Origin: Thermococcus gammatolerans EJ3
GTDB taxonomy: Archaea > Methanobacteriota_B > Thermococci > Thermococcales > Thermococcaceae
DNA: 64,000 nt
Direction: 5' to 3'
NCBI RefSeq assembly: GCF_000022365.1
Contig: NC_012804.1
Coordinates: 558,001-622,000 of the forward strand
Shown here: positions 1 through 64,000 of the stretch, in pieces
How the letters are laid out: each line of letters starts with the position of its first letter
How positions within the stretch are numbered: position 1 is the stretch's first letter
Made by a program: the position numbers and the translations under genes
Notes under the pieces: generated by a model
Database searches by the model: none
Told to the model about the DNA's origin: nothing
The model's input: only the letters and a program-made list of their open reading frames with translations

Positions 1-867
1 GAGCTCTACGCCGAGAGCGGGCACATAACGAAAGATGACCTCATAAGGGAAATTCAATCGAAGCGGGGGCTACTCCAGAGAACCCTAACCAAGTTCAAAA
101 TAAAGCTGAACCTCTGGTTTCTTGAGATAGAACCGGAGGAGGCCTCGCTGAGGGAGGTCTTCAGGGAGCTGAACGAGCTCGGTGAAAAAACCGGGAGGTT
201 CATAATAGCCTTTGATGAAGCCCAATACCTGCGCTTCTACGGCTCACGGGGCGGGAAGGAGCTTTTAGCTTTGTTTGCCCACGCCTACGACAGTCTGCCG
301 AACCTCAGGATTATCCTGACCGGCTCGGAAGTCGGCCTGCTCCACGACTTTTTAGGAGTAGACAACTACGAGAGCCCTCTTTACGGCAGGGTCGGGGGCG
401 AAATCTACGTCAGGCCCTTCGACGAAAAAACCTCAAAGGAGTTCCTGAGAACAGGCTTTAGAGAAGCCGGCCTTGATGTGTCCGAGGACACCATAGACCG
501 CGCCGTAGCACTCCTTGATGGAATCCCTGGCTGGCTCGTCCTCTTCGGCGTGAAATACCTTGAAGCGAGAGACTTCGAAAAGGCGATGGAAGCAACGCTC
601 AACGTTGCAAAGGGCCTGCTGTTCGGCGAGCTGGGGGAGCTTGAAAGGAGGAGCAGGAGGTACACGGGGATTTTACGGGCGATAGCGCTCGGCTACAACA
701 GGTGGAGCCTGATAAGGGACTACCTCGCCGTGAAGGGTATGAAAACTCCAGAACCGAGGCTGTACGAACTTCTCAAGAACCTGAAGAAGATGGGGTGGAT
801 TGAGGAGGTGAACGAGGAGTACAGACTGGTTGACCCGATCATTAGACTCGTTCTGAGAGGCCTATGA
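1..867 (+). CDS. Archaeal ATPase (AAA-type), 5' end cut by the window
   Basis: The reading frame is open from base 1, so the N-terminus and the Walker A loop lie outside the window. The 288 visible residues include a hydrophobic strand ending in FDEAQ (Walker B, about residues 70-76), a sensor-like strand LRIILTGSEVGLL, and a C-terminal winged-helix-like part (LIRDYLAVKG, LYELLKNLKKMGWIEEV). This is the pattern of the archaeal ATPase family (PF01637), common in Thermococcales and often of unknown target. The stop overlaps the 3' end of the convergent methyltransferase gene by 6 bases. Family assignment is firm; the biological role cannot be told from sequence. Confidence 0.85.
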   Translation, partial: ELYAESGHITKDDLIREIQSKRGLLQRTLTKFKIKLNLWFLEIEPEEASLREVFRELNELGEKTGRFIIAFDEAQYLRFYGSRGGKELLALFAHAYDSLPNLRIILTGSEVGLLHDFLGVDNYESPLYGRVGGEIYVRPFDEKTSKEFLRTGFREAGLDVSEDTIDRAVALLDGIPGWLVLFGVKYLEARDFEKAMEATLNVAKGLLFGELGELERRSRRYTGILRAIALGYNRWSLIRDYLAVKGMKTPEPRLYELLKNLKKMGWIEEVNEEYRLVDPIIRLVLRGL

Positions 868-1449
868 CTTTTCCAGCACCCCAACGGAGACCTCTGGGTG
901 GTCGAACCTTTTCAGTTTTCTTCTGACCTCCTCCGTCAGGAAATCTCCGACCCACTCGAAGTTCAGAGACTCCAGAACGTCGTGGTACGTGTAGAATATT
1001 ATTCTGCCGCCGGTTCTGCACGCTCGAATCAGATGATTCACAGTCTCAGGCAAATCCTTGGGATGGACGTTGTAAGGGTCAAAGAAGATGAAGTCGAAGT
1101 ACTCATCCGGCATCTCGCGCACGTAATCCCTGACGTTGGCGACCACAAAGTTATCGGCGAACTCTGGAAGTATATCGCGCCTCGCCTGCTCTATGGACTC
1201 CTCTATGAAGTCCACGCCGTATGGTACCAGCTCGTGTTCGGAGTTCTCCACGAGATGCCGCAAAAGCAGGCCGTTTCCGCAGCCGAGGTCTATGACCCTG
1301 CCCGGATGATTGATGAAGCCGAGGAAGAAGTCGTAAATCTCGTGGGGATATACGAGGAACCCGTTGGGCAAATAGGGATTGCCCTTGTTTTGCTCCCAGT
1401 ACAGCTCTTTGAGCTTTCTCTTCTTTACCTCGTACCATTCTTTCTCCAT
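862..1449 (-). CDS. Class I SAM-dependent methyltransferase
   Basis: A 195-residue protein with the SAM-binding glycine loop VIDLGCGNGLLLRHL (about residues 53-67), an acidic residue after the next strand (GVDFIEES), and a strand-4 motif FDFIFFDPYNVHP. The motif DPYN resembles, but is not, the NPPY of N6-adenine enzymes. The substrate is unknown. ATG at 1449 is chosen over the upstream GTG at 1452 because GGTGA lies just upstream. A TATA-like TTTATATTT sits about 20 bases before the start, with a 14-bp palindrome further upstream (1485-1498). It converges on the ATPase gene with a 6-base overlap. Confidence 0.8.
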   Translation of the reverse strand: MEKEWYEVKKRKLKELYWEQNKGNPYLPNGFLVYPHEIYDFFLGFINHPGRVIDLGCGNGLLLRHLVENSEHELVPYGVDFIEESIEQARRDILPEFADNFVVANVRDYVREMPDEYFDFIFFDPYNVHPKDLPETVNHLIRACRTGGRIIFYTYHDVLESLNFEWVGDFLTEEVRRKLKRFDHPEVSVGVLEKS

Positions 1450-1484
1450 CACATGTCACCAATTTCAAATATAAAATCCTCCAA

Positions 1485-1498
1485 ATAAAACGTTTTAT
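1485..1498. promoter_or_regulatory. 14-bp perfect palindrome upstream of the methyltransferase promoter
   Basis: ATAAAACGTTTTAT is a perfect inverted repeat just upstream of the TATA-like element (about 1465-1475) of the leftward methyltransferase gene. It may be a regulator site. It could also be chance in an AT-rich promoter, because each half itself resembles a TATA box. Confidence 0.3.
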
Positions 1499-1522
1499 CC
1501 GAGCTGTCTATACTCCTGATTT

Positions 1523-2127
1523 TCAGCGGGTGAAGGAGTCCCAGAGCCCAACGTTTTCTTCGGACTCAATTGCAAACTTAAATGGCTTGTTCGGATCAAT
1601 TTTGTACTCTCTGCCCGCCACGTCAACCACTGTACCGTCCTCCTTTTGGATTCCGAAGATTGCAGCTCCGAGAACCACGTACCGGTAGTTAGTAATTCCC
1701 CTTTCCTTTGCGAGTTTATCCAGTTGCTGGCGATTAATTCGTTACCTTTGAACACCTGCATCCATGTTGGAGGCATCGTTTTCAATGCGGGCACGAACAT
1801 AATCCCGACCACTTTGCCTCCTTTGAGCAGTGGAGCTTCATAGTAGGCAGGTCTTCCATCGGGGAAATAGAACAGTTTCATCTCCCCAATTTTTGCGTCC
1901 TTGAACTCCGGAAACGGGACTTTGTCGAGTTCAATTTTTGCGAGATATCTGGCAGTATCCGGGGACACTTTCGGAGTTTGATTGAGCGCTATTAGCTTCC
2001 TTTTCCATGACACCGGGGGAACTGCACGAGCCTCGATCTCTCCGTGCTTTTTCCCTTCAACGCTCACATCGAGGAAGTCCGAGGGGTATGGGCCGGGCCT
2101 GAAGATGGAGTGGATGGTGGAGGGAGC
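1523..2127 (-). pseudogene. Broken gene of unknown family (frameshift, probably 5' truncated)
   Basis: The upstream part reads well in one frame down to about 1730 (for example KIGEMKLFYFPDGRPAYYEA, then GGKVVGIMFVPALKTMPPTW). It then continues in the +1 frame as QQLDKLAKERG, ITNYRYVVLGAAIFG, VDVAGREYKIDPNKPFKFAI, ending WDSFTR and a TGA at 1525-1523. Loss of one C in a GCCC run near 1729-1731 would explain the switch. At the 5' side the frame continues upstream of the only good start (GTG 2067, no ribosome binding site) as sensible-looking protein (SIFRPGPYPSDFLDVSVEG) right up to the stop codon of the deacetylase gene, which is in the same frame. The beginning of the gene therefore seems lost. 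I do not recognise the family. A sequencing error could explain the frameshift but not the missing start. Confidence 0.6.
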
Positions 2128-2919
2128 TCAAATAAGCTCGGCGAAGGGTGTTATGTGGAGGAAGAGCTCGGGCATGAAGCGAAGGCCCTCCGCATACCTC
2201 ACCCCGATCTTTTCCCCGTAGAATTCCGCGACCGTTCTGAGGAAGGGCTCCCACTTCTCCCATACATCGTCCGTGAACTGGCTCCTGTGAACCCTTATCG
2301 CCCTCAGCTTGAGCTCCATCACATCGGTTATGTCGACGAAGTAGTTGGGTTTAGCGGTATAGTAGAAGCCAATCAAATCGATCCGGTGGGGCTCTAGGCC
2401 AATGTGGAGGTCGCTTCTCGCGACGTTTGGCAACGGTGAAAAGAGCACTGCCTCAAGGGCAAGCTTTCCCGCTGTCACGTGGTCTGGATGGGCCTCGTAG
2501 GGTAGCCAGGGATCCGGAGCGAGGACGAGGTCAGGCTTCTCTTGTCTGATGACTTTGATTATATTGTTCCTCGCCTCGATGTTGTATGGAAGCTCCGTAT
2601 CCCTGTAATCGAGCCAGATTATCCTCTCAACGCCGAGCATTCTGGCGCTTTTCTCTTCCTCTCTTCGCCTTATGAGGGCTAGTTCATGGGGGGACACGCT
2701 TTCATCGTACGTCCCCATTGAGCCGTCGGTGAGGCAGAGGTAGACGACCTTAACTCCCCGCTCGGTCAATTTCTTTATTGTTCCACCCATCCCGATTACA
2801 CAGTCGTCCGGATGGGGCTCTATGCAGAGAACCTTTTCAGCGTCCTTAAACGGATTTGAGAGGTCGAACTCGAGAATTGTGAGCAGCTTTTCGAGCGAGC
2901 CCTCAAAGCTCAAAACCAT
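2128..2919 (-). CDS. PIG-L family deacetylase, Dac-like (diacetylchitobiose/GlcNAc deacetylase)
   Basis: 263 residues. The zinc site of the PIG-L/LmbE family is visible as PHPDDCVIGMGG (about residues 35-46) and HPDHVTAGKLA (about 146-156). DTELPYNIEARNNI, HRSQFTDDVWEKWEPFLRTV and a C-terminal FLHITPFAELI closely match what I recall of the Pyrococcus/Thermococcus Dac enzymes, which remove an acetyl group from diacetylchitobiose or GlcNAc in chitin breakdown. No chitinase or GlmA gene lies beside it here, so the physiological substrate is inferred. ATG 2919 is preferred over GTG 2922 (AGGTG upstream). A strong TATA (TTATATAAAAG, about 2943-2953) precedes it. Confidence 0.85.
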   Translation of the reverse strand: MVLSFEGSLEKLLTILEFDLSNPFKDAEKVLCIEPHPDDCVIGMGGTIKKLTERGVKVVYLCLTDGSMGTYDESVSPHELALIRRREEEKSARMLGVERIIWLDYRDTELPYNIEARNNIIKVIRQEKPDLVLAPDPWLPYEAHPDHVTAGKLALEAVLFSPLPNVARSDLHIGLEPHRIDLIGFYYTAKPNYFVDITDVMELKLRAIRVHRSQFTDDVWEKWEPFLRTVAEFYGEKIGVRYAEGLRFMPELFLHITPFAELI

Positions 2920-2979
2920 CACCTGTTGCTATGAATTCGTGGCTTTTATATAACCGTTTCGATTTCACAATGAGCGGCC

Positions 2980-4065
2980 CTAGGGCAGCGGGATCCTCTC
3001 AACTTCCATCCTGTCGAAGGTAGGATACTCCTCCACGATGAAGAACCTCACGTCACCTTCGATGGCCTCGGCCAGCTCTAAAGCCACCTCCTCAGGCATC
3101 TCAATCCTGCCCTTCTCCCTGTTTATGTAGAGCCACTCCGCCGGAACTTCGACTTCTTCAACGAGGAACTCGTAGAGCTCGTCGAGGTCGTCGTATTCAG
3201 CGATGCCAAAGCGGAGCGTTCCGTCCTCGGTTACCTCCATGTAAGGTTTAGCCACCTTCCTCGCCATTCTCCTGAGCCTATTCCTGAGCTGGACGGCATC
3301 TTTAAGCTTCGCGGTGCAGAGGTGATAGCTCAGGGAAGTGTTCTTCTCACCCCACTCGAGAAGCTTTAGACCTAGCTCGAGCGAGCCCCTAATGGCGGAA
3401 CTCTCGTCGCTTACCGGCTCGTAGCCCATGTCGAGCATGGTTTTAAGGGTAACCTCGCTGAACTCCAGCTCGTTCACGTTGAGGAACTTCGCGCCTAACC
3501 TATCCAGAAACTCGGCGTACCACTTCATCCTCTCAAACTGGCCCGGAATCGAGGGAATCTCGCCGCCGATGTCCCAGTCGAAGTCAAAGGCATTCTTTAT
3601 GTTCTCGATTTCCACCTTGAAGAGCTTCGAGTTCGGGTTGAAGAGGTCTGGATGAAAGCGTATCTCATCTAATCCCACATCGTAGAGCTTCTCAAGGTTC
3701 TTCTTCGTGGCCAGAGCGCCGGTGGTGTAGAGGTGAACGTGGAACTTCCTTCCAAAGGCCTCCTTGAGGGCGCGGATGTAGCTAACGGTTCTGTCGAGCC
3801 TCGCCAGCGGATCCCCACCTGTAACTCCAGCTCCCTTGGCTTCCTGAATCAGGGCCTCCTCAATGATATCATCAACGCTCTTAACGGGCCTCTCGTTGGC
3901 ATAAACAACATCTTCCCTCCTCCAAGGGCTCAGCGGGCAGTAGAAGCAGTTTCTCGGGCAGATTCCGGTCGTGAAGAGGACGAGCTTTTCACCCCTAACG
4001 CAGAGCTGACAGCCCTTCGGGAGCTCTCTCACGGCGTACGAAAAGTAAGGCGTCTCCCAGACCAT
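2980..4065 (-). CDS. Radical SAM protein
   Basis: 361 residues. The radical SAM cluster motif CPRNCFYC (CX3CX2C) is near residue 35, preceded by [11 protein letters not shown]. It is followed by the GGDP strand-2 motif ([13 protein letters not shown] amino-group binding) and HVHLYTTG, the usual barrel order. Two extra cysteines at the N-terminus (GCQLCVRG) might bind metal or belong to a second cluster, but only two are seen. The protein is conserved in Thermococcales as an uncharacterised radical SAM enzyme. The product and substrate cannot be told. It is divergent from the RNase P gene with about 70 bases between them. Confidence 0.85.
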
Positions 4066-4136
4066 TCTTCCACCCCGCTAACCCTAACCAGAGGGCAGGC
4101 CTTAAAAACGTTGGCGGGCAAAGTTGTCCGATGCCT

Positions 4137-4499
4137 ATGAGGGAGAAGCCGAAGTATCTGCCCCCCACGCTCCGCGAGAAGCACCGCTACATAGCCTTCC
4201 AGCTGATTGGGGAGAGGCCCTTCCGGAAGGATGAGGTTAAGAAGGCGATATGGGAGGCGAGCCTCTCAACCCTCGGAGTCCTCGGCTCGGCTAAAGCAAA
4301 GCCCTGGTTCATACGCTTCGACGAGAAGAGCCAGACGGGAATCGTCAGGGTTGACAGGAAGCACGTCGAAGAACTGCGCTTTGCCCTGACGCTCGTTACA
4401 GAGATAAACGGCTCGAAGGCAATCTTTCGGACGCTCGGAGTTTCGGGGACGATAAAAAGGCTGAAGAGGAAGTTTCTAGCGGAGTTCGGCTGGCGCTAG
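4137..4499 (+). CDS. rnp2: Ribonuclease P protein component 2 (Pop5)
   Basis: 120 residues matching archaeal Pop5, the RNase P protein that pairs with Rpp30 to support the RNA in tRNA 5' maturation. Landmarks are the N-terminal [14 protein letters not shown], the central [13 protein letters not shown] and [18 protein letters not shown], and the near-invariant end [17 protein letters not shown]. Pyrococcus homologues begin MRKKPKTLPPTL, so the second ATG (4137) is chosen over 4131. A promoter-like CTTAAAAACG lies about 25 bases before the start, suggesting a leaderless or short-leader transcript. The stop overlaps the convergent glycosyltransferase stop. Confidence 0.92.
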
Positions 4500-5842
4500 A
4501 GCAGGAAGGGCATCGCCTTGTCTACAGCACCGGTGTAAACGAGCAGGTAGCGCCTGCAGGCCTTCTCCCAGGTGAAGTCTTCCCTTGCCCTCCTCCTGGC
4601 ATTCTCGCGGAGCCTTGTGAGGGTTCCCTCGTCGAGCTCTTTAGCTTTGATCATCGCCCTAGCGAGGGCAAAGGCGTCCCTCGGCGGGACGAGGATCCCG
4701 GTGGCGTTCTCCGGGTCGGCGTTGAGGTCAATTATTGTGTCCTTGAGTCCACCGACGGCGCTCGCTATTGGAACCGCTCCCAGGCACATCGCCTCAAGCT
4801 GAACTAATCCAAAGGGCTCAAAGTAAGACGGAATCACCACGAAGTCCACCGAGCCGTAGAGCTCCCTAACGAGCTCCCTGGGCAGGACGTCGGTGATTAC
4901 CCTGACGTTCTCCGGGAAGCGGTTCTCCACTGCTTTAGCCCAGGCCTCGAGACCGGGGTCGCCCTTGCCAACGATGATGAAGCGCATCTCCCTGAACGCT
5001 GGGTCGCCGGAGAGTATCTCTATGGCTCTGAGGAGCGTGTCAACACCCTTCTGCGCCCTGTCGAAGCGGCCGATGAACATGAAGGCCCTTCCGTCGCTCA
5101 AACCAAAGCGCCCGAGGACTTTCCTCCTCCTTTCATCCCTCGGTTTATCGGCGTTTTCGAGGAGGTGTTCACTCCAGAAGGAGCAGTCAATCCCATTGAA
5201 GACGTGCGTTACCTTGCCGTCAAAGTGCCTAAAGAAGTCCCACTCCTCCCAGAGGTAGCTCCTGCTGACGGTCGTTACGATATCGGCTATGTAGGCGGCG
5301 GTGTGCTCGGGGTCAAGATCCGGGTACGGGGCGAGCTCGCTCAGGTTGGCCTCGTGGAAGAGCCAGGCGGGAACCTTCGCCTTGTTGAGCCTGTGGACTG
5401 TGAAAACCGTCCTTAACCCGAAGTACTTCTTCAGGAGACCGAGGGCAAAGACGGTGTGCCAGTCATGGGCGTGAACCACGTCGGGCTTAAAAGTCCCTAT
5501 AAGACGGTTGAGCAGACCTGCGGAGGCTTTGCCGAAGAGTACGGTTTTCCGGAGGAGGGTCTCCCAGGCTGGGTAGACGTCGGCGTCAAGAACATCTCCG
5601 GAGAGGGAATAGACTGTAACGCCGTTCTGCTCCCGTTTTCTGGCCGTTACCTCGACTCTTCTGCCCTCAAAGGAGAGTCCGAACGAGAGGGAAGGCTCGC
5701 CGAGGTTTTTTCCGTGATCGGGGGTAAGGACCACAACCTCGTTGCCAAGCTTAACTAAGCCTTCGGCTATGCTCGTCACGGCCTCCGCGAGCCCGCCGAC
5801 TTTGACTGGAAGGTATTCAAAAGATAGGATGAGAACGCGCAT
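4496..5842 (-). CDS. glgA: Glycogen/starch-synthase-like glycosyltransferase (GT5)
   Basis: 448 residues with the GT-B fold. The N-terminal [12 protein letters not shown] followed by KVGGLAEAV carries the KxGGL loop that binds the sugar nucleotide. HAHDWHT (about residues 131-137) and the C-terminal [16 protein letters not shown] and [18 protein letters not shown] (E-x7-E) are also present. This matches the Thermococcales glycogen synthases, which elongate alpha-1,4-glucan from ADP- or UDP-glucose. It lies just downstream of tgr on the same strand. Starts at GTG 5851 and ATG 5848 (overlapping the tgr stop) are possible; ATG 5842 has GAGTGAT at a good distance. Co-transcription with the sugar regulator and the facing starch operon fits a role in storage glucan metabolism. 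Confidence 0.85.
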
Positions 5843-5847
5843 AGGCA

Positions 5848-6870
5848 TCACTCTAGGAGTATGAACTTCTCACCCTCGACGTCCTCGAAGTAGCTTCCTA
5901 TTCCGCCGACCTTGAGTTCCTTTCCGTTGTGCCTGAATGTGACGTTCGCGGTTAGGGGGGTGTACTCGTAGTCGATTATCTCGCCGTCTATTGTCACAGG
6001 CTTTTTCGTGTCGATGATCCTGCCTACTATTTCAGCTTTTCTCGGCAGGCCAGCGAACTTGAGAAGGACTATAAGGGTTCTTATGTTGACGAGGGAGAGG
6101 GGTTTGGGCAGCTTTTCATAATTGGGGGGTTTTATGATCTCGCTGTTGTCGAAGTAGATGGTGTAGAACCAGTGCATGTAGTTCTGGATTATCCTTGGGC
6201 TCTTGGCCCAGAATGAGTAGAACTTCTCCTTTCTCGTGTCCCGCGGGAGGGCACCGAAAAAGAGGGCATAGTCTATGTCACCGATGATCCAGCTCGCCAT
6301 GAGCCAGGGTGCCCCGCCACTCCTCGCGAGGATAATATTGTCGCCCTTAAGCCAGTCCGGAACCTCTCTAAAGTTGCTGATGATGACAAAGATGACGTCC
6401 TTGCGACCCTTTATCTCGTTTTTAAGAAGCTCGAGGAACTCCAGGGGAGTGTTGATTAAAACCTCGTGCTTTGCACTTCTGATGACGTATTCGGCCCTCT
6501 CAACGGTGTTGTCAAAGCCCTGAATCGTCCATATCTCCGGCAGCTCCTCCCCGTGAACCTCACGGTAGAGCTCGAGGAACGCCCCCTTGAGGGAATCTAT
6601 GTCCCGAATTATCTCCTCCTTGATCTTTTCGAGTATAACCTCGGGATTGACGGGCTTGTAGAGCCTCGGCGTGCCCTGCATGACGTCGACGAATCCCTTT
6701 CTGTGGAGCGAGCTCAGCACGTCGTAGACCCTCGTGTGGGGGATTCCGCTCTCTTTCGTTATGTCGGTTGCCTTGCTCGGGCCGAGCTTGAGGAGCGTGA
6801 TGTATGCAACGCTCTCGTATTTGGTCAGCCCAAGTCTCTGGAGCTTCTCAATTATCTCCTCTTCCCTCAT
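5848..6870 (-). CDS. tgr: TrmB-family sugar-sensing regulator Tgr (TrmBL1)
   Basis: 340 residues. Residues 1-80 form a TrmB winged helix (LGLTKYESVAYITLLKLGPS, then GIPHTRVYDVLSSLHRKGFVDV). The middle resembles the TrmB effector region (residues 100-230), and the C-terminal all-beta part (about 255-340) is the sugar-binding domain. Length and position beside the maltodextrin operon match Tgr of T. kodakarensis and TrmBL1 of P. furiosus. These bind TATCAC-N5-GTGATA, repress sugar uptake and glycolysis genes, and activate gluconeogenesis when maltodextrin is absent. It is divergent from the cyclomaltodextrinase gene (72-base gap) and is followed by the glycosyltransferase gene. Direct autoregulation is possible because a Tgr-like site lies in the gap. 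Confidence 0.92.
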   Translation of the reverse strand: MREEEIIEKLQRLGLTKYESVAYITLLKLGPSKATDITKESGIPHTRVYDVLSSLHRKGFVDVMQGTPRLYKPVNPEVILEKIKEEIIRDIDSLKGAFLELYREVHGEELPEIWTIQGFDNTVERAEYVIRSAKHEVLINTPLEFLELLKNEIKGRKDVIFVIISNFREVPDWLKGDNIILARSGGAPWLMASWIIGDIDYALFFGALPRDTRKEKFYSFWAKSPRIIQNYMHWFYTIYFDNSEIIKPPNYEKLPKPLSLVNIRTLIVLLKFAGLPRKAEIVGRIIDTKKPVTIDGEIIDYEYTPLTANVTFRHNGKELKVGGIGSYFEDVEGEKFILLE

Positions 6871-6911
6871 TCCTTAACCCCCGACAAGTTTAAGTTCACT
6901 GAGGCCAGTTT

Positions 6912-6928
6912 ATTCATCACCAGTGATA
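6912..6928. promoter_or_regulatory. Imperfect Tgr-like site in the tgr/cyclomaltodextrinase divergent promoter
   Basis: The 17 bases end in a perfect GTGATA half-site (6923-6928) with a poor left half in the standard N5 spacing. A tighter symmetric reading is ATCAC-N2-GTGAT (6916-6927). It lies just before the cyclomaltodextrinase ribosome binding site. Its position suits Tgr control of the operon and possibly of tgr itself, but the match is weaker than the one at malE. Confidence 0.45.
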
Positions 6929-6942
6929 CAAAGGTGGTTGAT

Positions 6943-8859
6943 GTGTATAAAACTTTCGGGTTCGTTGAGGATCCGGTCTTCGGTAGGCTCGCGAGGGTTG
7001 AGTTTTCAATACCCTACCGGGGCGAGAGGTACGCCTACCTGCTCGGGAGCTTCAACGCCTTCAACGAGGGAAGTTTTAGGATGGAAAGGAGGGGAAGCCG
7101 CTGGTTCATTAGGGTTCTCCTTCCGGAGGGTGTCTGGAGGTACGCCTTCTCACTGGAGGGCCGGTTCGAGAGAGATCCCGAAAATGAGAATGTTGAAACC
7201 TACCGCAGGCCCTCTTACAAGTTCGAGAAAGAGGTCAGCGTAGCCGGAGTGATCGGCCCGGAGCCGGTCTATCACTCACCTTCCCTCCTCTATCTTTACA
7301 CCTTCGGAGGAAGGGTTAACTTCGTCCTCAGAGCAAAGAAGGGCTACCTTGTCTCTTCGACTCTCATCCTCAAAGGAAAGGACATCGAAATGAGGAAACG
7401 GGCGAGCGATGAGCTCTTCGACTACTTTGGGGCAGAGGTCGGTAACCTTGAGGGTCCGGTTGAGTACTCCTTTCTGGGGGAGAGCAGTGAGGGGCCATTT
7501 GAGCTGGGGCCCTTCAGTGCCGTCCCTATTGCCTTGAAAGCGCCTGAATGGCCCCTTGAGAGGGTTTTTTATCAGGTGATGCCCGACCGTTTCGCTGGCA
7601 ACTGCCTGCGTGACTCCGGGAATTTCTGTGGCGGTGACCTGTGGGGCCTGAAGGAAAGGCTGGATCACATCGCAGGGCTGGGCTTCAACGCCCTCTACCT
7701 GACCCCGATCTTTGAGTCAACCACCTATCACGGTTACGACGTAGTTGATTACTTCCACGTTTCCAGGAGGCTTGGTGGCGACGAGGCCTTTGATGAGCTC
7801 GTGAAGGAGCTGAGGAGAAGGGGAATCAAGCTGATACTCGACGGGGTTTTTCACCACACCAGCTTCTTCCATCCATACTTCCAGGACGTCGTTGAAAAAG
7901 GTGAGAGGAGCAGGTACGTCGGGTTTTACAGGATTCTCGGCTTTCCCGTTGTTTCAAAGCGTTTTCTGAGGGCGTTGGACTCAGGTCTTCTCCCTGGAGA
8001 TACGAGGAGCGCTCCAATGGGGGCCGAATGGAACTACGAGAGCTTTTACTCCGTTTGGCTGATGCCCAGATTGAACTCCGATAGTGAGGAGGTCTTTGAG
8101 TTCGTCGTCAACGTCATGGGGTATTGGCTCAAGAAAGCCGATGGATGGAGGCTCGACGTTGCTCATGGCGTTCCCCCCGATTTCTGGGTCAGGGTAAGGG
8201 AGAGAATGCCATCATCGGCCTATCTGATCGGGGAGGTCATGGACGACGCGAGGCTCTACCTATTCAGGGGATTTCACGGGGTTATGAACTACGCTCTCTA
8301 CGACGCGATTCTCAAGTTCTTTGCCTTTGGGGAGATAAGCGCCGAGGAGTTCCTGAACGAGCTGGAGCTCATCAGCGTCCGCTATGGGCCCGCTGAGTAC
8401 TACGCCTACAACTTCCTTGACAACCACGACACGGAGCGCTTCCTCGACCTCGTTCATGATGAGAGGCTCTACCTCTGTGCCCTCGCCTTTCTGATGACGT
8501 ACAAGGGCATCCCGGCGGTTTTCTACGGTGATGAGATCGGGCTGAGGGGCAGAAAGGGGGGAGGCCTCGACGCTGGAAGGACTCCAATGAAGTGGAGGGA
8601 AGAGAACTGGAACCGTGAAATACTGGAGACGACGAGGGAACTGATCCATCTCAGGAGAAACTCCAAGGCGCTCCAGTTTGGTACTTTCAGGCCCTTGCTC
8701 TTCAGGGGTAGAACCATAGTTTACGAGAGGGCCATCGACGGTGAGAGCCTGGTCGTTGCCATAAACTGTTCTGAGGTGCATGTTAAGGTTTCCCTCCCCG
8801 GAGGGAAGAGCCTCAACCTCCCGCCGCTGTCCTTCAGGATTGTCGATACCGGACGGTAA
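6943..8859 (+). CDS. Cyclomaltodextrinase/neopullulanase, GH13
   Basis: 638 residues without a signal peptide, so cytoplasmic. An N-terminal beta-rich module (about 1-190) precedes the GH13 barrel, which has all four conserved regions: DGVFHH, GWRLDVAHG (nucleophile D405), GEVMDD (acid/base E431) and FLDNHDTE (D496), ending in a short beta domain. The family opens imported cyclodextrins and maltodextrins and attacks pullulan. The open frame extends far upstream antisense to tgr, but GTG 6943 has AAGGTGG five bases before it and begins VYKTFGF, a typical N-terminus. It is the first gene of the maltodextrin operon, although malE also has its own promoter. Confidence 0.9.
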   Translation: MYKTFGFVEDPVFGRLARVEFSIPYRGERYAYLLGSFNAFNEGSFRMERRGSRWFIRVLLPEGVWRYAFSLEGRFERDPENENVETYRRPSYKFEKEVSVAGVIGPEPVYHSPSLLYLYTFGGRVNFVLRAKKGYLVSSTLILKGKDIEMRKRASDELFDYFGAEVGNLEGPVEYSFLGESSEGPFELGPFSAVPIALKAPEWPLERVFYQVMPDRFAGNCLRDSGNFCGGDLWGLKERLDHIAGLGFNALYLTPIFESTTYHGYDVVDYFHVSRRLGGDEAFDELVKELRRRGIKLILDGVFHHTSFFHPYFQDVVEKGERSRYVGFYRILGFPVVSKRFLRALDSGLLPGDTRSAPMGAEWNYESFYSVWLMPRLNSDSEEVFEFVVNVMGYWLKKADGWRLDVAHGVPPDFWVRVRERMPSSAYLIGEVMDDARLYLFRGFHGVMNYALYDAILKFFAFGEISAEEFLNELELISVRYGPAEYYAYNFLDNHDTERFLDLVHDERLYLCALAFLMTYKGIPAVFYGDEIGLRGRKGGGLDAGRTPMKWREENWNREILETTRELIHLRRNSKALQFGTFRPLLFRGRTIVYERAIDGESLVVAINCSEVHVKVSLPGGKSLNLPPLSFRIVDTGR

Positions 8860-8867
8860 TCGCAAGG

Positions 8868-10334
<1,467 letters not shown>

Positions 10335-10369
10335 TCTCTTCTTTTTAACTTTCTTGCGAGGTGAAAGGG

Positions 10370-11269
10370 ATGAAAAAGAGCACAGTTGCGGCGTTGACGC
10401 TGATCCTCCCTGGCATGGCCGCTTTCCTCTTCTTCAACATATACCCGATACTCTATTCGATTTACATCGCGTTCACGAACGCCCAGATGGGAAACTTTCC
10501 GACTCACAATCCATCGGCACCGCCCCTGAAGTTCGTCGGTCTCGACAACTTCAGATGGGCGCTCAACGATCCCGGCTTCAGGTCAGCTTTCCTCTGGACG
10601 TGGATCTTCGTGGCGACCAGCGTTACCCTCAAGGTCCTTGCGGGCATATTCCTCTCCGTCCTCTACAACAGCAAATACGTCATCGGGAAGTCCCTCTACC
10701 GGGCGCTCCTCATAATTCCCTGGGCCCTTCCTCTCCTGTTCTCGATCACGGTCTGGCGCTTCATGTTCGATCCGATATTCGGGCCCGTTAACATAATCCT
10801 CCGCGATTTTGGAGTTTCAAATCCCCCTGACTGGATAAACAACGCGACCTACGGCTTCATAGCCCTCAACATCATCGAGGTCTGGCTGGCTTACCCCTTC
10901 ATGATGACGGTGATAACCTCGGCCCTTCAATCGGTTCCGGATATACTGGTTGAGGCGGCCATAATAGACGGCGCCAACTACTGGCAGAGGCTCACCAAGG
11001 TTGTTCTGCCAATCGTGAGCAAGCCGATAGCCTTCGCGACCATACTAACGAGCGCCGCGAGCTTCCAGTACTTCCTTGTTCCCTTCCTCTACAACGGCTC
11101 CCTCTTTGAGGACAGGTTCCTGCTCCTCTACGGTTACCGGAAGGCATTTGGGGCGTCGGTTCCCCACTACGGCAGGGCTGCTGCCGTTCTCTTCATAGCC
11201 ACGCTGATCCTGGCGGTTTACATGTACATAAGCATGAAGATAACCAAACTGCAGGAGGGGGCGAGCTGA
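10370..11269 (+). CDS. malF: Maltodextrin ABC transporter permease MalF
   Basis: 299 residues with six hydrophobic segments. The cytoplasmic EAA loop that docks on MalK is visible as VEAAIIDGANYWQRLTKVVL (about residues 199-218). ATG 10370 has GAGGTGA at the right distance, so the upstream in-frame GTG (10361) is part of the ribosome binding site. It lacks the large extra loop found in bacterial MalF. The gene is 35 bases after malE, and its stop overlaps the start of malG. Confidence 0.92.
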   Translation: MKKSTVAALTLILPGMAAFLFFNIYPILYSIYIAFTNAQMGNFPTHNPSAPPLKFVGLDNFRWALNDPGFRSAFLWTWIFVATSVTLKVLAGIFLSVLYNSKYVIGKSLYRALLIIPWALPLLFSITVWRFMFDPIFGPVNIILRDFGVSNPPDWINNATYGFIALNIIEVWLAYPFMMTVITSALQSVPDILVEAAIIDGANYWQRLTKVVLPIVSKPIAFATILTSAASFQYFLVPFLYNGSLFEDRFLLLYGYRKAFGASVPHYGRAAAVLFIATLILAVYMYISMKITKLQEGAS

Positions 11270-12612
11270 TGTTCGATTTCCACTTCAGGAACAGAAGGGA
11301 GCTTTTTAAGGCCCTCCTCGCAACGGCCCTGGCTATAATCGTCATGGGTATAATTCTCTTTCCCGTGTATTATGTGTTCACGGTCTCACTTAAGCCCCAA
11401 GGAACGCTCGCCTCGACGTCTCTCGACCTCTTACCGGACCAGATGACACTCCAGAACTACAAAGAGGTAATGTTTGGCCACAAGGATGCGACCGTAAAGA
11501 CCAAGGTCTTCAACATAACTTCCTCAAGGGGCAAGCTCATCGGAACGGAATACACCATAGAGTACATGGACGGCGTGCTCTACGGGAAGTACAGAGGTCT
11601 GCCCCCCAGGTTCAATCTCAAGTATATCTCGCACCTAAAGGTTGAAGGGGCTAACAGAAGCGTCGAAAACGGCCAAGTGCAGTACCTCGGAGGCAAGTTC
11701 GTCTCTATGGATGCGAAGAGAATTATGGTCTCCTTAGCTTCCCTTAGGAGGGAGTACCTATATCTCACGGCCAAGGAAGTCAGGATAACCGTGAACGGCA
11801 AGACGGGCATTCCCCTCGATGGCTTCACCAAGGTCGGTAACAACACCTACGTTGGCAGGGACGTCACCCTCAAAATTCCGGACAGAGTTAGGCTTGACTC
11901 CGAGGAGGGACACTTTGAGGCCAGGGACTTCTACTACGTCTTCATCAACCAGATCGGCGGCGGTTTCTTTGGCTATCTCAAGAGAAGCCTGATCATAGCG
12001 TCCCTGACAGTCGTGCTAACGCTACTCTTCGCGGTTCCAGCCGCTTACGCCTTTTCGAGGCTCAAGTTCTTCGGCAGGGAGCACATCCTGTACTTTTACC
12101 TGATGTTCACGCAGGTTTCCGGAGGCCTTGGGATAGCCGGCTTGGTGGCCCTCTACGGAATGCTCGTTAAGCTCGACCTAACCAACAACATCTACGTCCT
12201 CCCCCTCATCTATGCCGCCGGTGGAGTTCCCTTCAACACGTGGCTCCTCAAGAGCTACCTCGACTCCATAAGTCCGGACTTCGACGAGGCCGCGCTGGTG
12301 GACGGTGCAAACTACCTCCAGATAATCTGGCACGTGCTACTGCCGATGGCCCTGCCCGGAATAGCTACCGTTGCCATCTTTGCATTCATAGGCGGCTGGA
12401 CCGAGCTCATTCTTGCAAGCCTTCTTATCGACAACGAAAGCAAATACCCGCTAACGGTGTGGCTTTACAGTATGCTCAACGATCTCAGGAACGTGTCGTG
12501 GAACCAGTTCTCCGCGGCGGCACTGCTCTTCGCGCTCCCCGTGTTCATAATGTTCCTGCTGGCCCAGAACTACATCAAGAGTGGCTTAACAGTTGGGGGT
12601 CTCAAGGAATGA
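11269..12612 (+). CDS. malG: Maltodextrin ABC transporter permease MalG with a large external insertion
   Basis: 447 residues, much longer than the usual MalG of about 280-300. After the first membrane helix (about 14-38) and the standard sequence SLKPQGTLASTSLDLLPDQM there is a hydrophilic stretch of roughly 150 residues (about 65-220, for example TSSRGKLIGTEYTIEYMDG and RREYLYLTAKEVRITVNG). The normal permease core then resumes with five helices and the EAA loop DEAALVDGANYLQIIWHVLL. By topology the insertion is outside the cell, beside the binding-protein docking face. It overlaps malF by one base (TGATG). Confidence 0.9.
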   Translation: MFDFHFRNRRELFKALLATALAIIVMGIILFPVYYVFTVSLKPQGTLASTSLDLLPDQMTLQNYKEVMFGHKDATVKTKVFNITSSRGKLIGTEYTIEYMDGVLYGKYRGLPPRFNLKYISHLKVEGANRSVENGQVQYLGGKFVSMDAKRIMVSLASLRREYLYLTAKEVRITVNGKTGIPLDGFTKVGNNTYVGRDVTLKIPDRVRLDSEEGHFEARDFYYVFINQIGGGFFGYLKRSLIIASLTVVLTLLFAVPAAYAFSRLKFFGREHILYFYLMFTQVSGGLGIAGLVALYGMLVKLDLTNNIYVLPLIYAAGGVPFNTWLLKSYLDSISPDFDEAALVDGANYLQIIWHVLLPMALPGIATVAIFAFIGGWTELILASLLIDNESKYPLTVWLYSMLNDLRNVSWNQFSAAALLFALPVFIMFLLAQNYIKSGLTVGGLKE

Positions 12613-12651
12613 TTTCGTTTTTTACGGCTTCGTATTCGGAGGTGTTGTGAG

Positions 12652-15600
12652 ATGGTACGGTGGAATAGAAAGCTTGCCCTTTCCCTGCTCCTGATCGGGG
12701 TTATGCTCGTGAGTGCGTTCGCTGTAAACCTGGGCGGTGCTAACGAGACCACTCCAAAGCCCCTGAACGTTATCATCGTCTGGCATCAGCACCAGCCCTT
12801 CTACTACGATCCAGTCCTCAACGTTTACACGAGGCCATGGGTAAGGTTGCATGCCGCCAACGACTACTGGAAGATGGCCCACTACCTGAGCGAGTATCCA
12901 GAAGTGCACGCCACAATCGACCTTTCCGGTTCCCTCATAGCTCAGATAGTGGACTACATGAACGGCCGGGAGGACACCCTTCAGCTCATCAGCTACAAGA
13001 TCGCGAACGGCGCTCCACTGAGCCTCGACGAAAAATGGCAGGTTCTCCAAGTCCCGGGTGGATTCTTCGACCACACGATCCCCTGGAACGGCGAGCCGGT
13101 AACCGATAGGGATGGAAACCCCACGAGAAAGTTCTGGAGGCACTACACCGAGCTCAAAGACAAGCTCATGAACGCGAAGAAGAAGTACTCAAACCTGTCC
13201 CTTGAGGAGCAGAAGGTTAAGATAACGGGCGAGTTCACGGAGCAGGACTACGTGGATCTGGCCGTTTATTTCAACTTGGCATGGATAGACTACGGCTATA
13301 TCGTGAGCCACCCCGAGCTGAAGGCCATCTACGATAGGGTGGATGAGGGCAACTACACAAGGGAGGATCTTAAAACCGTTCTGAACGCCCAGATGTGGCT
13401 TCTCAACCACACCTTCGAGGAGCACGAGAGGATAAACCTCCTCCTCGGCAACGGAAACGTCGAGGTCACGGTGGTTCCCTACGCCCACCCGATAGGGCCG
13501 ATCCTCAACGACTTTGGCTGGGAGGGTGACTTTGACGCACAGGTGAAGAAGGCGGACGAACTTTACCGCGAGTACATCGGGAACGGCACCGTTGCACCGA
13601 GGGGAGGCTGGGCCGCCGAATCGGCTCTAAACGATAAGACGCTCGAAATACTGGCTGACAACGGCTGGGAATGGGTAATGACCGATCAGATGGTGCTTGA
13701 AAGGATGGGAATTCCAAAGACCGTCGACAACTACTATCACCCCTGGGTGGCCCAGTTCGGCGACAGGAAGATATACCTCTTCCCGAGGAACCACGACCTC
13801 AGCGACAGGGTTGGCTTCCGCTACGCCGGCATGAACCAGTACCAGGCCGTTGAGGACTTCGTAAACGAGCTTCTTAAGATTCAGAAGCAGAACTACGACG
13901 GTTCCCTCGTCTACGTCATAACCCTCGACGGCGAGAACCCGTGGGAGCACTACCCCTACGACGGTCAGCTCTTCCTCACCCAGCTCTACAAGAGGCTCAC
14001 CGAACTCCAGGAGGCGGGCCTCATAAGAACGCTGACGCCGAGCGAGTACATCCAGCTCTACGGGGACAAGGCCAAGGTTTTAACACCCAAGATGATGGAG
14101 CGCCTCGATTTTACCAGTGAGGAGCGAGTTAAGGCCCTTCTGAAGGCCCAGAGCCTCAACGAGCTCTACGATATGGCCGGGATAAATGAGGAGATGCAGT
14201 GGCCCGAGAGCAGCTGGATAGATGGAACACTCTCAACGTGGATCGGTGAGCCCCAGGAGAACTACGCCTGGTACTGGCTTTATCTTGCCAGAAAGACCCT
14301 CATGGAGCACAACGCTTCGATGGGCCTTGCTAGGTGGGAGAACGCCAACGAGTACCTACTCAGGGCCGAGGGAAGCGACTGGTTCTGGTGGTATGGCAAG
14401 GATCAGGACAGCGGGCAGGATTACGCCTTCGACCGCTACTTCAAAGCCTACCTCTACGAGATCTACCGCCTCGCGAACGTGACCCCGCCGGATTACCTCT
14501 ACGGCAACTATTATCCTGATGGCGAGCCCTACCTCAGGAGGGCCCTCGACGGACTCAAGGAGGGCCAGGTAAGGACGTACTCAAGCCTCTCCCCCCTTGC
14601 CGAGAACGTTAGCGTTTACTTCGACGGTGAGGGGCTTCACTTTGTTCTCAACGGCAACCTGAGCGAGTTTGAGGTGAGCCTGTACGAGGTGAACAGGCAC
14701 GTTGGGAACACCTTCACCCTGCTCCAGAGCAGACCGGACGAGCTGAGCTATTCAACTTGGCCGTTCTCAAAGGACAGCGTCGGTCTAATGATAACCAAGC
14801 ATATCGTTTACAGAAACGGCACGGCCGAGCTCTACAACGCAACCGACTACGATAACTCAACCCTCCTCGGCAACCTTACGGTGAAGAAGACCGAAGACTC
14901 AGTGGATATCACGGTGCCCTTCGACAACCTCGAGAGCCCCAGCGACTTCTATTTCGCGGTGTCGACCGTGAGAAACGGCAGCCTCGAGGTTATCAGCACA
15001 CCCGTTGAGCTCAAGCTTCCAACCCAGGTTAAGGGCGCGATCATAGCCGACATAAAGGATCCTGAAGGGGACGACCACGGCCCGGGAACCTACACCTACC
15101 CAACGGATGGGGTCTTCAAGCCCGGCGTCTTCGATCTCCTCCGCTTCAGACTCCTCGAAGGAGCCGACGGCTACATCATGGAGTTCTACTTCAAGAACCT
15201 TGGCGACAATCCCTGGAACGGGCCGAACGGATTCAGTCTGCAGATAATTGAGGTTTACCTCGACTACAAACCCGGCGGGAACACTTCTGCAATAAAAATG
15301 TTCCCGGATGGCCCCGGTGCGAACGTTAACCTCGACCCAGAGCATCCGTGGGACGTGGCGTTCAGAATAGCTGGCTGGGACTACGGCAACCTCATCGTCC
15401 TGCCGAACGGTACGGTTTACCAGGGTGAGATGAAGATCTCGACCGATCCAACCAAGAACGCCATAATAGTCAAGATCCCGAAGAAGTACATAAAGATTGA
15501 CGAGGACTACGGACTCTGGGGAGACGTCCTGACTGGATCGCAGGATGGCTATGGTCCTGACAAGTGGAGACCGGTAGCTGTTACGGCCGAGCAGTGGAAG

Positions 15601-16791
15601 GTCGGAGGCGGAGATCCAGACGCCATCATAGCGGGCGTTGAGCCAAGGGTGATGGATGAACTCGTGCCGCCTGGCTTTAAACCAACTCAGGAGCAGCAGC
15701 TGAGCTCCTACGATGCCGAGAACGGAAAGCGCGCGACAGTTAAGGCGATTTCCCTCCTCAAGACCGGTATAGTCGTCAAGGATCCGGAGGGAGATGATCA
15801 CGGTCCAGGAACTTACACATATCCAACTGACCCCGTCTTCGTTCCAGGCGCCTTTGATCTCCTCAAGTTTAAAATGGTGAACGAAAGCGACTACTGGCAT
15901 CTTGAGTTTTACTTCAAGGATCTCGGTGACAATCCCTGGAACGGGCCGAACGGATTCAGCCTCCAGATAATCGAGGCATACTTCGACTTCAAGGACGGAG
16001 GCAACACTTCCGCTATAAAGATGTTCCCCGACGGGCCAGGTGCCAACGTTGATCTCGATCCAAGCCATCCCTGGGATCTCGCCCTTAGAATAGCTGGCTG
16101 GGACTACGGTAACTTAATTGTTCTCCCAAACGGGACCGTTTACCAGGGTGAGATGAAGATCTCGGCCGATCCAACCAAGAACGCGATAATCGTAGAGCTC
16201 CCTAAGAGGTACCTCAGGGTCAACCGGGAGTACGGCCTCTACGCCTCAATACTCACGGGAAGCCAAGACGGTTACGGTCCTGACAAGTGGAGACCAGTAG
16301 CTGTTACGGCCGAGCAGTGGAAGGTTGGTGGAGGGGATCCTGATGCCATCATAGCCGGCGTCGAGCCAAGGGTGATGGACGAGCTCGTCCCGCCCGGCTT
16401 CAAACCCACTCAGGAGCAGCAGCTGAGCTCTTATGATGCCGAGAACGGAAAGAGGGCCACGGTGCTGATGATAACCCTCATCAAGGGCACATCCACTGGT
16501 GGAGGCACTACCACAACAACCACTACACCCAGTCCAACGACCACCACGACTACTTCAACTACCACTATATCAACCACAACAACCACGTCCTCCTCGGGAG
16601 GTGGCACCAGCTCTGGGCCAACAACTACGACGACGAGTACCACTACAACTTCAACGACCACAACCACCACTACACCCACCACTACCACAACGTCGACGAC
16701 AACTTCAAAGAAGGGCGGCTGGAAGCTCTGTGGGCCCGCTGTGATAGTGGGCCTTGCCCTAATGCCGCTCCTTCTACGGAGGAAGCTCTGA
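12652..16791 (+). CDS. apu: Extracellular type II amylopullulanase, GH57
   Basis: 1379 residues. A signal peptide (about 1-29) is followed by the GH57 barrel with HQHQP (residues 45-49), the nucleophile region GGWAAESAL (E323) and the acid/base region TLDGENPWEHY (D426). A duplicated beta module with the DOMON/glucodextranase look follows (about residues 803-1280), then a Thr/Ser-rich stalk (about 1283-1355) and a C-terminal KLCGPAVIVGLALMPLLLRR, which fits the Thermococcales CGP-CTERM surface-sorting signal. GH57 amylopullulanases cut both alpha-1,4 and alpha-1,6 links in starch and pullulan. The enzyme is probably held on the cell surface next to the MalEFGK importer. Confidence 0.93.
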   Translation: MVRWNRKLALSLLLIGVMLVSAFAVNLGGANETTPKPLNVIIVWHQHQPFYYDPVLNVYTRPWVRLHAANDYWKMAHYLSEYPEVHATIDLSGSLIAQIVDYMNGREDTLQLISYKIANGAPLSLDEKWQVLQVPGGFFDHTIPWNGEPVTDRDGNPTRKFWRHYTELKDKLMNAKKKYSNLSLEEQKVKITGEFTEQDYVDLAVYFNLAWIDYGYIVSHPELKAIYDRVDEGNYTREDLKTVLNAQMWLLNHTFEEHERINLLLGNGNVEVTVVPYAHPIGPILNDFGWEGDFDAQVKKADELYREYIGNGTVAPRGGWAAESALNDKTLEILADNGWEWVMTDQMVLERMGIPKTVDNYYHPWVAQFGDRKIYLFPRNHDLSDRVGFRYAGMNQYQAVEDFVNELLKIQKQNYDGSLVYVITLDGENPWEHYPYDGQLFLTQLYKRLTELQEAGLIRTLTPSEYIQLYGDKAKVLTPKMMERLDFTSEERVKALLKAQSLNELYDMAGINEEMQWPESSWIDGTLSTWIGEPQENYAWYWLYLARKTLMEHNASMGLARWENANEYLLRAEGSDWFWWYGKDQDSGQDYAFDRYFKAYLYEIYRLANVTPPDYLYGNYYPDGEPYLRRALDGLKEGQVRTYSSLSPLAENVSVYFDGEGLHFVLNGNLSEFEVSLYEVNRHVGNTFTLLQSRPDELSYSTWPFSKDSVGLMITKHIVYRNGTAELYNATDYDNSTLLGNLTVKKTEDSVDITVPFDNLESPSDFYFAVSTVRNGSLEVISTPVELKLPTQVKGAIIADIKDPEGDDHGPGTYTYPTDGVFKPGVFDLLRFRLLEGADGYIMEFYFKNLGDNPWNGPNGFSLQIIEVYLDYKPGGNTSAIKMFPDGPGANVNLDPEHPWDVAFRIAGWDYGNLIVLPNGTVYQGEMKISTDPTKNAIIVKIPKKYIKIDEDYGLWGDVLTGSQDGYGPDKWRPVAVTAEQWKVGGGDPDAIIAGVEPRVMDELVPPGFKPTQEQQLSSYDAENGKRATVKAISLLKTGIVVKDPEGDDHGPGTYTYPTDPVFVPGAFDLLKFKMVNESDYWHLEFYFKDLGDNPWNGPNGFSLQIIEAYFDFKDGGNTSAIKMFPDGPGANVDLDPSHPWDLALRIAGWDYGNLIVLPNGTVYQGEMKISADPTKNAIIVELPKRYLRVNREYGLYASILTGSQDGYGPDKWRPVAVTAEQWKVGGGDPDAIIAGVEPRVMDELVPPGFKPTQEQQLSSYDAENGKRATVLMITLIKGTSTGGGTTTTTTTPSPTTTTTTSTTTISTTTTTSSSGGGTSSGPTTTTTSTTTTSTTTTTTTPTTTTTSTTTSKKGGWKLCGPAVIVGLALMPLLLRRKL
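15058..16491 (+). repeat. Tandem duplication inside the amylopullulanase gene (two units, 723-base period)
   Basis: The segment starting at GATCCTGAAGGGGACGACC (15058) recurs at GATCCGGAGGGAGATGATC (15781), so each unit codes for about 241 residues. Conservation is patchy at the DNA level. Stretches such as PNGTVYQGEMKIS and GYGPDKWRPVAVTAEQWKVG are almost identical in both units, whereas the unit starts and edges differ. This suggests either gene conversion or strong selection on those segments, probably a glucan-binding or support face. Confidence 0.9.
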
Positions 16792-16820
16792 CCTTTTTAC
16801 ACATTTTTGGAGGTGATCCA

Positions 16821-17939
16821 ATGGCCGAAGTCGTGCTCAGGGGCGTGTGGAAGCGGTTTGGTGAGGTTGTTGCGGTTAGGGATATGAACCTTCACGTTAA
16901 GGATGGGGAGTTCATGATCCTTCTCGGGCCAAGCGGGTGCGGAAAGACGACGACGCTGAGGATGATAGCAGGCTTAGAAGAGCCTACGAAGGGACAGATA
17001 TACATCGGAGACAAGCTCGTTGCAGACCCCGAGAAGGGTGTTTTCGTCCCGCCGAGGGATAGGGACATCGCCATGGTCTTCCAGAGTTATGCTTTATACC
17101 CTCACATGACGGTTTATGATAACATTGCATTCCCGCTCAAGCTTAGAAAAGTACCAAAACAAGAAATCGACAGAAGAGTTAGGGAAGTTGCGGAAATGCT
17201 TGGACTAACAGAACTCCTCAACAGGAAGCCGAGGGAGTTGAGCGGTGGCCAGAAGCAGAGGGTAGCCCTCGGGAGAGCAATAGTTAGAAAACCCAAGGTT
17301 TTCCTGATGGACGAGCCGCTGAGCAACCTCGACGCCAAACTCAGGGTTAAAATGCGTGCTGAGTTGAAGAAGTTGCAGAGGCAGCTTGGGGTTACTACGA
17401 TTTACGTTACACACGATCAGGTTGAGGCAATGACAATGGGTGACAGGATTGCTGTGATAAATCAGGGTGTTCTGCAGCAGGTGGGAACTCCTGATGAGGT
17501 TTACGACAGGCCGGCTAATACGTTTGTTGCGGGCTTTATAGGCTCGCCGCCGATGAATTTCATGGATGCCACCATAACTGAGGATGGGTTTGCGGACTTC
17601 GGGGAGTTTAGACTTAAACTCCTGCCTGAGCATGTGGAGGTGCTGAGGGATAAAAACCTCCTCGGGAGGGATGTCATTTTTGGCATAAGGCCCGAGGACA
17701 TTTATGATGCCATGTTCGCCCAGGTCAAGGTGCCGGGGGAGAACATGGTGAGGGCGATGGTGGAGATTATTGAGAACCTCGGAAGCGAGAAGATAGTCCA
17801 CCTCCGCGTTGGGGGGATAACCTTCCTTGGCTCCTTCCGCTCGGAATCTAAAGTGAGGGAAGGGCAGGAGGTCGATGTTGTCTTCGACATGAGGAAGGCC
17901 CACATCTTCGAGAGGAAAAGCGGAAAAGCAATATTTTAA
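16821..17939 (+). CDS. malK: Maltodextrin ABC transporter ATP-binding protein MalK
   Basis: 372 residues with a complete ABC ATPase: Walker A GPSGCGKTT, Q-loop FQSYALYPHMTVYDN, signature LSGGQKQRVALGRA, Walker B VFLMDEPLSNLD and H-loop YVTHDQ. The C-terminal OB-type regulatory domain (about 240-372) is typical of MalK/UgpC. It energises MalFG. GGAGGTGAT lies just before ATG 16821. The stretch from about 17085 to 17530 uses more A/T-ending codons (AAA, GAA, AGA) than the flanking sequence, which might reflect recombination with a paralogous ABC ATPase gene. Confidence 0.93.
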   Translation: MAEVVLRGVWKRFGEVVAVRDMNLHVKDGEFMILLGPSGCGKTTTLRMIAGLEEPTKGQIYIGDKLVADPEKGVFVPPRDRDIAMVFQSYALYPHMTVYDNIAFPLKLRKVPKQEIDRRVREVAEMLGLTELLNRKPRELSGGQKQRVALGRAIVRKPKVFLMDEPLSNLDAKLRVKMRAELKKLQRQLGVTTIYVTHDQVEAMTMGDRIAVINQGVLQQVGTPDEVYDRPANTFVAGFIGSPPMNFMDATITEDGFADFGEFRLKLLPEHVEVLRDKNLLGRDVIFGIRPEDIYDAMFAQVKVPGENMVRAMVEIIENLGSEKIVHLRVGGITFLGSFRSESKVREGQEVDVVFDMRKAHIFERKSGKAIF

Positions 17940-17961
17940 ACCTCGCCTTCCTTCTTTTTTC

Positions 17962-18360
17962 ATGCTTGAGAAACTGGCGGAGTTCATAGCGGAGAACTTC
18001 TCACAGGGAAAGGCCGTTGAGCTTGGCATAGGCTTCCAGACGAAGGTAGCTTTAAGGCTGATAGAGCTCGGCTACGACGTTCTGGCGATAGACTGGAACG
18101 AAAAAGCTGTGGAGAACGCGAGAAGAGCGGGCATAAAAGCGGTCCGCGACGACCTCTTTAGGCCGAGGCTCAGCCTTTACAGGGACGCGGTCCTTCTCTA
18201 CTCAGTAAGGCCAACGCCCGAGATAATGGAGCCCATCGTCGAGCTGAGCCGAAAAGTGAACGTTCCCCTCGTAGTTCTGCCCCTGAGCGGTGATTCCGTG
18301 CCCAGACCGCTGAGGCTCGTGAACTACAAAGGACTGGCGATATACGTTTATAAGCCGTGA
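17962..18360 (+). CDS. UPF0146 family protein
   Basis: 132 residues resembling a minimal Rossmann/methyltransferase fold: AVELGIGFQTKVALRLIELG at residues 18-37 and VLAIDWNEKAVENARRAGIK after it. It lacks the usual GxGxG loop, and there is no obvious catalytic motif further on. The match is to the small archaeal UPF0146 family of unknown function. A TATA-like TTTTAAACC ends about 20 bases before the ATG and no ribosome binding site is seen, so the mRNA is probably leaderless. Confidence 0.8.
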   Translation: MLEKLAEFIAENFSQGKAVELGIGFQTKVALRLIELGYDVLAIDWNEKAVENARRAGIKAVRDDLFRPRLSLYRDAVLLYSVRPTPEIMEPIVELSRKVNVPLVVLPLSGDSVPRPLRLVNYKGLAIYVYKP

Positions 18361-18382
18361 GGGAACTAAGGGCGGTGGTGGT

Positions 18383-19744
18383 ATGAGGCTCTTCGGCACC
18401 GCGGGAATTCGGGGGAGGCTCTGGGAGAAGGTGACGCCCGAGCTCGCATTGAAGGTCGGAATGGCGATTGGAACGTACAAAGGTGGAACGGCTGTCGTCG
18501 CGAGGGACGGGAGGACTTCAAGCGTTATGCTCAAGAACGCGGTGATAAGCGGTCTGCTCGCGAGCGGAATGGAGGTTTTAGATGCCGATTTGATTCCAAC
18601 ACCGGCCCTGGCCTGGGCCACCCGGGAGCACGGCGACGCTGGAGTTATGATTACCGCGAGCCACAATCCGCCGACAGACAACGGTATAAAGGTCTTCAAC
18701 GGCGATGGGACGGAGTTCTACGTGGAACAGGAGAAGGAGCTTGAGGGGATAGTCTTCTCCGGGAACTTCAGGAGGGCTGAGTGGAACGAGATTAAAACCG
18801 TTAAGCCCCTCGACGTTATAGACGACTACATCGGAGCGGTTCTTGACTTCGTGAACCACGAGACGGGCCTTAAAGTTCTCTACGACGGGGCCAACGGCTC
18901 AGGGAGCGTTTTAGCGCCTTACCTGCTCCGCGAGATGGGGGCCAAGGTTATAAGCGTGAACGCCCACGTTGACGGCCACTTCCCGGGAAGGAGGCCCGAG
19001 CCGCGCTATGAAAACATCGCCTATCTCGGGGAGCTTGTTAAAGAACTCGGCGTTGATTTGGCGATAGCGCAGGACGGAGACGCCGACAGGATAGCGGTCT
19101 TCGACGAGAGGGGCAACTACGTTGACGAGGATACGGTTATAGCGCTCTTCGCCAAGCACTACGTTGAAGAGAACGGCGGGGGAACGGTTGTTACCTCGAT
19201 AAACACCGGCTCAAGGATAGACGAGGTCGTCGAGAGGGCAGGGGGAAAGGTCGTTAGAGTTCCCCTTGGCCAGCCCCATGACGGCATAAAGAAATACGGA
19301 GCCATCTTCGCCGGCGAACCCTGGAAGCTCGTCCATCCAAAGTTCGGCAACTGGATTGACAGCTTCGTGACGATGGCGCTCCTGATTAAGATGATTGACG
19401 AGAACGGCCCCCTCTCAAAGCTCGTCTCGGAGATTCCGGTCTATTACCTGAGGAAGGAGAACGTTCCGTGCCCGGACGGGCTTAAGGGGAAGGTCGTTGA
19501 GAGGGCCAGGGAAGAGCTTGAGAAGGCCTTGGGAGAGGAAATCAAGGAAATTCTCACGATTTCGGGCTACCGCTTCCAGCTGAGGGACGGCTCATGGGTT
19601 CTCGTCAGGCCAAGCGGGACGGAGCCGAAGATTCGCGTTGTCGTCGAGGGGCCAAGCGAAAAAAGAAGGGACGAACTCTTCGAGTTAGCTTACAAAACGG
19701 TTGCAAAAGAAGTGGAAAAGCTCAAACGAAGCGCGCGGGTCTGA
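18383..19744 (+). CDS. Phosphohexomutase (phosphoglucosamine/phosphomannomutase type)
   Basis: 453 residues. Four-domain alpha-D-phosphohexomutase signatures are present: MRLFGTAGIRG, the phosphoserine loop VMITASHNPP (about residues 89-98), the metal site QDGDADRIAVFDE, the sugar loop GEPWK, and the phosphate-binding VRPSGTEPKIRVVVEG near the end. It interconverts hexose 1- and 6-phosphates. The exact sugar (glucosamine, mannose or glucose) cannot be settled from motifs. It has a GGTGGTGGT leader just after the UPF0146 gene and converges on the metallo-hydrolase gene with a 23-base overlap. Confidence 0.88.
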   Translation: MRLFGTAGIRGRLWEKVTPELALKVGMAIGTYKGGTAVVARDGRTSSVMLKNAVISGLLASGMEVLDADLIPTPALAWATREHGDAGVMITASHNPPTDNGIKVFNGDGTEFYVEQEKELEGIVFSGNFRRAEWNEIKTVKPLDVIDDYIGAVLDFVNHETGLKVLYDGANGSGSVLAPYLLREMGAKVISVNAHVDGHFPGRRPEPRYENIAYLGELVKELGVDLAIAQDGDADRIAVFDERGNYVDEDTVIALFAKHYVEENGGGTVVTSINTGSRIDEVVERAGGKVVRVPLGQPHDGIKKYGAIFAGEPWKLVHPKFGNWIDSFVTMALLIKMIDENGPLSKLVSEIPVYYLRKENVPCPDGLKGKVVERAREELEKALGEEIKEILTISGYRFQLRDGSWVLVRPSGTEPKIRVVVEGPSEKRRDELFELAYKTVAKEVEKLKRSARV

Positions 19745-20537
19745 GAGTCCTGACTGCTATTTCCCTTTTGTCTACCATGACCTTGAAGCCCTCCTTGGCG
19801 ACGTAGGTCTTGACTCCGGTTACCGTTTCGATGTACTTTGCCTCCTTGTATGGGTTGGCGAAGTGCATCTTCATGCCGATGTGGCTCATTATCAGGACTT
19901 CAGGTTTTTTCTCCATGCTCTTGAGCATCTCGACGGCATCATCCGTGCTGAGGTGATAGGGAATTCCCATGTCCCTTGGACGCGTTATCGCCGCTATGAG
20001 AACCCTCGCCCCGTCGTGCCACTCTACCAGCCCATCAAAGTAGGCTGTGTCGGGAATGTAGGAGATGTCGCCGTAGGCGGTCTTCATGCGGAAGCCTATC
20101 GTTGTCGGGTCGGAGTGCTGGCTCGGGGTTATCAGGAACTCCTCCTCGCCTATCGCTATCTTGTTGCCCGGCTCTGGCGTGTGGACGCTTTCGAGGACTT
20201 CTATGTGATACTTGCTTATCGCAGGTGTATGAGTCTCGTCGCCGTAGACGACGCTCTTCGAAGCTATGAGCACTCCCCTCTTCTTGAGCGCGCCACCGGT
20301 CATGGCCTCGACCATGACCTCGAGGTCGTTGCAGTGGTCAACGTGCCTGTGGGAGACGAAGATGGCGTCTAACCTTCTCGGGTCGAGCTTGTAGCGCCAG
20401 CTTCTAACCAAAGCACCCGGCCCCGGGTCGACGTAGACGTTCCTGCTCGCCCTTATGTGGAATCCCCCAGTGGAGCGGAACTGAGTTATTGTGATGAACC
20501 TCCCGCCCCCGCTCCCGAGGAAGGTTATCTCTATCAC
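19722..20537 (-). CDS. Metallo-beta-lactamase-fold hydrolase
   Basis: 271 residues. The family metal motif is seen as FVSHRHVDHCNDLEV (HxHxDH), with further ligands likely at the His of PSQHSDPTTIG, the Asp of YIPDTAYFDG and the His of MSHIG. The N-terminal ITFLGSGGGR is typical of the RNase Z/PhnP-like branch. It may be a nuclease or phosphodiesterase, but the substrate is unknown. The start is GTG 20537 with GGAGGTGAGG upstream. Confidence 0.85.
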   Translation of the reverse strand: MIEITFLGSGGGRFITITQFRSTGGFHIRASRNVYVDPGPGALVRSWRYKLDPRRLDAIFVSHRHVDHCNDLEVMVEAMTGGALKKRGVLIASKSVVYGDETHTPAISKYHIEVLESVHTPEPGNKIAIGEEEFLITPSQHSDPTTIGFRMKTAYGDISYIPDTAYFDGLVEWHDGARVLIAAITRPRDMGIPYHLSTDDAVEMLKSMEKKPEVLIMSHIGMKMHFANPYKEAKYIETVTGVKTYVAKEGFKVMVDKREIAVRTLRPARFV

Positions 20538-20585
20538 TCCCTCACCTCCGTATCCTCTGCAGACGGTAGGCTTTAGGCGGTGGGG

Positions 20586-20592
20586 TATATAA
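20586..20592 (+). promoter_or_regulatory. TATA box that decides the start of the M20 peptidase gene
   Basis: TATATAA at 20586-20592 places the transcription start near 20612-20617. An in-frame ATG at 20602 lies upstream of that, so it cannot be the start in this transcript. The next ATG (20653), preceded by GGTGATTCGG, is the likely start. Confidence 0.6.
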
Positions 20593-20652
20593 GGTGTTTG
20601 GATGGCCGAAAGCAGTTTAAGCTCCGGGGAGAAGTGGGGGTTGGTGATTCGG

Positions 20653-21918
20653 ATGACTCAGCTTGGGAAGGTCTTGAAGGAAGTTGAAGGCCTGAGAGAC
20701 GAGATGATAAAGACGCTCGTCGAGCTGATTAAGATTCCGGCCATAAGCCCCGACTACGGTGGTGAGGGCGAATACGACAAGGCCCAGAAGTTGCTTGAGA
20801 TTATCAGAGACTGGCCCTTCGACAAGGTCGAGGTCTACAACGCGCCCGACAAGAGGGCCAAGAACGGGGTCAGGCCGAACATATTGGCCTATTACTACGG
20901 CGAGAAAGGCGAGGAAAGCGAGAGACTCTGGATTCTCACCCACCTCGACGTCGTTCCGCCCGGGGACCTGAGCAAGTGGACCGTTACCGAGCCATTTAAA
21001 CCGCTCGTCAAGGACGGCAAGGTCTACGGGCGCGGAAGCGAGGACAACGGGCAGAGTTTGGTTGCTTCGCTTTACGCGGTGAAGGCCATGATGAACCTCG
21101 GGATAAGGCCGAAGAGGACGGTTATTTTGGCCTTCGTCAGCGACGAGGAAACCGGGAGCAAGTACGGAATCGAATGGTTGATGAGGGAACACCCAGAGCT
21201 CTTCAGGGAAGATGACCTCGTTCTCGTCCCCGACGGTGGAAACGAGGACGGAACGTTCATAGAAGTCGCTGAAAAGGGAATCCTCTGGTTCAAGCTAAGG
21301 GTCAGGGGGCAGCAGGTGCACGCGAGCATGCCGGACAAGGGCCTGAACGCACACCGCGTTGCACTTGATTTGGCCTACAACCTCGACAAAAAGCTTCACG
21401 AGAAGTACAGCGAGAGGGACGAGCTCTTCGAGCCAGCTGAGAGCACCTTCGAGCCAACGATGGGAGGAAACCCAGCAGACAGCCCCAACATAATCCCTGG
21501 AGAGCACGAGGTCGTTTTCGACTGCAGGGTTCTGCCAAGGTACAGCCTCGACGATATCCTCAAGGACGTCGAGGGCGTCGTGGAAGAAGTTAAGGAGAGG
21601 CACAGGAAGGAGCTTGACGGGAAGGTTCTCCCAGAAATCGAGGTGGAGATTCTTCAGAGGGCAGACCCGGCCCCGCCGACCGACCCGGAGGGCGAGATAG
21701 TGAAACTCCTGAAGGAGGCGATAAAAGAACTCCGCGGAAAGGAAGCCAAGGTCGGTGGAATAGGCGGTGGAACCTTTGCGGCGTTCTTCAGGAGGAAGGG
21801 GATTCCCGCCGTTGTGTGGGCGACGCTCGACGAGATGGCACACCAGCCCAACGAGTACGCGAAGATTGACAACATGGTCGAGGACGCGAAGGTTATGGCT
21901 GCTTTGGCGCTTCTCTGA
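20653..21918 (+). CDS. M20 family zinc metallopeptidase (DapE/ArgE/carboxypeptidase type)
   Basis: 421 residues from ATG 20653. Catalytic motifs are HLDVVPPGD (first zinc His and the following Asp), GRGSEDNGQ (bridging Asp), DEETGSKYG (general-base Glu plus ligand) and VPDGGNEDG. A lid domain follows (about 185-300: HASMPDKGLNAHRVA). The family removes an acyl or amino-acid group from peptides or N-acyl amino acids. The Thermococcales members are usually annotated as diaminopimelate/acetylornithine deacylases, but that substrate is not supported by any pathway neighbours here. Confidence 0.85.
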   Translation: MTQLGKVLKEVEGLRDEMIKTLVELIKIPAISPDYGGEGEYDKAQKLLEIIRDWPFDKVEVYNAPDKRAKNGVRPNILAYYYGEKGEESERLWILTHLDVVPPGDLSKWTVTEPFKPLVKDGKVYGRGSEDNGQSLVASLYAVKAMMNLGIRPKRTVILAFVSDEETGSKYGIEWLMREHPELFREDDLVLVPDGGNEDGTFIEVAEKGILWFKLRVRGQQVHASMPDKGLNAHRVALDLAYNLDKKLHEKYSERDELFEPAESTFEPTMGGNPADSPNIIPGEHEVVFDCRVLPRYSLDDILKDVEGVVEEVKERHRKELDGKVLPEIEVEILQRADPAPPTDPEGEIVKLLKEAIKELRGKEAKVGGIGGGTFAAFFRRKGIPAVVWATLDEMAHQPNEYAKIDNMVEDAKVMAALALL

Positions 21919-22003
21919 CTTTTCTCTTCTTACATTTCAAGCCTCTTTGAAGCCGTCGGCAGGTATTTATAATCCCGCGGACAACCGTACATCGGTGGAG
22001 ATC

Positions 22004-23251
22004 ATGAGATGGGTGGTTCCCCTTCTTATCCTAATCGTCCTCGTTTCTGGATGTGTAAGTGATGTGGACAACGCTCGTTTCGAGAGTTCAAGCTCCTCCT
22101 CAACTCAGGAGACGACCCCTAACGCTGGAAATTCTGAGTGGAAAAACCCTGTTGTGGGGGGTATGAACTCTTTCGCCATTGAGCTCTATAAAAAGCTGGG
22201 AGAAAACAACGGCAACGTCTTTTTCTCTCCCTACAGCATCGAAACGGCCCTCACAATAGCCTATGAAGGTGCAAGAGGGGCTACGAGGGATGAAATGGGG
22301 AACGTTCTCCAGCTTCCCGGGGACAATGAGACCCGCTGGAAGGGCTTTAGAGGCCTCATTCTATCACTGGAAAGCAATGAGAGCTCACCCTTCGTTCTCA
22401 GGAGCGCCAACGCCCTCTGGGTCCAAAGTGGATATCCTGTAAGGGAGGACTACCTCCGGATTGCTAAGGAGTATTATCTGGCCAACGCTAGTGATCTTGA
22501 CTTTCAGGGTAATCCTGAAGGGGCGGCCGATGTCATAAACGATTGGGTGAAGAACCGGACCGGTGGCAGGATTAGGGACATCATATCAAGACTAAGCCCC
22601 GACACGAGACTGGTAATAACGAACGCAGTTTACTTTAAGGCAAACTGGTCGAGCAGGTTTGAGGCAGTTAACACCAAAAACGAGACCTTTTACTCCCCCA
22701 GTGGGCCCGTTGTGGTGCAGATGATGCACCAGACTGCGAAGTTCTTATATTTCGAAAACGATGACCTTCAGGCGGTGGAACTCCCCTACGAAGGGAACCG
22801 GCTGGGCATGCTGGTAATCCTTCCCCGAGAGGGGAGGTTTGAAGAGGTTGAAAGACAGTTGAACGCGGAGATGATCAGCGAAATAGTTGCTAACATGACC
22901 GACGAGATGGTTGCCGTTTCCATCCCAAAGTTCAAACTCGAGGAGGACTATCACCTCAAGGAAGTTCTCATGGAAATGGGCGTTAAGAGGGCCTTCACCA
23001 GACCAGACTTTGCAGGCATTTCTGAACTGGAGGACCTCGTTATAAGTGATGTGATCCATAAGACCTACATAAGTGTCGCCGAGAAGGGGACCGAGGCCGC
23101 CGCTGCCACGGCTGTGATAATGACCCTGGCTGCTCCCCCAGAGAATAACCTGAAGGTATTCCGGGCAGATCGTCCATTTATATTCTTCATACACGACAGG
23201 GAAACGGGAGCGATACTCTTCATGGGGAGGCTGATGAACCCTAAGGAATGA
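22004..23251 (+). CDS. Secreted serpin (serine protease inhibitor), lipoprotein
   Basis: 415 residues. The N-terminal segment with lipobox-like VLVSGC predicts export and lipid anchoring, followed by a short Ser-rich linker. The serpin core begins FAIELYKKLGENNGNVFFSP, with the shutter NAVYFKANW and the near-C-terminal DRPFIFFIHDRETGAILFMG. The reactive-loop hinge EKGTEAAAATA (from residue 360) has the small residues required for inhibitory serpins, giving a predicted P4-P2' of MTLA-AP, which suits chymotrypsin- or subtilisin-like targets. A T. kodakarensis serpin is known. The open frame extends upstream, but ATG 22004 has GGTGGAG just before it and starts the signal peptide. Confidence 0.93.
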   Translation: MRWVVPLLILIVLVSGCVSDVDNARFESSSSSSTQETTPNAGNSEWKNPVVGGMNSFAIELYKKLGENNGNVFFSPYSIETALTIAYEGARGATRDEMGNVLQLPGDNETRWKGFRGLILSLESNESSPFVLRSANALWVQSGYPVREDYLRIAKEYYLANASDLDFQGNPEGAADVINDWVKNRTGGRIRDIISRLSPDTRLVITNAVYFKANWSSRFEAVNTKNETFYSPSGPVVVQMMHQTAKFLYFENDDLQAVELPYEGNRLGMLVILPREGRFEEVERQLNAEMISEIVANMTDEMVAVSIPKFKLEEDYHLKEVLMEMGVKRAFTRPDFAGISELEDLVISDVIHKTYISVAEKGTEAAAATAVIMTLAAPPENNLKVFRADRPFIFFIHDRETGAILFMGRLMNPKE

Positions 23252-23280
23252 GCTTTTAAACATCCGCTTCAACTTTTTTC

Positions 23281-24024
23281 ATGCCCCTCTGGAAGGACGG
23301 GAAGCTCGGACTGCCGATAAAGGAAGCGGTAACGCTCTTTCCGGAGCTGAAGGACTACCTTGACGAGCGAGGAAGGCTCGACTTCTCAAACAGGGAGGCG
23401 AGGATACTCTACAACAGGGCGATAGCGAAGGCCCTCTTCGGACTGGAGATAGAATACCACCCGCGCGGTCTCGTAACGCCCCCAATATCGCGCTACCTCT
23501 TCCTGAAGACGTTTTTGAAGGGAGGAGAGAAGGTTCTGGAGATTGGGACCGGACACACCGCGATGATGGCGCTTATAGCTGAAAAGCTCTTCGACTGCGA
23601 GGTAGCGGCTACAGAGCTCGACGAGGAGTTCTTTGAGTACGCGAGGAGGAACATCGAGCGAAACCTCGCTAGGATCAGACTAATCAAGAGCGACGGTGGA
23701 ATAATCCGGGGAGTAATTCCTGAAGGAGAGCGCTTCGACGTAATTTTTTCGGCTCCACCATACTACGAGAGGCCGACGAAGGGAGTTCTCACGGAGAGGG
23801 AAGGCGTTGGAGGTGGAAAGTACGGCGAGGCCTTCTCGGTGGGGCTGATAGAGGAAGCAAGGTATTACTTACGGCCCGGCGGAAAGGTGGCTCTCTTCCT
23901 TCCCGATAAAAAGCCTCTAATCGGTGTTATAGCAGAAAAAGGGGAAGAGCTGGGCTATTCCGTGAGGGACGTGAAGTTTAAGGTCGGAACGCGGTGGAGG
24001 CACAGTTTGGTACTCAGATTGTAA
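23281..24024 (+). CDS. RlmF/METTL16-like N6-adenine RNA methyltransferase family protein
   Basis: 247 residues: an N-terminal helical part, then VLEIGTGHTAMMALIAEKLF (SAM loop, about residues 86-105), ATELDEEFFEYARRNIERN, and the catalytic-type motif FSAPPYYE in place of NPPF/NPPY. The architecture resembles the RlmF/METTL16 group that methylates N6 of adenine in structured RNA. The leading Asn replaced by Ala may alter activity. A TTTTAAAC box about 20-25 bases before the ATG suggests a leaderless transcript. Confidence 0.7.
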   Translation: MPLWKDGKLGLPIKEAVTLFPELKDYLDERGRLDFSNREARILYNRAIAKALFGLEIEYHPRGLVTPPISRYLFLKTFLKGGEKVLEIGTGHTAMMALIAEKLFDCEVAATELDEEFFEYARRNIERNLARIRLIKSDGGIIRGVIPEGERFDVIFSAPPYYERPTKGVLTEREGVGGGKYGEAFSVGLIEEARYYLRPGGKVALFLPDKKPLIGVIAEKGEELGYSVRDVKFKVGTRWRHSLVLRL

Positions 24025-24055
24025 TGGTTGTTGTAACGGCCATAACTTTCGTGAT

Positions 24056-24111
24056 TTTGGTCGTTTAAACGACCAAATAAAAAAGGATTTCGGTCGGTAG
24101 AGCGACCAACA
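24056..24111. promoter_or_regulatory. Two palindromic operator-like copies before the phosphorylase gene
   Basis: Copy 1 (24056-24077) is a perfect 22-base palindrome with half-site TTTGGTCGTTT. Copy 2 (24090-24111) keeps GGTCG-N6-CGACC and matches copy 1 at 17 of 22 positions. Centres are 34 bases apart, a little over three helix turns. Both lie upstream of a TATA-like TTAATCTTA (24119-24127) of the following gene. Two copies argue for a protein-binding site rather than a terminator of the methyltransferase gene, although copy 1 could also fold as an RNA hairpin. Confidence 0.7.
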
Positions 24112-24171
24112 TCCAAGGGTTAATCTTATTTCATCCTTCATCCAAAAACAAACCGTGAGGGGGTGGTTTTC

Positions 24172-24915
24172 GTGTGGCTTGGGACGGGAAGAGAGGTTGT
24201 AAAGCCCTGGCCGGGTTTGGAGAGAGCCCCTGAGAAGTTCCTCATCGTTTTCACGGGCATAGGGCTGGGCCATGCTGAGGAACTCCTGGAAAGTGTGGAA
24301 GTTGTGGAAGACTGCACCTATGTTTATAGAGCCCTCGTTGGCAATTACAGGGGCGAGAAAATCTGCGTTCTAAATCCCTACTTCGGAGCCCCCGCCTCGG
24401 TCTTCGCCCTCGAACTGGCCATAGCGAGCGGGGGAAGATACTTTATAATGGTGGGGGAGGCGGGTGCGATAAAAGAAGGTATTCACATAGGCGACGTGAT
24501 ACTGCCGACTTGGGCCCTGAGGGAGGAGGGAACAAGCTACCACTACCTGCCCCCTGAGTACACCCCAAGGCCCAGTGAGAAACTGCTGAGCATGCTTGAA
24601 AAGGAGGTGAGACGTCAAATAGGAAAGAGGAGAATTGGCGTTTTCAGGGGAGGCGTGTGGACGACGGATGCGCCCTTCAGGGAAACGGAGGACAAAGTAA
24701 AGGAATACGCCAAGCGCGGGATTCTCGGCGTTGAAATGGAGAGTTCAGCCTTAATGAGCGTTGCCGAGTTTAGGGGTGTTGAGCTGGCGGTTGCCCTGGC
24801 GGTTTCAGATGAGCTTTATAGAGGGGAATGGAACGTTGGATTCGGGAGTGAAAAACTTAGAAGGGCGGAGGAACTGCTGGTTAAATCCGCCCTGGAAGTT
24901 CTGGCGGCCCTATGA
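24172..24915 (+). CDS. Nucleoside phosphorylase family protein (uridine/purine type)
   Basis: 247 residues of the PNP/UDP family. Landmarks are FTGIGLGHAEELLE, the phosphate- and base-site strand FIMVGEAGAIKEGIHIGDVILP, and GILGVEMESSALMSVAEFRGVEL (the MES ribose-binding motif). It should cleave a nucleoside with phosphate in nucleoside salvage; base preference is not evident. GTG 24172 is preferred over GTG 24163, which is inside the GAGGGGGTGG ribosome binding site. Probably controlled by the regulator that binds 24056-24111. Confidence 0.85.
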   Translation: MWLGTGREVVKPWPGLERAPEKFLIVFTGIGLGHAEELLESVEVVEDCTYVYRALVGNYRGEKICVLNPYFGAPASVFALELAIASGGRYFIMVGEAGAIKEGIHIGDVILPTWALREEGTSYHYLPPEYTPRPSEKLLSMLEKEVRRQIGKRRIGVFRGGVWTTDAPFRETEDKVKEYAKRGILGVEMESSALMSVAEFRGVELAVALAVSDELYRGEWNVGFGSEKLRRAEELLVKSALEVLAAL

Positions 24916-25000
24916 TTTAGAGGGACTCCGACCGTGGGCGTCTCAGCACTCACGCCGGTCTCAGTGGAGGTGCTTTCTCGTCATCGTCCCGCTAATCACT

Positions 25001-26200
25001 TCATGTCCTCAACATCATGTCCTCAACATAAAGGAAGAGGCACTTAAGGTATTCGGTGTCCTTCGAGGCCATGAGTATCGGGTGGTCCGGTGCCTGAGTC
25101 CTGTAGGGCTCGAGCATCTTGAGGAACTTGCCGGCTTTGGCTGCTGCCGCTATGACCATGTCCTTGAAGGCCTGCATGTCAACGTGCTGGGAGCAGGAGC
25201 ATGTGACGAGGATCCCACCCTCCTTAACGAGCTTCAGGCCGGCGTGGTTGACGTTGAAATACGCCCTGAGCCCGCGCTTGAGGTCCTTCTCGTGCTGGAC
25301 GAAGGCGGGAGGATCGAGGATCACTATGTCGAACTTCTCACCCTTCTTTATCATTTCCTCCATTACAGGGAAGGCTGAACCCGTTATGTACCTCATCCTG
25401 TCTTCGACGCCGTTGAGCTTGGCGTTCTCCTTCACCATGTTGATTGCCCAGGGTGACTTATCAACGGCAACGACCTCATCAGCGCCAGCTACTGCCGCGT
25501 GAATGGCGAAGCCTCCGGTGTAAGTGAAGACGTCGAGAACTCTCATGCCTGGCTTAACGTACTTCTCAAGGGCTATCCTGTTCTCCCGCTGGTCGAGGAA
25601 GAAGCCCGTCTTCTGCCCGCGCATGTCCACGATGAACTTTGCCTTACCTTCTTCGATTATGGTGCGGTACTTCTCCTTTCCGAGCAAAACCCTCTCTATT
25701 TCGGGCAGACCTTCCCTGCGCCTGCTCCTTCCGGTGTTCTTCTCGAAGACGGTTTCAATCTCTGGCTCGGCCTCCATTATGGCCTCGGCAACGTCGAGCT
25801 TGAAGCGCTCCATTCCAACGCTCGAAATCTGAACCGAGGCAATCTCGTTGAAGCGGTCAACTATGAGACCGGGCAGATAATCGGCCTCGCCGTAGACCAT
25901 TCTGTAGGCCTTGTCGTAGCCGAGAACCTTCTTTCTGTACTCGTTGGCCTTCTTTATCCTCTCACGGAAGAGCTCCTTCGTTATCGGGGTTTCCCTGTCC
26001 TTAATGAGCAGGCGGACCATTATGTTCGAGTTGGGGTTGACGAAGCCCCTGCCAAGGAATTTGCCCCCGCGCGTATAGACCTCGACTATGTCGCCGGGTT
26101 CAAACTCGCCCTCGGTTCTCACCACTCCCTTCTTGAAGACTATCATCGCGCCCTTTCCGATCGCTCTCGCCGCCTGAGCGTCAACGATTACCCTCGCCAT
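25001..26200 (-). CDS. RlmI-like rRNA cytosine-C5 methyltransferase with PUA domain
   Basis: 399 residues from ATG 26200 (the open frame runs on upstream without support; GGTGGTGAAG precedes this ATG). An N-terminal PUA RNA-binding domain (about 1-75), the central region YRMVYGEADYLPGLIVDRF, SAM motif VLDVFTYTGGFAIHAAVAGA, VAVDKS, and the catalytic strand ILDPPAF plus TCSCS are all typical of COG1092/RlmI, which methylates C5 of 23S rRNA. A 14-base tandem duplication at 25001-25029 changes the C-terminus: with one copy the protein would end VEDMK rather than VEDMMLRT. Confidence 0.85.
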   Translation of the reverse strand: MARVIVDAQAARAIGKGAMIVFKKGVVRTEGEFEPGDIVEVYTRGGKFLGRGFVNPNSNIMVRLLIKDRETPITKELFRERIKKANEYRKKVLGYDKAYRMVYGEADYLPGLIVDRFNEIASVQISSVGMERFKLDVAEAIMEAEPEIETVFEKNTGRSRRREGLPEIERVLLGKEKYRTIIEEGKAKFIVDMRGQKTGFFLDQRENRIALEKYVKPGMRVLDVFTYTGGFAIHAAVAGADEVVAVDKSPWAINMVKENAKLNGVEDRMRYITGSAFPVMEEMIKKGEKFDIVILDPPAFVQHEKDLKRGLRAYFNVNHAGLKLVKEGGILVTCSCSQHVDMQAFKDMVIAAAAKAGKFLKMLEPYRTQAPDHPILMASKDTEYLKCLFLYVEDMMLRT

Positions 26201-26330
26201 CTTCACCACCGAGGCCAGTACGCGCCCCTCTTTAAAAGGTTGCCCGAGTTGGTGTTCCTCCAGGATCTTCCACTTCCTCCAGCGATAGGTATTTAACTCC
26301 GGGAAGCGTATATACCCAGGGGGTGATTCT

Positions 26331-26639
26331 ATGCACTTTGAGGTCGTCAAAGAGTTTCTTGAGGACATCGGGGCGGACTGGATTGAGATCGAGGGGGAAA
26401 TACACCTCGACCCCGAGGTCTTCTATGAGGTTTGGAAGTACATCGGCCAGCCCGAGCTGAAGACCTACGTTGTTGAGGACGAAGTTGTCGAGCCCGGCTC
26501 CTACGACCCCCCCGAGATGAAGTACACCGACGTTAAGAAGATAAAGAAAAAGAAGGTCTACTTCGAGACCCTCGACGGAAAGAGGATCGTTACCGATTAC
26601 GCCGAGTTCCAGAGGATAGCCAGGGAGAAGGGCTCTTGA
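26331..26639 (+). CDS. Conserved small protein of unknown function
   Basis: 102 residues, acidic at the N-terminus and basic in the middle (DVKKIKKKKVYFET), with no recognised domain and no membrane segment. GGGGGTGATTC precedes ATG 26331, and a TATA-like GGTATTTAAC lies upstream at about 26287. It is divergent from the RlmI-like gene and converges on the transporter gene. Coding potential is clear from codon use and the ribosome binding site. Confidence 0.75.
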   Translation: MHFEVVKEFLEDIGADWIEIEGEIHLDPEVFYEVWKYIGQPELKTYVVEDEVVEPGSYDPPEMKYTDVKKIKKKKVYFETLDGKRIVTDYAEFQRIAREKGS

Positions 26640-26648
26640 TTCCTTTTC

Positions 26649-27764
26649 TCACCTTATGAGAATAGGTATCATCAGAACGGCCATGCAGTTCGTTCTTCTG
26701 ACTCCGAGTTCCTGTGTAAGGTACCCTATGGCCGCTCCTGTTAGGAGAACCCAGAGCCCGTATAGTCCATCGAAGTAGAGCGAGAGGCAAAGGAGGAACA
26801 GCACAACGGTGGCGTTGAGAAGACGGTAGTTAATGGCCTTTATGAGCCCGAGATATGGCTTTGGGAGGGCCGAACCGAGCAGAACAGCGATCGATCCCAC
26901 GAGGATCGCTGATAGGAGGATCACCGTCACCTCTGGGGGTTTAGTCCCACTCCTGCTGAGTGCCACCGCAATGCCGTTTCTCGTTCTCCCCGTCATCGAG
27001 TAGTTGATGATCCCGAAGAGGAAGTTGGAGGTGTTTATGGAGTAGACCGCCGCCAAGAAGCTCCTCTCATCTCTGGAAAAGAGCGTTGCTATCGTAGCTC
27101 CTATTGAAGCTGTGAATGCCGGGAGAATAGAGGAAACCATCCCGAGGACCGTTCCCGCGATTGAGAATGCGATCAAAGGTTTCCACTCAACATGCGGACT
27201 TTTGTCCTGCTCTGGAAAGGTTCCTTTTCCCTGGAGGGAGGCGATTATAACGGGGATTCCAAACAACCCGGTGAAGAGATGGTAGAAGGGCTCTTTCAGG
27301 TTCATCTGGTTGAGAACAGTCCATCCCAGAACTCCCGAGAGCGCTATAACAAGAACCGCCTGTGGAGCTTTGTCCCTCCCGCTGAGAAGGAGGAAGGCGA
27401 GGAGAAACAGCACTCCAACCTTTCCGGTGGTTGGGGAGTAGAGAACCACAAGGCGGGAGTAGAGGGGCAGAAAAGGAATAACGAAGACCACTGCAAGGAG
27501 GCTCGACAGGAGTGCAATCCTGAGCACCTCTAGGCCTTTCCCCGCCAGAACCAGCCTGTGAGCCGGCAGAACCCCGAGTGCCGTCCCCTCGTCGGGAACG
27601 CCGAGGAACGTGGATGGAAACGCGTCCAGAAAGGTATGGGTCAGACCCATTGCAAAGAGCAGGTAAAAGGAGCTCTCCATCCCCGCGAGTGTGTTCACAT
27701 GTATTCCCGGTGTTAGGCCCGTGAACGTTCCGAGAAAGAGGCCGATCAGCAGTTCCCGGAGCAA
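26649..27764 (-). CDS. TctA-family (COG1784-like) membrane protein
   Basis: 371 residues with about ten hydrophobic segments. The N-terminal GLFLGTFTGLTPGIHVNTLAG matches the archaeal branch of the tripartite tricarboxylate transporter TctA family (DUF112). Pro-Gly pairs and the internal repeat VSSILPAFTASIGATIA are usual there. The substrate is unknown; no TctB or TctC gene is next to it. The start is TTG 27764, with GGGGGATGACG upstream. It overlaps the end of the preceding OB-fold gene by 19 bases, so the two are probably co-translated. Confidence 0.75.
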   Translation of the reverse strand: MLRELLIGLFLGTFTGLTPGIHVNTLAGMESSFYLLFAMGLTHTFLDAFPSTFLGVPDEGTALGVLPAHRLVLAGKGLEVLRIALLSSLLAVVFVIPFLPLYSRLVVLYSPTTGKVGVLFLLAFLLLSGRDKAPQAVLVIALSGVLGWTVLNQMNLKEPFYHLFTGLFGIPVIIASLQGKGTFPEQDKSPHVEWKPLIAFSIAGTVLGMVSSILPAFTASIGATIATLFSRDERSFLAAVYSINTSNFLFGIINYSMTGRTRNGIAVALSRSGTKPPEVTVILLSAILVGSIAVLLGSALPKPYLGLIKAINYRLLNATVVLFLLCLSLYFDGLYGLWVLLTGAAIGYLTQELGVRRTNCMAVLMIPILIR

Positions 27765-28942
27765 ACGTCATCCCCCGAGCTCACCTGTAGGGCGGGCTTT
27801 CCCCTGTAATCTGTGAAGGTTCCGTAGGCGGTTATGACCGTTCCCTCTTTAACCTCGATTCCGAGGGATTTGGGGAGCTTCAGGAGAACCCAGCATTCCC
27901 CGCTCGTTACGTTGGCCAGCCCAAAGCCGTTGCCGTACCTCTTCACCCACTCCACCCGTCCGGCTATCTTCGAAAAACCGCCCTCACGGAAGTTGCATAT
28001 CCCGTTCGGAAGCCTCTCCCTCGGAAGGGCTAGCTCACAACTTAGACAGACCAAGCTGGAGCCCGTGTTGAGGGCCCTGACTTTTATCATATCTCCTGCT
28101 CTGGCTTTGAAACCCCTGAGCCTGAGGCTCGTACAGTTCAGCACGAGGCCGCTCTTCATAACCCTGAGGACGAGGCATTCTCCTCCTCCGATCTTCCCGA
28201 TCGAGGTTTTGTCTATTGGTACCGTTGGGGGATAACCGAGTCTCCTCACGTCGCCTATGTCGTCCACGTAAACGTTAACCCTCGACGTTATTCTGACCCT
28301 GCCGAGAACTTCCACTTTCAGGCCCCTCTCAAGGCTTTGGCCGTGGGGGAGGTAGATGTACAGCTTCTCCCTTCCATTCCACAGTACGATCCGGTTTTCG
28401 TTCCCGAAGGTCCCGAGAACGGTTCCCCTTATCAGCGCCGGCATTCCGTCCCTTATCGATCTGGACGGAGTTCCCGCATGGGTTATTTTCACAGGATAGA
28501 ACTTTGAGCCGTATTTAACTCCAAGAACCCTCACGAGGCTTCCTTTCTGGATATCCAGCGGTTTCCCCAGCTCAACCCAGTCGGGGGTTAATAGATAGTG
28601 CCTTCTCCCTCTACTGATCCAGTAAGCACCTTCCGTCTCCTCGAGCCATTGGGGGATGGCTGAGTAGGGCCTGAGAAAGTATTTTCCGCTTACTCGAAGG
28701 CCGCTTCTCGTTTCCTCCAGCTCTCCTCTGAGGGTATAGAGCTTCCCTATCTCAAGTTGCTCGGGGACGAGAAGTGTATCCGTTGAGTTGAAGAGTATGG
28801 AGTAACTTCTCTCTGCTTTCACACAGACCCCAACGAAGCTTTTGGTGCTGTCATCGCGGTTCTCTCCCAGGGCAAATAGACCTGCCGTTGAGAGCAGTGC
28901 CACCAGTGCAAGTGCGGTGTATAGCCTTCTATCAGACATCAT
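27746..28942 (-). CDS. Secreted or membrane-anchored protein with repeated OB-like modules
   Basis: 398 residues. One N-terminal hydrophobic segment (about 8-27) suggests export. The rest is a series of short beta segments of the type LVRVLGVKYGSKFYPVKI, LKVEVLGRVRITSRVNVYVD and TVITAYGTFTDYRGKPALQV, like successive OB-fold nucleic-acid-binding-type domains, with scattered cysteines (for example LVCLSCEL and a final DVCSGNC). The function is unknown. A TATA-like CTTTTAAATTTTC lies about 25 bases upstream, and there is little ribosome binding site, so the transcript is probably leaderless. The TctA-like gene follows with overlap. Confidence 0.65.
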   Translation of the reverse strand: MMSDRRLYTALALVALLSTAGLFALGENRDDSTKSFVGVCVKAERSYSILFNSTDTLLVPEQLEIGKLYTLRGELEETRSGLRVSGKYFLRPYSAIPQWLEETEGAYWISRGRRHYLLTPDWVELGKPLDIQKGSLVRVLGVKYGSKFYPVKITHAGTPSRSIRDGMPALIRGTVLGTFGNENRIVLWNGREKLYIYLPHGQSLERGLKVEVLGRVRITSRVNVYVDDIGDVRRLGYPPTVPIDKTSIGKIGGGECLVLRVMKSGLVLNCTSLRLRGFKARAGDMIKVRALNTGSSLVCLSCELALPRERLPNGICNFREGGFSKIAGRVEWVKRYGNGFGLANVTSGECWVLLKLPKSLGIEVKEGTVITAYGTFTDYRGKPALQVSSGDDVCSGNC

Positions 28943-28998
28943 CAAAAAGAGATAATCACGAAAATTTAAAAGCTTTACTATTTACAACAGTAGATCTG

Positions 28999-29736
28999 CT
29001 ACCCCCTCAACGCGAGTCCCGTTGGCGTTATCTCATAGGGGAACCACGAGAGGGAGTGGGGCGTCCTCCGCATTCCATATACTCTTATGTACCTTCTCAG
29101 AGTCCTGCCCTCCTCAAACATCCTCATTTCGATGACACCGTCCACTATAGCCTTCACCATTGCCTCCACCTGCGGCCTTTCGATGCCGGTGTTTATCTCA
29201 ATGAGCCAGACCTGCTTGTGCCTGTGTGCGATGTCCTTGAGCTCTTCGAGGAACTTGTATATGTCGATGAGCTCACTCTCGAAGAAGAGCGGTGTCAGCG
29301 AGGTAATGATGCCGACCAGCTGCCCTGTGTAGCCTCCAGATATTAGGCCGGTCGTTGTTTCCTTCACGAACTTTGCTATCTGAAGCGGGTTGGAGGGGTC
29401 TATGATTACGTCTTCCGTGAAGGAGAACTTGGGGGCGCTCTTTATCCTGTGAGAGTATGCGTCGATGAGGTACAGGTACTCGTCGAGTATTGGGCTGAAG
29501 TCCCAGCCGAAGAGACGGGCGTTCTCCAGGAATTCCCTCTTCGGCATGTCCACGAGAATCGCAAGCCCCGGGGTTCCATGTAGGACGGTCTGGGTGTACA
29601 GAAACTGGGTCTGGAACGTCGTCTTGCCGGATTTAGGGTCCCCTAGAACGAGCACAACACTGCCCGCTGGAATACCACCTTGAATAAGGCCATCAATAAC
29701 CCCGGTCTCAATCCTCTCGATGTCCAACTCAACCAC
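28999..29736 (-). CDS. KaiC/RadA-like ATPase with altered catalytic region
   Basis: 245 residues, a single RecA-like KaiC domain. Walker A is GDPKSGKTT (about residues 33-41) and a Walker B-like strand reads QVWLIEINTG. The usual catalytic Glu pair after strand 2 (seen as LEERA in the neighbouring protein) is replaced by DMPKRE, so hydrolysis may be weak or absent. Start GTG 29736 lies five bases after the stop of the upstream KaiC-like gene. The pair probably forms a complex; the role is unknown. Confidence 0.8.
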   Translation of the reverse strand: MVELDIERIETGVIDGLIQGGIPAGSVVLVLGDPKSGKTTFQTQFLYTQTVLHGTPGLAILVDMPKREFLENARLFGWDFSPILDEYLYLIDAYSHRIKSAPKFSFTEDVIIDPSNPLQIAKFVKETTTGLISGGYTGQLVGIITSLTPLFFESELIDIYKFLEELKDIAHRHKQVWLIEINTGIERPQVEAMVKAIVDGVIEMRMFEEGRTLRRYIRVYGMRRTPHSLSWFPYEITPTGLALRG

Positions 29737-29741
29737 CGTGC

Positions 29742-30488
29742 TCAGTATATTTCTCCGCTCGGGTAGACGACGATGCCATCCTCTGTTATCTCAAAGGGAT
29801 ACTTTTTCATCGCGTGCTTGGTCTCCCTCATCTTTCTGATCAGGAGGTACCGTTTCAGTTCCACGTCTTTTTCAATGAAGTCCAGGAGTATTACACCCCT
29901 GGCAACGTACTCCTCCACTCCGTACCTGCTGAGTTTACCCCTCTTTGGGTCTTCAGCCTCTGTGGTTAGAATAGACGTTATTCCCATTTCAAGGAGAATC
30001 GTGTTGAGCTTGAGCAGGACCTCACGTATGTTTTTCTCTTCCCTCAATCTAATCGCAATTGAAGGAATGGAATCGACTACGAGACGTTTTGCGTCTATGG
30101 TCTTAACAACGCGGTATATGTAGCGGAGGAATCCCTCTACGTTGAGACCCTCCTCGAGGGCAAAGCGCTCCTCCGAAGGGAGCCCGACGGCCGAACTCAC
30201 ACCGTCTATTATTGCTATCTTCCCTTCATCTTCGTATTTCTTCAGATCCCATCCAAAACTCAGCATCTCCCTTCTCAGATCCTGGGCTCTTTCCTCCAGT
30301 GTGACTATTACCCCTGGCTCATCATAGAGCTCTGCTCCCTTGTAGACAAACTGGACTGCAAAGGTTGTCTTTCCAGTTCCAGTGGGACCGGTGACAAGAA
30401 CAGTAGTCCCCTTGGGAAAGCCACCCTCAATTAAATCATCAAGACCGGGAATCCCAGTCTTTACCCTAGCAACATCATACCGGCTCAT
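29742..30488 (-). CDS. KaiC-like RecA-superfamily ATPase
   Basis: 248 residues, with GIPGLDDLIEGGFPKGT and Walker A TGPTGTGKTT at the N-terminus, the catalytic VTLEERAQDLRREMLSFGWD, and Walker B RLVVDSIPSI. The C-terminal KRYLLIRKMRETKHAMKKYPFEI is typical of archaeal single-domain KaiC proteins, often linked to signalling or motility, though no such genes are close. GAGGGGATT precedes ATG 30488, and a TATA-like AGTTTAAGG lies about 50 bases upstream. Confidence 0.85.
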   Translation of the reverse strand: MSRYDVARVKTGIPGLDDLIEGGFPKGTTVLVTGPTGTGKTTFAVQFVYKGAELYDEPGVIVTLEERAQDLRREMLSFGWDLKKYEDEGKIAIIDGVSSAVGLPSEERFALEEGLNVEGFLRYIYRVVKTIDAKRLVVDSIPSIAIRLREEKNIREVLLKLNTILLEMGITSILTTEAEDPKRGKLSRYGVEEYVARGVILLDFIEKDVELKRYLLIRKMRETKHAMKKYPFEITEDGIVVYPSGEIY

Positions 30489-30849
30489 GCCAATCCCCTC
30501 TCAATCCTGTGACCCGATAACTGGTATGTTTGTAATGCCCTTAAACTTTCCCCCACTGTGATGGTGCTCGTTCTGATTTTGGACCGGGATATTATAAAAA
30601 GCTTTCGAGACGTTGGTGAAAGATGTCTAAATTTTGAAGCTCAAAGGAGCGTCGATTAACAGCTGGAGATTGAGTTCTTCTTCTAGCTCAGGAACGACAT
30701 TACTCGTGTCTCTAATCATCAGATAATCCATTTTAAGCACAGTTTTCTTCCATCTTTTCTATGGGGGATTATCCCACCCAAACACGAAGACATTGAAAAA
30801 CAACCAAAAGCGAAGAGCTATTTCAGCTTCCCCCTATTACAGTTGGCAG
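30489..30849. other. Gene-poor gap between the KaiC-like operon and the helicase gene
   Basis: The right part of this 361-base gap holds the gene relic described separately (30627-30832). The left part (30489-30600) carries the KaiC operon promoter. No RNA gene is evident. The sequence is more AT-rich than the flanking coding regions. Confidence 0.5.
30627..30832 (-). pseudogene. Probable gene relic with an in-frame stop
   Basis: On the minus strand one frame reads AEIALRFWLFFNVFVFGWDN, then PP, a TAG (about 30760), then KRWKKTVLKMDYLMIRDTSN followed by VVPELEEELNLQLLIDAPLS and FKI before a stop at 30627. The composition is protein-like and the frame is unchanged across the TAG, but no start or ribosome binding site is seen. 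I do not recognise the family. A chance open frame of about 65 codons is possible. Confidence 0.4.
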
Positions 30850-32832
30850 CTAAACTTCACTAGACTTCAACGAAACATACGTTTCTCGCTTTCTAACAAA
30901 CTCTACCAGCCGTTTATAGGTCGGGTGCGAGCTCAGCGTCGAGGAGTCGCCTATCAGAATCAGCTTCCTCTTTGCCCTCGTCAGCGAGACGTTTAACCTC
31001 CTCAAATCCTTTAAAAAGCCCAGCTCACCCTTCCTGTTCGAGCGGACGAAGGAGAGAACGATGACCTCCTTCTCCCTGCCCTGATAACCGTCCACCGTCT
31101 TGACCTCTATCTCTTCAGGCAAAAGCGAGCTTATCAAATCGCGCTGGTCGTCGTAGGGGGTTATGACACCAACCCATTCAGGCTTAATCCCGAGCTTTAA
31201 CAATCCCTCAACGGCTTCCTCCACGAGCCTCGCCTCAAGTGGGTTCTCCCGGCTCTCGCTTCCATAGCGCTGTCTCTCGAAGCGGTCTTCTCTTTTAGCG
31301 GTATCTACGAAGACGAGCACGTTCTCCGGTTTAAGCACTTCGGCCCACACATCGTCCCCTTTCGGCAACTCGACGCCCAAATCGGCCAGCGTTATATTCC
31401 TGACGCTCTCGTCGGCTTTAATTCTGCCATTGTAAAATTCCCTGCTCGGAAACTCCATGAGCCTTTCGTTCATCCTGTACTGGACGGTGAGCATCTCGCT
31501 CTTCCAGGGATAGCGCTCAATCAGGCCCTCGAAGAGTGTCTTGCTAAGCTCCTTGGCCCTCTCGCTCAGTATCGTCGGCGGGAGCTGTTTGTGGTCGCCT
31601 GCCAAAACGAAGCGCCTCGCGCGGTTGATTGGGATGAGCACGCTCGGTATCGTCGCCTGCGTGGCTTCGTCTATTATCGCCACATCATAGCTCCCGTAAT
31701 CAACCACCTCCAGTCCAGCCGAAGAGTTCGTCGTCAGGACGACGTTGGCTTCCCTTATTATCTCCCTCGCTATCCTCTCCTCCAGCTTCCTTGCATCGTC
31801 GAAGGTCTTCTGCACCTGCTCGTTGATTTTGAGCCACTGGGCCATCTCGCGGATTAGCCTTGCCGGAACGCCCCTCGTCCCTATCCCCCTCTCGGCCAGG
31901 CGGAGAATCTGCTTATCGGTCAGCCCGCGCCTGTACTTTGGAGCCGGTTTGGTGAAGGTGTCGCGCTTTTCCTTCAGGTTCTCCCCGATTACGCGGAGCT
32001 CCCTCAGCTCGCCGTAGAGCTCGTGCTGGGTCATGAGGTAGGCTAAAGTCGTCTCGTGGAGAGCTTTTGAGACCCTGCTCGGGTGTCCGACGCGGACGAC
32101 CTTCAGACCAGAATCAACCAGCCTCTCGACGATGTTGTCAACGGCCACGTTACTCTCTGCAGTGGCCAAAACCCTGTGCCCCCTCGCCACCTCCTGCCGT
32201 ATCAGCTCGACGAGTGTTCTCGTCTTTCCAGTCCCGAAGGGCCCATGAATCAGGAAGAAGTCAGGGCTCCCAAGGGCTCTCGCTATTGCCCTCCTCTGGC
32301 TCGCGTTCAAGCTCCTGTCAAAGGGATTGAACTCTACTTCCTCACTCTCCTCAGGCTCCCTCAGGCCTAGATAGAACTCAAGAGCCTTTCTCCCGCTTTC
32401 CCGAAGGGCTTCAATGTTCTCAAGCCATCTTTTGAAGGTTATGTCGTTGGCGTACAGGTCAACGCGAACTCCTCTCAATGCCCACTCGGGGACGGTCTCA
32501 AGGGCCACCGTTATGAACCTCTTCCCCTTCTCGACAACAGTTCCGACCAAATCGCTTTTCAGCGGGTCTCTCTTGCTTATCACGATCAAATCGCCGACGC
32601 TTATCTCCGTCTTGATTTCCCTCTCGCGCCCGTATCTGACGAGGAAATAGCCGAGCTCCTCGCCGATTACCTTCCCGTTGAGGCCGAGAATAGCTCTTCC
32701 TACTTTCTCCCTCTCGCGGCCGCTGAGCCGTCTCATCTCGGCGCGCATTGCCTCTATCTCAGCCTTTCGCTCCATCTCGACGAGAACCTTGAGCTTTGCG
32801 ATGAACTTCGAAAGCTTCTCGTTTTCATTCAT
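30850..32832 (-). CDS. UPF1/DNA2-like superfamily 1 helicase
   Basis: 660 residues. An N-terminal beta-rich part (about 55-125) precedes Walker [17 protein letters not shown] (about residue 200), motif Ia [13 protein letters not shown], motif II DEATQ, motif [12 protein letters not shown], motif [16 protein letters not shown] and motif [15 protein letters not shown]. This is the SF1B group with UPF1, SMUBP2 and DNA2, which moves 5' to 3' on RNA or DNA. An iron-sulphur nuclease domain as in DNA2 is absent, so it is more like IGHMBP2/SMUBP2. It is monocistronic. Confidence 0.9.
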
Positions 32833-32963
32833 TTTTCTTCCCGAAGGGCGAAGAGAAGAGCCGTTTAAAAGGTTGAGGGTGGTCAGCCCATGCGAGTTTC
32901 CTCACCGCTCGGACGAAACTTCCCTCATCATCCCGAAGAGGGTAGAAGGGAGAGGTTAAAAAG

Positions 32964-33257
32964 CTAGGCCCTCTCCGAGAAAATCACCGAAACTATGTCC
33001 CTGTGGAAGGACTTGATGGCCCTGACGTGCTTTTCTTCAACCCTGCCGCAGCAGGCGACGCGCTCGTAGAAGCGCTGGAGCTCATCTAGGAGCCACTCGA
33101 GCTGTCTCTTGGAGCTTTCGCTGAAGCCATTGCCCAAGAGTTTTCCCCTCAGAAACGGCATGACCTCCGAAGGCCGTCCCCATGCGGCCCAGAAAAGACC
33201 TTCCTTCAAAATCTCAAACAGCAACTCCTCGGACTTCGCACTAACGAAGGGTTTCAC
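32964..33257 (-). CDS. Conserved small protein of unknown function
   Basis: 97 residues, mostly helical in appearance (SESSKRQLEWLLDELQRFYE), with two adjacent cysteines (VACCGRVEEKH) and no membrane segment. GTG 33257 has GGGGGGAGGG just upstream. No domain is recognised. It is upstream of the UPF1-like helicase gene on the same strand, 131 bases apart. Confidence 0.7.
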   Translation of the reverse strand: MKPFVSAKSEELLFEILKEGLFWAAWGRPSEVMPFLRGKLLGNGFSESSKRQLEWLLDELQRFYERVACCGRVEEKHVRAIKSFHRDIVSVIFSERA

Positions 33258-33497
33258 CCTCCCCCCTAAGCTTTTCTGGAACCCTCCTTTGGATTTCGTA
33301 ACTCCTCCTCATGGCAATCACCGTAGAACGGACTGCGATGTCCTATATTGGCTTTTCGGGAGCTTTTTTGAACATCTGATGAAAGAGAAACTTTGATATA
33401 AAGACTGATTGAATTTTTTCTTTCCTAAATCCGGAAGGCCGACGATCCGACGAAGGCAGATTTTTAAGATGTACACCGAGCATCGTTCGGTGGTGGG

Positions 33498-34895
33498 ATG
33501 AAAATTGGAATCGTTGGCGATGGAATAGCTGGCCTGACTTCTGCCATAGCGCTTGTCAAGAGGGGTTTTGATGTTACTCTCATCGGTCCCGGAATTCGAA
33601 AGAGCAACTCTTATCTCGCTCAGGCTGGGATAGCCTTCCCGGTTCTCGAAGGCGATTCTCTCGAGGCCCACGTCCTCGACACAATCAAAGCCGGAAAGTA
33701 CATCAACGACCGCGAGGTCGTTTGGAACATAATCTCAAAGGCGAGCGAGGCCTACGATTTTCTCACTTCCCTCGGCCTGAAGTTCGAGGCGAGCGAGACT
33801 GAAGGTGGCCACTCATTCCACAGGGTCTTTACGATTAAGAACGAGACCGGCAAGCACGTCACGAAGCTCCTCTACCTCCGCGCCAGGGAGCTCGGCGTTA
33901 ACTTCGTCAGGGGAAAGACGGAGGAACTCGCGACAAAGAGGGGGAAGGCCTGCGGGGTGTTCGTCGAGGGCGAGTTCCTCCGCTTCGACGCGACCGTTAT
34001 AGCGTCCGGTGGATTCTCGGGGCTCTTCAAGTTTACGGCAGGTTCTCCCGAGAACACCGGCCTCATCATCGGCGACGCGGTAATGAAAGGCTCCCCCGCT
34101 CGCGATTTGGAGTTCGTCCAGTTCCACCCGACCGGTTACATTGGAAAGAAAGGAGTTTTCTTGATAAGCGAGGCCGTGAGAGGGGCGGGGGCAAAGTTGG
34201 TAACCGAAGACGGCGAGCGCTTCGTGAACGAACTGGCGACGAGGGACATCGTGGCGAGGGCAATCTACCGCCAGATGCAAACTGGAAAGAAGGTCTTCCT
34301 CGACGCGACCGGGATAGAGAACTTCAAGAAGCGCTTCCCCCAGATATACGCTTTCCTCAGGAAGGACGGGATAGACCCATCGATGGACTTAATCCCGGTC
34401 TCGCCGATAGCCCACTACACGATGGGCGGGATAGCGGTTGACCTCTGGTATAGAACTTCACTGAAGAACCTCTACGCGATAGGAGAGGCCATGAGCAACG
34501 GCTTTCACGGGGCGAACAGGTTGGCGAGCAACTCCCTCGTGGAGTGCATCGTTTCTGGCCTTGAAGTTGCGAGAACGATAGCGAGGGAAAGGCCGAGGTG
34601 CAGGGAAGTTAAGGAGCCTCACTACCACGGCTACGAACCCGGAGACGTTGACTCGCTGAGGGAGCTCCTATGGGAGCATGCTGGGATAGTTAGGAGTGCG
34701 AAGACCCTTAGGGAGGGCCTCCAGAAGCTTGAGGGAATCGAGGCCGACCCGAGGCTGAAACTGCTCGCGAAGGGCGTCCTTGAGTGCGCTTTGGCGAGGG
34801 AAGAGAGCAGGGGGAGCCACTACCGTGAGGACTTTCCGGTCATGAGAAAGGCCTTCGAGAGGCCGAGCTTCTTCGACGGGAGGTGCAGGCTGTAA
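33498..34895 (+). CDS. nadB: L-aspartate oxidase
   Basis: 465 residues. The FAD-binding GDGIAGLTSAIAL is at the N-terminus, with YLAQAGIAF, the active-site-type FVQFHPTGY, HYTMGGI and GANRLASNSLVE of the succinate dehydrogenase/NadB flavoprotein family, and a C-terminal helical domain ending REDFPV. It oxidises aspartate to iminoaspartate, the first step of de novo NAD synthesis. The short length, about 465, is typical of Thermococcales. The TATA-like TTTTTAAGAT is at about 33460, and GGTGGTGGG precedes ATG 33498. nadA follows 60 bases downstream. Confidence 0.95.
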   Translation: MKIGIVGDGIAGLTSAIALVKRGFDVTLIGPGIRKSNSYLAQAGIAFPVLEGDSLEAHVLDTIKAGKYINDREVVWNIISKASEAYDFLTSLGLKFEASETEGGHSFHRVFTIKNETGKHVTKLLYLRARELGVNFVRGKTEELATKRGKACGVFVEGEFLRFDATVIASGGFSGLFKFTAGSPENTGLIIGDAVMKGSPARDLEFVQFHPTGYIGKKGVFLISEAVRGAGAKLVTEDGERFVNELATRDIVARAIYRQMQTGKKVFLDATGIENFKKRFPQIYAFLRKDGIDPSMDLIPVSPIAHYTMGGIAVDLWYRTSLKNLYAIGEAMSNGFHGANRLASNSLVECIVSGLEVARTIARERPRCREVKEPHYHGYEPGDVDSLRELLWEHAGIVRSAKTLREGLQKLEGIEADPRLKLLAKGVLECALAREESRGSHYREDFPVMRKAFERPSFFDGRCRL

Positions 34896-34955
34896 CCAAA
34901 GGTGTCCAAAAACCCTTTTAATTCCCCTCTCCCACCTTCCGCCGAGGGGTGAGAG

Positions 34956-35864
34956 ATGGACAGGGAAAAGCTGATCGCCGAGATTGAGAAGCTTAAGGAG
35001 GAGCGCAACGCGATAATCATGGCCCACAACTACCAGCTCCCCGAGGTGCAGGATATAGCGGATTTCCTTGGGGACAGCCTCGAGCTCGCGAGGAAGGCCG
35101 TAAACGTTGATGCCGAGGTAATAGTCTTCGCGGGCGTCGATTTTATGGCCGAGACCGCTAAAATCCTCAACCCCGAAAAGACTGTCCTCCTTCCGGCTAA
35201 AACGGCCACCTGCGCGATGGCCAACATGCTCCAGGTCGAGCACATACTTGAGGCGAAGAGGCGGTATCCTAACGCGCCAGTTGTCCTCTATGTGAACAGT
35301 TCCGCCGAGGCGAAGGCCCACGCCGACGTGACGGTAACTTCAGCCAACGCGGTTAAAATCGTCGAAAAGCTCGATTCCAACGTTGTAATCTTCGGCCCGG
35401 ACAAGAACTTGGGAAGCTACGTCGCGAGGGTGACTGGTAAGAGGGTAATCCCAGTCCCTCCAGACGGGCACTGCTACGTCCACAGGAAGTTCACCGTTGA
35501 GGACGTCGAGCGCGCGAGGAGACGTTATCCCAACGCCAAGCTGATGGTCCACCCCGAGTGCGAGCCGGAAGTGCAGGAAAGGGCCGACATAATCGCCTCG
35601 ACGGGTGGAATGATACGGCACGCGCCGGAGTGGAACGAGTGGGTCGTCTTCACCGAGAGGGAGATGGTCTACCGGCTGAGCAGGCTCTATCCAAACATAA
35701 AGTTTTACCCCGCCCGCGAGGACGCAGTCTGCGTTGGAATGAAGGCGATAACGCTCGAAAGCATCTACGAGTCCCTCAGGGATATGAAGTACCGCGTGGA
35801 GGTTCCGGAGGAGATAGCCAAGAAAGCAAAGAGGGCCATCGAGAGAATGCTTGAGATGAGCTAA
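34956..35864 (+). CDS. nadA: Quinolinate synthase
   Basis: 302 residues, the compact NadA form. [19 protein letters not shown] opens the first domain, and the three cluster cysteines are visible in [15 protein letters not shown] and [11 protein letters not shown]. The enzyme condenses iminoaspartate with dihydroxyacetone phosphate, using a [4Fe-4S] cluster. It has a GAGGGGTGAGAG ribosome binding site. It lies in the order nadB-nadA, and the stop codon is part of a hairpin terminator. Confidence 0.95.
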
Positions 35865-35885
35865 GCCTTCGGGGCTTCTTTTTTC
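35863..35885 (+). terminator. Hairpin plus T-run after nadA
   Basis: AAGCC-TTCGG-GGCTT (35863-35877) forms a short stem closed by a TTCG-type loop and is followed by a run of six T (35879-35884). This resembles an intrinsic terminator, with the oligo-T run being the part that archaeal RNA polymerase needs. Confidence 0.6.
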
Positions 35886-35994
35886 TGGCTGTTTTGATGA
35901 ATTTTTAAGTCCATCCGATCGTTAGCGTGAGCTTTCGAAAATCTTTTAAACACAAAATGTAACTAAAAACTGACAAAACTCTGGAGGTGATAAA

Positions 35995-36552
35995 ATGGCT
36001 CAGTATGGGATAATGGAGAAAAAATGGGTATGGATGCTCCTGCTCGGTGTTGTGTTCATGACCCTGGGTTTCGCTGGGCTCATGATGCTTCCACTGATGA
36101 CGCTGAGCAGTGTGGCCGTGTTCGGAGCCTTTATGCTAGTGGGTGGAATACTTCAGGTGCTTCACGGTCTAACGAAGGCCAAGGACTGGAAGAGTGCAGG
36201 CGTTCACACGCTCATGGGCCTGGTATACGTTTTGGCAGGTATCTTTACAATTGAAAACCCAATACTCGCGAGTGCTACGCTCACCTTGCTCCTAGGGGTC
36301 TCGCTCATCGTGATCGGAACACTCAGGATGGGCGTGGCGTTCCAGAACAAGGACGTGAACCAGTGGCCTGCGATGGTTTTCTCCGGCCTCCTGACGGTTC
36401 TACTTGGTCTCTTCATAGTGCTCCAGTGGCCCTGGTCCAGCCTGTGGGCTATTGGCCTTTATGTCTCGGTGGATCTTATAATGAGCGGTGCCAACTTCGT
36501 GGCGATAGCGCTTGCCGCAAAAACTGCGGGGGAGAGATCCTCTCCCGCCTGA
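35995..36552 (+). CDS. HdeD-family membrane protein
   Basis: 185 residues with six hydrophobic segments, paired as in HdeD/DUF308: VFMTLGFAGLMMLPLMTLSS, FGAFMLVGGILQVLHGL, LMGLVYVLAGIFTIENPILA, LLLGVSLIVIGTLRM, SGLLTVLLGLFIVLQWPW. The pattern of GL-(x)-V and the TIENP loop are typical. Bacterial HdeD helps acid resistance, but the archaeal role is unknown. GGAGGTGAT precedes ATG 35995, with a TTTTAAACA TATA-like element about 50 bases before it. Confidence 0.8.
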   Translation: MAQYGIMEKKWVWMLLLGVVFMTLGFAGLMMLPLMTLSSVAVFGAFMLVGGILQVLHGLTKAKDWKSAGVHTLMGLVYVLAGIFTIENPILASATLTLLLGVSLIVIGTLRMGVAFQNKDVNQWPAMVFSGLLTVLLGLFIVLQWPWSSLWAIGLYVSVDLIMSGANFVAIALAAKTAGERSSPA

Positions 36553-36554
36553 TC

Positions 36555-37796
36555 TCATCTTTTTGGCGCCATGTGCCTTACGGTGTAGTGCTCGAGCGTC
36601 GCCCCTTTCTCCACGAACTCGTGGGGCCATATCTTGACGTTGTACATTCTCACGTTGTCGCTTATTATTGCATTGTCACCTATGACCGAGTTCACGATTC
36701 TCACGTTGTCCCCTATTTCAACGTGCCTCCCTATTATCGAGTTCATTATCCTCACGTTGTTCCCGAGCTTTACCCTGTCCATGACGACTGAGTGGAGGAT
36801 CTCGCAGCTCTTCCCCACCATGGAGTAGTTGTCGATTATGGCGTCCTCCAGGGCAGTTCCTTTCCCTATGGAGATGTGCCTCCCGAGCAGAACCTTTCCC
36901 TCAACTAGGAGCTCGCCGCGCTTTATCATTTCCCTTATCCTGCGCCTCAACCTTTCTGACATCTCCGACTTACCCTGCATATACACGTCTCGGGTTATCT
37001 CAACGGCCTCCATGTCCTCGGGGGATAGGTGGTGGAGTAAGTACATCGCCGCCCTCAGGTACCTCTCGGGAGTTCCTATATCAAACCAGTACCCCTTCAT
37101 GGGGTAGCCGTAAACGGCATAGCCATGCTCTATGAGCGCGGGAATTATGTCGCCTCCGAAATCCAGTTTCCTTTCCTCGCGCATCTCAGCCGCCCATTCG
37201 TCCTCAAGGAAGCTCCAGAAGTCCTTGGAGAGTATGTAGATTCCGGTGTTGGCTAGATTGCTGGGGGCCTCCTCTGGGCTCGGCTTCTCAACGAAGTACT
37301 CTATCCTGTAATCGTCGTCTATCTTCGCTACCCCGAATCCCGTGACATCGTCCACAGGCTGGAGGGCTATCGTCATGAAGGCTCCTTTCTTCCTGTGCCA
37401 CTCGTACATCTCCCCTATGTTGAGCTGGTATATGTTGTCACCCTGAATAACGACTACGGGTTCTCTGATGCCGTAATAGTGCATCGTGTACCAGACCGCG
37501 TCTCCGTTCGTTGTGCTCTCGTACCGAGGCATATACCTTATCCTAACCTCTTTCTCAAGCCCGTATTTCTTCTTCAGCCAGTAGCCCTCACGGAAGTAAT
37601 CGAAAAGAGTGGTGTAATTGACGTAACCTTTGACACCGAGGTAAACCTCCTCAACACCATCCCTTGCGAGGCTCAGTATCGAGTGTTCGAGAATGGGCTT
37701 GTTTAACAGCCTGACGAGCCCCTTGGAGGTCTCTATCGTGAGGGGCCTGAGTCTCGTTGCTTCACCTCCTATTGGTATAACCGCTTTCTTGATCAT
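36555..37796 (-). CDS. Sugar-1-phosphate nucleotidyltransferase with left-handed beta-helix
   Basis: 413 residues. The N-terminal nucleotidyltransferase domain has the signature KKAVIPIGGEATRLRPLT, where GG-E-ATRLRP replaces the usual G-G-xGTRLRP, so the loop is slightly altered. It continues with KPILEHSI and VVIQGDNIY. The C-terminal hexapeptide repeats (from about 300: SIGKGTALEDAIIDNYSMVG, then NVRIMNSIIGRHVEIGDNVR) build a beta-helix. The product is likely a GDP- or UDP-sugar. ATG 37796 has GGGGGA upstream; the open frame reaches 37826 but without support. It is divergent from nadC. Confidence 0.85.
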   Translation of the reverse strand: MIKKAVIPIGGEATRLRPLTIETSKGLVRLLNKPILEHSILSLARDGVEEVYLGVKGYVNYTTLFDYFREGYWLKKKYGLEKEVRIRYMPRYESTTNGDAVWYTMHYYGIREPVVVIQGDNIYQLNIGEMYEWHRKKGAFMTIALQPVDDVTGFGVAKIDDDYRIEYFVEKPSPEEAPSNLANTGIYILSKDFWSFLEDEWAAEMREERKLDFGGDIIPALIEHGYAVYGYPMKGYWFDIGTPERYLRAAMYLLHHLSPEDMEAVEITRDVYMQGKSEMSERLRRRIREMIKRGELLVEGKVLLGRHISIGKGTALEDAIIDNYSMVGKSCEILHSVVMDRVKLGNNVRIMNSIIGRHVEIGDNVRIVNSVIGDNAIISDNVRMYNVKIWPHEFVEKGATLEHYTVRHMAPKR

Positions 37797-37903
37797 AGGA
37801 CTCCCCCTATTGATTAACTTCCCCAATGATTAAAAGGTATTCCCCGGAGGTTGTGAATGTATGGGAAAATGACAAAAGTGAGTATGGGCGGGGGAATGGT
37901 AAA

Positions 37904-38737
37904 ATGGTGGGGCTTAACTACCTGCTCCGGTTTCTTGAGGAGGATTCGCCGTTCGGCGACGTGACGAGCGAGGCGGTGATTCCCGAGGGCACTAAAGCAA
38001 GGGCTGTAATCATTGCAAAGCAGGACGGGGTTATAGCGGGCGTTGAAGAAGCTAAAGCCCTCTTCGAGTACTTCGGGGCCAAGGTTTCGGCCAGAAAGCA
38101 CGACGGCGAGGAGGTGAAAAGGGGAGACGTGATCCTCGAGCTCGAGGGGGATGCGAGGGCAATCCTGCTCGTCGAGAGGACCGCTTTGAACGTCATGGGC
38201 AGGATGAGCGGCATAGCGACAGAGGTGAGGAAGCTAGTCGAGAGGGTTAAAGCCGTGAACCCAAAGGTTCGCGTTGCGGGGACGAGGAAGAGCCTTCTCA
38301 AGCCGATAGACAAGAGGGCCATAATCATCGGCGGCGGCGAGCCGCACCGCTTCTCGCTGAGCGATGCAATGCTCATCAAGGACAACCACTTAGCTTTAGT
38401 TCCGCTGGAGGAAGCCATAAGGCGGGCCAAATCCTTCAGCGTTTACAAGGTCGTTGAGGTCGAGGTTGAGAGCCTCGAAGATGCTCTCCGGGCGGCAAAA
38501 GTCGGGGCGGACGTGATACTGCTCGACAACATGAGCCCCGGAGAGATAGCGGAGACGATTGATGCGTTAAAGCGCGAGGGCCTGCGAGATAGGGTGAAAA
38601 TCGAGGTCTCAGGTGGGATAACGCCTGAGAACATTGAGGAATATGCAAAGCTCGATGTCGACGTGATAAGCCTCGGCTATCTAACTCACTCGGTTAAGAA
38701 CTTCGACGTGAGCCTTGAGGTTATCGGCAAAATGTGA
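37904..38737 (+). CDS. nadC: Nicotinate-nucleotide pyrophosphorylase (carboxylating)
   Basis: 277 residues from ATG 37904. EEDSPFGDVTSEAVIP, VAGTRKSLLKPIDKRAIIIG, the active-site Lys-rich IKDNHL, and SGGITPENIEEYAKLDVDVI are typical of NadC. The protein turns quinolinate and PRPP into nicotinate mononucleotide, the third step of NAD synthesis. The open frame reaches 37826, but a TATA-like region (GATTAAAAGG, about 37826) lies there and GGGGGAATGG precedes ATG 37904. It lies about 2 kb downstream of nadA, separated by unrelated genes. Confidence 0.95.
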   Translation: MVGLNYLLRFLEEDSPFGDVTSEAVIPEGTKARAVIIAKQDGVIAGVEEAKALFEYFGAKVSARKHDGEEVKRGDVILELEGDARAILLVERTALNVMGRMSGIATEVRKLVERVKAVNPKVRVAGTRKSLLKPIDKRAIIIGGGEPHRFSLSDAMLIKDNHLALVPLEEAIRRAKSFSVYKVVEVEVESLEDALRAAKVGADVILLDNMSPGEIAETIDALKREGLRDRVKIEVSGGITPENIEEYAKLDVDVISLGYLTHSVKNFDVSLEVIGKM

Positions 38738-38821
38738 TCGGGTTAGCCTTTTGTTAATTTTTGATCGTAAATTTTATAACTTTATCGACTGGAATATCAT
38801 CAGCGATTGGGGGTATCAAAA

Positions 38822-39703
38822 ATGGGGAGGATCACAGTACTCTCACTCATCGTCCTATTGTCCTTATCTTTGGAAACTGCTCTTGTCTCAGCGGGGGCAA
38901 TTTTAGTGGATGTTAGGGTACTAAACCAGACGGGGGAAGATTCATATGTTCCAAAAATTTTTCTCAACGAAACTGCCGCAGGTCAGTATTCGTACACTTT
39001 GCTCGTCATGAACGTCACCGCTAAGGATCTCGGCGACGGCTACTTCTCGGTTGGAATTAGGGGCCTTGTAATCGATGAGTTTCCCTCTACTCTCAATCTA
39101 ACTGGCCGTTGGATAAACATGACCTTCAAGGTCAAATCTAAAACCAACACTTTCGTCCTCGATGGGCAGGGGGCTTTCTTTCCGCTGTACATTGTCTTCC
39201 CCGAGAGCAAGACACTCTTCCATTTGGGTGAGCAACTTCAAGTTAAGGACAACGTCCTCCAGATGCTCCAGCCCCCCTCCAACAGAACGGTAAAGCTCGT
39301 TGGAAAATACGTCAAGGTCTATACGAAGCCGATTGAAGTGAACAGCGTTGACGTACGGAGCAGGAAGTACTTCAATTACACCATCTGCAACGTTCTGCCC
39401 CCGGAACTCCAGAGGAAGTTGAACATGACGAAGGGATCCAGCTGCTTTCTTCAGCGTACGCCTTACCTCGATGGGAGTTTTTTGGGTCACAAACCGCTCA
39501 GCATAATGGCTCTCTATCCCCGCGACCCCTTCGGTGTCTCTTCCGGCCCCGTTATCCTCTCGGTTGATTACATCCCCACGAGTCCGGACGAGCTGAAGGG
39601 GCAGGAAACCCCTAATAATAGGGATCTCCTTAAGCCTATCGGGATCGGTGCAATAATAGTAGCCGCAGCCGGTGTTGCATTGACGAGGAGGGGTGGGCGT
39701 TGA
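38822..39703 (+). CDS. Exported single-anchor protein of an ABC cassette, unknown function
   Basis: 293 residues. An N-terminal signal peptide (to about residue 24) and a C-terminal membrane helix (IGIGAIIVAAAGVAL) followed by RRGGR place most of the protein outside the cell. There are many N-glycosylation sequons (NQT, NET, NVT, NLT, NMT, NRT, NYT). I recognise no domain. ATG 38822 has GGGGGT a few bases before it. Its stop overlaps the start of the next membrane protein, so it belongs to the four-gene cassette to 41622. Confidence 0.75.
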   Translation: MGRITVLSLIVLLSLSLETALVSAGAILVDVRVLNQTGEDSYVPKIFLNETAAGQYSYTLLVMNVTAKDLGDGYFSVGIRGLVIDEFPSTLNLTGRWINMTFKVKSKTNTFVLDGQGAFFPLYIVFPESKTLFHLGEQLQVKDNVLQMLQPPSNRTVKLVGKYVKVYTKPIEVNSVDVRSRKYFNYTICNVLPPELQRKLNMTKGSSCFLQRTPYLDGSFLGHKPLSIMALYPRDPFGVSSGPVILSVDYIPTSPDELKGQETPNNRDLLKPIGIGAIIVAAAGVALTRRGGR

Positions 39704-40479
39704 AGCCGGTGGGAGTTGAGATATCCTCCAAGAGGTCTCTGCTCGCCGTGATGATCCTCCTTCCCCTCATTATAGCGGGCTCAGCATGGTACGTTATGAG
39801 TGAGCCCATCTCAGTTGGCGTTACCCAGCGCTCCTTCATGACTCCCCCGGATCAGCTGAACGCCTCCCTCCATCGAACCTTGGAGGGGCTGGGTGATTTC
39901 TTCTACCGGGTTTCGGATGTTCAGAAGGACATCTTCACGAAGGGTTTAAGGGTTCTTCTTTTGGGTGTTTTCATCGGGGTTACCCTTGTTTCCTCTCTGA
40001 TTCTCATCCGGCCGCTCTCCGATGGCACGATGGCGTTTGAGATAGGGCTGGTGAGAGACAAGAAAAGGGTCCTGCTCTACAGAACCGCTCCTATAATTGT
40101 GTACTCCGCCTACGTTTCAATAATCCTTGCTCTCTTCGCTTACTCTGTCTTCCCCTTGAAGGCTGGACTACCTTTCGATTTTGATAAGGGTCTCTGGCTC
40201 TTTGTGGTGCTTTTTCTCTCGGGCATGTGGGGTGTAACCCTAACAGCCCTCGTGGGATTCTACACCTGTGAGCCCGCTTATCCGGTCATTGTTTCGTTTC
40301 TCGTTTCCCTCACCTCATTCACGGGAGCGGGGGATCTCTTCTTTCCCTACTATAGGCTCTTAAACGCCCTCTGGGTTGATGTGAAGCTGCTCAACACGTG
40401 GTCGATCGCGGGGCTGGGCCTTCTGTTTGTCTCAGCTTTCATTGCGCTTCACAAATTTGAACGGGGTGAGTACTATTGA
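39700..40479 (+). CDS. Multi-pass membrane protein, probable ABC permease
   Basis: 259 residues with about six hydrophobic segments: LLAVMILLPLIIAGSAWYVM; VLLLGVFIGVTLVSSLILI; IIVYSAYVSIILALFAYSVF; LFVVLFLSGMWGVTLTALVG; a VIVSFLVSLTSFTG segment; and IAGLGLLFVSAFIALHKF. The loop between the first two carries an external-type segment. It resembles ABC-2 type permeases only in general form. The start is TTG 39700 overlapping the previous stop, with GGGGTGGGCG before it. Confidence 0.7.
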   Translation: MKPVGVEISSKRSLLAVMILLPLIIAGSAWYVMSEPISVGVTQRSFMTPPDQLNASLHRTLEGLGDFFYRVSDVQKDIFTKGLRVLLLGVFIGVTLVSSLILIRPLSDGTMAFEIGLVRDKKRVLLYRTAPIIVYSAYVSIILALFAYSVFPLKAGLPFDFDKGLWLFVVLFLSGMWGVTLTALVGFYTCEPAYPVIVSFLVSLTSFTGAGDLFFPYYRLLNALWVDVKLLNTWSIAGLGLLFVSAFIALHKFERGEYY

Positions 40480-40877
40480 GGCTGTTCAAAACACTGCTGG
40501 TGTCATCGCTTCTGTTCGCGGCCTTCACGTTCCTGCTCTTCCAGTCTATGGCCCAGGAAAAAGTAAACATCGTGTTCTACCAGACGGGTTATGATCCCGA
40601 GACCTATACGGTTCAGTACGTTGACACGACCCTGCCGCTCGCGGGTGAGTACTCAGTGCAAGGAGACAACGTGACTGTTCTGACCGTCGAGGGAAGGCAT
40701 GGAGGCCACTTCAGGACATCTCTGCGCGCGGTCAGGCTGGTTGGCGTCTTCAACACGAGCGACGATGTTGAAGTTGAGCTCCATCCAAAGGTGGGCATGC
40801 CGTGGGGAGTTCTTCTCGGTGTTGTGCTCTCGGGGGGTGTGTTTGGGTATGCTTTTAGAGTGCTCGGGTTTGAGTAA
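40476..40877 (+). CDS. Small membrane-anchored protein of the ABC cassette
   Basis: 133 residues. N-terminal hydrophobic helix (about 7-24), an extracellular beta-rich middle (QTGYDPETYTVQYVDTTLPL), and a C-terminal helix [23 protein letters not shown] recognise no family. The TTG start at 40476 overlaps the previous stop by four bases, and its own end overlaps the ATPase start by 29 bases, so the order within the cassette is fixed. Confidence 0.65.
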   Translation: MRLFKTLLVSSLLFAAFTFLLFQSMAQEKVNIVFYQTGYDPETYTVQYVDTTLPLAGEYSVQGDNVTVLTVEGRHGGHFRTSLRAVRLVGVFNTSDDVEVELHPKVGMPWGVLLGVVLSGGVFGYAFRVLGFE

Positions 40878-41622
40878 ATCCTACGGCGACACGAAGGCGC
40901 TCGACAACGTCAGCTTTAAGCTGAGCGAGGGACTCTCGTTTATCCTCGGACCCAACGGAAGCGGGAAGACAACGTTCATAAAGATACTAAGCGGCATAAC
41001 ATATCCCGATGCCGGCGAAATAAAGGTTTTGGGCAAGGACTACGGGGATCTGACTAAGGGGGAGATCTCCTTCTCCTTTGAAAAGACCAACCTGTCCCCC
41101 TCCATAAAGGTTGGCGAGTACCTGAGCGCAATAGGCGAGTGGAGGGGTGAGGACAATTCCCGGGAAGTAATGGAAATGTTTGAGCTCCGCAATGTTGAAT
41201 CCAAGAGATTCTCTGAGCTCTCCCAGGGATACAAGCGGAGGTTTCTGGTCGCAAGCGCCTTCGTTGGCTCTCCAAAGGTCGTCTTTCTCGACGAGCCCTT
41301 CAGCAACGTGGACATAGTGGCCAAGAAGAGGATGATGGAGGTTTTCATGGAGCTCAAGCGGGAGCGCAACATAGTCATCGTCTCCCACGTTTTCACGAAC
41401 ATCGAGGAAATAGACAGCCTCGTCGTGCTCTACAACGGAAAGGTTCTCAGAAACCTCCACGGGAAAGAACTCCAAGATATCGGGGGCTTCAAGGCAGTAT
41501 TCTCCGATGGGTCGGTCGTTGTCAACGATTTGGACGAGCTGGTAGAGAGGATTAGAAACGGCCAGAGACCTGTTTCGATTAAACCGGTAACCCTCGAAGA
41601 CTGGCTCATGGACTTCTTTTAG
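40849..41622 (+). CDS. ABC transporter ATP-binding protein
   Basis: 257 residues. Walker [16 protein letters not shown] (about residue 35), Q-loop [10 protein letters not shown], signature [15 protein letters not shown] (degenerate, Q for GG), Walker [13 protein letters not shown] and H-loop VIVSHVF. It matches the ABC-2/export type ATPases. The C-terminal part (about 210-257) may bind the permease. ATG 40849 is inside the preceding gene, in another frame. The pair of membrane proteins upstream should be its partners. Confidence 0.9.
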
Positions 41623-41774
41623 CCTTATCATCACATTCACCATCCGGTGAACCCCTTCGGCTTTCGATGCGTTTTTCTAAACATTTTTCATCCAAACCGT
41701 TCCATACCTGTGGCAAGGCTTATATTCTCTTTTTCAAATCCAAATCTGAAGGAAAGCCAAAAGGGGTGATCCGT

Positions 41775-42782
41775 ATGGGAAAGCTCGACATTATTGAGAA
41801 GAAAGGTACCGAGAGACTGAAGAGGGGCTTCGCCAAGATGGTCAAGGGCGGAGTCATCATGGACGTCACCAATGCCGAACAGGCGAGAATCGCTGAGGAA
41901 GCCGGAGCAGTCGCAGTCATGGCCCTCCACCGCGTTCCAGCTGACATCAGAAAAGCTGGCGGAGTCGCGAGGATGGCCCCGATAGAGAAGATCCAGGAGA
42001 TAATGGACGCAGTGACCATTCCGGTTATGGCGAAGGTTAGGATCGGCCACGTCGCCGAGGCGAGAATCCTCGAAGCTTTGGGTGTTGACATGATCGACGA
42101 GAGCGAAGTTCTGACGCCGTCTGACCCGTACTTCCACATCGACAAGCGCGAGTTCAAGATTCCCTTCGTCTGCGGCAACAGGAACCTCGGGGAGGCCGTC
42201 AGGAGGATATGGGAAGGGGCCGCGATGATGAGGACGAAGGGCGAAGCTGGAACAGGAAACATCATCGAGGCCGTCAGGCACGTCAGGCTTTTGAAGGACA
42301 ACATCGCCCTGCTCCAGCGCATGACCGACGAACAGATCTACGGCGTCGCCGAGAAGTTCGCCGAGCCATACCTCAGGCTGGCCTTCGAGGTCAGGGAGAT
42401 CAGCGGCCTGCCAAAGCAGGTCCTCGAGAACGAGCCGGTTTACGGCCACTACACCTACCGCGAGATCGTTGAGGGCCTCTACAAGATACTCCTCGAGATA
42501 AAGAAGCTTGGCCGCCTTCCGGTCGTTAACTTCGCCGCTGGAGGAGTTGCAACGCCCGCCGATGCCGCCCTGATGATGCAGATGGGCATGGACGGCGTCT
42601 TCGTCGGTTCGGGCATCTTCAAGAGCTCCAACCCGCCGAAGATGGCGAGGGCCATAGTCGAGGCCGTGAACCACTGGGACGAGCCCGATGTGCTCGTCGA
42701 GATAAGCAAGGAAATCGGCGAGCCGATGCGCGGTCAGGACATTGAGGAGCTTGAGGTTAGGCTCGAGGAGAGGGGCGTCTGA
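41775..42782 (+). CDS. pdxS: Pyridoxal 5'-phosphate synthase, PdxS subunit
   Basis: 335 residues. The N-terminal [20 protein letters not shown], catalytic [17 protein letters not shown] and the phosphate-binding [20 protein letters not shown] are diagnostic. It is longer than bacterial PdxS because of an insertion of about 40 residues (about 175-220), usual in archaea. It makes PLP from ribose 5-phosphate, glyceraldehyde 3-phosphate and ammonia. The upstream open frame is not used: AAGGGGTGATCC precedes ATG 41775. It is in an operon with pdxT. Confidence 0.97.
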
Positions 42783-42812
42783 GCCCTTTTCCACTCTTTT
42801 GGAGGGGTTGAA

Positions 42813-43406
42813 ATGGTCAAGGTAGGCGTTATAGGCCTCCAGGGAGACGTCAGCGAGCACATCGAGGCGGCTCAAAGAGCACTCGAAAACCTCGGAGTGA
42901 GTGGAGAAGTGATCTGGCTCAAAAAACCTGAACAGCTTGAGGGGATCTCGGCGATCATAATACCTGGAGGAGAGAGCACGACGATATCGAGACTCATGCA
43001 GAAAAACGGCCTCCTCGAGCCCGTCAGGAAGCTCGGCGAAGAGGGACTCCCCATTATGGGCACCTGCGCGGGCCTGATAATGCTCTCGAAGGAGGTAATA
43101 GGCGCCACTCCAGAGCAGAGGTTCCTCGAGCTCCTCGACGTTAAAGTGAACAGAAACGCCTACGGCAGGCAGGTGGACAGCTTCGAGGCGCCGGTAAAGC
43201 TCGCCTTCAGCGATGAGCCGTTTCCGGGAGTTTTCATACGTGCCCCGAGGATAGTGGAGCTCCTCAGCGACAAGGTGAAGCCTATTGCGTGGCTCGGCGA
43301 CAGGGTTGTTGGCGTCGAGCAGGATAACCTCATCGGCCTCGAGTTCCACCCGGAGCTGACGGAGGACACGAGGGTCCACGAGTACTTCCTGCGGAAGGCA
43401 CTTTGA
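42813..43406 (+). CDS. pdxT: Pyridoxal 5'-phosphate synthase glutaminase subunit PdxT
   Basis: 197 residues. Class I glutaminase: KVGVIGLQGDVSEHIEAAQR, IIPGGESTTISRLM (oxyanion), nucleophile region GTCAGLIML, and GLEFHPELTED (His-Glu of the triad). It supplies ammonia to PdxS. GGAGGGGTTG precedes ATG 42813, 30 bases after pdxS. Confidence 0.97.
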   Translation: MVKVGVIGLQGDVSEHIEAAQRALENLGVSGEVIWLKKPEQLEGISAIIIPGGESTTISRLMQKNGLLEPVRKLGEEGLPIMGTCAGLIMLSKEVIGATPEQRFLELLDVKVNRNAYGRQVDSFEAPVKLAFSDEPFPGVFIRAPRIVELLSDKVKPIAWLGDRVVGVEQDNLIGLEFHPELTEDTRVHEYFLRKAL

Positions 43407-43481
43407 CTTTTAACAAGTTTTCGTTAATTTTAGCCATAAAGCTTTTTAATTTTAACTTTTTCTTGCCAATTAGGTGGTAGC

Positions 43482-45470
43482 GTGAAAACGGTCGTGTGCC
43501 CCTTCTGCGGCTTCGGGTGCAGGCTCCTCGTTGACGAGAAGAGCATGAGGGCCAAACCTTATCCGGGTCAGCCGAACAGGGGGAAGCTCTGCCCCAAAGG
43601 CCTCTACTCGCTCGAGTTCGTCCGCTCCCAGGGAAGGCTGAAGAGGCCCCTCAAGAGGGTTGGTTCCGCAATGGTTCCAATCAGCTGGGGGGTTGCGGTA
43701 GAGGAGATAGCGAACAAGCTCCTCGAGATTAGGGAGCTCTACGGTCCCGATGCGGTGGCGTTTCTTTCGTCCTCGAAAATCAGCAACGAGGAAAACTACC
43801 TCCTCCAGAAGATTGCACGCCTGTTTGGCACGAACAACATAGACAACTGCGCAAGGCTGTGCCACGAAGCGAGCGTTCACGCGCTCAAGCTCGCCGTCGG
43901 AACCGGCGCGCAGACGAACCCCTATGAAGACCTTGAGAACTTCAACGCCGTCCTGATATGGGGATATAACCCCGCTGAAACGCACCCCGTCGTTATGAAC
44001 TATGTCCTCAGGGCCAAGAGGAGAGGGGCTAAGGTAATCGTCGTGGACGTCAGGGAAACGCGGACGATGGCCTTTGCTGATTACAAACTCATAATAAAGC
44101 CCGGGACAGACATAGTCCTGGCTAACGCGATGGCGAACGTGATAACCGGGGAGGAGCTCTACGACGAGGAGTTCGTTCGCTCTAGGACGAGCGGTTTTTC
44201 AGAGGTCAGGATGGCTGTTATGAAGTACACCCCGGAGTACGCGGAGACCGTAACTGGAATTCCAGCGGAGACGATACGGGAGGTCGCGAGGGCTTTTGCC
44301 CTGGCCGGAAGTGGGGCCATAATGTGGGGAATGGGTCTAACCCAGCACGTCTCTGGCGTTGAGAACGTTTTAGCGGTGATAAACCTTGCACTGCTCCTCG
44401 GCTACATCGGGGAAAAGGGCGGCCTCTACCCTATGCGCGGGCAGAACAACGTCCAGGGAGCGGCATATATGGGCGCGCTGAGCGAGTTCCTGCCTGGCTA
44501 CGTTCCTCTCACCGACGAACGCTTTAGAAAGCGAGTCGCCTCGCTCTGGGGCGTTGACGACCTGCCGACCGAGAGGGGGCTCTACCTGACGGAGCTGTGG
44601 GATGCCATCGAAAGGAGTGACCTAAAGGCCCTCTATATTGTCGGCGAGAACCCTGCGGTGAGCGAGGCCGACTTTACGCGCGTGAGACGGGCGTTGAGAA
44701 AGCTCGACCTCCTCGTCGTTCAGGATGTCTTCATGACGAGAACAGCGCGCTACGCCCACTACGTCCTCCCTGCCTCAGCTTTCTGCGAAAAGGAGGGCTC
44801 ATACATGAACAGCGAGCGAAGAATCCAGTGGAGCCACAAAGTCTGCGAGCCCTACGCTGACTCAAAGCCCGACTGGGAGATTCTGGCGATGCTCGGCCGG
44901 GCGCTCGGGCTTCCGGGCTTCAACTACACCCGAGTTGAGGAGATAACGGTAGAATACTTCCGTCTTTTCCCGGAGCTCGAGGAGAGAAGCGTTGATGAAC
45001 TCAAGAACGGCGAGGGAATATTCCTGCCGAGGAAGAGGTTGCACACGTGGGAGTTCGCGACGCCCGACGGAAAGGCCCGCTTCATGGCCGTCGAGAGGAT
45101 TTCACCCTGGGAGGAGCCGAGTGAGGAGTTCCCGCTGATTCTAACGACTGTCAGACTGATAAACCACTACAACACGGGCGAGATGACGCTGAGGAGTCCC
45201 TCACTAGTCAAGTTAATGGGCGAACCTAAGGTCATGATCAACGAGAAAGATGCGAAAAGGCTTGGAATCACCGATGGAGACTGGGTGGATATAGAAACGA
45301 GGCGCGGGAGAATAAGGATGCGCGCGAAGGTCGGCGGCGTCCCTGAGGGGCTCGTTGCAATCCCCTTCCACTTCAAGGCGAACCGGATTACCAGTCCGGC
45401 CCTGAACAAGGCCGGAACGCCCGAGTTCAAGTTCTCGGCGTGTCGGGTTAAGAAAATGAAGGCCCCATGA
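43482..45470 (+). CDS. Formate-dehydrogenase-like molybdopterin/tungstopterin oxidoreductase
   Basis: 662 residues. The [4Fe-4S] motif CPFCGFGCRLLV with the later GKLCPKG is at the N-terminus. NCARLCHEASV gives a Cys where FDH-H has Sec, the expected metal ligand. GYNPAETHP, MRGQNNVQGAAYMG and the C-terminal MopB domain (INEKDAKRLGITDGDWVDIE) are also present. It should oxidise formate or reduce CO2, or act on a related substrate. No hydrogenase, ferredoxin or NAD subunits are next to it, so it stands alone. GTG 43482 has AGGTGG upstream. Confidence 0.9.
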   Translation: MKTVVCPFCGFGCRLLVDEKSMRAKPYPGQPNRGKLCPKGLYSLEFVRSQGRLKRPLKRVGSAMVPISWGVAVEEIANKLLEIRELYGPDAVAFLSSSKISNEENYLLQKIARLFGTNNIDNCARLCHEASVHALKLAVGTGAQTNPYEDLENFNAVLIWGYNPAETHPVVMNYVLRAKRRGAKVIVVDVRETRTMAFADYKLIIKPGTDIVLANAMANVITGEELYDEEFVRSRTSGFSEVRMAVMKYTPEYAETVTGIPAETIREVARAFALAGSGAIMWGMGLTQHVSGVENVLAVINLALLLGYIGEKGGLYPMRGQNNVQGAAYMGALSEFLPGYVPLTDERFRKRVASLWGVDDLPTERGLYLTELWDAIERSDLKALYIVGENPAVSEADFTRVRRALRKLDLLVVQDVFMTRTARYAHYVLPASAFCEKEGSYMNSERRIQWSHKVCEPYADSKPDWEILAMLGRALGLPGFNYTRVEEITVEYFRLFPELEERSVDELKNGEGIFLPRKRLHTWEFATPDGKARFMAVERISPWEEPSEEFPLILTTVRLINHYNTGEMTLRSPSLVKLMGEPKVMINEKDAKRLGITDGDWVDIETRRGRIRMRAKVGGVPEGLVAIPFHFKANRITSPALNKAGTPEFKFSACRVKKMKAP

Positions 45471-45488
45471 TATGCTCAGCCTTCTTTT

Positions 45489-45580
45489 GTTACCATGATA
45501 ACATTTTAGTGTTTTTCTTTCTTGATTGTTATCATGCAAACCGCAAAACTTATATACGAGTTTTTTGTTATCATGATAAC
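45489..45580. promoter_or_regulatory. Three evenly spaced copies of a 14-bp palindrome around the HEPN-MNT promoter
   Basis: GTTATCATGATAAC occurs perfectly at 45567-45580 and with two or fewer changes at 45489-45502 (GTTACCATGATAAC) and 45528-45541 (GTTATCATGCAAAC). Each start is exactly 39 bases from the next. The TATA box (TATATAC, about 45551-45557) lies between copies 2 and 3, so copy 2 abuts BRE and copy 3 covers the expected transcription start. This is the geometry of an autorepressed toxin-antitoxin promoter. Confidence 0.85.
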
Positions 45581-45591
45581 GAGGGAACGGC

Positions 45592-45921
45592 ATGGTAAAC
45601 CTTGACGAACTCAAGGTCAACGCTCAGGAGTACCTTGAGGACGCTGATTATCTCTACAACAAAGGCCACTACAACTCGGCCCTCAACCTCTACTTCAAAG
45701 CCCTCGTGGCAATCTGCGACTACATAATCCTCCGCGACACAGGGAAACTCCCGAGGAATCACACTGAGCGCTTTAGGATTCTCGAAGAGAAATATCCTGA
45801 CATCTATGACATCGTGGACTTCCACTTCAACAACTACCGCAAGGCCTACCTCATGAGGGCTACAAAGGAATGGGTGGAGGTGCTGAAAAATGACGTCCAC
45901 AACCTCTACTCTCAGCTCTGA
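45592..45921 (+). CDS. HEPN domain protein, putative toxin of a HEPN-MNT pair
   Basis: 109 residues, all helical: an NAQEYLEDADYLYNKGHYNSAL start, ALVAICDYIILRD, then the family segment LPRNHTERFRILEEKYPDIYD. HEPN toxins are RNases with an Arg-x4-6-His motif; here Arg and His occur in RDTGKLPRNH with unusual spacing, so activity is uncertain. The antitoxin-like MNT gene overlaps its 3' end. A GAGGGAA ribosome binding site precedes ATG 45592, and the promoter has three operator copies. Confidence 0.85.
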   Translation: MVNLDELKVNAQEYLEDADYLYNKGHYNSALNLYFKALVAICDYIILRDTGKLPRNHTERFRILEEKYPDIYDIVDFHFNNYRKAYLMRATKEWVEVLKNDVHNLYSQL

Positions 45922-46534
45922 GCCCCTTCAATTTTTTACCCTCCAAGGAACACTCCACGAAACAGTCAAAAACTTCGTAGAGAATCATAGTGAGGTCTTC
46001 GACGTTGTCCTCTACGGTTCAACTGTCCTCGGGAAAGAGAAACCCAACGACCTCGACCTCATGATACTAACGAGGACGAAACTTCCCGCCTTGGAGCTTA
46101 GGAATCTCATCCTCGAACTCAAAAGAGAGCTCTCCAAAATACTCACAAATGCCAAACTCGACATCAGGGCCATGAGCCTTGAAGAGCTCTTCGACCCGAA
46201 CAACCTCGCAAGCTTGGGGGTCATCATAGAGGGATTTTCTCTCACAAAGAACAAATCAATGGCAGAGCTAATGAATGGGAAAGCATATGCTCTCTTCCGT
46301 TTCACCCTTGAAGGCCTTCCGCGGAAGGACAGGGTTCGCTTCCAGTACGCGCTCAAGGGCAGGGACATGAAGAGCGGCCTCCTCAAGGAGCTGAACGGTG
46401 AACAGTGGGGGGCTTGGGTAGTTGTCGTTCCAATAGAGCACACTTACCGCTTCAGGGACTTCTTGGAGCTTTGGGGTGTAAAATATGAAGCCTTCACAAT
46501 CTTAAAAGGAGCCGACTTGTTCTACAAATTTTGA
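45890..46534 (+). CDS. MNT-type nucleotidyltransferase with long C-terminal part
   Basis: 214 residues. The catalytic signature LYGSTVLGKEKPNDLDLMIL (GS-x9-DxD) and a later AKLDIRAM (third Asp) define a pol-beta-like nucleotidyltransferase. In HEPN-MNT systems the MNT protein can inactivate HEPN by adding AMP. This one has a C-terminal extension of about 100 residues (about 110-214, including KDRVRFQYALKGRDM) beyond the minimal fold of about 100 residues. The start ATG 45890, with GGAGGTG seven bases upstream, overlaps the HEPN gene by 32 bases. Confidence 0.85.
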   Translation: MTSTTSTLSSEPLQFFTLQGTLHETVKNFVENHSEVFDVVLYGSTVLGKEKPNDLDLMILTRTKLPALELRNLILELKRELSKILTNAKLDIRAMSLEELFDPNNLASLGVIIEGFSLTKNKSMAELMNGKAYALFRFTLEGLPRKDRVRFQYALKGRDMKSGLLKELNGEQWGAWVVVVPIEHTYRFRDFLELWGVKYEAFTILKGADLFYKF

Positions 46535-46540
46535 CATCAA

Positions 46541-47890
46541 TTAAAACCTGAACGCCCACTCCGGATACTCACCCGTGAGACATGCCAGACAGAGATCTTC
46601 CCTGCCAACGGCCCTCTTCAGGCCCTCAACGCTGAGGTAAGCCAGGCTGTCGGCGCCTATTGCTTCCCTAACCTTTTCCACCCCTCCGAAGGCCGCTATG
46701 AGCTCGTGCCTCGTGGGGATGTCGATACCCATGTAGCAGGGGTACCTTATCGGCGGCGAGGCGATTCTGACGTGGACTTCCCTCGCGCCGGCCTTCCTGA
46801 GCATCGCGACGATTCTCTTCATCGTCGTGCCCCTGACTATGGAATCGTCGACCAGAACGACCCTCTTCCCGGCGATAACTTCCCTAACCGGCGAGAGCTT
46901 GAGCTTGACCTTCAGCTCACGGTTGAACTGGCCAGGGGTTATAAAGGTCCTCCCGATGTAGCGGTTCTTTATCAGGCCTTCAGCGTAGGGAATCCCGCTC
47001 TCCCGTGAGAAGCCGAGGGCGGCGGCTCTTCCAGAATCGGGAACCGCTATGACAACGTCAGCCTCGGCCGGGCTCTCTCGGGCTAGCTCTACTCCCATCC
47101 TGACCCTCGCGCTGTAAACATTTGTCCTGTCCAGGACGCTGTCCGGCCTCGCGAAGTAGATGTACTCGAAAACGCAGTGGTGGTGGCTTTCCCTGGCGAG
47201 AACCTTGCTCTCAACGCCGTTTTCCGAGAGGAGGAAGACCTCTCCGGGTTCAACGTCCCTTATTTCTCCGTTCTCAGACTCGTTAACGAATAACCTTAAT
47301 GCAGAATCCTCGCTCGCGAAATAGTGGCCATCCCCGGTTCCGTAGCTCAGGGGCCTGAAGCCAACGGGGTCCCTCGCCACGAGGATTTTGCCGTCGAAGA
47401 GGAGTGCAACGGAGTAGGCACCTTTGACTTCGCCAAAAACGGCTCTCATAGCCTCGAACTCGTCCCCCGTCTCGTGGAGGTGCCAGAGGAAGGAAATCCC
47501 GAGCAGTTCGGAGTCAACGGAGTGGCGAAACCTGACGCCGAGCTTTTCATACCTCTCGCGGAGGGGTCTGAAGTTGGTGAGCGTCCCGTTGTGCGCCACC
47601 GCGATTCTCATCCCACAGCACTCCGTTTCGAGGGGCTGGGTCTCGTTGAGCGAGCCGGAGGTGGAGTAGCGGACGTGTGCTATTGCGAGGTTTGACTTAA
47701 TTTTGGCCAAAACCGGTCCCTTAAAAACATCCTGGACAAGACCCGGTCCGGAGACGGTTCTTATTCTATGCCTCCAGACGCTTATTCCCGCGCTCTCCTG
47801 TCCGCGGTGCTGGAGAGCGAGCAGGGCGTAGTATGCCTTCTTTGCTGAGTTCTCCGAGAGCGTTGCAAAGATTCCGCACTTCTCTCGCAT
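46541..47890 (-). CDS. purF: Amidophosphoribosyltransferase
   Basis: 449 residues from ATG 47890. The N-terminal nucleophile is Cys5 in MREKCGIFA, exposed by removal of the short leader. The glutaminase part includes [13 protein letters not shown], and the C-terminal PRPP site includes [12 protein letters not shown]. Catalyses the first step of purine synthesis. The bases before the ATG include GGTGGTGG, so it is preferred over GTG 47899. It is divergent from purC. Confidence 0.95.
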
Positions 47891-48032
47891 CGCCACCACC
47901 GATTGACGCGTGAAAGTTAATGGCGCTCCATTAAGCTGGTCGAGTTTAGCTGTCCATGCTTAAAAACTTTGCCCAGTTTTTGACAGTAATCAGGCAAAAT
48001 AACACTTAAAAGCAGGTAAGTTTTACACAAAA

Positions 48033-48752
48033 ATGGTGATTCATGTGGAGGTATACGAGGGTAAGGCCAAGAGGGTAATCCCGCTCGACGATGGAAAGGT
48101 CATCCTTGAGTTCAAGGACGATGCCACCGCCTTCGATGGCAAAAAGAAGGCCCGGTTCAAGGGTAAGGGCTGGCTCAACGCCCAGATCAGCGCGGTTCTA
48201 TTCAAAGTTCTTGAGGAGAACGGAATAAAGACTCACTTCATCGGAATCGCTGGGGACAACAGGCTTATCGTCGAGCGCTTGAAGATGTACCCCCTCGAGG
48301 TTGTCGTCAGGAACGTTGTCGCCGGAAGCCTGAAGAAGCGCCTCCCCCTTGAAGAGGGCACGGAGCTTCCTGAGCCGATAGTTGAGCTCTACTACAAGGA
48401 CGACGGCCTCGGCGACCCGATGATTAACCATTACCACGCCAAGGTTCTGGGGGTAAGCGAGGAGGAAGTCAGGGAAATGGAGAGAATTGCCCTCAAGGTC
48501 AACGAGGTTCTCAGGAAGTATTTCACCGAGCGCGGGATAATCCTCGTGGACTTCAAGCTCGAGTTTGGGAAGAATGAGAGGGGAGAGATAGTCCTCGGGG
48601 ACGAGATTAGCCCGGACACCTGCCGATTCTGGGACGCAGAAACGAAGGAGAGCCTTGACAAGGATGTCTTCCGCTTTGACAAAGGTGACCTGATTTCAGC
48701 TTATGAGAAGCTCTACGAGAGGCTTACCGGTGAATCTCCGACTCATAGATGA
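48033..48752 (+). CDS. purC: Phosphoribosylaminoimidazole-succinocarboxamide synthase
   Basis: 239 residues. VYEGKAKRVIPLDDGKVILE, FKDDATAFDG, VVVRNVVAGSLKKRL, ILVDFKLEFG and DEISPDTCRFWD are all typical. The TATA-like CACTTAAAAG at 48003-48012 puts ATG 48033 close to a leaderless start; Pyrococcus homologues have a similar four-residue N-terminus before EVYEGKA. The 3' end overlaps the small minus-strand gene by 29 bases. Confidence 0.95.
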   Translation: MVIHVEVYEGKAKRVIPLDDGKVILEFKDDATAFDGKKKARFKGKGWLNAQISAVLFKVLEENGIKTHFIGIAGDNRLIVERLKMYPLEVVVRNVVAGSLKKRLPLEEGTELPEPIVELYYKDDGLGDPMINHYHAKVLGVSEEEVREMERIALKVNEVLRKYFTERGIILVDFKLEFGKNERGEIVLGDEISPDTCRFWDAETKESLDKDVFRFDKGDLISAYEKLYERLTGESPTHR

Positions 48753-48888
48753 TTAGCACCGTGTAGCAACCTTTCTCGTCCTCTTCTATTTCTATCCTCC
48801 TCAGCCAGATTCCATAAGTTTTAACGGCCTCCTCGACAACCCCCGGTAGCTCCTCAAGGAAGGCCTTTCTCCTCACGGTAAGCTCCAT
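48724..48888 (-). CDS. Small protein (54 residues) after purM, unknown function
   Basis: The sequence begins MELTVRRKAFLEELPGVVEE and continues AVKTYGIWLRRIEIEEDEKG to CYTVLIIYESEIHR. It alternates helix and strand like a small ferredoxin-like unit, without recognised motifs. GGTGTTGG precedes ATG 48888, 32 bases downstream of the purM stop, so it is probably co-transcribed with purM. It is not PurS, whose sequence is different. Coding appears real by codon use and start context. Confidence 0.65.
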   Translation of the reverse strand: MELTVRRKAFLEELPGVVEEAVKTYGIWLRRIEIEEDEKGCYTVLIIYESEIHR

Positions 48889-48920
48889 ACCAACACCTGA
48901 AAAACAAAAGGCCGGGGAGA

Positions 48921-49925
48921 TTAAAGCTTTATCCCGTAGTTCTCGACCCTTATTCCGGGCTCCTTTGTAACCCTTCCGAGCTCAAAGCTCTCATAATACT
49001 TGTTGAGAATCCCCAGAGCCTCCTCCTTCTCCTCCGGGGGAACAATCGCGACGAAGCCCACACCCATGTTGAAGACCCTGAACATCTCCTCCAGCGGAAC
49101 GCCGTTCTCGTGGATTAGCTTGAATATTCCCTCTATTGGAGGCATCTCAAGGGAGAAGCCGTAGTTCGTGAGGCGCTTGAGGTTGATCAGTCCTCCCCCG
49201 GTTATGTGGGCCAGCCCATGAACCTCTACCCTTTCGAGCAGTTCAAGAACCGCCCTCACGTAAATCCTCGTTGGTTCCAAAAGCCACTCCCAGAGTTTTC
49301 TTCCCTCGTACTCGTAGTCGAGGCCGTACTTCGGGATTAGGAGCTTCCTCGCGAGGGTCAGGCCGTTGGAGTGGATTCCCGAGCTCGAAATTCCTATTAC
49401 AGCGTCATCGGGCCTCATCTCCTCGCCGGTGATTACCTTCCCCTTCTCGACGATTCCGATGGCAGTTCCTGCCAAATCGAAGCCGTTTATGAGGTCAGGC
49501 ATCACAGCCGTTTCCCCGCCCACTATCGCTATCCCCGCCTTTTCCGCTCCAGCGTAGAGGCCTTTCGCTATCTCGGCAAATATTTTCTCATCCGGCTCGC
49601 GAACGGCGAGGTAGTCAACGAGGGCTATAGGCTCAGCCCCAACGCAGAGCAGGTCGTTCACGTTCATCGCTATCATGTCTATCCCTATCGTGTTGAACTT
49701 GCCAACCGCCTCAGCGACGAGAACCTTCGTTCCGACGCCGTCTGTCGTCATAGCGAGGTAAAAGTTCCCAAAGTCGAGGAGCGCAGAGTAGTGGCCGAGG
49801 TTTTCTGCAGGCTCCCCGGGCTTTCCCCTCCTGAACTTGAACGTCTCCCTCGCAAGGCCTATGATGTTTTTCAAAGCTCTGACAGTTTTCTCATCGTCCA
49901 CTCCGGCCTGGGCATAGGTCAGCAT
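48921..49925 (-). CDS. purM: Phosphoribosylformylglycinamidine cyclo-ligase
   Basis: 334 residues. [47 protein letters not shown] and [13 protein letters not shown] are the AIR synthetase signatures. ATG 49925 with AGGTGGTG before it is chosen over GTG 49934. It is divergent from purT; the promoter gap holds a palindrome at 50017-50039. Confidence 0.95.
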
Positions 49926-50016
49926 GAGCACCACCTGTGGGAGTTCGTGAGTGGGCTTAAAAGGTTTGCCATTTTCCTGCTAAAAAATCCTTAAATATTC
50001 GAAGCTTTTAACACTA

Positions 50017-50039
50017 AAACGTCAAACACTGTGACGTTT
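50017..50039. promoter_or_regulatory. Inverted repeat in the purM/purT divergent promoter
   Basis: AAACGTCA-N7-TGACGTTT is a perfect 8+8 inverted repeat. It lies about ten bases after the TATA-like CTTTTAACA (about 50006) of purT, over the expected transcription start, and upstream of the minus-strand TATA (ATATTTAAGG, about 49991-50000) of purM. It may be bound by a purine-responsive regulator (inference). Confidence 0.6.
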
Positions 50040-50051
50040 GAGGTGGTGCGG

Positions 50052-51344
50052 ATGAGTAAGCCCCGCGATGAGCTCGGAACGGCTATGACGGATTCTGCAC
50101 AGAAGATACTCCTTCTTGGGAGTGGAGAACTCGGAAAGGAGATAGCGATTGAGGCTCAGAGGCTCGGCGTCGAGGTTGTGGCTGTCGATAGATACGCCAA
50201 CGCCCCGGCCATGCAGGTTGCCCACCGCTCCTACGTCGGCGACATGCGTAATGCGGACTTCCTCTTCTCCGTCGTCGAGAGGGAGAAGCCCGATGCGATA
50301 ATCCCCGAGATTGAGGCGATTAACCTCGACGCCCTCTTCGAGCTTGAGAAGGACGGCTACTTCGTGGTTCCGAACGCGAGAGCGACCTGGATAGCAATGC
50401 ACCGCGAGAGGACGAGAGAAACCCTAGCGAAGGAGGCTAAGGTTCCTACCTCACGCTACGCCTACGCGACCACGCTCGATGAGCTCTACGAGGCCTGCGA
50501 GAGGATAGGCTATCCCTGCCATACCAAGGCGATAATGAGCTCCTCGGGTAAGGGTTCGTACTTCGTTGAAGGCCCGGAAGACATCCCCAAGGCATGGGAA
50601 GTCGCTAAAAAGAAAGCCCGCGGTAGCGCTGACAAGATAATCGTTGAGGAGCACATAGACTTCGACGTTGAGATAACCGAGCTGGCGGTGAGGCACTACG
50701 ACGAGAACGGCGAGGTGGTTACTACCTTCCCGAAGCCCGTCGGCCACTACCAGATTGACGGCGACTATCACGCTAGTTGGCAGCCAGCAGAGATAAGCGA
50801 AAAGGCCGAGCGCGAGGTTTACAGGATAGCGAAGCGCATCACCGATGTCCTCGGCGGTCTCGGACTGTTCGGTGTAGAGATGTTCGTGAAGGGGGACAAG
50901 GTCTGGGCCAACGAGGTCTCGCCGAGGCCTCACGACACGGGGATGGTGACTTTAGCTTCTCACCCAACCGGATTCTCCGAGTTCGGACTTCACCTCAGGG
51001 CCGTCCTCGGTCTGCCGATTCCGGGTGAGTGGGTAAACGGCTATCGTCTGTTCCCGCTCCTGACTCCAGCGGCAACGCACGTTATCAAGGCCAACGTCTC
51101 GGGCTACTCGCCGAGGTTCCGCGGACTGTCTAAAGCCTTAGGCGTCCCGAACGCTACCGTTAGGCTCTTTGGAAAGCCAGAGGCTTACCCTGGCAGGAGG
51201 CTCGGCGTTGCCATAGCCTGGGACAGGAACGTTGAGGAAGCTAAGAGAAAGGCCGAGATGGTTGCCCACATGATAGAGCTCAGAACTCGCTCCTCGGACT
51301 GGCACGGGCAAGATTACGAGAAGAGAAAACATTTAATGGGGTGA
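50052..51344 (+). CDS. purT: Formate-dependent phosphoribosylglycinamide formyltransferase
   Basis: 430 residues from ATG 50052. ATP-grasp enzyme: KILLLGSGELGKEIAIEAQR, PDAIIPEIEAINLDALFELE, MSSSGKGSYFVEGPEDIPKA, ANEVSPRPHDTGMVTL. It uses formate and ATP to formylate GAR, the usual route in archaea lacking folate-dependent PurN. AGGTGG precedes the ATG; the upstream in-frame GTG 50031 lies in the palindrome. Confidence 0.95.
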   Translation: MSKPRDELGTAMTDSAQKILLLGSGELGKEIAIEAQRLGVEVVAVDRYANAPAMQVAHRSYVGDMRNADFLFSVVEREKPDAIIPEIEAINLDALFELEKDGYFVVPNARATWIAMHRERTRETLAKEAKVPTSRYAYATTLDELYEACERIGYPCHTKAIMSSSGKGSYFVEGPEDIPKAWEVAKKKARGSADKIIVEEHIDFDVEITELAVRHYDENGEVVTTFPKPVGHYQIDGDYHASWQPAEISEKAEREVYRIAKRITDVLGGLGLFGVEMFVKGDKVWANEVSPRPHDTGMVTLASHPTGFSEFGLHLRAVLGLPIPGEWVNGYRLFPLLTPAATHVIKANVSGYSPRFRGLSKALGVPNATVRLFGKPEAYPGRRLGVAIAWDRNVEEAKRKAEMVAHMIELRTRSSDWHGQDYEKRKHLMG

Positions 51345-51346
51345 GA

Positions 51347-51517
51347 TCATCCAAAGATGCTCGGTCCGAAGAGGTGCAGGAACACTTCAAAGGCTATGAG
51401 CACGAGGACTATCGCGATGACACCCTTTGGACTGACTTTAATCGCCCTTGTGTCCTCATCGAAGAATCTCATGAGTCCTGCGCCGGTTGGGGGAAGGGTC
51501 GTCTTGTCCTTTGCCAT
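51347..51517 (-). CDS. secG: Sec61-beta (SecG) preprotein translocase subunit
   Basis: 56 residues: KTTLPPTGAGLMRFFDEDT, then one membrane helix (GVIAIVLVLIAFEVFLHLF) and a short GPSIFG end. This is the third subunit of the archaeal SecYE translocon in the cytoplasmic membrane. GGTGATAAAA precedes ATG 51517. It lies two bases from the convergent purT stop. Confidence 0.95.
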   Translation of the reverse strand: MAKDKTTLPPTGAGLMRFFDEDTRAIKVSPKGVIAIVLVLIAFEVFLHLFGPSIFG

Positions 51518-51635
51518 CTTTTATCACCTTCCTTCATTTGGTGAAACGATTAAAAAGCTTTGCCCCGCGGCTCGTTTTTAAGTTTTTTCACTAAAGTTTA
51601 TTAACGTTCACGCCCATCCCTATGCGGTGGGGAGC

Positions 51636-52304
51636 ATGGACTACGGCAGTCTAAGTCCGAGGATGAAAAGGGTCTACACACAGGTTCGTTACCTTGACGA
51701 TTACCACTGGAACATACGTGATGATGCCATAGAGGGAATTCACAAGAAGAGCGGGATAAGGGTTCTCATACTCGCCGCCGACAACAGAGAACACGCCCTG
51801 AAAATTGCCGATGGCTTAAACGAGAGGGGCATCGTGATCATAGCGGTTCCTGAGAAGGGTGTCTTCGCGGTTCACAATGGGGCCTTCGTCATGACGTACA
51901 AGTACGCGAGGGCAACTCTGAGTGATATACATGACCACATCGTCTGGAGCGGTTTCAAAGTCGTCGAAAACGGAAACTCCCTCAAGCAGGAGGACGTCTA
52001 TGAGTACCTCGGCGGCAGGCTCATTGAGCACATAAAGGAGAACGCTGTAATCGGCCAGGATTATGTTTTCTGGCAGTTTTACAGGTGCGAAAAGTGCGGT
52101 AAGTACGTTGATATCGACAACCTTGAGTCTCATCTCAGGGGTCACGGAATAAAGCTCCACGAGAAAAGTGAGGAGAGGTACGAGATCTTTGAGATAAACT
52201 TCCGCGATGGTAAGGTGTACGATAAGTTCGGGGAGGAGGTTCCCCTATCAAAGTTCAGCGACGAGGCGAAAGACTTCCTCCGGGAGTCGATGGAGGGGAA
52301 GTAG
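51636..52304 (+). CDS. Conserved protein with a C2H2-like zinc finger
   Basis: 222 residues from ATG 51636 (GGTGGGGAGC before it; GTG 51627 is part of that). The N-terminal half is alpha/beta ([20 protein letters not shown]) without recognised fold. [20 protein letters not shown] is a C2H2 finger at about residue 150-170. It may bind nucleic acid. Thermococcales-type conserved protein. Convergent with the DUF835 gene, the ends being adjacent. Confidence 0.8.
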
Positions 52305-53447
52305 TCACTCCTTTGGATTTTTCTCTGCTTTCTTCAGGCTTTTTAGTGGTGTGAACTCCCTCAGCACGAGCTTCCATTCCTGTTCCCTCAGGGTTTCAGG
52401 GTTCGCAACGAGGACGAGGGTACCACCGTTGGACAGCACGAAGTCCCTCACCGAAAGCAGGAATTTAAATGCCACTTGGAAGCCAACCTCTACCACAAGG
52501 TACTCAAAGGCGTCAACGTAAACTATCCGGTAGCCCCTCTCGATCTCCCTGATGATCAGGTCTTGGAGTATGCCCAGCTTTGCTGGCGAGATCGCTATTA
52601 CCTTGGGGTTATCGGAGACCTGCCCCTCCTTCGCCTTCGTTATCCAGAACACCATTGAAGCGGGTGTAAACTTTCCAGCAATTTCGACCGGTGAAAGTCT
52701 CGTAACGGCTATCATGTCGTTCTCAAAGAAATTAGGAAGGATTTTCTGGACTTCCTTCCTGTCTCTGGCGAGGTACGCTCCTTGGACAATCTCGGGAGCT
52801 TTGGTTTTCTTAATTGGCTCAGACAGTGGATAGAACACGAATGTAAAGGCTCCTATGGCCGCAAGAAGCCTTCCAACTGCCGCAAGGAAGAAGGCAATGG
52901 TGGAGTACCACTCAACGGGCCTCCCGATGGGATACGTCAGGTTCAGCAGGCCCACTGTGCAGAGGCCAATCGGAAAGAGTCTGTCGAGAAGTCTTCTGGA
53001 AATAACGTGGTTCCAGAGAACGTAACTGACGTATATCAGGGATGCCCCAAGGAGGAGGGAAGGAAAGCTGGCCTTGACCGCGAAGTTGCTTCCAAAGAAG
53101 TTTATCGCGAGGAGGAAGAGCCAGACGTAGGAGGCAATGAGGAGGAGGGAGAGGTAAACCACGTGATTAAAGTTCGTTTTTTCGTACCTGAGGTGCAGCG
53201 TCCCCCATATAGTTAGCAGGGCTATGTAGAAGTCGGGCACTTTGGAGGCGACATCGTAAGCGGGCTGGGGAATCTCTATTCCGAGGGGGGTGAGTATGTA
53301 CGTCTCTATGTCGAGGGCCCCGATGAAAAGTGCCGCCGCGAGGAGGGCCCAGCCCTTGTCCCGGGTTTTGTAGGCCTTCCATGCGACCGTTCCGAAGAGC
53401 ACCCACCTTGAAAGGAAGTTCAGGAGAGGGATGAACTCGGACATCAT
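52305..53447 (-). CDS. Membrane protein with C-terminal DUF835 domain
   Basis: 380 residues: about seven hydrophobic segments in the first 215, then a cytoplasmic domain (about 225-365) of the DUF835 type (AYLARDRKEVQKILPNFFEN, VYVDAFEYLVVEVGFQVAF, GTLVLVANPETL) that resembles a degenerate RecA/KaiC-like fold. It may act in signalling. The start ATG 53447 overlaps the stop of the nucleotidyltransferase gene (ATGA). Confidence 0.8.
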   Translation of the reverse strand: MMSEFIPLLNFLSRWVLFGTVAWKAYKTRDKGWALLAAALFIGALDIETYILTPLGIEIPQPAYDVASKVPDFYIALLTIWGTLHLRYEKTNFNHVVYLSLLLIASYVWLFLLAINFFGSNFAVKASFPSLLLGASLIYVSYVLWNHVISRRLLDRLFPIGLCTVGLLNLTYPIGRPVEWYSTIAFFLAAVGRLLAAIGAFTFVFYPLSEPIKKTKAPEIVQGAYLARDRKEVQKILPNFFENDMIAVTRLSPVEIAGKFTPASMVFWITKAKEGQVSDNPKVIAISPAKLGILQDLIIREIERGYRIVYVDAFEYLVVEVGFQVAFKFLLSVRDFVLSNGGTLVLVANPETLREQEWKLVLREFTPLKSLKKAEKNPKE

Positions 53448-54706
53448 CTCACCCTTTTCTCGACCTTTTCCTGCCTGAGGAGAACCATCGTTCCAGGGGG
53501 AACGTTCCTATCGACGACGACCCCGGGCCCTATGAGGGAGTGACTCCCTATCTTCCTGCCGGGGTAGATGCTGACGTTTATTCCAGTCTTCACCCCGTGC
53601 CCGATTATGGCCCCGAGCTTGTGTCTGCCGCTGTCCTCTAGTTTGCCCTTGATCTCGACCTTGATGTTAGTCCTGTCGTGCCTCAGGTTGGCGGTTATCG
53701 TCCCCGCCCCGAGGTTAACGTTCTCCCCGATTATCGAGTCGCCGACGTAGTTGAGGTGGGGTGCGTTGCTGTTGTCCATTATGATGGAGTTTTTGACTTC
53801 AACGGCGTTACCAATGTGGCAGTTGTCACCTATGCTCGTGTAGGGTCTTATGAAGCAGTTAGGCCCTACCCGGGAGTTCCTCCCGATCTTTACTGGGCCG
53901 ATTATGTAGGCCCCGCTCCTGACGACGGTTCCCTCCCCTATTTCAACTGGCGGGATTATCGTGGCCCCCTCCTCAACAGTGCCCCGTATCTCGTGCCTGA
54001 GTTTGGTTTTTAGGAGATACTCATTGAGCTCGAGAAGGTTCCAAGGCCGTCCAATGTCGTTCCAATAGTCAGAATAAACGGCGTAGGCGACCTTCTTGCC
54101 TGCCTTGATCATAAGGTTGATCGTGTCCGTTATCTCGTACTCCCCCCGCTCGCTGAGGGGAGTCTCCCCGATGAACTCAAAAACATCCGGCCTGAAGAGA
54201 TATATCCCGAGGTTCGCGTAGCCGGGAACCTTTCCGGGCTTTTCAAGAATCCCCACTACCCTGCCCTCTTTCACCTCGACTTTGCCGAAGTGGCTCAGAT
54301 CCTCGAAGTGCTTGAGAACGAGCGCCGCGTCTGCTTTCTCCCTCCTGAATGCGGATACGAGCTCTTTTATGGCCTCAACCTCGAAGTAGATGTCGCCGTT
54401 CGCCACTATGAACTCCTCGTCCCCAACGTGTTCCCTCGCGGATTCCACTGCCTTGGCGGTTCCTTCACCCGGGCGCTGCTCAACGTAGGTTACCGGCTTT
54501 CCTCCGAACTCGTCTCCAAGGGTCTCAATGATCTTTTCCTTCTCGTAGCGGACCACTATTATGAACTCGTCCACGAAGGGATAAAGGTTCTCCATCACAT
54601 ACTCTATTATCGGTCTGTTCGCGACCTTGAGGATGACCTTTGGCCGGTCATCGGTGAGGGGTTTGAGTCTCTCCCCCTTTCCAGCCGCGAGTACAACAGC
54701 CTTCAA
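53444..54706 (-). CDS. GlmU-like bifunctional sugar nucleotidyltransferase/acetyltransferase
   Basis: 420 residues. The N-terminal MKAVVLAAGKGERLKPLTDD, VANGDIYFEV and EYEITDTINLMIKAGK are seen. From about 245 left-handed beta-helix repeats (VGPNCFIRPYTSIGDNCHIG, NSIIMDNSNAPHLNYVGDSI, ENVNLGAGTITANLRHD) match the GlmU acetyltransferase part. It makes UDP-GlcNAc or UDP/dTDP-glucose, as in archaeal GlmU and Sulfolobus ST0452 types. TTG 54706 overlaps the previous stop, with GGGGGTG before it. Confidence 0.88.
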   Translation of the reverse strand: MKAVVLAAGKGERLKPLTDDRPKVILKVANRPIIEYVMENLYPFVDEFIIVVRYEKEKIIETLGDEFGGKPVTYVEQRPGEGTAKAVESAREHVGDEEFIVANGDIYFEVEAIKELVSAFRREKADAALVLKHFEDLSHFGKVEVKEGRVVGILEKPGKVPGYANLGIYLFRPDVFEFIGETPLSERGEYEITDTINLMIKAGKKVAYAVYSDYWNDIGRPWNLLELNEYLLKTKLRHEIRGTVEEGATIIPPVEIGEGTVVRSGAYIIGPVKIGRNSRVGPNCFIRPYTSIGDNCHIGNAVEVKNSIIMDNSNAPHLNYVGDSIIGENVNLGAGTITANLRHDRTNIKVEIKGKLEDSGRHKLGAIIGHGVKTGINVSIYPGRKIGSHSLIGPGVVVDRNVPPGTMVLLRQEKVEKRVR

Positions 54707-55437
54707 ATTAACACCCCCATCAGGTACAGTATAACCCCAACGACGCCGTAAAAGGCTAGGAAAGTTCTGCTTTCAAGCCTTTCGGTCAGTTTAAAGAGGA
54801 GCCAGACCAGGAGGAACGTCACGAAGAACGATGACGCGAAGGTGAGGGGTCCGAGCCACTTCGGTCTCGGCTGACACTGGCCGGCCCTGATGATCTCGAC
54901 GACTAGGTAAGCAGGTGCAACCTGGAGCGAGAACCTCAGGATTCTCTTTGCATCGTAGCCAGAAAGAGCCAGTGCCAGAGCGCTCATTCCCCCCCTCGGT
55001 AGGCTGAATAGGATAGCCAGGGCATGAGCGATTCCAACGGAGACTGCGTCCACCGGCGTTGGTTCCTCCTCAAAGGTTTTTCTCAGCCCCTCCAGCGGTT
55101 TGAAGCCGTAGGCAATCGCGGGGAGGAGGGCGACGATAATCCCAGCGATTGCCAGTTCCACTTTTCCTCCGGATAACCTGGGAAGGAACCCAAGCACGAG
55201 GGTCAGTGTCGTTGCAAGGATAGCGTACCTGAGTTGAGCCGGGCTAAAGCCCTTGAGCGCCATAATGGGCTCCTTTGACAGGAGTTCCCTGAAGTAAAAG
55301 AGCAGAGCGACCAGAGCTCCAGCGTAGGCGGGAACGAGCAGGTTTACGTCCATGGAAAAAACTACTGCAGAGGCGGGGAAGAGGACTATCAGTGCCGTCA
55401 GGAGGCCCGTGAGGAGGGCAATGATGAAGCCGAGCAT
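54703..55437 (-). CDS. UppP/BacA-like membrane phosphatase
   Basis: 244 residues with about seven hydrophobic segments. FPASAVVF replaces the FPISSTGH loop of UppP, and SLPRGGMSALALALSGYDAKRILRFS matches the second conserved loop of the family (PGxSRSG...), with Arg and Ser conserved in modified form. It may recycle polyprenyl pyrophosphate for surface glycan synthesis. It heads the operon with the GlmU-like gene. Confidence 0.75.
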   Translation of the reverse strand: MLGFIIALLTGLLTALIVLFPASAVVFSMDVNLLVPAYAGALVALLFYFRELLSKEPIMALKGFSPAQLRYAILATTLTLVLGFLPRLSGGKVELAIAGIIVALLPAIAYGFKPLEGLRKTFEEEPTPVDAVSVGIAHALAILFSLPRGGMSALALALSGYDAKRILRFSLQVAPAYLVVEIIRAGQCQPRPKWLGPLTFASSFFVTFLLVWLLFKLTERLESRTFLAFYGVVGVILYLMGVLI

Positions 55438-55552
55438 GAGGATCAGAGTATGTACCCCCCCTCAGGAGATAAATCTTTCCCTTGACCTGCGATAGGTTTT
55501 TATATTTTCGCACCATTTTGGTTTTTAGAGAGCACCAGATGGGGGTGAAAAT

Positions 55553-55762
55553 ATGGGGCTTGGGGTGATAGTTGACAAACTTAACAGGTACGAAGGCCTC
55601 TTCGAAAAGCTCGGCCTTCTTCTCGTTGCGGTGTTCTTCCTGCTGGTGATAGCCGGCTTCACCGACTTGTCCCACGTCGGGAAGCTGATGAGTCTCGTGT
55701 TGCTCTTCCTCGTTGCCATGTCTTCCCTCGTTGGGGTTGTGCTCTACCGCTCGCTCGATTGA
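55553..55762 (+). CDS. Small membrane protein, unknown function
   Basis: 69 residues, with two hydrophobic helices (LGLLLVAVFFLLVIAGF; LMSLVLLFLVAMSSLVGVVL) joined by a short loop. No family recognised. GGGGGTGAAAAT precedes ATG 55553, and the TTTTTATATTTTCG TATA box lies at about 55498-55511, giving a clear promoter. Confidence 0.7.
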   Translation: MGLGVIVDKLNRYEGLFEKLGLLLVAVFFLLVIAGFTDLSHVGKLMSLVLLFLVAMSSLVGVVLYRSLD

Positions 55763-55819
55763 ATACCTTTTTAAGGCCCCTCCCCAACCTTTTCTCCGCG
55801 AGATTGGGGAGGGGTGAGA

Positions 55820-56893
55820 ATGAAGAATCCGTTTGAGAAGATGCCGACGGTTCTTACCGCTGACGAGCTCATCGACAAGGCCTTCAGGAGGGCCGAAAGG
55901 GCTGCCTCTGCCTACAACCCGCCCGGCGGGAAGGTCGCGAAGGCGAGACAGCGAGAAGAACTCCGCGTTAGAACGGTTTCGAACGTCGTTCGCGACAACC
56001 TCAGGAAGATACTCGACAGAACGCCCGGCGTCTCAACGCTCCCGAAGTTCTATCAGGAGCTCGTTGACACGCTCGTCGATAGGGATCAGTTCCACCGCTC
56101 GCTGGCCAGGGTGAACTGGGCGATAAAGACCATCAGGAACCTCGAGCAACGCTACGTCGAGAAGATACGCTACGAGCGCGACCCGAAGGGGATAGCCAAG
56201 CTTAGAAGGGCCTTCTACGGCCGTGTTGCAGACATACTCCACGAGATTGACGACGATTTGCGCTATCTGAATCAGGCCAGAAACGTTCTCAAGGAGTTGC
56301 CGGTCGTCGATTTGGAGCTCCCGACGGTGGTCATAGCCGGCCATCCCAACGTTGGCAAGAGCACGCTTTTGAGGGCTTTAACCAACGCGAAGCCCGAGGT
56401 GGCGAGCTATCCATTCACGACGAAGGGCATAAACGTCGGCCAGTTCGAGGAGCACTACCTCCGATACCAGGTCATAGACACGCCAGGTCTGCTCGACAGA
56501 CCGCTCAGTGAGAGGAACGAGGTTGAGAAACAGGCGATACTCGCTTTGAAGCACCTTGGAGACGTCATCGTCTACATCTTCGACCCGAGCGAGTACTGCG
56601 GCTTCCCAATCGAAGAGCAAATGCACCTCTTCGAGGAGATACTGAACGAGTTCGGCGAGTTCCCGTTCATCGTGGCCATCAACAAAGTCGACATTGCAGA
56701 CGACGAAAAGGTCAGGACGGTTGAAGAGTTCGTCAGGGCTAAGGGGCTTGAGCCCGTCAAGATTTCCGCCCTAACTGGGGAAGGCCTTGACGAGCTCAAG
56801 AAGAGGGTAATAGCGGTCGTCGAGCCGAAGGCGAGGGAGCTGGCAAAGAAGATTATGGAAAGGGAGCTCTCGAAGTTCAGGGAGGGGGTTTGA
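55820..56893 (+). CDS. NOG1-like GTPase
   Basis: 357 residues from ATG 55820. The N-terminal helical NOG1 part (about 1-160), then G1 AGHPNVGKSTLLRALTNAKP, G3 DTPGLLDRPLSERNEVEKQA, G4 NKVD and G5 SALTGEG. The OBG-HflX group; NOG1 acts in large ribosomal subunit assembly. GGAGGGGTGA precedes the ATG. Confidence 0.92.
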   Translation: MKNPFEKMPTVLTADELIDKAFRRAERAASAYNPPGGKVAKARQREELRVRTVSNVVRDNLRKILDRTPGVSTLPKFYQELVDTLVDRDQFHRSLARVNWAIKTIRNLEQRYVEKIRYERDPKGIAKLRRAFYGRVADILHEIDDDLRYLNQARNVLKELPVVDLELPTVVIAGHPNVGKSTLLRALTNAKPEVASYPFTTKGINVGQFEEHYLRYQVIDTPGLLDRPLSERNEVEKQAILALKHLGDVIVYIFDPSEYCGFPIEEQMHLFEEILNEFGEFPFIVAINKVDIADDEKVRTVEEFVRAKGLEPVKISALTGEGLDELKKRVIAVVEPKARELAKKIMERELSKFREGV

Positions 56894-56952
56894 GGTAGGG
56901 CGTGCGCTTTCAACATTTATCGTTAACACAGCAAACCCTGAAGACTTTACGC

Positions 56953-56989
56953 TACCGTTAACTTTTTGAGGTTTATGGTCTTAACGGTA
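56953..56989. repeat. Inverted repeat in the NOG1/S8e 3' gap
   Basis: TACCGTTAA-N19-TTAACGGTA, in a gap of 167 bases where two genes converge. It might form a hairpin for both transcripts or be a remnant. The role is unclear. Confidence 0.35.
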
Positions 56990-57060
56990 CAATACTGTTT
57001 TCTTCAATCCCCCACAAGACCGCACTCAGAACAAGACCAAAAGGCAAATTAGAAAAGAGT

Positions 57061-57453
57061 TCAGGCGTTCTCCTCCTTGAGGAGAACCGCGTTAACAACT
57101 CCGTCCTGGCCGGGCCTGCTGGTGACCACAGCCTTGCCGATCTCGGTCTCGATTATCGCTCCCTTGGTGATGATGTTTCTCCTCGCGTACTGCCTGTTGG
57201 CCGGGTTCTCGACGACGTTGAGTATCTTGACCTTCCTGCCCTTTCCACCCTCGAAGACGTTCGCGTAGAGAGCCTCTACGAGGCGAACCTTCCTGTTTCC
57301 ACCGTAGGTTCTGATTATCTTCCTCTTTTCCCTTTCCTCAGCAACGCGAGTGTTAGCTGGCTCTCTTCCGAGCTCCCTCTTCCTCTTCTTCCGGGCGAGG
57401 ACAATCCTCCCACCCGAAGGCTTTTTGAGTGACCTTCCCTGCCAGATAGCCAT
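57061..57453 (-). CDS. rps8e: Ribosomal protein S8e
   Basis: 130 residues from ATG 57453: [55 protein letters not shown] and [20 protein letters not shown] are diagnostic. GGGGTGAGAAA precedes the ATG. A TATA-like CTTATAAACG lies about 60 bases upstream. Confidence 0.97.
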
Positions 57454-57595
57454 TTTTCTCACCCCAGATGATCCTGAGTTAGACCTAACGCCACTTTGAA
57501 GGGTGCGTTTATAAGCTTTTCTTACGGGGAGCCTTTATAAATCCTCCCGCCTACTTGAAGCGGCCTATGAGGACGCCTCCCGACTCTGAGGTGTG

Positions 57596-60262
57596 ATGAG
57601 TGGACGGCTGGCCGAGGCGGTGAAGATGCTCTTCGTTATCAGGCCCGGAAGGAAGAAGAACGAGCTTGAGGCATTTTTCATCGAGAACGAGCCCGAGAAG
57701 CTGAGTGAAATGAGGAACCTGAAGGCAGAGAGGATATTCCGCCTCATAATGCGGGAGGGAAGGCTCTTCAAGGTTCTGGAAGGAAGCCAGTACCGCAACC
57801 CGAAGGAGATTGAAAAGCTCCTCCGCCAGGCGAGAATCGTTCTCGTCAACGCGGACGAGTGGGAGGACTACTTCAGGAGGAGGCTCCAGAACAAAAGGGT
57901 GGAAAAGGCCGAGCTGTGCCGTCTCTGCCTCCTTGAGGGTAGGATAACAGTCTTAACGCCCGGCAACAGGATAAAGTACCGCAACGAGTACATCTGCGAG
58001 CGCTGTGCGGAGGACGAGCTGAAGAGGGAGCTCCGCTTTAGGTTCAACAGCATAGCGATGTTCGACCAGGCGAAAAAGCTCCTCGACAGGTTTAGGGACC
58101 TCGATAAAGTGCTCTACGCCTTCGACCCGCGCTTTGACCCGACGAAGCACCCGGAAGTTACCAAATGGGATGAGCTGAAGGCCAAGCACATCAAGGTTGA
58201 AAAAATCCGCGTTGACGAGCTCTCACTCCCGGAGAAGTTCAAGGAGGTTCTGAAGGCTGAGGGGGTAAAGGAGCTCCTCCCCGTTCAGAGTTTGGCCGTT
58301 AAGAACGGCCTCCTTGAGGGGGAGAACTTACTCGTCGTTTCCGCAACGGCGAGCGGTAAAACGCTGATCGGCGAATTAGCTGGAGTTCCCAAGGCTATGA
58401 GTGGGAAAAAGCTCCTCTTTCTGGTTCCTCTCGTCGCTCTTGCCAATCAGAAGTACGAGGACTTTAAGAGAAGGTATTCAAAGCTCGGCCTCCGCGTTGC
58501 CATTCGCGTTGGAATGAGCCGGATTAAGACGAGGGACGAGCTGGTAGTCGTTGACACCGGGATTGACGCCGACATCATCGTGGGAACCTACGAGGGAATA
58601 GACTACCTCCTCCGCGCCGGAAGGAAGATAGGAAACGTCGGGACGATTGTGGTAGACGAGATACACACGCTCGACGATGAGGAGCGCGGGCCGAGGCTCG
58701 ACGGACTAATAGCGAGGCTGAGGAGACTTTACCCAAAGGCCCAGTTCATAGGCCTGAGCGCGACCGTTGGGAACCCCGAGGAGCTGGCCAAGGAGCTCGG
58801 CCTCAAGCTGGTGCTCTACGACGAGAGGCCGGTTGACCTGGAAAGGCACATCATCATAGCGCGCAACGAGTCCGAGAAGTGGCGCCACATAGCCAACCTC
58901 TGCAGGGCCGAGGCGATGAGAAAGTCGAGACAGGGCTACAGGGGGCAGACGATAGTCTTCACGTTCTCAAGGAAGCGGACGCATGAACTTTCCGCATATC
59001 TAACAAGCAAGGGCCTTCGAGCGAAACCCTACCACTCCGGTTTGCCCTACAAACAGAGAAAGCTCACGGAGATGGAATTTCTGGCTCAGAGGCTTGATGT
59101 AGTCGTTACAACCGCTGCCCTTGGAGCGGGCGTTGACTTTCCAGCAAGCCAGGTCATCTTCGAGAGCCTCGCGATGGGCAACAAGTGGCTCAGCGTTAGG
59201 GAGTTCCATCAGATGCTCGGAAGGGCCGGAAGGCCCCTCTACCACGAGAAGGGCAAGGTCTACCTCATAGTCGAGCCCGGGAGAAAGTACTCGGCCCAGA
59301 TGGAGGGCACCGAGGAGGAGGTTGCCTTCAAGCTCCTGACCGCTCCGATAGAGCCCGTAACTGTGGAATGGAGCGACGAGCTTGAGCAGGACAACGTCTT
59401 GGCTCACTCCTGTGTCTTCAATCGGCTTGACGTCATTGAGGAGGTTCAGGAGCGTTGCTTGGGGGCCAACCAGAGCGCCGAGAAGGTCTTGGAAAAGCTT
59501 GAGGAGTTTGAGCTCGTGAGGCTCAAAAAGCCCTTCGTCGAGGTCACGCCCTACGGGCGAGCGGTCAGCATGAGCTTCCTCCTTCCGAAGGAGGCCGAGT
59601 TCATAAGAAAGAGCCTCCGCGAAAAGCCCGCTCGCTGGATTGCGCTCAAGCTTCACCCCTTCGAGAACCTTTACCTGAGCGGAACGCTCCAGCGGGAGCT
59701 TGAGGGGGCTGTGAGAGGAAGGCTCAGCGCCAACGTCTTCTCGCCGAGCTTTGCTTCCATCTTGGAAGAGCTTGAGAAGGTTATTCCAGAGCTCAGTCCG
59801 AACGCGGCCGAGAGGCTGTTCACGATTTATCAGGAGTTCTTCATGTGTGGTGAAGAAGACTGCACCGAGTACGCGATGGAGCGCGTTGGAAACCTGATAA
59901 TCGAGCTCCGCAGGAGCGGGAAGCACCCGACCCAGATAGCGGAGCACTTCAGGAAGGTCTACGGCCTAATCGTTTACCCCGGAGACGTCTTCACGTGGCT
60001 CGACGGCATCGTCAGGAAGCTCGAAGCGATAGAGAGAATCGCAAGGGTCTTCCGCGTGAGGAAAGCCGAGGAAGATGCTAAGCTCCTGAGAAAGGAGATA
60101 GAAGAGGGCAGGACTCTCAGTGATCAAGATAAAAGGGAGAGAGAAAGCGTCAGATCTGGAGCACCATCTGTGCCGGGTCCCTTATTGCGGGACCGAGGCC
60201 GAGGACGTAAATCGCCAGGTACCAGAAACGCCTCTCCTCCTCGTCGGGGACGAGGTATTTGA
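57596..60262 (+). CDS. Large DEAD/DEAH-box helicase with zinc cluster
   Basis: 888 residues. The N-terminal part (about 1-190) includes CRLCLLEG and CERC (zinc). Helicase motifs: SATASGKTLIGELAG, VGTYEGIDYLL, DEIHTLDDEERGPRL, GLSATVGNPEELA, PYHSGLP, TAALGAGVDFPA, QMLGRAGRP. It resembles Hel308/Ski2-like and archaeal COG1202 helicases. The last 50 residues (RTLSDQDKRERESV...) read antisense through the DUF63 gene end, and are unlike the rest. Start ATG 57596, GAGGTG upstream. Confidence 0.88.
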   Translation: MSGRLAEAVKMLFVIRPGRKKNELEAFFIENEPEKLSEMRNLKAERIFRLIMREGRLFKVLEGSQYRNPKEIEKLLRQARIVLVNADEWEDYFRRRLQNKRVEKAELCRLCLLEGRITVLTPGNRIKYRNEYICERCAEDELKRELRFRFNSIAMFDQAKKLLDRFRDLDKVLYAFDPRFDPTKHPEVTKWDELKAKHIKVEKIRVDELSLPEKFKEVLKAEGVKELLPVQSLAVKNGLLEGENLLVVSATASGKTLIGELAGVPKAMSGKKLLFLVPLVALANQKYEDFKRRYSKLGLRVAIRVGMSRIKTRDELVVVDTGIDADIIVGTYEGIDYLLRAGRKIGNVGTIVVDEIHTLDDEERGPRLDGLIARLRRLYPKAQFIGLSATVGNPEELAKELGLKLVLYDERPVDLERHIIIARNESEKWRHIANLCRAEAMRKSRQGYRGQTIVFTFSRKRTHELSAYLTSKGLRAKPYHSGLPYKQRKLTEMEFLAQRLDVVVTTAALGAGVDFPASQVIFESLAMGNKWLSVREFHQMLGRAGRPLYHEKGKVYLIVEPGRKYSAQMEGTEEEVAFKLLTAPIEPVTVEWSDELEQDNVLAHSCVFNRLDVIEEVQERCLGANQSAEKVLEKLEEFELVRLKKPFVEVTPYGRAVSMSFLLPKEAEFIRKSLREKPARWIALKLHPFENLYLSGTLQRELEGAVRGRLSANVFSPSFASILEELEKVIPELSPNAAERLFTIYQEFFMCGEEDCTEYAMERVGNLIIELRRSGKHPTQIAEHFRKVYGLIVYPGDVFTWLDGIVRKLEAIERIARVFRVRKAEEDAKLLRKEIEEGRTLSDQDKRERESVRSGAPSVPGPLLRDRGRGRKSPGTRNASPPRRGRGI

Positions 60263-60941
60263 GGCCGTAGTAGACGGCGATGAGGATTACCGTTATCCAG
60301 GGGTAGTATATGTAGGCCCCGAACCATTGGACGAGATGGTGCTCAATCCAGTGCACCTCTCTGTAACCGTAATAGTGCAGGCCAACGACGGTGGAGCCCA
60401 TGTCGTAGTAGTGGGCGAGGACGGCATAGAGATAGAGCTTATCAAAGGGCCTCCACTTGTAGAATGCAAGTACTATGGCCCATGAAATCAGGGTATGGAT
60501 CATCGTGAGCTCATACGGTTTCCAGTTCTTGGCGTGGGTGATGAGGAGATAGTTTGCCCAGAGGGCCAAGATCGTTCCCCATACTATCGTTATTTTTGGA
60601 TAAGTCTTCAGCTTGGCGTCGGCGACGAGGGCCGGAACTATTAGGAAGAACGCCGTGAAGAATATGCCCGGCGTCAGGAGGAGGGGATGTTGGGGAAGCA
60701 CCCCCCCATCAACGAGTGCCCTGAGGGTTGCACCAAAGACCACCATCGGCGTCACGGCCCAGAAGAGCCTCTCATCAACCTTGATTTTTAATGGTTTGAT
60801 TATGTAACGGTACGAGTAGACTACACCGAGCCCGAAGAGCAGTGCGTAGACAAGGGTGTTGATGGGATTGTAGCCGCTTCTCGTGAACATCGGTTCCCAG
60901 AAGTACTGATTGAAGAATTTCCATACAGCTTCCAGCATCAT
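60150..60941 (-). CDS. DUF63 family membrane protein
   Basis: 263 residues with about seven hydrophobic segments. FWAVTPMVVFGATLRALVDG and HYYDMGSTVVGLHYYGYREV, HHLVQWFGAYIYY are typical of archaeal DUF63 proteins; function unknown. Start ATG 60941 (or 60938) with CGGTGGTG before it. Its 3' end is overlapped by 113 bases by the convergent helicase frame. Confidence 0.85.
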   Translation of the reverse strand: MMLEAVWKFFNQYFWEPMFTRSGYNPINTLVYALLFGLGVVYSYRYIIKPLKIKVDERLFWAVTPMVVFGATLRALVDGGVLPQHPLLLTPGIFFTAFFLIVPALVADAKLKTYPKITIVWGTILALWANYLLITHAKNWKPYELTMIHTLISWAIVLAFYKWRPFDKLYLYAVLAHYYDMGSTVVGLHYYGYREVHWIEHHLVQWFGAYIYYPWITVILIAVYYGLKYLVPDEEERRFWYLAIYVLGLGPAIRDPAQMVLQI

Positions 60942-61039
60942 CACCACCGGTCCCACTACACGAACTGGTTAATAAGCTTTGAGATCACTCAAGACAAGTT
61001 TTTAAGGAATTAGGCCTTACTGTTCTCAGGGTGTGTATT

Positions 61040-61717
61040 ATGGAGGCAGTGACGAATTCCGGATCTAATAGCGAAACCGTCGATATCAGTACTGAAAGGA
61101 CTCTTGGACTAATAGGCTCAGTCCTAGGTCTCGCGAGTATAGTGCGCACATCTGTGAGCGGCCTTTTAGCACTTATTGGAGCTGTCCTTATCCTTGTAGC
61201 ATTGTATGGAATAGGAAACAAGCTCGAAGACGAGAGACCCTTCAACTACTATCTCAAAGCAATAATTGTGATCTTTGTTCTCATTATGGTAGGGGTGATA
61301 GTCATAGCGGCGGCTCTTGTTGTATCCTCTGGTTCTACGAGCTCGATGGAAAACGAGTTCATAATGTCGCCAGGATCTGACATAACCATAATTGAGGAGG
61401 AATCTCCCCATCTAACCGGCGAAGGGATTGTTCTCCTAGTAATCGGTGCTGGAATTATCATAGCCGGCCTCATCGCAGGTGGCTACTTCCAGAAAAAAGC
61501 CTGGGAAGCAATGTACGAGCTAACGGGGGTTGAGGCGTTTCAAAACGCGGCAAAATTTCTGTGGTGGGGTGTTCTGACAATCATAATACTTATTGGGGCA
61601 ATTCTGTTGCTTATCTCTGCAATCTTTCAGATAATAGCCTTCGCAAATCTCCCCAAAAGGCTCTCCAAACGGTCAACGCCACCAGCTCCAACGCCCGTGG
61701 AGGAGTTGAGCTGGTGA
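61040..61717 (+). CDS. DUF996 family membrane protein
   Basis: 225 residues. Four or five hydrophobic segments (GLLALIGAVLILVALYGIGN; IIVIFVLIMVGVIVIAAALV; GIVLLVIGAGIIIAGLIAGG; LTIIILIGAILLLISAIFQI) and the segment YLKAIIVIF match DUF996. Function unknown. ATG 61040 is preferred over GTG 61031. A TATA-like TTTTTAAGG at about 61000 precedes it. Confidence 0.8.
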   Translation: MEAVTNSGSNSETVDISTERTLGLIGSVLGLASIVRTSVSGLLALIGAVLILVALYGIGNKLEDERPFNYYLKAIIVIFVLIMVGVIVIAAALVVSSGSTSSMENEFIMSPGSDITIIEEESPHLTGEGIVLLVIGAGIIIAGLIAGGYFQKKAWEAMYELTGVEAFQNAAKFLWWGVLTIIILIGAILLLISAIFQIIAFANLPKRLSKRSTPPAPTPVEELSW

Positions 61718-61769
61718 TCTTTAATTTTTTGAACCGTAAAGTTTATAAATGCATCCCGGTAGGTGTTAT

Positions 61770-61897
61770 CGGCACGGCGGCCATAGCGGCGGGGTTACAC
61801 CCGGTCTCGTTTCGACCCCGGAAGTTAAGCCCGCCAGCGTTCCCGGGTGTACTGCCCTCCGAGAGGGGGCGGGAAACCGGGAACGCCGCCGGCCACT
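61770..61897 (+). rRNA. rrf: 5S ribosomal RNA
   Basis: The sequence GGCGGCCATAGCGGCGGGG, then GGAAGTTAAGCCCGCCAGCG and GCCCTCCGAGAGGGGGCGGG, with an end pairing to the start (CGGCGGC with GCCGCCG), is 5S rRNA. Ends are estimated to within a few bases. TTTATAAA at 61742-61749 is the TATA box, about 25 bases before the mature end. Unlinked from 16S/23S here, as in other Thermococcales; tRNA-Asp is next. Confidence 0.95.
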
Positions 61898-61902
61898 CAA
61901 AC

Positions 61903-61980
61903 GCCCGGGTGGTGTAGCCCGGCCTATCATACGGGACTGTCACTCCCGTGACCCGGGTTCAAATCCCGGCCCGGGCGCCA
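61903..61980 (+). tRNA. tRNA-Asp (GTC)
   Basis: 78 nucleotides including an encoded CCA. Acceptor stem GCCCGGG with CCCGGGC, D arm, anticodon arm CGGGA-CTGTCAC-TCCCG giving anticodon GTC, and T arm with GGTTCAAATCC. It is co-transcribed with the 5S rRNA, five bases apart. Confidence 0.96.
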
Positions 61981-62361
61981 AAACTCTTTCTAAGAGAGCT
62001 TTTACATGTTAGGAGCCTTACTTTTGGAATGTTGATTGAGTGTTCTGATTATAAATAACGTCAGAAAACTTTAGATGGATGTTTGAACAACGGTGGGAGC
62101 TGCACCGGAACTTCCCTTGGATTCTAGAGATGACAGATAAAGGAACTCCCTTTATTCACATGGATGCAGAACCAAGACGTGTACTGTTTAAGCACAATCA
62201 ATACTTGAGTTGATACCTTAAGTTCTTCTATTCGCATTTTTGCTGTTATTAATATAGCATACAAGCTGAAACAGGCCAAGCTTGGGCTATTAAAAAGCTG
62301 GGGAGATAAGTGAGAGATAACCAAAAAATTTATTACTCTGTTTGATTGGCAGATAACAAGT
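61981..62361. other. AT-rich gap after tRNA-Asp
   Basis: 381 bases holding only the possible small gene at 62079-62213 (listed separately). The rest is AT-rich with no further gene seen, apart from the DUF2079 promoter region (AAATTTATTAC near 62325). Confidence 0.5.
62079..62213 (+). CDS. Possible small leaderless gene (44 residues), unknown
   Basis: The sequence reads MFEQRWELHRNFPWILEMTD, KGTPFIHMDAEPRRVLFKHN, QYLS and stop, with protein-like composition. A TATA box TTATAAATA (62048-62056) is centred 27 bases before the ATG, which fits a leaderless mRNA; there is no ribosome binding site. The open frame continues a few codons upstream, so a gene fragment is also possible. No family recognised. 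Confidence 0.4.
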   Translation: MFEQRWELHRNFPWILEMTDKGTPFIHMDAEPRRVLFKHNQYLS

Positions 62362-63498
62362 ATGGTCAGGAAAGAGCATAGAATGTTTGTCTTAATCACC
62401 TTTGTATTTACACTGTTCATTATGCTTTTCTCGGTACTTAGATTTGAAACTCTGTCAAAATACGGCATTCACGACATTGACTTGCAGATTTTCTCCGAAA
62501 GCCTCCAAACAACCCTAACTGGACAGGGCTTCTTTTTCAATGAATGGGAGTGGCAACACTGGAGAGCGTGGAGTCATTTTGGAACACATAACTCTCCAAT
62601 CCTCTTTCTGCTGCTCCTCCCCTATGCCCTTGTACCCAGCCAGTATACGTTGATACTGCTCCAGGATCTAATGGTAACAATCAGTGCCATTGTGCTTTTC
62701 AAATTCGCTGGGTACATACTAAATGATGAAAAGAAAGCTCTGATAGTTTCAGTGGCATTTCTCATGAATCCAATTACCCATGGAATAGTCCGCTACGACT
62801 TTAGGCCGGACGTGCTCGCGATGCCGTTCATGTTCCTCTTCGCTTACTGTGTGGCAAAAAACGACACGAAAAAAAGTGTATTGGCTGCTCTGTTTGTTGT
62901 TTCTGTTAAGGAGGATGCGGGCCTATTTCTCATTGCGTACTCAATGTTTGAAATACTCTCAAAGCGTGGTTTTGCGATCAGAACATGGCTCGAGGAAAAG
63001 AGAGCGGTGGGCTTTGCACTCTTGGGGCTGTCTTGGATACTTATTAGCATTTTCCTCATAATTCCGCATTTCAACACAAGTCATAGGTACATCTACTTTA
63101 TATTATACAAACCGGAGATAGGCAAAAGAGCGTTTATCTTTGCTGTGGCGCTTGCGAAGCTGGTAGTTTTGTTCCTCAGCGTGGCATTTGTTCCTTTAAG
63201 ACGGCCTGCTTACTGGCTACCTCTGGTATTCCTGTGGTCGGAAAATGCTTTTTCAAGCAGGTTGGAGCAGGCGGCAATTGGCTTTCAATATGACTACCAA
63301 CTTCTTCCAATGGCGTTTATTGTATTGGTGTATGCCCTCAAAGAATATGGGTCAGCGAATCCAAAGAAACTTTTACTGTTCTCATTTATCTCTGCACTCA
63401 TCTTTTCGCCGATGGTCGGGGTTATCGATGCCTACCCAGTCACACTTGGAATCTCCTTTTGGAAGTACATAAAACTATTTTGGGGAAGAGGACTTTAG
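62362..63498 (+). CDS. DUF2079 family membrane protein
   Basis: 378 residues, about nine hydrophobic segments. LSKYGIHDIDLQIFSESLQT, HFGTHNSPILFLLLLPYAL, GIVRYDFRPDVLAMPFMFLF and VKEDAGLFL are DUF2079 landmarks, a GT-C-like glycosyltransferase fold. Many relatives are longer, so the C-terminus may be short here. Codon use is more A/T-rich than in neighbours, suggesting transfer. Function unknown. Confidence 0.85.
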   Translation: MVRKEHRMFVLITFVFTLFIMLFSVLRFETLSKYGIHDIDLQIFSESLQTTLTGQGFFFNEWEWQHWRAWSHFGTHNSPILFLLLLPYALVPSQYTLILLQDLMVTISAIVLFKFAGYILNDEKKALIVSVAFLMNPITHGIVRYDFRPDVLAMPFMFLFAYCVAKNDTKKSVLAALFVVSVKEDAGLFLIAYSMFEILSKRGFAIRTWLEEKRAVGFALLGLSWILISIFLIIPHFNTSHRYIYFILYKPEIGKRAFIFAVALAKLVVLFLSVAFVPLRRPAYWLPLVFLWSENAFSSRLEQAAIGFQYDYQLLPMAFIVLVYALKEYGSANPKKLLLFSFISALIFSPMVGVIDAYPVTLGISFWKYIKLFWGRGL

Positions 63499-63670
63499 CT
63501 TGTCACGATGTTAGCGAGGACAGTTTTTAGGTAGTTTAATCACGATTGCGGCTCTACCAACACGCTCAAAATTCAAAATATCAGTATAAACATATAACCA
63601 GTGGCACCTAGAATAACCCCACAGGAGGAAGCCAAGAATGCTAGAAGACCCTTAGAAGACTATTTTAAGA
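63499..63670. other. Gap between DUF2079 gene and the tRNA-Arg remnant
   Basis: 172 AT-rich bases. On the minus strand a 28-codon frame (stop near 63573) reads SSKGLLAFLASSCGVILGAT and then GYMFILIF, like the end of a membrane protein. It has no start, so it may be a relic; support is weak. Confidence 0.3.

Positions 63671-64000
<330 letters not shown>

Follow-up and report, generated by a model that had tools for sequence, protein, structure and literature searches.

Four overlapping genes, here called g1 to g4, lie in the 64,000-nucleotide stretch of the Thermococcus gammatolerans EJ3 chromosome that was analysed (the window). We give about an even chance to the reading that they form an immunity module belonging to an archaeocin-like system of the Thermococcaceae, and that the window copy is an orphan. 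A fuller proposal, to which we give somewhat less than that, is that this is an undescribed antagonism system in which a beta-rich, almost sequon-free secreted protein, g0, is matched by a four-part ABC immunity complex (an anchored glycoprotein, an ABC-2 permease, a two-anchor protein and an ATPase); producer and immune-only strains would both circulate, T. gammatolerans being immune-only, and a distant cousin would exist at a locus (L223) beyond the phylum. The scatter of the cassette, its multiple sites, its association with g0, the absence of g0 where the cassette is kept and its decay together have the look of a toxin-immunity system, and on that ground g0 may be archaeocin-like.

The overlapping four-gene ABC cassette of the preliminary description is real. 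Four same-strand genes were confirmed at 38822-41622, between nadC and pdxS (Table 1); g1 and g2 overlap by 4 bp (39700-39703), g2 and g3 by 4 bp (40476-40479), and g3 and g4 by 29 bp. Judged by eye, a promoter of its own seems to precede g1. The last overlap, measured from the aligned g4 start to the g3 stop, is of the same 29 bp in 15/15 cassettes, and the aligned g4 start position is ATG or TTG in 14 of these and CAG in L043; this constancy is partly imposed by the conservation of both proteins over that stretch. The other two junctions vary across cassettes, that of g1 and g2 being anything between a 19-bp overlap and a 6-bp gap. The alignments (A1-A4) comprise 15 cassettes; three more, L153, L154 and L156 (the last, from genome G032, with g2 split over two frames), were added for the ATPase tree only, giving 18 rows, and the broken cassette L155 is absent from both.

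Table 1. Features of the cassette, in window positions
Feature	Position	Strand	Remark
TATA-like element AATTTTATAA	38770..38779	+	upstream of g1; judged by eye
g1, predicted exported sequon-rich surface protein, 293 aa	38822..39703	+	no family over cut-off
g2, probable divergent ABC-2-like permease, 259 aa, TTG start	39700..40479	+	family profile matches a PF12679 protein
g3, small protein, 133 aa, TTG start	40476..40877	+	hydrophobic segment at both ends
g4, ABC ATPase (ABC-2 exporter/ABCA-like), 257 aa	40849..41622	+	motifs, Pfam
g3/g4 overlap, 29 bp	40849..40877	+	identical length in 15/15 compared cassettes

The character first given to the four products, an exported sequon-rich g1, a six-helix permease-like g2, a two-anchor g3 and an ATPase, g4, was borne out by hydropathy, sequon counts and motifs. 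Signal peptides and anchors were read from hydropathy, which shows an N-terminal hydrophobic segment and a single C-terminal anchor (residues 268-288) in g1, six to seven hydrophobic segments in g2 and one at each end of g3; the middle part of g3 is probably on the outer side. There are 8 N-x-S/T sequons in g1 as opposed to 1.9 in shuffled sequences, a level that none of 1000 shuffles reached, and its homologues (n=15) have a mean of 6.6 compared with 2.0 in shuffles. The conserved motifs TNTFxL...AFFPxY and DPFG, plus two conserved cysteines, are also found in g1. Walker A, the ABC signature and Walker B (FLDEP) are all present in g4, which matches PF00005 at E 1e-24 and whose closest PDB entries are ABCA lipid transporters; g4 is an ordinary ABC-2-type ATPase of the exporter/ABCA subgroup. 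The signature LSQGY had been taken as a sign of specialisation, but two further ABC ATPases of this genome have LSSGFKRR and LSGGFKRR, in a survey where the signature was readable in 11 of 15 loci examined, the window's own included, and the argument must be dropped.

Nothing over the curated cut-off in Pfam or NCBIfam was found for g1, g2 or g3, and none of the three matched PHROGs at E 0.01; searched against PADLOC together with two g0 proteins, they matched 0 families at E <= 0.01, while g4 gave ATPase-type matches there, the best being mad3 at 6e-21. When homologues of g1 and g2, 15 for either gene, were scanned singly against Pfam, the matches were scattered and weak, the strongest being DUF1761 (E 5e-4) in 3 of the 15 g2 proteins. 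The preliminary description had allowed that the membrane and exported proteins might match a described ABC-2 exporter family. For g2 this is probably true of the kind of protein and not of the family. Its best direct ABC-2 match in Pfam is PF01061 at E 0.11, below the cut-off, and in profile-profile comparison with 25 Thermococcales ABC-2 permeases (taken from 28 of 30 control loci with an open frame) the probability was 31%. The g2 family profile matches, at E 2e-5, a protein of another archaeal phylum that is a genuine ABC-2 permease (PF12679, E 6e-20) and whose gene adjoins an ATPase gene. On these likenesses g2 is probably an ABC-2 permease that has diverged strongly, and no described exporter family claims it. 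The profiles of g2, g3 and g0 matched no PDB sequence; that of g1 matched a single cytochrome c sequence (E 0.003), in which no single stretch passes and which was put down to chance. The AlphaFold model of g1 was poor, with a mean pLDDT of 35 over five sequences.

The g2 profile matches 14 of 94 Thermococcaceae genomes, in two of the six genera, and an intact g2 (at least one copy) is present in 13 of the 94, G028 having fragments only; over 115 genomes of the phylum the profile found no additional genome. All 18 cassettes examined have the order g1-g2-g3-g4, and an intact g2 is always accompanied by g1, g3 and g4 which, with the want of a family for g1-g3 in the libraries searched, upholds the early view of a specialised Thermococcales ABC system with unrecognised surface partners. 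A lone g1, without adjoining g2-g4, was found in G004 with the g1 profile; short weak g1 matches in G089 and G090 (E 0.0025-0.0065) were dropped. Among 61 genomes of the genus, pdxS is present in 55, and 30 of these loci were taken: nadC lies directly upstream with no cassette in 20, the cassette is present in two (the window and G032), and there is no nadC within 1.5 kb in eight. By our reading of the sequences, other cassettes adjoin a prenyl-synthase-like or a tRNA-modification-like gene or lie behind a methyltransferase-like gene, and there is a further site beside tRNA-Phe/tRNA-Gly. The cassette is patchy and occupies several unrelated chromosomal sites. The neighbourhood comparison recommended at the outset gave a conserved gene order in a setting (patchy, multi-site, with an optional g0) that is less like housekeeping than like self-protection.

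In the available text of the T. gammatolerans EJ3 genome paper the sole mobile elements named are two virus-related regions (PMC2718504). Carriage by phage or plasmid was considered and rejected: viral contigs gave pattern matches, none of which was confirmed as related to g0 or g4, and among 72,556 plasmids nothing matched g0 or g2, nor g4 at E 1e-40. Relatives of the ATPase were found elsewhere at 61 loci, four of which are Thermococcus cassettes; at the other 57 there was no g0 match and g1-g3 gave a best E of 0.069, the flanks searched being up to 8 kb and often limited by contig ends.

The fifth gene, g0, is found upstream of g1, within 45 bp of it, in 10 of the 18 cassettes; the spacing is 11-45 bp in the nine measured. 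Its product, of about 175 aa, is probably Sec-exported. Three divergent classes of g0 protein can be told apart, and in 9 of the 10 proteins a Y-[GD] strand-like stretch is followed by [HYN]-G-x-A-x-G, L035 differing by one residue. All ten together hold one sequon, where 0.88 would be expected per protein, and one cysteine. Nine g0 proteins searched against Pfam and NCBIfam gave no family above the cut-off, and g0 matches no toxin family or other family, PHROGs and PDB sequences included. The AlphaFold model was again poor (mean pLDDT 46, two sequences), and a fold search with it returned nothing at E <= 0.001; the top-ranked folds, pneumolysin and gasdermin, had probabilities of 0.08 and 0.11 and were given no weight.

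Some match to the g0 profile at E <= 0.01 was found in 56 of the 94 genomes. Full-length g0 is present in 10 of the 94, all within the 13 with an intact cassette and each time beside it; the chance of such co-occurrence is 3e-11 if the genomes are independent, which they are not. In an eleventh genome, G028, a broken g0 lies inside the decayed cassette. None of the other listed matches extends past model position 71, and most stop by 26-35; they are to a signal peptide common to other exported proteins, which supports ordinary export of g0. There is no g0-profile match at all in the window genome, and in G029 and G050, which carry the cassette, there are signal-peptide matches only. No alternative secreted gene could be read by eye in the ORF lists before the eight g0-less cassettes. 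The sole exception in these lists is a 117-aa hydrophobic ORF near L153.

The presence of g0 changes repeatedly, while the cassette is retained. On the tree of 18 ATPases, g0-bearing cassettes and the 8 g0-less ones are interspersed, and g0 presence needs 5 changes, at least 4 of which are forced by well supported branches. Shuffled g0 labels needed a mean of 6.2 changes, and 122 of 500 shuffles were as low as 5; g0 presence is thus hardly clustered on the tree, and gains by transfer look the same as losses. At one site, G055 has g0 and G050 does not, with flanking DNA that is 95.1% and 94.3% identical and with short unrelated DNA in G050 in place of g0 and its leader. At the tRNA-Phe/tRNA-Gly site, G020 has g0-g1-g2-g3-g4, G032 and G029 lack g0, and in G028 all five genes are broken. 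G020 and G032 each carry one g0-less and one g0-bearing cassette, of different types. A module that is kept where the putative toxin gene is absent is the pattern seen in 8 of 18 cassettes, on the tree and in two same-site comparisons.

For the window genes, compared with the nearest copy, in G032, dN/dS (from a custom Nei-Gojobori script) is 0.27 for g1, 0.14 for g2, 0.10 for g3 and 0.09 for g4, and g1-g4 are thus maintained by purifying selection although the genome is without g0. For g0 itself the value is 0.13-0.16 among three related genomes; it too is under purifying selection and, at that distance, shows no sign of an arms race.

The main rival explanation is an export or assembly system with g0 as its substrate, in which g1-g4 would export, fold or anchor g0 as a surface, adhesion or signalling protein and orphan cassettes would serve an unlinked substrate. 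The position of full-length g0 beside the cassette in 10/10 genomes having one, first in the gene row and 11-45 bp before g1, is what such a system would give. We nevertheless consider it unlikely, as the window cassette is under purifying selection without g0 and the N-terminal hydrophobic signal of g0 resembles those of many other exported proteins, so that no special exporter would be needed. Alternatively, the cassette could be a general surface-maintenance or detoxification pump for lipids, misfolded surface proteins or foreign peptides, with g0 an optional helper. Such a pump would explain why g0-less cassettes are common (8/18) and why the window genes are maintained, and the nearest PDB relatives of the ATPase are the ABCA lipid transporters; it sits poorly with the narrow carriage (13 of 94 genomes) and the many sites of the cassette, with its decay as a whole in G028 and with full-length g0 never being found away from the cassette, and we regard it as improbable. 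The suggestion in the preliminary description of export or surface maintenance thus survives as to a specialised ABC system and is less supported as to function, since a patchy, multi-site cassette with an optional and often missing g0 fits self-protection better than housekeeping.

A NosDFY-like or other metal- or cofactor-loading ABC system with an exported partner would be alike in gene content (exported protein, permease, ATPase). No counterpart of g3 is known in NosDFY, g1 is without a Pfam domain, and none of the large ORFs flanking the window copy reads by eye as a metal protein; we think this explanation very improbable indeed. Against the immunity reading itself must be counted that g0 has no known activity, no family match and a poor model, that it is under purifying selection without the mark of an arms race, that its scatter on the tree fits gains by transfer as well as losses, and that a lone g1 occurs in G004. 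Further, in G000, G029 and G050 the cassette is present and full-length g0 is nowhere in the genome; there, its main task could equally be something else.

If g1-g4 are an immunity module, the following mechanism may be proposed, in which the topology of the parts is inferred, as are the toxicity of g0, the protection by g1-g4 and the action of the pump on g0. The g0 protein would be made with an ordinary signal peptide and leave the cell unaided by the cassette. Anchored g1 and the outer part of g3 would then meet it at the outer face of the membrane, where an ATP-driven ABC-2 pump formed by g2 and g4 would expel it from the membrane or block its insertion, as modelled on the action of LanFEG and the AS-48 accessory transporter against bacteriocins. 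A strain that loses g0 would retain g1-g4 as a protection against neighbours that make g0.

In bacteria, ABC transporters and accessory proteins confer immunity to lantibiotics and to AS-48 (PMC8538875). LanFEG with LanI/LanH, and AS-48EFGH, are like the cassette in combining an ATPase, a permease and accessory surface or membrane proteins (PMC8538875), and they can be retained for self-protection independently of export, as is proposed here; the cassette differs in being archaeal, in having a single permease, g2, in the lack of any family match over the cut-off for g1-g3, and in that its function is deduced. Strains without a functional bacteriocin peptide and yet with dedicated immunity genes have been described for streptococcin B (PMC11796350). 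In the lactococcin 972-like loci (scbABC), a probably Sec-exported protein is likewise followed by predicted immunity and transporter genes, the functions of B and C being unverified in any locus according to that account (PMC11796350). The g0 loci differ from these in having four downstream genes, and nine g0 proteins gave no match to the lactococcin 972 family model in Pfam or NCBIfam at E <= 0.1. Sulfolobicins (sulABC) are, as described, also proteinaceous, from thermophilic archaea and patchily carried, and a truncated copy is reported in a non-producer (PMC3718332, PMC4609331). The comparison with the sulfolobicins is by description only. No ABC cassette is known beside sulABC.

The VARTIG module is, like the cassette, an accessory Thermococcales surface-protein locus, and has been proposed for inter-microbial conflict (PMC8416519). 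That the cassette is part of it was rejected, since the gene set is different and the words 'ABC', 'ATPase' and 'permease' are absent from the main text of that paper (PMC8416519). In its available part, a review names halocins and sulfolobicins as archaeocins, without mention of Thermococcales (PMC4609331). Among the papers listed by literature searches, no title or start of an abstract describes an archaeocin or ABC immunity system in Thermococcales, an earlier mention being possible, and the VARTIG conflict module comes nearest. Makarova et al. reportedly surveyed antimicrobial peptides and polymorphic toxins of archaea in 2019.

Beyond the phylum, the g2 profile matched 2 of 398 and 2 of 389 genomes at E <= 0.001, and none of the four genomes of a further set at E 0.01. 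Two of the four matches were short stop-containing stretches and were dropped; of the others, L224 is a plain ABC-2 pair and L223 is a cassette of the same order. L223 comes from genome G402 (E 1.5e-6 for the genome), one of the 398, in the phylum of an Ignisphaera MAG, and its contig holds two g1-like genes with a gene for a 173-aa exported protein between them, followed by a g2-like gene, one for a 131-aa protein in the g3 position and one for an ATPase with the signature LSAGYRKR. The likenesses to g1 (48% and 75%) and g2 (60%) are only suggestive, that to g1 lying mostly in one motif, GFFP[FL]YIFP following an N; the protein in the g3 place is not detectably g3-like (1.4%), nor is the 173-aa exported protein g0-like (0.3%). 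These likenesses suggest a distant cousin of the cassette, which we treat as a lead rather than a result.

Antagonism among archaea is little known, and the Thermococcales are an order in which genetics is available. If the immunity reading is true, the Thermococcaceae would offer a candidate heat-stable secreted antagonist together with its immunity genes, as well as natural carrier and immune-only alleles at identical chromosomal sites, and kin inhibition by secreted proteins in hyperthermophilic euryarchaea would become directly testable.

The serpin-like and methyltransferase-like gene pair is common to the window and to the loci compared with it (L036 and L188). The 3' side of the methyltransferase-like gene is a recurrent insertion site, occupied by a cassette in one genome (G029, locus L036) and by a lone g1, the surface protein gene, in another (G004, locus L188). 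In the window this site is empty, and the next gene after the pair is nucleosidase-like.

In the metagenome-assembled genome G055 the frame of g0, the optional gene preceding g1, has no in-frame start that would provide the full signal peptide present in its relatives; this missing start is a frameshift or an assembly error. The possible distant cousin locus L223, from a Thermoproteota-side genome, shows the gene order of the cassette with two g1-like copies, between which an additional exported protein of 173 aa is encoded.

The very large secreted glycosidase-like protein of the window carries a CGP-CTERM-like C-terminal tail (CGP-x(n)-RRK), whereas g1 lacks a tail of this kind and has only a plain anchor at its C-terminus. 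At all junctions between g3 (two-anchor protein) and g4 (ATPase), the same bases encode the invariant C-terminal residues of g3 and the conserved N-terminus of g4, and therefore the conservation of the g3 C-terminus need not stem from a function of g3 itself.

Coordinates of the features discussed
Sequence	Positions	Feature
Window	12652-16791	Glycosidase-like protein
Window	21767-24163	Insertion-site comparison (site empty)
Window	40849-40877	g3/g4 junction (example)
L036	4891-7017	Insertion-site comparison (cassette present)
L188	6321-7098	Insertion-site comparison (lone g1 present)
L039	6261 onwards (oriented)	g0 frame
L094	5370-5957	g0 frame
L223	2523-6697	Possible cousin locus

Follow-up and report, generated by a model that had tools for sequence, protein, structure and literature searches.

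What reads the palindromes that precede a HEPN-MNT gene pair in Thermococcus gammatolerans EJ3, and does the reader come from the pair itself? The question was addressed by computation, starting from a stretch of 64,000 nucleotides (the window), to which the following positions refer.

45489..45502, no strand: operator copy 1, GTTACCATGATAAC, a palindrome with 1 mismatch, conserved in relatives
45503..45527, no strand: spacer 1, 25 bp, containing no promoter; length conserved, sequence poorly so (45% pairwise, type I)
45528..45541, no strand: operator copy 2, GTTATCATGCAAAC, 2 mismatches, abutting the BRE
45542-45548, + strand: BRE-like CGCAAAA, within the 25-bp spacer 2, just upstream of the TATA box
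45549-45557, + strand: TATA box CTTATATAC, also within spacer 2; relatives have an equivalent TATA
45567..45580, no strand: operator copy 3, a perfect GTTATCATGATAAC, covering the transcription start predicted from the TATA only
45581 and 45592: GAGG, then the ATG of HEPN
45592..45921, + strand: HEPN, 109 aa; PF05168 below cut-off for the window member, best relative 1.4e-5
45890..46534, + strand: MNT nucleotidyltransferase, 214 aa; PF18765 3.8e-8; Polbeta/NTP_transf_2
46250..46510, + strand: MNT C-terminal domain, residues 121-207, the candidate operator-binding domain

The layout described in the first-pass annotation was reproduced in full. The palindromes that it placed at 45489, 45528 and 45567 depart from GTTATCATGATAAC at one, two and no positions, respectively, and its exact 39-base period was recovered as two start-to-start distances of 39 bp. 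Copies 2 and 3 do flank the BRE/TATA, and copy 3 overlies the predicted start as had been claimed, that start being placed from the TATA alone (TATA plus about 25). Eight matches to GTTATCATGATAAC with at most three mismatches were found in the window against 1.04 expected, a number reached in none of 100 shuffles; the three best were the operator copies, all inside 92 bp. Random 121-bp sequences matched in base composition, 200,000 in all, included none with two or more sites at two or fewer mismatches.

The two genes downstream are arranged with HEPN first and MNT second (45592-46534), the reverse of the MNT-first order usual for MNT-HEPN pairs (PMC3710099), and their reading frames overlap by 32 nt. 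MNT has a conserved active site consisting of GS-x9-DxD and a third Asp (D54, D56, D91), the gap in GS-x9-DxD falling one residue short of the published GSX10DXD, and the best Foldseek matches to a model of its N-terminal domain were MntA/MNT antitoxin structures. In the HEPN alignment the RX4HXY motif was absent: the last helix reads [KR]NDVxxL, with no conserved R-x4-6-H, and the invariant H57 sits elsewhere, in NHxERF. The RX4HXY motif that marks Class I HEPN/MNT (HepT/MntA, type VII) is thus missing, and adjacent genes, a HEPN lacking the RX4H motif and a preserved MNT motif place the pair in Class II as PMC7641770 uses the term, an assignment in which the window HEPN itself falls below the Pfam cut-off and its relatives reach 1.4e-5. 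As in autoregulated toxin-antitoxin operons, the palindromes lie over the promoter and are specific to the operon. Searching a defence-system library gave weak matches only, which were unusable.

HEPN and MNT relatives were gathered from related genomes and named genome contigs. The array has been kept in almost every Thermococcales relative of the module, and in well-preserved loci it consists of two or three palindromes at the equivalent place, of which the last two enclose the TATA. The expectation that the operators would be conserved in orthologous promoters therefore held for spacing, copy number (2-4) and place around the TATA, but not for the palindrome sequence, which is clade-specific: type I is GTTATCATGATAAC, type II GTTTATCNATAAAC, type III GTTAATCNATTAAC, type IV GTAGGAATTCCTAC and type V GTTCTCATGAGAAC, each corresponding to a single clade on the MNT tree. 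Where one genome has several modules these have different operators; G068 holds MNTs of types I, III and V, and in G090 a second module with the operator GTAGTCATGACTAC exists beside one of type I. The palindromes are 76-91% identical and spacer 1 just 43-45%, whereas identity in the 40 bp flanking copy 1 on its outer side is 26-28%, the random level, so the genomic contexts of the modules are unrelated.

Of 52 neighbour intervals from Thermococcales loci, a count that leaves out two spurious long intervals, 49 had a spacer of 25 bp; the exceptions were 24 (G027), 26 (L065) and 17 bp (G095). Two further loci, L033 and L064, were missed by the scan and showed the 39-bp period by eye. In the G095 module (L086) it is spacer 2 that has been cut to 17 bp, with loss of the TATA box, and the HEPN and MNT frames are open. 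In that of G085 (L087) two palindromes are left, the TATA-bearing unit is gone and HEPN is frameshifted; here the pattern is as if one 39-bp unit had been lost by recombination among the copies. Outside Thermococcales, spacers of 25 bp were found in L072, L109, L135, L136 and L104, and one of 24 bp in L138. L072, on a Nanoarchaeota contig, has 15-bp sites (GTTATATGATATAAC) in two pairs, L109 (G115) has CTAATATNATATTAG-like sites, also in two pairs, and L104, L135 and L136 belong to the phylum of G111. As the period is 39 bp with 14-bp sites and 40 bp with 15-bp sites, the invariant is the 25-bp spacer and not the 39-bp period. This modifies the earlier description of a spacing near 3.7 helix turns, which is correct for the palindrome centres (3.71 turns) but misses the conserved quantity: facing half-sites are 32 bp, or 3.05 helical turns, apart and hence in phase, whereas the centres are not. 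The 25-bp spacer may mean that facing half-sites are bridged along a single face of the helix.

The array could be an operator and yet have merely inherited its spacing, unconstrained, from one ancestral array, and most of the loci do come from one order. We regard this as unlikely. Spacer 1 keeps its length without its sequence and with no promoter in it; the spacer is still 25 bp where the palindromes are of 15 bp and in lineages beyond this order; and the two clear departures, in G095 and G085, belong to modules that look decayed.

Of the domain-bearing loci at the greatest distance, about half (L139-L144 included) gave no array in the palindrome scan, some of them having a short upstream region. 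A recognisable MNT C-terminal domain is found with no palindrome array in the scan at L107, L108 and L140-L144, from the phylum of G111; either such MNTs use other operators or the domain does something else there. At L105 (G109:C16), palindromes GTTAAATGATTTAAC and GTTAAATCGCTTAAC in tandem units of 39-40 bp precede an ORF that keeps the MNT C-terminal domain only, the HEPN and nucleotidyltransferase part being missing.

Which protein recognises the operators was judged from the sister types II and III, whose half-sites differ (GTTTATC and GTTAATC, respectively). Comparison of 3 and 5 MNT sequences and of 3 and 3 HEPN sequences showed that HEPN is as similar between the types as within them (82% identity), with no discriminating column. 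The nucleotidyltransferase domain is 69% identical between and 75-79% within types, with 3 discriminating columns, and the MNT C-terminal domain 57% between and 73-74% within, with 12. The Fisher value for the discriminating columns (p = 5.6e-5) is only indicative, since the sequences are related by descent. Among type I sequences, which share one operator, conservation in MNT is higher in the C-terminal domain (83%) than in the rest (69%). Every array-bearing Thermococcales MNT has this extra domain of about 90 residues, and no array was seen at HEPN/MNT pairs of the same genome that lack it, nor at ten remote HEPN loci. The operator word and the domain change together, which marks the domain as the likely on/off switch. 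The first-pass annotation had left the choice between proteins of the module and a separate regulator; sequence comparison narrows this to the module's own MNT, and probably to its C-terminal domain.

Type II antitoxins commonly bind DNA as toxin-antitoxin complexes, and HEPN and MNT are co-encoded by overlapping genes, so the operators might be bound by a HEPN-MNT complex only, with HEPN making essential contacts to the DNA. This too is improbable, and HEPN as the binder was rejected, because no HEPN residue tracks the switch in operator between types II and III. Operators are also kept at loci where HEPN has been lost. In L111 (G034) nearly all of HEPN is deleted and MNT is retained with three operators, and operators and MNT likewise persist with a broken HEPN in L023, L032, L031 and L022. 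In these last four, as in L081 and L087, MNT is intact and HEPN carries a frameshift, an interruption or a truncation. This repeated breakage of HEPN, not MNT, is compatible with HEPN being the toxin and fits its being the costly partner, a caution being that some of the loci come from draft genomes.

In G036, G013 and G034, which carry modules of types II/III, the MNT gene extends into the beginning of an hsdR-like gene, part of a type I restriction system (PF04313, checked for G036 and G034); the loci are L028 (2394-3311), L030 and L111 (2441-3001), respectively. As G034 has lost HEPN and has three operators and MNT ahead of hsdR, MNT may act as a control protein for the restriction operon.

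A regulator from elsewhere in the genome was considered as well. HEPN-MNT modules are widespread and mobile, and a DNA-binding component acting in trans has been suggested for them, speculatively, by Makarova et al. 2009 (PMC2701414); clade-wise change of operators could also be expected if they shared their descent with a linked regulator at another genomic site. However, module and array occur together in unrelated contexts, operator types follow MNT clades, and one genome can carry modules with different operators. Scanning the genome by pattern and by family revealed no GTTATCATGATAAC-like sites in other promoters of G000, and a regulon beyond the module was rejected, as every other genomic match at two or fewer mismatches lay inside a long ORF. 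These results indicate a dedicated local regulator and make an outside one very unlikely. The 14-mer also occurs, perfectly or nearly so, at G000:C1:1436643 and 1861656, within CheY-like and ParA/MinD-like genes (named by eye from translations); these non-promoter occurrences are likely to be coincidental. That the palindromes are repeats with some other role (recombination sites, a mobile-element remnant or RNA hairpins) is suggested by the unit apparently deleted through recombination in G085, but is highly improbable, since the TATA comes only after copies 1 and 2, which would not be in the RNA, the place of the array relative to the TATA is fixed across operator types, and the palindrome sequence changes with one protein domain.

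Thus, this is probably the operator/promoter of an autoregulated Class II HEPN-MNT operon, with the MNT C-terminal domain acting as a sequence-specific repressor that binds several palindromes cooperatively. The domain had no Pfam match and no PDB sequence match, and so could not be assigned by Pfam or by fold to RHH, HTH, AbrB or another known DNA-binding family. Its AlphaFold model, of fair confidence (pLDDT 85), has the ferredoxin-like order b-a-b-b-a-b, and gave no significant structural match in the PDB (best Foldseek E 0.016) or among viral structures; likenesses to papillomavirus E2 and Lrp domains were weak (TM about 0.3) and discarded as unusable. No relatives of the domain were detected in viral contigs.

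We infer that the part of MNT following its nucleotidyltransferase domain is a DNA-binding domain from a family not yet described, and that C-terminal domains would pair on each 14-15 bp palindrome, placing one MNT dimer per site. Oligomers of MNT or MNT-HEPN would then bridge neighbouring palindromes 25 bp apart, cooperatively, and the occupied array would cover the BRE/TATA and the start site, in which case TBP, TFB and RNA polymerase would be blocked and the operon repressed, HEPN and MNT presumably serving as toxin and antitoxin. A bolder reading, to which we give an even chance, is that the domain is the first of a new archaeal DNA-binding family, with a ferredoxin-like fold and a specificity able to evolve, and that it recognises pairs of palindromes by a rigid 25-bp ruler (32 bp, or three helical turns, between facing half-sites) retained across archaeal phyla; a nucleotidyltransferase and a repressor would then reside in one protein, and HEPN modification would be coupled to transcription of the operon.

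In many archaea few gene modules are as common as MNT-HEPN pairs (PMC2701414). In earlier accounts neither protein has a DNA-binding domain, and the suggestion was of a third component acting in trans (PMC2701414, PMC7641770). Our results suggest, in place of the in-trans idea, that the DNA-binding component is in cis, as part of MNT. In the open-licence literature, to which the search was confined, we found no description of the operators, their fixed spacing or the C-terminal domain. With the operator, its likely reader and natural specificity variants laid out, the question of regulation is reduced to a gel-shift, and, if the proposal is true, the operator/domain variants are ready-made orthogonal repressor-operator pairs for hyperthermophiles.

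The module resembles several known systems in part. Like HepT/MntA (Class I, type VII; Shewanella SO_3166/SO_3165 and T. cleftensis CL1_0071/CL1_0070), it is a HEPN and MNT pair with a GS...DxD nucleotidyltransferase site; unlike them, its HEPN lacks RX4HXY and is encoded first, MNT second, and its MNT is of 214 aa with the extra C-terminal domain, compared with about 80-150 aa for the MNT of HepT/MntA. With type II toxin-antitoxin systems that autoregulate through multiple operators it shares several sites around a core promoter, suggesting cooperative repression, but the candidate reader domain is by Pfam not of the RHH, HTH, AbrB or PHD kind. The Class II HEPN/MNT pairs of PMC7641770 are likewise archaeal, with a HEPN lacking RX4HXY and an MNT that keeps its active-site motif; in its available part, that account does not report operators or the C-terminal domain and leaves open whether Class II is a toxin-antitoxin system. 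A precedent in regulation is the Shewanella MNT SO_3165, which binds and represses its own promoter (PMC4621449). In both cases palindromes lie near the promoter and an MNT acts on it, here as a candidate; SO_3165 uses two dissimilar palindromes and has no recognisable DNA-binding domain (PMC4621449), whereas in the module described here two to four like palindromes are set apart by a constant spacer of 25 bp, and a candidate domain is dedicated to reading them.
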